Assembly (NCBI GenBank): GCA_019751475.1 | Contig: JAIENH010000539.1 | Coordinates: forward strand, 1 to 10,416 | DNA length: 10,416 nucleotides | Direction: 5' to 3' | Source of the DNA: Cyclobacteriaceae bacterium | Lineage (GTDB): Bacteria > Bacteroidota > Bacteroidia > Cytophagales > Cyclobacteriaceae | Part shown: positions 1-10,416 of the stretch, piece after piece | How positions within the stretch are numbered: the first letter of the stretch is position 1 | Layout: each line of letters begins with the position of its first letter | Notes under the pieces: generated by a model | What the model saw: only the letters and a program-made list of their open reading frames with translations | Told to the model about the DNA's origin: nothing | Databases searched by the model: none | Translations under genes and position numbers: made by a program

Positions 1-607
1 CACCTCCAGGGTTTTCTACTTTTCTTATAAGACCTTCGTCATAATTCACGGTATAGATAAAATTACTGTCAATGGCCAGCGTTTCGTTCAGCCTCTTAAA
101 TGTTTTATAGTCAACATCGACCTTGACGCCTTTAAAAAAATAGTTGAAGTCATCTTTAGCCCAATCTAAATCCAAGTATTGATCATCCAGTCTATTCATC
201 CGATGGTAGCTTTTCGGATCAGCTCCTTCCACAACCACAAGCTTGGGTTCATACTGCTTATTATAATAAACGTGACTGGCATCTTTAGGTATTCCACCTT
301 TGTCAACCCAAAAAGTAGCAAGATCCACATGTGGTACCTTTTTATTGTCCCAGAAAACAGTAGAGTCGTCTTTTGCAAAATGCTCTGCAATCACCACGAA
401 CTTAGTTGGGTCGGTGTCAAGTTCTGTATAACCCAATTCAAACCAGTTGCCCAAGGGCGAGTAAATGATTTTGTCTTTCCAGTAGTGATGGTAGTATGAT
501 TTTGATAATGTCTCGTTCACCGGTTTGCCTATTCGCAGAAAGAACAGTACGATTACTATCACGGAAACAATAAACACAATACCTATGGCTATGAAAAAAA
601 TCTTCAT
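1..607 (-). CDS. Membrane-anchored DKNYY-family-like repeat protein, 3' end cut off by the window
   Basis: The frame is open from an ATG at 607 to the left edge, giving 202 residues with no stop, so the C-terminus is missing. Residues 2-24 are a continuous hydrophobic stretch after MKIFF, either an uncleaved membrane anchor or a signal peptide; no lipobox cysteine is seen. The rest looks periplasmic or surface-exposed. It holds degenerate repeats of about 25-30 residues at roughly 78-101 (AKDDSTVFWDNKKV...), 107-137 (PKDASHVYYNKQYE...) and 150-173 (AKDDFNYFFKGVKV...). Each starts with a K-D turn, has an aromatic pair, and ends near D-x-x-(T/S)-(F/Y). This resembles the DKNYY family, whose members are poorly characterised, so I propose no function. 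It follows the terminator of the aconitase unit and is probably transcribed separately. The coding assignment is firm and the family name is moderately sure. Confidence 0.75.
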   Translation of the reverse strand, partial: MKIFFIAIGIVFIVSVIVIVLFFLRIGKPVNETLSKSYYHHYWKDKIIYSPLGNWFELGYTELDTDPTKFVVIAEHFAKDDSTVFWDNKKVPHVDLATFWVDKGGIPKDASHVYYNKQYEPKLVVVEGADPKSYHRMNRLDDQYLDLDWAKDDFNYFFKGVKVDVDYKTFKRLNETLAIDSNFIYTVNYDEGLIRKVENPGG

Positions 608-639
608 GTTGTGTGATTTATGGCGACTAAGATTATAGT

Positions 640-671
640 AAAAAGGCCATTCCACAAAAATGAAATGGTCT
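640..671 (-). terminator. Rho-independent terminator after the DUF2283 gene
   Basis: Read on the minus strand, positions 671-661 pair with 654-644 as an 11-bp stem with one A-C mismatch and one G-T wobble. The loop has six bases, and a run of T (644-640) follows at once. It sits 19 bases beyond the DUF2283 stop codon, as expected for the end of the acn-DUF4258-DUF2283 unit. Confidence 0.75.
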
Positions 672-690
672 TCTCAATACGGATTGAAAA

Positions 691-909
691 TTAAAGATTA
701 GCTGGGATAAATGACTTGCTTACCTGATTAAATGCAAAGTCGGGCATGTTGGCATGCTTAGACGCATGTTCCACAGTCATGCTTACCAAGCTTCCTTTGT
801 TGTCCAATTCAACCAGTATGTCCTCCCCAAAGTCCTTTGTTTCAGTAATAGCATCATCTTTGAAGTTGACCAACAATGTGTCAGTGTCTTTAAAATACGT
901 AATCTTCAT
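691..909 (-). CDS. DUF2283-family small protein
   Basis: This encodes 72 residues and starts with an ATG that overlaps the stop of the upstream gene (ATGA), which suggests translational coupling. The N-terminus MKITYFKDTDTLLVNF, followed by an acidic strand and ILVELDNKGSLVSMTVEHAS, matches the DUF2283 pattern of a compact beta-rich domain (KI.YD...D.L.I.F...... E...... I.ld.dg.ivgieI..AS). Family members are about 50-75 residues and often sit beside a DUF4258-type gene; the pair is commonly suspected to be toxin-antitoxin-like, but I know of no firm biochemical role. Here the pair is at the end of the aconitase unit, just before a terminator. The family call is fairly sure and the function is unknown. 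Confidence 0.8.
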   Translation of the reverse strand: MKITYFKDTDTLLVNFKDDAITETKDFGEDILVELDNKGSLVSMTVEHASKHANMPDFAFNQVSKSFIPANL

Positions 910-1157
910 CTTCTTATCGTTTCATTAGGATTAAACGAGCGATCGAAAAAGGCGTTATGAATAGTTTCTTTGTCCTCTAAAACAACCAATCGGAGATACT
1001 TTTTCATTTCGACAATATATGCCAATCTGCGAATCCTTCCGTCAGACTGAACTACTTCATACTCGTAATTACGAAGTGCTTGCTCAATCCAAGCTTCTTT
1101 GATTATCGCTCTGTCAGCCCGTTGACGGGTGTGCAGATAATAATCGGTGAATTTCAA
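906..1157 (-). CDS. Small DUF4258-like protein, partner of the DUF2283 protein
   Basis: This encodes 83 residues. The only start that gives a whole domain is TTG at 1157, four bases after the aconitase stop; the next in-frame Met lies in the second half of the protein, so a rare TTG start is assumed. Visible elements are an N-terminal helix rich in Arg and Asp (YYLHTRQRADRAIIKEAWIE), then EYEVVQSDGRIRRLAYIVEM, KYLRLVVLED and a C-terminal IHNAFFDRSF. A helix followed by beta strands that end in a 'vitay.dr'-like segment fits DUF4258 and related RelE-like small folds. I could not match the family hallmark residues exactly. The overlap with the DUF2283 gene suggests the two products act as a pair, and a toxin-antitoxin role is possible but unproven. 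Confidence 0.7.
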   Translation of the reverse strand: MKFTDYYLHTRQRADRAIIKEAWIEQALRNYEYEVVQSDGRIRRLAYIVEMKKYLRLVVLEDKETIHNAFFDRSFNPNETIRR

Positions 1158-1161
1158 TTTA

Positions 1162-3561
1162 TCACTTTTTCTTCTTCGCTACTTTTTTCTTTACCGCCTT
1201 CACTACACGCTTCTTGGTAGCCTTTTTAGCTACTTTCTTAGCCTCCTTCTTTTTAGGCGCAGCTTTCTTGGCGGCCTTTTTAGCCGGAGCATTGACTTTC
1301 ACTGTTGGCTTGCTCATGGCATTAAGAGCTGATCCGGCTTTAAACCAGTCAATCTGATTTTTATTGTAGGTATGATTGACATTTATAGACTCATGGCTGC
1401 CATCGGCATGATGGATAACAAGCGTCAGTGCCTTGTCAGGCGAGAAAGAAGTGAGGCCTGTGATATCAAATGTATCGTCTTCTTTGATTTTGTTGTAGTC
1501 TTCTTTGTTCGCGAAAGTGAGAGCCAACATGCCCTGCTTTTTCAGGTTGGTTTCGTGAATGCGGGCGAATGACTTAACCAGTATGGCGCGCACACCCAGG
1601 TGGCGTGGCTCCATGGCTGCATGCTCACGTGAAGAACCTTCGCCATAGTTTTCATCACCTACTACAATTGAGCCGAGGCCCTTTGCTTTGTAGGCACGCT
1701 GTACTTTTGGTACTTCATCGTAGGCGCCCGTCAATCCGTTCTTTACGCTGTTGATTTTTTCGTTGTAAAAATTGGTCGCACCAATCAACAGGTTGTTTGA
1801 AATGTTGTCCAAGTGCCCGCGGTACTTCAGCCACTTGCCAGCCATGGAGATATGGTCGGTAGTACACTTGCCTTTTGCTTTTATCAGCAAGCGCAGGCCT
1901 TTCAAATCCGTTTTCTCCCAAGGCTTGAAGGGCTCCAGCAACTGGAGTCGATCTGACTTAGGATCTACTTTTACCTGCACCTTGCTTCCGTCTTTAGCTG
2001 GTGCGATAAAACCAGGGTCTTTCACATCAAAGCCCTTCTTTGGCAACTCATCCCCGGTTGGTTCATCCAGCTTTACGCGCACACCAGCTTCGTTTACAAG
2101 TGTGTCGGTAATAGGATTGAACGACAAGTCACCGGCAATTGCGATAGCGGTAACCAATTCAGGTGATCCAACAAAGGCGTATGTGTTCGGGTTGCCATCG
2201 TTACGCGATTGGAAATTCCGGTTGAATGAGTGAACGATGGTATTTTTTTCTTTTTTATCAGCACCCATCCGGCTCCACATACCAATGCAAGGTCCGCAAG
2301 CATTAGCAAATACCTTAGCGCCAATCTTATCAAAGGCGGCAATGAATCCATCGCGCTCAATGGTGTAACGTACCTGCTCTGAACCAGGTGTGATCGTAAA
2401 TTCTGCTTTCGTCTTCAATCCCTTATCAGCTACCTGGCGCGCAAGACTGGCTGCGCGTGAAATGTCTTCATAAGATGAATTCGTGCAAGAGCCTATCAGA
2501 CCCACTTCTACTTTTGTAGGCCAGCCATTTCGGGCTGCTTCTTCTTTCATTTTTGAAATAGGGGTCGCAAGATCAGGCGTGAAGGGACCGTTCAAGTGTG
2601 GCTCTAATTCACTTAAATTGATCTCAACAATTTGATCAAAGTATTTTTCGGGATTGGCATATACTTCCGGATCGGCTGTGAGATGTTCTTTTATCTTGTT
2701 CGCCATCTTAGCTACTTCGGCACGACCGGTGGCGATAAGGTATCGCTCCATAGAAGAATCGTAACCAAACGTGGAAGTGGTAGCGCCAATTTCAGCACCC
2801 ATGTTGCAAATGGTACCCTTGCCCGTGCAACTCATCGAAGTTGCGCCCGGCCCAAAATATTCTACAATAGCTCCTGTGCCACCCTTTACCGTTAGTATGC
2901 CTGCTACTTTCAGGATTACATCCTTGGCGGATGTCCAGCCGTTGAGCTTGCCTGTTAATTTCACCCCGATGAGTTTAGGAAATTTCAATTCCCACGCCAT
3001 ACCCGCCATCACGTCCACAGCGTCTGCACCACCCACACCGATGGCCACCATACCAAGACCTCCTGCATTTACGGTATGCGAGTCGGTACCGATCATCATT
3101 CCTCCAGGGAAGGCGTAGTTCTCCAACACCACTTGATGTATAATGCCGGCTCCAGGCTTCCAAAAGCCGATGCCGTACTTATTCGAAACAGATGACAGGA
3201 AGTTAAACACTTCCTTGCTTTCGGAATTGGCGGCAACAAGATCCTCTTTCGCGCCCGTCTTAGCCACAATCAAGTGGTCGCAGTGTACGGTAGAAGGTAC
3301 TGCCACTTTGGGTCTTCCTGCCGACATGAATTGCAGCAGCGCCATCTGCGCAGTAGCATCTTGCATGGCTACGCGGTCAGGGGCAAAATCTACATATGAC
3401 TTTCCACGCTGAAAGTTGTCGAGCTTTTGGTCAGCAAAAAGATGTGAATAGAGTATTTTTTCAGAAAGGGTGAGGGGTTTTCCTACCACTTTTCTTGCAC
3501 TGGCTATACGGGCCGGCATGGCTGCGTACAACTTCTTAATCATGTCTAAGTCGAATACCAT
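1162..3561 (-). CDS. acn: Aconitate hydratase (aconitase) with lysine-rich C-terminal tail
   Basis: The enzyme interconverts citrate and isocitrate through cis-aconitate in the cytoplasmic TCA cycle, using a [4Fe-4S] cluster. The 799 residues align with the mitochondrial-type aconitase layout. Near the N-terminus is HCDHL (93-97). Cluster ligands are Cys359 (IGSCTNSS), Cys422 and Cys425 ([11 protein letters not shown]), with spacing close to bovine aconitase. The swivel domain carries the catalytic-serine loop YGEGSSREH (639-647). The normal fold ends near [12 protein letters not shown] at about 747. After it come 49 extra residues (751-799), about half of them lysine, described separately. 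The ATG at 3561 gives the usual start [10 protein letters not shown]; Met7 is an alternative. The gene follows the folE terminator, has its own promoter-like sequence, and leads into two small genes with a 4-base gap. It is a likely client of the SUF system encoded nearby. Confidence 0.97.
1165..1311 (-). other. Lysine/alanine-rich, histone-H1-like tail of the aconitase
   Basis: These 49 codons encode aconitase residues 751-799: 23 Lys and 1 Arg, the rest mostly Ala, Val and Pro, in [16 protein letters not shown] repeats without hydrophobic core residues. The segment is in frame with the aconitase, with no stop or shift before it, and it ends in KKKVAKKKK. It is predicted to be disordered and strongly basic. 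Such tails occur in bacterial histone-like proteins and some RNA- or DNA-binding enzymes. Nucleic-acid binding here is an inference from composition. Confidence 0.85.
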
Positions 3562-3586
3562 AGGTTTAGTTTATCGAGTTGAACCG

Positions 3587-3616
3587 CTAAGCTACAAGGT
3601 TTGCCAATCATTCAAA
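3587..3616 (-). promoter_or_regulatory. Likely Bacteroidota-type promoter for acn
   Basis: On the minus strand TTTG (3616-3613) is followed after 18 bases by TAGCTTAG (3594-3587). The Bacteroidota housekeeping consensus is TTTG about 19 bases before TAnnTTTG, so the second box has one mismatch. It lies 25 bases before the acn ATG and just after the folE terminator, where a new transcription unit is expected. Confidence 0.45.
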
Positions 3617-3648
3617 AATGAAAAATGGGCCTTTCGAGCCCATTTTTT
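3613..3648 (-). terminator. Terminator after folE
   Basis: Positions 3621-3630 and 3638-3647 form a perfect 10-bp stem (AAAAATGGGC with its complement) around a 7-base loop. Read on the minus strand, the GC-rich part of the stem is followed by ATTTTTCATTTTTG, a good T-rich tail. It begins about 25 bases past the folE stop. The T-run on the other side means it could also work on the plus strand, but no plus-strand gene is seen there. Confidence 0.8.
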
Positions 3649-3673
3649 CTTCCTTTTTTCGAGGTGATTTTGT

Positions 3674-4348
3674 TTACCGGGTATTGATGAAATTGAGAAA
3701 CTCACGCTTCACATTTTCGTCCTTAAACTTGCCGGAAAAGTAGGCAGTGCCCGTCTTACTGTTGGTATCGCCCACACCCCGCATGGCTACGCACATGTGG
3801 TTGGCATCAATGACAACACCTACACTTTCGGTCTTCAAAATTGTCTCCAACTCCTTACCGATTTGTACCGTGAGTCGTTCCTGCACCTGAGGGCGCTTGG
3901 CATAATACTGCACAATGCGATTAATCTTCGAGAGCCCTATCACCTTTCCGGAAGAGAAATAGGCAACGTGAGCCCGGCCATAGATCGGCACCAGGTGATG
4001 CTCACAATGCGAGTAAAAGGTTATCTCTTTCTCCACCAGCATCTGGTCGTAGTTGTATTTGTTATCAAACAGCTTTGCCTGTGGTCTGCTTTTCGGATTC
4101 AGCCCACTGAAAACTTCCTTCACGTACATTTTTGCTACACGTTTGGGTGTACCACTCAGGCTGTCGTCAGTCAAATCAAGTCCGAGGGTCTCCATGATGC
4201 CGCGGATATGTGTTTCGATCTTATCAATCTTCTCCTCATCGGAAAGAAGGAAGGCATCTGCACGAAGAGGAGTATTCCATGAAGTGGCAATGTGATCCAC
4301 CTCGTCAATTTCATTCTCGGAGGCAGGTTGTATGGGTCGTATTTTCAT
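3674..4348 (-). CDS. folE: GTP cyclohydrolase I
   Basis: It converts GTP to 7,8-dihydroneopterin triphosphate and formate in the cytoplasm, the first step towards folate, biopterin and queuosine-type compounds. The 224 residues (E. coli FolE has 222) have a variable N-terminal arm, SGTPKRVAKMY (65-75), and the zinc/catalytic site SHCEHHLVPIYG. Zinc ligands are expected at Cys115, His118 and Cys186, with His117 and His184 in the active site. IGLSKINRIVQYYAKRPQVQ and HMCVAMRG are diagnostic. I chose the ATG at 4348, five bases after the stop of the pterin synthase gene; an in-frame TTG at 4357 would overlap that stop and is less likely. Coupling with the pterin synthase makes biological sense, because FolE makes its substrate. 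Confidence 0.96.
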   Translation of the reverse strand: MKIRPIQPASENEIDEVDHIATSWNTPLRADAFLLSDEEKIDKIETHIRGIMETLGLDLTDDSLSGTPKRVAKMYVKEVFSGLNPKSRPQAKLFDNKYNYDQMLVEKEITFYSHCEHHLVPIYGRAHVAYFSSGKVIGLSKINRIVQYYAKRPQVQERLTVQIGKELETILKTESVGVVIDANHMCVAMRGVGDTNSKTGTAYFSGKFKDENVKREFLNFINTR

Positions 4349-4353
4349 ATTGT

Positions 4354-4764
4354 TCAATGGACAGGGTATTCCACAAAGTTCCTTTCCGTTTCATAGAGCC
4401 TTACGTTCAGCTCATACTTCTCGTCAATCCGCTGCCGTAAAATTCTCCAGATCACCATAGCGATATTTTCGGCAGTTGGGTTCAAGGCTTTGAAATACTG
4501 GGTATCTAAATTAAGGTTTTTGTGATCAAATTGTTTTAAAATATTCTCTTTTATGAGATCACTCAGCTTTTTCATGTCATACACATAGCCGGTGGCGGGA
4601 TCAGTCTCGCCCGTAAGGCTGACGATTAACTCATAATTGTGACCATGATAGTTGGGGTTGCTGCACTTGCCAAATACACGTTCATTCTCTTCATCTGTCC
4701 AAGCTGCATTAAACAGACGATGGGCGGCATTGAAGTGTTCTTTTCGAGAGACTTTTACTTTCAT
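4354..4764 (-). CDS. 6-pyruvoyl-tetrahydropterin synthase / QueD family enzyme
   Basis: COG0720 enzymes act on 7,8-dihydroneopterin triphosphate, giving 6-pyruvoyl-tetrahydropterin (biopterin route) or 6-carboxy-tetrahydropterin (QueD, queuosine route). This 136-residue protein has the zinc ligands His15 (AAHRL), His40 and His42 (HGHNY), the catalytic Cys34 in FGKCSNPNYHGHNY, and an Asp80-His81 pair (DHKNLN). ETDPATGYVYDMKKL and NPTAENIAMVIW are typical family segments. The Cys-to-HGH spacing is five residues, as in animal PTPS (FGKCNNPNGHGHNY in human), whereas E. coli QueD has three. A PTPS-type reaction is therefore favoured, but QueD-like activity cannot be excluded, so I give no symbol. 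It is the first gene of a two-gene unit with folE, after the suf-operon terminator. Confidence 0.92.
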   Translation of the reverse strand: MKVKVSRKEHFNAAHRLFNAAWTDEENERVFGKCSNPNYHGHNYELIVSLTGETDPATGYVYDMKKLSDLIKENILKQFDHKNLNLDTQYFKALNPTAENIAMVIWRILRQRIDEKYELNVRLYETERNFVEYPVH

Positions 4765-4800
4765 TTATTCATAAATTAACGCTGAACATACTGAATAGTT

Positions 4801-4830
4801 CAAACGGATCAGAAGCTTTCTGTTCATAAA
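4801..4830 (-). promoter_or_regulatory. Weak candidate promoter for the PTPS-folE unit
   Basis: On the minus strand TTTA (4830-4827) is followed after 18 bases by TCCGTTTG (4808-4801), which matches five of the six fixed bases of TAnnTTTG. It would leave a leader of roughly 30 bases before the ATG at 4764. A competing reading uses TTTG (4804-4801) as the upstream box. The location between a terminator and a new gene pair supports a promoter; the exact boxes are uncertain. Confidence 0.25.
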
Positions 4831-4832
4831 GC

Positions 4833-4866
4833 AAAAAAGCCTTCCTGTAAAAAACAGAAAGGCTTT
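4833..4866 (-). terminator. Terminator at the end of the suf operon
   Basis: Read on the minus strand, 4866-4855 pairs with 4847-4836 as a 12-position stem with a single mismatch (AAAGCCTT and CTG arms). The loop is seven bases, and the hairpin runs directly into six T (4838-4833). It starts 21 bases beyond the bacilliredoxin stop codon and is the first terminator seen in the suf operon, which places the bacilliredoxin gene inside the suf unit. Confidence 0.88.
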
Positions 4867-4887
4867 CAAAAATTTCGCTCTGAATGC

Positions 4888-5310
4888 TTAACAGAATTCG
4901 TCAAACACCTCTACCAGGTGCTCGCCAATCATTTGTGCGTTGCGTCCTTCGATGTGATGGCGCTCAACAAAATGAAGCAACTCACCGTCCTTAAACAATG
5001 CAATGGAAGGAGAGGAGGGCGGATACGGCATTGTCAGTTGACGTGCTTTTGACACCGCTTCCGTATCAACACCGGCAAACACCGTAGCCAGGTGGTCAGG
5101 CTTCTTAGGGCTGTTTTGTAGAGCCCACTTTACACCCGGGCGTGCTGCACCTGCTGCACAACCACATACGGAGTTGATCACCAGCAATGTGGTGCCTTTT
5201 TCACTCTTAATTTGCTTCTCAACATCTGAAGGAGTTTTTAATTCTTTAAATCCGGCACTGGTCAAGTCGGTCCGCATCGGGGCTACCAGTTGTTCAGGAT
5301 ACATGCTCAT
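4888..5310 (-). CDS. Bacilliredoxin, BrxA/BrxB (YphP/YqiW) family
   Basis: Bacilliredoxins are thioredoxin-fold proteins that remove bacillithiol from oxidised protein thiols in the cytoplasm. This 140-residue protein has the family start MSMYPEQLVAPMRTDLTSAGF and the signature active site NSVCGCAAGAARPG with Cys49-Gly50-Cys51. Near the end are PSIALFKDGELLHFVERHHIEG and a C-terminal cysteine (DEFC), both typical of the family; Bacillus members have about 144 residues. The ATG at 5310 fits the family N-terminus; an upstream in-frame TTG at 5343 would add 11 unconserved residues and is rejected. The gene lies 35 bases after the DUF59 gene with no terminator between them, suggesting thiol repair or cluster-linked redox control within the SUF operon. 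BrxA cannot be separated from BrxB here. Confidence 0.93.
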   Translation of the reverse strand: MSMYPEQLVAPMRTDLTSAGFKELKTPSDVEKQIKSEKGTTLLVINSVCGCAAGAARPGVKWALQNSPKKPDHLATVFAGVDTEAVSKARQLTMPYPPSSPSIALFKDGELLHFVERHHIEGRNAQMIGEHLVEVFDEFC

Positions 5311-5340
5311 AATCGTATAATTTGGTTCGTTTTGGTATAA

Positions 5341-5348
5341 CAAAGTTA
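5341..5348 (-). promoter_or_regulatory. Possible internal promoter element before the bacilliredoxin gene
   Basis: The minus strand reads TAACTTTG, a perfect match to the Bacteroidota TAnnTTTG box, overlapping the stop codon of the DUF59 gene and 30 bases before the bacilliredoxin ATG. No good TTTG box is seen about 19 bases upstream (the sequence there is TAAA at 5370-5367). It may therefore be chance or a weak internal start. Confidence 0.3.
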
Positions 5349-5702
5349 AAGAAAGCCAAGTTCCAGTTTAGCTGCCTCGCTCATCATGTCTTGCGAGTAG
5401 GGCGGGTCCCAGGTGATCTCCACCTTTACATCATTCACCCCTTCAATGGTCTTTATTTTTTGCTCCACTTCCGTGGGAATGGCCTCGGCCGAAGGGCATG
5501 AAGGTGATGTCAACGTCATGAGCACGTGCACATTGTTGATTGGGAAAATGCTAATCTCGTAGATGAGCCCCAACTCATAGATGTCTACAGGTATTTCAGG
5601 ATCATACACGGTCTTGAGTGCGGCCATGATCTTCTCACGCAGGTCGGGTATCTCTACTGACTGGGCTGTTTTGGTTTCAATATTTTGTACGGTGTCGCTC
5701 AC
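5346..5702 (-). CDS. SUF-associated DUF59 (MIP18/PaaD-like, SufT-type) protein
   Basis: This 118-residue protein belongs to the DUF59 family, whose members help transfer or mature Fe-S clusters on target proteins (bacterial SufT, eukaryotic MIP18/Cia2). Visible hallmarks are VYDPEIPVDIYELGLIYEI (32-50), LMTLTSPSCPSAEAIP with the conserved Cys69, and the C-terminal VEITWDPPYSQDMMSEAAKLELG. An N-terminal stretch of about 18 residues is variable. Translation starts with GTG at 5702, overlapping the sufE stop by four bases (GTGA), so it is translationally coupled with sufE. The symbol sufT is sometimes given to such genes; the name used varies, so I leave it blank. The role as accessory carrier or maturation factor is inferred from family and position. 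Confidence 0.92.
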   Translation of the reverse strand: MSDTVQNIETKTAQSVEIPDLREKIMAALKTVYDPEIPVDIYELGLIYEISIFPINNVHVLMTLTSPSCPSAEAIPTEVEQKIKTIEGVNDVKVEITWDPPYSQDMMSEAAKLELGFL

Positions 5703-6133
5703 GCTTTTATTTCTGCCTGGGTCTTGAAAGCCAAGGCATATAGTTTCATTTGCTTAATCATGGCTGCAAATCCATTTGACCGTTGAGTGCCTATGAACCG
5801 CTCCATGCCAATCTTTTGCATAAAATACAGCTCGCTCTCCAGTATTTCCTCCGGCAAATGTCCGTTAAAAACCCGTATCAACAAACTCAGCAGCCCTTTG
5901 GTGATGGCGGTGTTGCTGTCTCCTGTGAAGAAGACTCGCTCGTGTACAAGTTCAGCGGTCAGCCACACTTTCGATTGGCAGCCCTTTACGATGTTATCTT
6001 CTGTTCTGAATTCTTCTTTCAACGGAGGCAACTTTTGCCCCAACTCCATCAGGTACATCACAGACATTTCCAGGTCGCCATCCAGCAGCGAGAATTCGTT
6101 TATAATTTCCTCTTGCGTTTCTGTAATCGTCAC
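5699..6133 (-). CDS. sufE: Cysteine desulfuration protein SufE
   Basis: SufE accepts persulfide sulfur from SufS and hands it to SufB of the SufBCD scaffold in the cytoplasm. The 144 residues (E. coli SufE has 138) show the sulfur-acceptor Cys52 in VKGCQSKVWLTAEL, the preceding LPPLKEEFRTEDN, and the C-terminal IGTQRSNGFAAMIKQMKLYA. The start is GTG at 6133, the first start codon after the sufS stop; the two genes are separated by a single codon (GCC) and lie in the same reading frame. Coupling with sufS matches the partnership of the two proteins. The conserved Cys and loop are intact, so the protein should be active. Confidence 0.95.
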   Translation of the reverse strand: MTITETQEEIINEFSLLDGDLEMSVMYLMELGQKLPPLKEEFRTEDNIVKGCQSKVWLTAELVHERVFFTGDSNTAITKGLLSLLIRVFNGHLPEEILESELYFMQKIGMERFIGTQRSNGFAAMIKQMKLYALAFKTQAEIKA

Positions 6134-6136
6134 GGC

Positions 6137-7381
6137 CTATTGTAGAAAATTAAGTGTCCGGGTCATGCCATCTATCATTAGGTCTATCTCCGCTTTCGTG
6201 TTGTAAACAGCAAATGAAGCCCGGATCGTTCCCTCTATCCCGAAATGATCCATCAGGGGCTGGGTGCAATGGTGCCCCGTGCGTACAGCAACACCTCGCG
6301 TATCAAGCATTTGCCCCATATCGAACGGATGAACACCTTCTATAATGAATGACTGAACGCTTACTTTTTCTTGAGCTGTGCCAATCAACATCACCCGATC
6401 CAATTTTTTCAATTCCGCCACCGCATAGCGAAGCAATGAGTTTTCATGTGCAGCAATATTTTTCTTACCCAATTCATTGATGAATCCGATCGCAGCCTTC
6501 AAAGCAATAACGTCTGCAATGTTGGGTGTGCCGGCCTCAAACTTATAAGGCAATTGGTTATAGGTTGTTTTCTCGAACGTTACATTTTTGATCATCTCAC
6601 CACCGCCCATGTACGGTGGCATCTTTTCAAGCAACTCCCGCTTTCCGTAAAGGAAACCTACACCGGTAGGTCCATACATTTTGTGCCCGGATACGCAATA
6701 GAAATCGCAATTAAGATCCTGAACATCAATTTCAAGATGCGCGGCTGCCTGCGCTCCATCGATCAATACCACGGCACCTGCTTCGTGCGCTTTGCGAATA
6801 ACTTCCTTTATGGGATTGATTGTTCCCAAACTATTCGAAGCATGATTGACCGCCACCAATTTTGTCTTGGATGTTAGTAACTGATCAAAAGCATTTAAAT
6901 CAAATTCACCTGTCGGTGTAATTGGTATGACGCGAAGTATGCAGCCCTTTTCTTCACAGAGCATTTGCCACGGCACAATGTTGGAGTGATGCTCCAAACC
7001 TGAGATGATAATTTCATCACCTGATTTGAGAAAACTTCTTCCATAACTTGATGCAACGAGATTGATTGCCTCTGTCACGCCTCGCACGAAAATGATTTCT
7101 TCGGTTTGCTTCGCGCCAATAAATGTTCTGGCCGATTCGCGCGTCTCTTCAAATGCTTTTGTAGCCTTTTCCGCCAAGGTGTGAATGCCGCGATGAATGT
7201 TGGCATTGTAACCTGAATAGTAGTCCACCAAGGCTTGTATGACTACTTGAGGCTTTTGTGTAGTGGCAGCATTGTCAAAGTAAACCAACGGGTGGCCGTT
7301 GACTTTTTGGTGCAACACAGGAAACTGCTGGCGAAGAGCCAGAATATCCAATGTACGATCGGTTGTTGCCACCATGTCCAT
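6137..7381 (-). CDS. sufS: Cysteine desulfurase SufS
   Basis: This PLP-dependent class II cysteine desulfurase turns L-cysteine into alanine plus an enzyme-bound persulfide that feeds cluster assembly. The 414 residues (E. coli SufS has 406) include YFDNAATTQKP near the N-terminus, His131 in LEHHSNIVPW, the cofactor-stacking region DGAQAAAH (208-215), and the PLP-binding Lys234 in CVSGHKMYGPTG. The catalytic Cys372 lies in VRTGHHCTQPLM, the short-loop type II signature, and RASFAVYNT follows. The ATG at 7381 is two bases past the sufD stop; Met3 is an alternative start. The product is cytoplasmic and expected to be stimulated by SufE encoded just after it. Nothing is missing or broken. Confidence 0.97.
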   Translation of the reverse strand: MDMVATTDRTLDILALRQQFPVLHQKVNGHPLVYFDNAATTQKPQVVIQALVDYYSGYNANIHRGIHTLAEKATKAFEETRESARTFIGAKQTEEIIFVRGVTEAINLVASSYGRSFLKSGDEIIISGLEHHSNIVPWQMLCEEKGCILRVIPITPTGEFDLNAFDQLLTSKTKLVAVNHASNSLGTINPIKEVIRKAHEAGAVVLIDGAQAAAHLEIDVQDLNCDFYCVSGHKMYGPTGVGFLYGKRELLEKMPPYMGGGEMIKNVTFEKTTYNQLPYKFEAGTPNIADVIALKAAIGFINELGKKNIAAHENSLLRYAVAELKKLDRVMLIGTAQEKVSVQSFIIEGVHPFDMGQMLDTRGVAVRTGHHCTQPLMDHFGIEGTIRASFAVYNTKAEIDLMIDGMTRTLNFLQ

Positions 7382-7383
7382 GG

Positions 7384-8640
7384 TCAGGTGGTTTGTTGAA
7401 GTTTTCCTGAGATCAACTTATCTACAAATGTTTTGACGGTCTCGTTTTTAATGGCTGCCATCGTCTCGGCCGCGAAGGCATATAAGATCATGCCCATAGC
7501 CATGTCTTTTGAAATGCCACGTGAGCGTAGATAGAATAAGGCCTCTTCATCCAATTGACCGGCAGTGCATCCATGTGAGCACTTCACATCATCGGCCCAG
7601 ATTTCGAGCTGGGGCTTCGTATTTACAGTAGCAGTGTCGCTTAGTAAGATATTGCGATTGGATTGAAATGCGTTCGTCTTTTGCGCATCAGGGCGAACAT
7701 AGATTTTTCCATTGAAGACACCTTTTGAACTCCCCCGCATCACCCCCTTGTACAGTTCGTTGCTGTTTGAATTCGGTTGACGATGATCTACCACCGTGTG
7801 GTTATCCGCAAGGGTTTGATTTGACAACAAGTAGAGTCCGTAGAGATGTCCATCCACACCTTGACCATCGATGATCATGTGCAGATTATTGCGCACAAAT
7901 TGACCGTCCACCGTAAATGTAAAGCTGGATGCCCGTGCAGATGATGCCAGGTGTATGAAGGAGTTGTTTACACTTACCTCCTGGGCAGAGGCTTGAAGAG
8001 TGATGTATTCTAGCCCCGCATTTTCAGCTACTGAAATACTTGCGTGTTTATTCGCAAAATAAGGTTCCCCTGCGTTGGCTACCACGTATTCAATAATCGC
8101 AACATTGCTGCTCTTTCCGATATTGCACGTCCAGCGTGGATTAGAAAACTGATCTGCGGTGGTATCTACATACTGAGCAATGACTACCGGATGTGCCAAC
8201 TCAATGTTTGCTTCAACAGAGAGTGCAACTGTTTCATTAGCAAAACTATGATTGAGAAGCGAGAACGGGTCAATATCTTCTTTCATACGTGCCGGCCCAG
8301 TGCGTTGTAGCTGCAATTCGCGATCAATGATGCGGGATTGTTCTTGGGAAAACCTTCCGTTAACGAATACAATTAGGTTAGTTTCTAAACCAGAAAGAAT
8401 TGAAAGCTCTTTTGTGATCGATGCAGATGCTTCCGAGGTGGTAAATTGAATGCTTTTCTCAAGCGTGCGCGCAATCGGGGCAAACTTATATTCTTCACTT
8501 TTCGAAGAGGGGAGACCCTTTTCTAAAAAGAGATCAAAAGAAGTTTGCTGATCAGAGTTGACAGCACTCTTTCTTTCCGCGAAAGCGGTAGTGATATCGT
8601 TTAGTAAATTTCTTTTTTCTACGGCAGTTTCCATGAGCAT
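7384..8640 (-). CDS. sufD: Fe-S cluster assembly protein SufD
   Basis: SufD pairs with SufB, and with SufC ATPase makes the SufBC2D scaffold on which clusters form. The 418 residues show the expected variable N-terminal part, then a long beta-helix core (about 140-345). The conserved end is ADDVKCSHGCTAGQLDEEAL (349-368), followed by YLRSRGISKDMAMGMILYAFA. Cys354 and His356 correspond in position to E. coli SufD Cys358 and His360, the latter implicated as an interface cluster ligand. E. coli SufD has 423 residues. The ATG at 8640 overlaps the sufC stop (TGATG), a coupling arrangement; ATG at 8634 (residue 3) is an alternative. Similarity to SufB is expected, but the DDVKCSHG context and gene order after sufC identify SufD. 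Confidence 0.95.
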   Translation of the reverse strand: MLMETAVEKRNLLNDITTAFAERKSAVNSDQQTSFDLFLEKGLPSSKSEEYKFAPIARTLEKSIQFTTSEASASITKELSILSGLETNLIVFVNGRFSQEQSRIIDRELQLQRTGPARMKEDIDPFSLLNHSFANETVALSVEANIELAHPVVIAQYVDTTADQFSNPRWTCNIGKSSNVAIIEYVVANAGEPYFANKHASISVAENAGLEYITLQASAQEVSVNNSFIHLASSARASSFTFTVDGQFVRNNLHMIIDGQGVDGHLYGLYLLSNQTLADNHTVVDHRQPNSNSNELYKGVMRGSSKGVFNGKIYVRPDAQKTNAFQSNRNILLSDTATVNTKPQLEIWADDVKCSHGCTAGQLDEEALFYLRSRGISKDMAMGMILYAFAAETMAAIKNETVKTFVDKLISGKLQQTT

Positions 8641-9395
8641 CAGGCCAGGGCCAATTCGTTTTTAATCCAATCGTAACCTTTTGCTTCCAGTTCCAGGGCC
8701 AATTCTTTTGTTCCTGATTTTACAATTCTTCCTTTGTAGAGTACATGAACAAAATCAGGCACGATGTATTCCAGCAGCCGTTGATAATGAGTCACCACGA
8801 TGGTTGCGTTGTTCTTCGAGCGTAGTTTATTTACACCATTAGAGACAATTCGCAATGCATCGATATCAAGGCCTGAGTCGGTTTCATCCAGGATGGAAAG
8901 CCTTGGCTCAAGCATGGCCATCTGGAAAATCTCGTTGCGTTTCTTTTCACCACCCGAAAAGCCTTCATTTAAGGCACGGTTGAGAAGTGATTGATCAATC
9001 TCCACCAACTTCATTTTCTCCTTCATTACCTGAAGAAAAGAAACAGCATCCAGCGTAGGCTGACCGCGGTGTGTGCGAATCTGATTGATAGCCGTCTTCA
9101 TGAAGTTAATGGTGCTCACACCCGGTATTTCTACCGGATATTGAAACGCCATGAAAACTCCTTCACGCGCTCTTTCCTCGGGCTCCATCTCCAGTAAATT
9201 CTTTCCTTGAAATTCGACTTCGCCAACTGTTACTTCATACTCTTCCCTGCCGGCAAGCACCGATGCAAGCGTGCTTTTGCCCGATCCATTCGGTCCCATG
9301 ATGGCATGCACTTCACCAGCCTTTACTTCCAGGTTGATCCCGTTGAGGATTTGCTTTTCTTCAATCTTAGCGTGGAGATTTTTTATTGATAGCAT
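8640..9395 (-). CDS. sufC: Fe-S cluster assembly ATPase SufC
   Basis: SufC is the cytoplasmic ABC-type ATPase that drives structural change in the SufBC2D scaffold. The 251 residues (E. coli SufC has 248) hold a full ABC set: Walker A GPNGSGKST (34-42), Q-loop Gln85 (AFQYPVEIPGVS), ABC signature FSGGEKKR (146-153), Walker B ending LSILDETDSGLD with Asp170 and Glu171, and H-loop His203 (VTHYQRLL). FSGGEKKRNEIFQ and DETDSGLDIDAL are typical of SufC rather than transporter ATPases, and no membrane partner is nearby. The ATG at 9395 gives the normal MLSIKNLHAKI start. In many genomes sufC directly follows sufB; here a four-helix-bundle gene with AT-rich repeats lies between them. Confidence 0.97.
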   Translation of the reverse strand: MLSIKNLHAKIEEKQILNGINLEVKAGEVHAIMGPNGSGKSTLASVLAGREEYEVTVGEVEFQGKNLLEMEPEERAREGVFMAFQYPVEIPGVSTINFMKTAINQIRTHRGQPTLDAVSFLQVMKEKMKLVEIDQSLLNRALNEGFSGGEKKRNEIFQMAMLEPRLSILDETDSGLDIDALRIVSNGVNKLRSKNNATIVVTHYQRLLEYIVPDFVHVLYKGRIVKSGTKELALELEAKGYDWIKNELALA

Positions 9396-9403
9396 TTAAC
9401 TTT

Positions 9404-9433
9404 AGATTCAAAATTTAACATTCAAAATTCAAG
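9404..9433. repeat. AT-rich tandem 14-mer, left (sufC-side) flank of the four-helix-bundle gene
   Basis: Two adjacent 14-base units begin at 9406 and 9420 (ATTCAAAATTTAAC then ATTCAAAATTCAAG). Positions 9404-9418 are an exact 15-base inverted match to 9866-9880. The second unit runs into the end of the four-helix-bundle gene and contains its stop codon and last codons. The decamer ATTCAAAATT occurs in both units. Confidence 0.85.
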
Positions 9434-9856
9434 ATTGGATTTGCCTTCGTATTGCAATTGTGGTTCATGTACATACTTGGAGCCTTTATATTCTGAGGTT
9501 TTTAAGTATTTGATAAAGCCTGAAAGTTGTTGACCAACGTCTACAGTTTTGTTAAAAAGTTGTTCGTATTCAAGCTGGGTTATGTATTGCCTATCAAATG
9601 CGCGATGTAGCTGGGATCTTAATTCTCCTGCTGAACCTTTAGCGATATAAAGAAATTGGATAAACTCTTTCTTACCACCTCGTTCGAATCCCTCTGCGAT
9701 GTTATCCATTATTGAACCAGATGATCGATTTATTTGATCTTTTAATGAGTAGTCCTTTGAAAGCCTATCTTTTTGTGCAATGAGATGTAATGATTGAGAC
9801 AATTCGCGAGCTGCTTGCCAAACTTTCAAATCTTCAAATCGCTCAATTTTTCCCAT
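9422..9856 (-). CDS. Four-helix-bundle protein (23S rRNA intervening-sequence / S23 family)
   Basis: The 144 residues match the family first known from proteins encoded inside 23S rRNA intervening sequences and distantly related to the Avd accessory protein of diversity-generating retroelements. Visible hallmarks are IERFEDLKVWQAARELS (4-20), LKDQINRSSGSIMDNIAEGFERG (38-60) with the NIAEGF core, EFIQFLYIAKGSAGELRSQL (64-83) and a fourth helix around 95-118. The last 25 or so residues, with several Tyr and Lys, extend past the usual 115-125-residue length, and the final codons lie in the flanking repeat. The ATG at 9856 gives the standard start MGKIERF; an in-frame TTG at 9862 is less likely. 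Family members form pentamers and bind nucleic acid in the Avd case, but the cellular function of stand-alone copies is unknown. It is co-oriented with and embedded in the suf operon. Confidence 0.93.
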   Translation of the reverse strand: MGKIERFEDLKVWQAARELSQSLHLIAQKDRLSKDYSLKDQINRSSGSIMDNIAEGFERGGKKEFIQFLYIAKGSAGELRSQLHRAFDRQYITQLEYEQLFNKTVDVGQQLSGFIKYLKTSEYKGSKYVHEPQLQYEGKSNLEF

Positions 9857-9865
9857 TCCCAAATT

Positions 9866-9895
9866 TTAAATTTTGAATCTGAAATTTTGAATTTA
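9866..9895. repeat. AT-rich tandem 14-mer, right (sufB-side) flank of the four-helix-bundle gene
   Basis: Two adjacent 14-base units begin at 9868 and 9882 (AAATTTTGAATCTG then AAATTTTGAATTTA). They are the reverse complement type of the left-flank units and carry AATTTTGAAT at the same 14-base spacing. Positions 9866-9880 are perfectly complementary to 9404-9418. The repeat ends two bases from the sufB stop codon. Confidence 0.85.
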
Positions 9896-9896
9896 A

Positions 9897-10416
9897 TTAT
9901 CCAACACTTCCTTCCAGCGTAAGCGCCAACAGCTTCTGAGCTTCGACAGCAAACTCCATAGGCAATTGACTTAATACTTCTTTTGCATAGCCATTAACGA
10001 TAAGCGCTACGGCAGCTTCTTCATCAATACCTCGCTGACGGCAATAGAAAATCTGGTCTTCGCCAATTTTAGATGTAGTAGCCTCATGTTCTACTTTGGA
10101 AGAACTGTTCTCTACATCGATGTAGGGAAATGTATGTGCACCACACTTGTCGCCCATGAGCAAAGAGTCGCACTGCGAGAAGTTGCGCGCATTTTCTGCA
10201 CGCTTCAAAATATGCACTTGCCCGCGGTAGCTATTTTGCGACTTGCCTGCCGAGATACCTTTTGATACAATTCGCGAACGTGTGTTCTTGCCAATGTGAA
10301 TCATCTTGGTGCCTGTGTCAGCTTGCTGATAATTATTCGTTACCGCTACGGAATAAAACTCTCCATTGGAATAATCGCCCTTCAAAATGCAGGAAGGATA
10401 CTTCCAGGTAATGGCC
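9897..10416 (-). CDS. sufB: Fe-S cluster assembly protein SufB, C-terminal part (5' end beyond the window)
   Basis: The frame is open from the right edge to a TAA at 9899-9897, giving the last 172 residues; a full SufB has about 480-495. SufB is the scaffold subunit that accepts sulfur from SufE and holds the nascent cluster with SufD and SufC. Diagnostic segments are [20 protein letters not shown] at the visible start, [21 protein letters not shown], and [20 protein letters not shown], then [26 protein letters not shown]. The Cys in GDKCGAHT (codon 10145-10143) corresponds to E. coli SufB Cys405, the cluster/sulfur site. An apparent TTG start at 10385 is internal and not a gene start. The end is intact, so the following insert has not disrupted SufB. 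Confidence 0.97.

What the first reader, a model, noticed from the sequence alone, without database searches (positions are those of the whole stretch)
9404..9895. Four-helix-bundle cassette with mirror-image AT-rich repeats inside the suf operon
Seen: a S23/IVS-type gene sits between sufB and sufC. The decamer ATTCAAAATT occurs four times, twice on each side in opposite orientations, spaced exactly 14 bases in both flanks, with a perfect 15-base inverted repeat (9404-9418 against 9866-9880). The repeats start within a few bases of the sufB stop and overlap the cassette gene's own stop codon. Known: this family is found in 23S rRNA intervening sequences and is related to retroelement Avd. Inference: this is a small non-autonomous mobile unit that lands between genes without breaking them, perhaps moved by a factor encoded elsewhere.
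Basis: partly seen in the sequence, partly recalled or inferred. Interest (0 to 1): 0.72.

Follow-up and report, generated by a model that had tools for sequence, protein, structure and literature searches.

The report
Small operon cassettes with heptamer arms
A small gene of unknown function sitting inside an iron-sulfur operon turns out to be one of many similar cassettes in several groups of bacteria, each bounded by mirror-image arms built of 7-base repeats, which suggests an unrecognised kind of small selfish element living between genes in operons.

Summary
The repeats are real, but the decamer is a local case of a wider pattern. The gene at 9422-9856(-) is PF05635/TIGR02436. Of 125 such genes, mostly from the genus, 100 have a period-7 tract beside them and 85 have matching inverted arms; control small genes give 13 and 3 of 126. 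Arm sequence differs between cassettes; shared are the 7-base period, inward polarity, an A-G-[T/A]-N4 phase, and the match between both arms of one cassette. The pattern recurs in other phyla. Cassettes lie sense-oriented between co-directional genes: 116/120, control 44/76. At sufB-sufC 10 of 55 congeners carry the gene, 4 keep remnants, 41 lack it. At a flavobacterial fadB-fadA junction two distantly related cassettes with different arms occur, and one also sits one gene upstream. The protein is under purifying selection. I read it as a promoterless, selfish or commensal cassette resembling 23S rRNA IVSs and REP/RAYT systems. Movement as a unit is likely; the mover is unknown: some cassette-bearing genomes lack both reverse transcriptase and Y1 transposase matches.

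The parts
9422..9856 (-). four-helix-bundle gene (PF05635 23S_rRNA_IVP / TIGR02436), 144 aa from ATG at 9856, stop 9422-9424 (a TTG start at 9862 is also open)
   Evidence: PDB relatives 2GSC and 2RLD
9862..9896 (.). upstream arm (relative to the gene), degenerate heptamers, ends at the sufB stop
   Evidence: arm score 45, z 9.6
9402..9436 (.). downstream arm, the same heptamers in reverse complement; overlaps the last 15 bases of the gene and lies 6 bases from the sufC ATG
9404..9418 (+). perfect 15-base inverted-repeat half
9866..9880 (-). other half of the perfect 15-base inverted repeat
9406..9415 (+). decamer copy 1
9420..9429 (+). decamer copy 2, overlaps the gene's stop codon
9869..9878 (-). 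decamer copy 3
9883..9892 (-). decamer copy 4
9897..10415 (-). sufB C-terminal part (host gene upstream)
8640..9395 (-). sufC (host gene downstream)

Best explanation
The stretch 9402-9896 is a promoterless gene cassette of about 0.5 kb: inward-pointing heptamer arm, PF05635 four-helix-bundle gene, inverted heptamer arm. It is one of a large, multi-phylum family of such cassettes that live sense-oriented between co-directional genes and are expressed by operon read-through (inferred). Shown: the anatomy, the periodicity, the AG[TA]NNNN phase, the locus-specific heptamer, the sense orientation, protein-level selection, presence/absence and remnants at one junction, different cassettes at one junction and one cassette class at two junctions. 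Inferred: the cassette moves rarely as a unit and is lost often; the protein, whose solved relative 2GSC is described as five four-helix bundles assembled together, recognises the AGW-marked heptamers of its own arms one subunit per repeat (as TRAP does with its triplets, recalled), and this pairing keeps arms and gene together. The enzyme that moves it is unknown.
For: Arms: 85/125 cassettes above the 95th percentile of swapped pairs, 40/125 above the 99th, same-strand control 8/125 above the 95th. Period 7 is the best lag (of 4-12) in 82 of 91 scoring upstream and 68 of 84 scoring downstream flanks. By site, 22 of 27 have majority heptads, 21 of 27 majority arms. Controls: arm score >=25 in 3/126 and heptads in 13/126 small genes of G041; heptads in 25/231 intergenic gaps. 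Heptad phase logo 2.52 (upstream) and 2.56 bits (downstream); for upstream tracts, permuted-position control at most 1.82, random-strand control at most 2.19. Other phyla: 45/76 named loci above the 95th percentile, 10/12 opened cyanobacterial plasmid loci. Orientation 116/120 and 64/72 against 44/76. dN/dS median 0.09 over 24 pairs. Mobility: the fadB-fadA junction holds cassette A, cassette B (40-49% protein identity to A, other heptamer), a Y1 transposase gene or no gene, and cassette A also occurs at marR-fadB. Protein class and heptamer go together between cassettes without shared neighbours, r 0.277, p 5e-4.
Against: The sufB-sufC genes are nearly one clade, so much of the local pattern is descent plus loss; against SufBC distances the Mantel r is 0.41 (p 0.011) but rank correlations are nil (0.02 and -0.10), so neither clean descent nor transfer is shown. 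No insertion was seen in action and no target duplication was recognised. Fifteen of 125 have neither arms nor heptads, and one 7-member site group has no heptads. Dispersed AGTNGGC repeats are commoner where the matching gene class exists (p 2e-4), but this fades once the cassettes' own arms are allowed for (p 0.089). Without a shared neighbour only 12-20% of pairs with 50-80% protein identity have similar arms, against 51-97% with one; the closest pairs score almost as well on the wrong strand (0.54 against 0.58 of pairs with >=65% identity). Protein-repeat binding was not tested; tract lengths show no sharp peak at five repeats.
Confidence: 0.6

Rival explanations
1. RNA-level intervening sequence: the arms pair in the polycistronic mRNA, RNase III cuts the stem and frees the cassette from the flanking cistrons, as in 23S rRNA IVSs; selection acts on the stem.
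For: Sense orientation inside operons; arms pair in the predicted fold of the window transcript; 23S IVSs with the same protein family have complementary ends cut by RNase III (PMC4990558, passages).
Against: Arm mismatches show no excess of G-U compatible changes (99 against 87, p 0.42, 80 elements); overall fold energy is not unusual (z -1.07); tandem heptads are not needed for a stem.
Confidence: 0.3
2. Ordinary host gene: an old accessory gene of the operon with a repeat-based regulatory leader, inherited vertically and lost in many lineages.
For: Suf-site genes nearly one clade; purifying selection; remnants show loss.
Against: Unrelated operons (suf, fad, cas, tra) carry the same architecture; two distantly related cassettes and a Y1 transposase gene use the same fad junction and one cassette class uses two junctions.
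Confidence: 0.15
3. Non-autonomous DNA element moved in trans by a resident enzyme, with heptamer arms as ends; gene-less hairpins are its deletion derivatives.
For: Gene-less heptamer hairpins, seen by eye; heptad density follows PF05635 copy number across 23 sampled genomes (Spearman 0.61, p 0.002; ancestry not corrected).
Against: Reverse transcriptase matches in 21/62 and Y1 transposase matches in 53/62 congeners; G007 (5 cassette genes) and G018 (9) have neither; arms have no fixed end sequence. Other transposase families were not searched.
Confidence: 0.2
4. Heptamer arrays are slippage-prone intergenic filler and the gene is a bystander.
For: Heptamer tracts are common in these genomes without the gene (29 in 400 kb of G041) and known elsewhere (PMC4679880).
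Against: 100/125 against 13/126 control genes; the two arms of a cassette match each other in inverted orientation; same inward AGW phase on both sides.
Confidence: 0.05

Closest known systems
23S rRNA intervening sequences (IVS) with an S23p/IVP open reading frame (Coxiella, Leptospira)
   Same: Same protein family; gene in the loop between complementary ends; sense orientation in the transcript; about 0.43 kb in Coxiella (PMC4990558, passages).
   Different: Sits between protein genes, not in rRNA; arms are tandem heptamers with locus-specific sequence; cutting by RNase III not shown; purifying selection here, whereas the Coxiella frame is reported as decaying. Whether rRNA IVSs have heptamer arms was not tested.
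REP sequences with RAYT (Y1 transposase) genes (system recalled)
   Same: Small intergenic cassette with one gene between repeats, gene-less relatives elsewhere; a Y1 gene uses the same fadB-fadA junction.
   Different: Gene is a four-helix bundle, not a transposase; repeats are heptamers of variable sequence, not fixed palindromes.
Heptamer repeats: TAACTGA repeats of Beggiatoaceae, Cyanobacteria and Bacteroidetes (MacGregor 2015); cyanobacterial STRRs (recalled)
   Same: Seven-base tandem units in intergenic regions, overlapping set of phyla (PMC4679880: abstract, passages and section 12).
   Different: Described as direct repeats upstream of many genes; the terms 'four helix', 'intervening' and 'S23' do not occur in that paper's main text.
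Diversity-generating retroelement Avd
   Same: Distant four-helix-bundle relative (PMC10053308 passages).
   Different: No reverse transcriptase match in 41 of 62 congeners; scores below the Avd cut-offs.
PF05635 genes reported in cas loci (PMC3936711, passages)
   Same: Same family with cas6 and cas4; two of our cyanobacterial loci show the same place.
   Different: That report treats it as a function associated with CRISPR-Cas; inverted arms around one of these two loci, direct heptamers around the other, and the other operons suggest a passenger.

Membership tests
PF05635 / TIGR02436 four-helix-bundle protein family | profile match over curated cut-off | tested here: met
   116.2 bits vs 33.8; 112.4 vs 24
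23S rRNA IVS | inserted in a 23S rRNA gene | tested here: not met
   lies between sufB and sufC
23S rRNA IVS | complementary ends around the gene | tested here: met
   35-nt arms, 86%; 85/125 relatives
23S rRNA IVS | excision by RNase III | not testable with these tools
   no RNA data; G-U test without signal
REP/RAYT system | gene is a Y1 (IS200-like) transposase | tested here: not met
   protein is PF05635
REP/RAYT system | related repeats dispersed without the gene | tested here: inconclusive
   gene-less heptamer hairpins seen by eye; class-specific count p 0.0002, p 0.089 after allowing for own arms
DGR Avd | match over the Avd cut-off | tested here: not met
   23.3 bits vs cut-off 80
DGR Avd | reverse transcriptase with template and variable repeats beside the gene | tested here: not met
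   neighbours are sufB and sufC; the genome's one RT match is on another contig (C757); template/variable repeats were not searched for
MITE / DNA transposon | fixed terminal inverted repeat | tested here: not met
   arm sequence differs by cassette
MITE / DNA transposon | target-site duplication | not tested
   junctions only looked at by eye; none recognised
mobile cassette | same unit at different sites, different units at one site | tested here: met
   fad operon junctions in 17 genomes; AATCGGT class at several junctions in the genus

The most novel reading that the evidence does not exclude
PF05635 proteins are ring-shaped readers of AGW-marked heptamers, each paired with its own heptamer; gene and arms form a class of operon-dwelling selfish element, and the gene-less heptamer hairpins scattered through these genomes are its dependants. 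This would explain 23S rRNA IVSs as one special landing site, and the family's appearance in cas loci as hitchhiking.
Probability: 0.33. Interest if true: 0.92.

Novelty: new variant of a known kind. Interest (0 to 1): 0.8.

Why it matters
PF05635 is a widespread family without an established function, usually described by its first home in 23S rRNA or by neighbours such as cas genes. If its genes are cassettes bounded by heptamer arms, guilt-by-neighbour readings of them are unsafe, the origin of rRNA intervening sequences becomes testable, and the puzzling heptamer repeats of Bacteroidota, Cyanobacteria and others gain a candidate partner protein.

Tried and rejected
Wobble test for RNA-level selection on the arms: no signal. 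Stop codons in all three frames as the reason for heptamers: thought through on the logo and dropped; not counted. Reverse transcriptase or Y1 transposase as the general mover: no match in some genomes with cassettes. Five repeats per arm to match a five-fold ring: tract lengths are broad. Target-site duplication: looked for by eye only, not recognised. Decamer as the family mark: replaced by the heptamer view. First profile search of named genomes failed because the alignment was too diverse, so a narrower one was used, which biases the 80 named loci towards one part of the family.

Sampling limits: one search listed only the best-scoring matches; the 125 genes come from loci taken from that list, the suf-junction loci and the own genome (126 unique, one dropped for a short flank; a few are from order-level relatives). 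Of 38 plasmid records matched, 12 were opened. Orientation could be judged in 120 of 125 and 72 of 80; the control genes were called by a somewhat different rule. In one search the controls were run on upstream tracts only and with 15 restarts against 40 for the data. In one search pairs with dS under 0.05 were left out of the median; among them two have ratios of 1.15 and 0.55. The genus is inferred to lie in Cytophagales (order recalled) from contigs whose lengths equal named records.

Full report
What is there. The window is a contig (G000:C756) of a 3.93 Mb draft genome. On the minus strand run sufB (end), a 144-aa gene, sufC, sufD and further genes. The 144-aa gene matches PF05635 and TIGR02436 well over their cut-offs and two solved structures, 2GSC and 2RLD; 2GSC (Xcc0516) is described as assembled from five four-helix bundles (title of the Lin 2006 paper, seen only in reference lists).

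The decamer is a special case. The genome has ten PF05635 matches. Several of the other nine also have inverted repeats around them (by eye L001, L002, L004, L005, L007), but of different sequence, for example AGTAGGC in L004, TATGAGA in L001, AGGTTAG in L005. Among 125 unique genes from the genus and some order-level relatives, the upstream arm matches the reverse complement of the cassette's own downstream arm better than the 95th percentile of swapped arms in 85 of 125 and better than all 20 shuffles in 94 of 125; with the downstream flank not complemented, 8 of 125 pass the 95th percentile. Among flanks with any strong lag from 4 to 12, lag 7 is best in 82 of 91 upstream and 68 of 84 downstream; 8 is next. 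A lag-7 tract (score 9 or more) on at least one side is found in 100 of 125, on both in 51. Controls: 13 of 126 small genes of genome G041 have such a tract and 3 of 126 reach the arm score of 25, against 85 of 125; 25 of 231 intergenic gaps have a tract. Because many of the 125 are orthologues, I grouped them into 27 sites by protein class and neighbour: 22 have majority heptads, 21 majority arms. Fifteen of 125 have neither, and one 7-member site group (L158, L132, L164 and others) has no heptads.

A common phase. Aligning the heptamer tracts of the genus and named sets without fixing the phase gives A-G-[T/A]-N-N-N-N for 119 upstream tracts, and the same for 100 downstream tracts read from the other strand, so both arms point inward; information 2.52 and 2.56 bits. 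For the upstream tracts, controls reach at most 1.82 with positions permuted and at most 2.19 with strands randomised. Tracts are not independent, so these numbers are descriptive.

Breadth. In 76 named loci (80 kept of 568 places, four dropped for short flanks), 45 have arms above the 95th percentile of swapped pairs, and a strong lag-7 tract (12 or more) lies upstream in 35 and downstream in 31; the 45 include Bacteroidota, Ignavibacteriota, Pseudomonadota, Thermodesulfobacteriota and Fibrobacterota, and the Thermodesulfobacteriota arms look period 8 by eye. Of 12 cyanobacterial plasmid loci opened (38 records matched), 10 have inverted arms; L354 has heptamers on both sides in direct orientation and L358 only a weak match. 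Neighbours there include cas6/cas4, cas10/cmr3 and transfer genes. A 2013 paper already noted 18 PF05635 genes in cas loci, often with Cas4 or Cas6 (PMC3936711, passages).

Orientation. Both neighbours are co-directional with the gene in 116 of 120 genus-set cases and 64 of 72 named cases, against 44 of 76 small genes in G041 (Fisher p 8e-12 for the first). In the annotated plasmid loci it is 9 of 12. This fits a gene without a promoter of its own that survives where an operon transcribes it (inference; promoters were not tested).

The suf site. Of 62 congeners, 57 gave a sufB match; the sufB-sufC junction could be read in 55: 10 hold the gene, 4 hold remnants (G001, G018, G031, G052, judged by eye) and 41 lack it, several of these with heptamer arrays or hairpins instead and G041 with another gene. 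On a SufBC tree with many weak forks, presence needs 9 changes; G044 with and G048 without are close sisters. The suf-site genes group together: 10 of the 12 or 13 members of one moderately supported clade; the others (L173, L183, L202) lie elsewhere in genomes whose suf site is empty. Protein distances follow SufBC weakly by Mantel test (r 0.41, p 0.011) and not at all by rank correlation (0.02 and -0.10), with the G034/G044 pair closer than other pairs of that SufBC distance. I read this as long residence, frequent loss and perhaps some transfer.

Movement. In 17 flavobacterial-type genomes the fad operon was fetched and its junctions compared. The fadB-fadA junction carries cassette A (TGTATAA-type heptamers; L370, L373, L380), cassette B (AGTATTA-type, 40-49% protein identity to A; L368, L369, L372, L374, L376, L379), a Y1 transposase gene (L371), or no gene (L366, L375, L377, L378, L381, L382); in L367 the contig ends before it can be read. 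In L366 cassette A sits at marR-fadB while fadB-fadA holds a 124-base gene-less arm pair; in L367 marR-fadB holds a 143-base gene-less arm pair and the gene lies after fadB. So one junction takes different units, and one class of unit takes different junctions with its own arms. In the genus the AATCGGT class occurs at several unrelated junctions. Among named cassettes without shared neighbours, protein and arm similarity go together (r 0.277, p 5e-4), but the closest pairs score almost as well on the wrong strand. In the genus set most arm similarity lies between cassettes that share a neighbour.

Selection. Twenty-four close pairs with dS between 0.05 and 2 give dN/dS 0.02-0.24, median 0.09; pairs overlap and very close ones were left out.

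Candidate movers and dependants. Reverse transcriptase matches occur in 21 of 62 congeners, Y1 transposase matches in 53 of 62; G018 has nine PF05635 matches and neither of these. Other transposase families were not searched. Heptamer density is higher in 12 sampled genomes with PF05635 (11 order-level and G041) than in 11 without (p 0.013; Spearman 0.61), with small samples and shared ancestry uncorrected; G069, with no PF05635 match, still has heptamer hairpins. The AGTNGGC class test gives p 0.0002, or 0.089 after allowing for own arms. Gene-less heptamer hairpins are seen in G041.

RNA or DNA. The arms pair in the predicted fold of the transcript, but the fold as a whole is ordinary (z -1.07) and arm mismatches are not biased to G-U pairs (99 to 87). 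This lowers, without excluding, a selected RNA stem.

Literature. The searches (open-access full text only) returned no paper that I recognised, from titles and abstract starts, as linking PF05635 genes with heptamer arms. MacGregor 2015 (abstract, passages, section 12) describes TAACTGA heptamers in several of the same phyla without mention of these genes. The Coxiella IVS paper (passages) gives the complementary ends, the RNase III cut and the older idea of a mobile origin.

Verdict. Observation confirmed; interpretation right in spirit, wrong in the mark. The strongest claim is anatomical and general; mobility as a unit is likely; the pairing of protein and heptamer is a hypothesis.

Noticed in passing
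window 1162-3561 (-): Aconitase-like protein (name recalled from sequence, not searched) with a long lysine/alanine-rich C-terminal tail ([17 protein letters not shown]...), which looks unusual.
   Followed up: no
window 691-1157 (-): Two adjacent small genes (72 and 83 aa) that look like a DUF2283/DUF4258-type pair (recalled, not searched).
   Followed up: no
L371 (fadB-fadA junction): A Y1_Tnp (PF01797) gene with its own palindromic-looking flanks sits at the junction used by four-helix-bundle cassettes in relatives.
   Followed up: partly
L318: Contig filed as Limnohabitans carries a fad operon and cassette of flavobacterial type; probably misbinned.
   Followed up: no
L111 (G041 sufB-sufC junction): A 772-base junction with an unrelated gene of about 228 aa without a Pfam match.
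   Followed up: partly
L125 (G013): A second, more distant sufB-sufC pair (77% in SufB) in the same genome bin, either a paralogue or contamination.
   Followed up: no
L231:9229-9288, L217:19630-19888, L224:13178-13255: Gene-less heptamer hairpins in G041, with heptamers of other types (by eye).
   Followed up: partly
L297, L314 (Thermodesulfobacteriota), L292 (Lambdaproteobacteria), L327 (Bacteroidales): Arms of PF05635 genes look built of 8-base rather than 7-base units (by eye).
   Followed up: no
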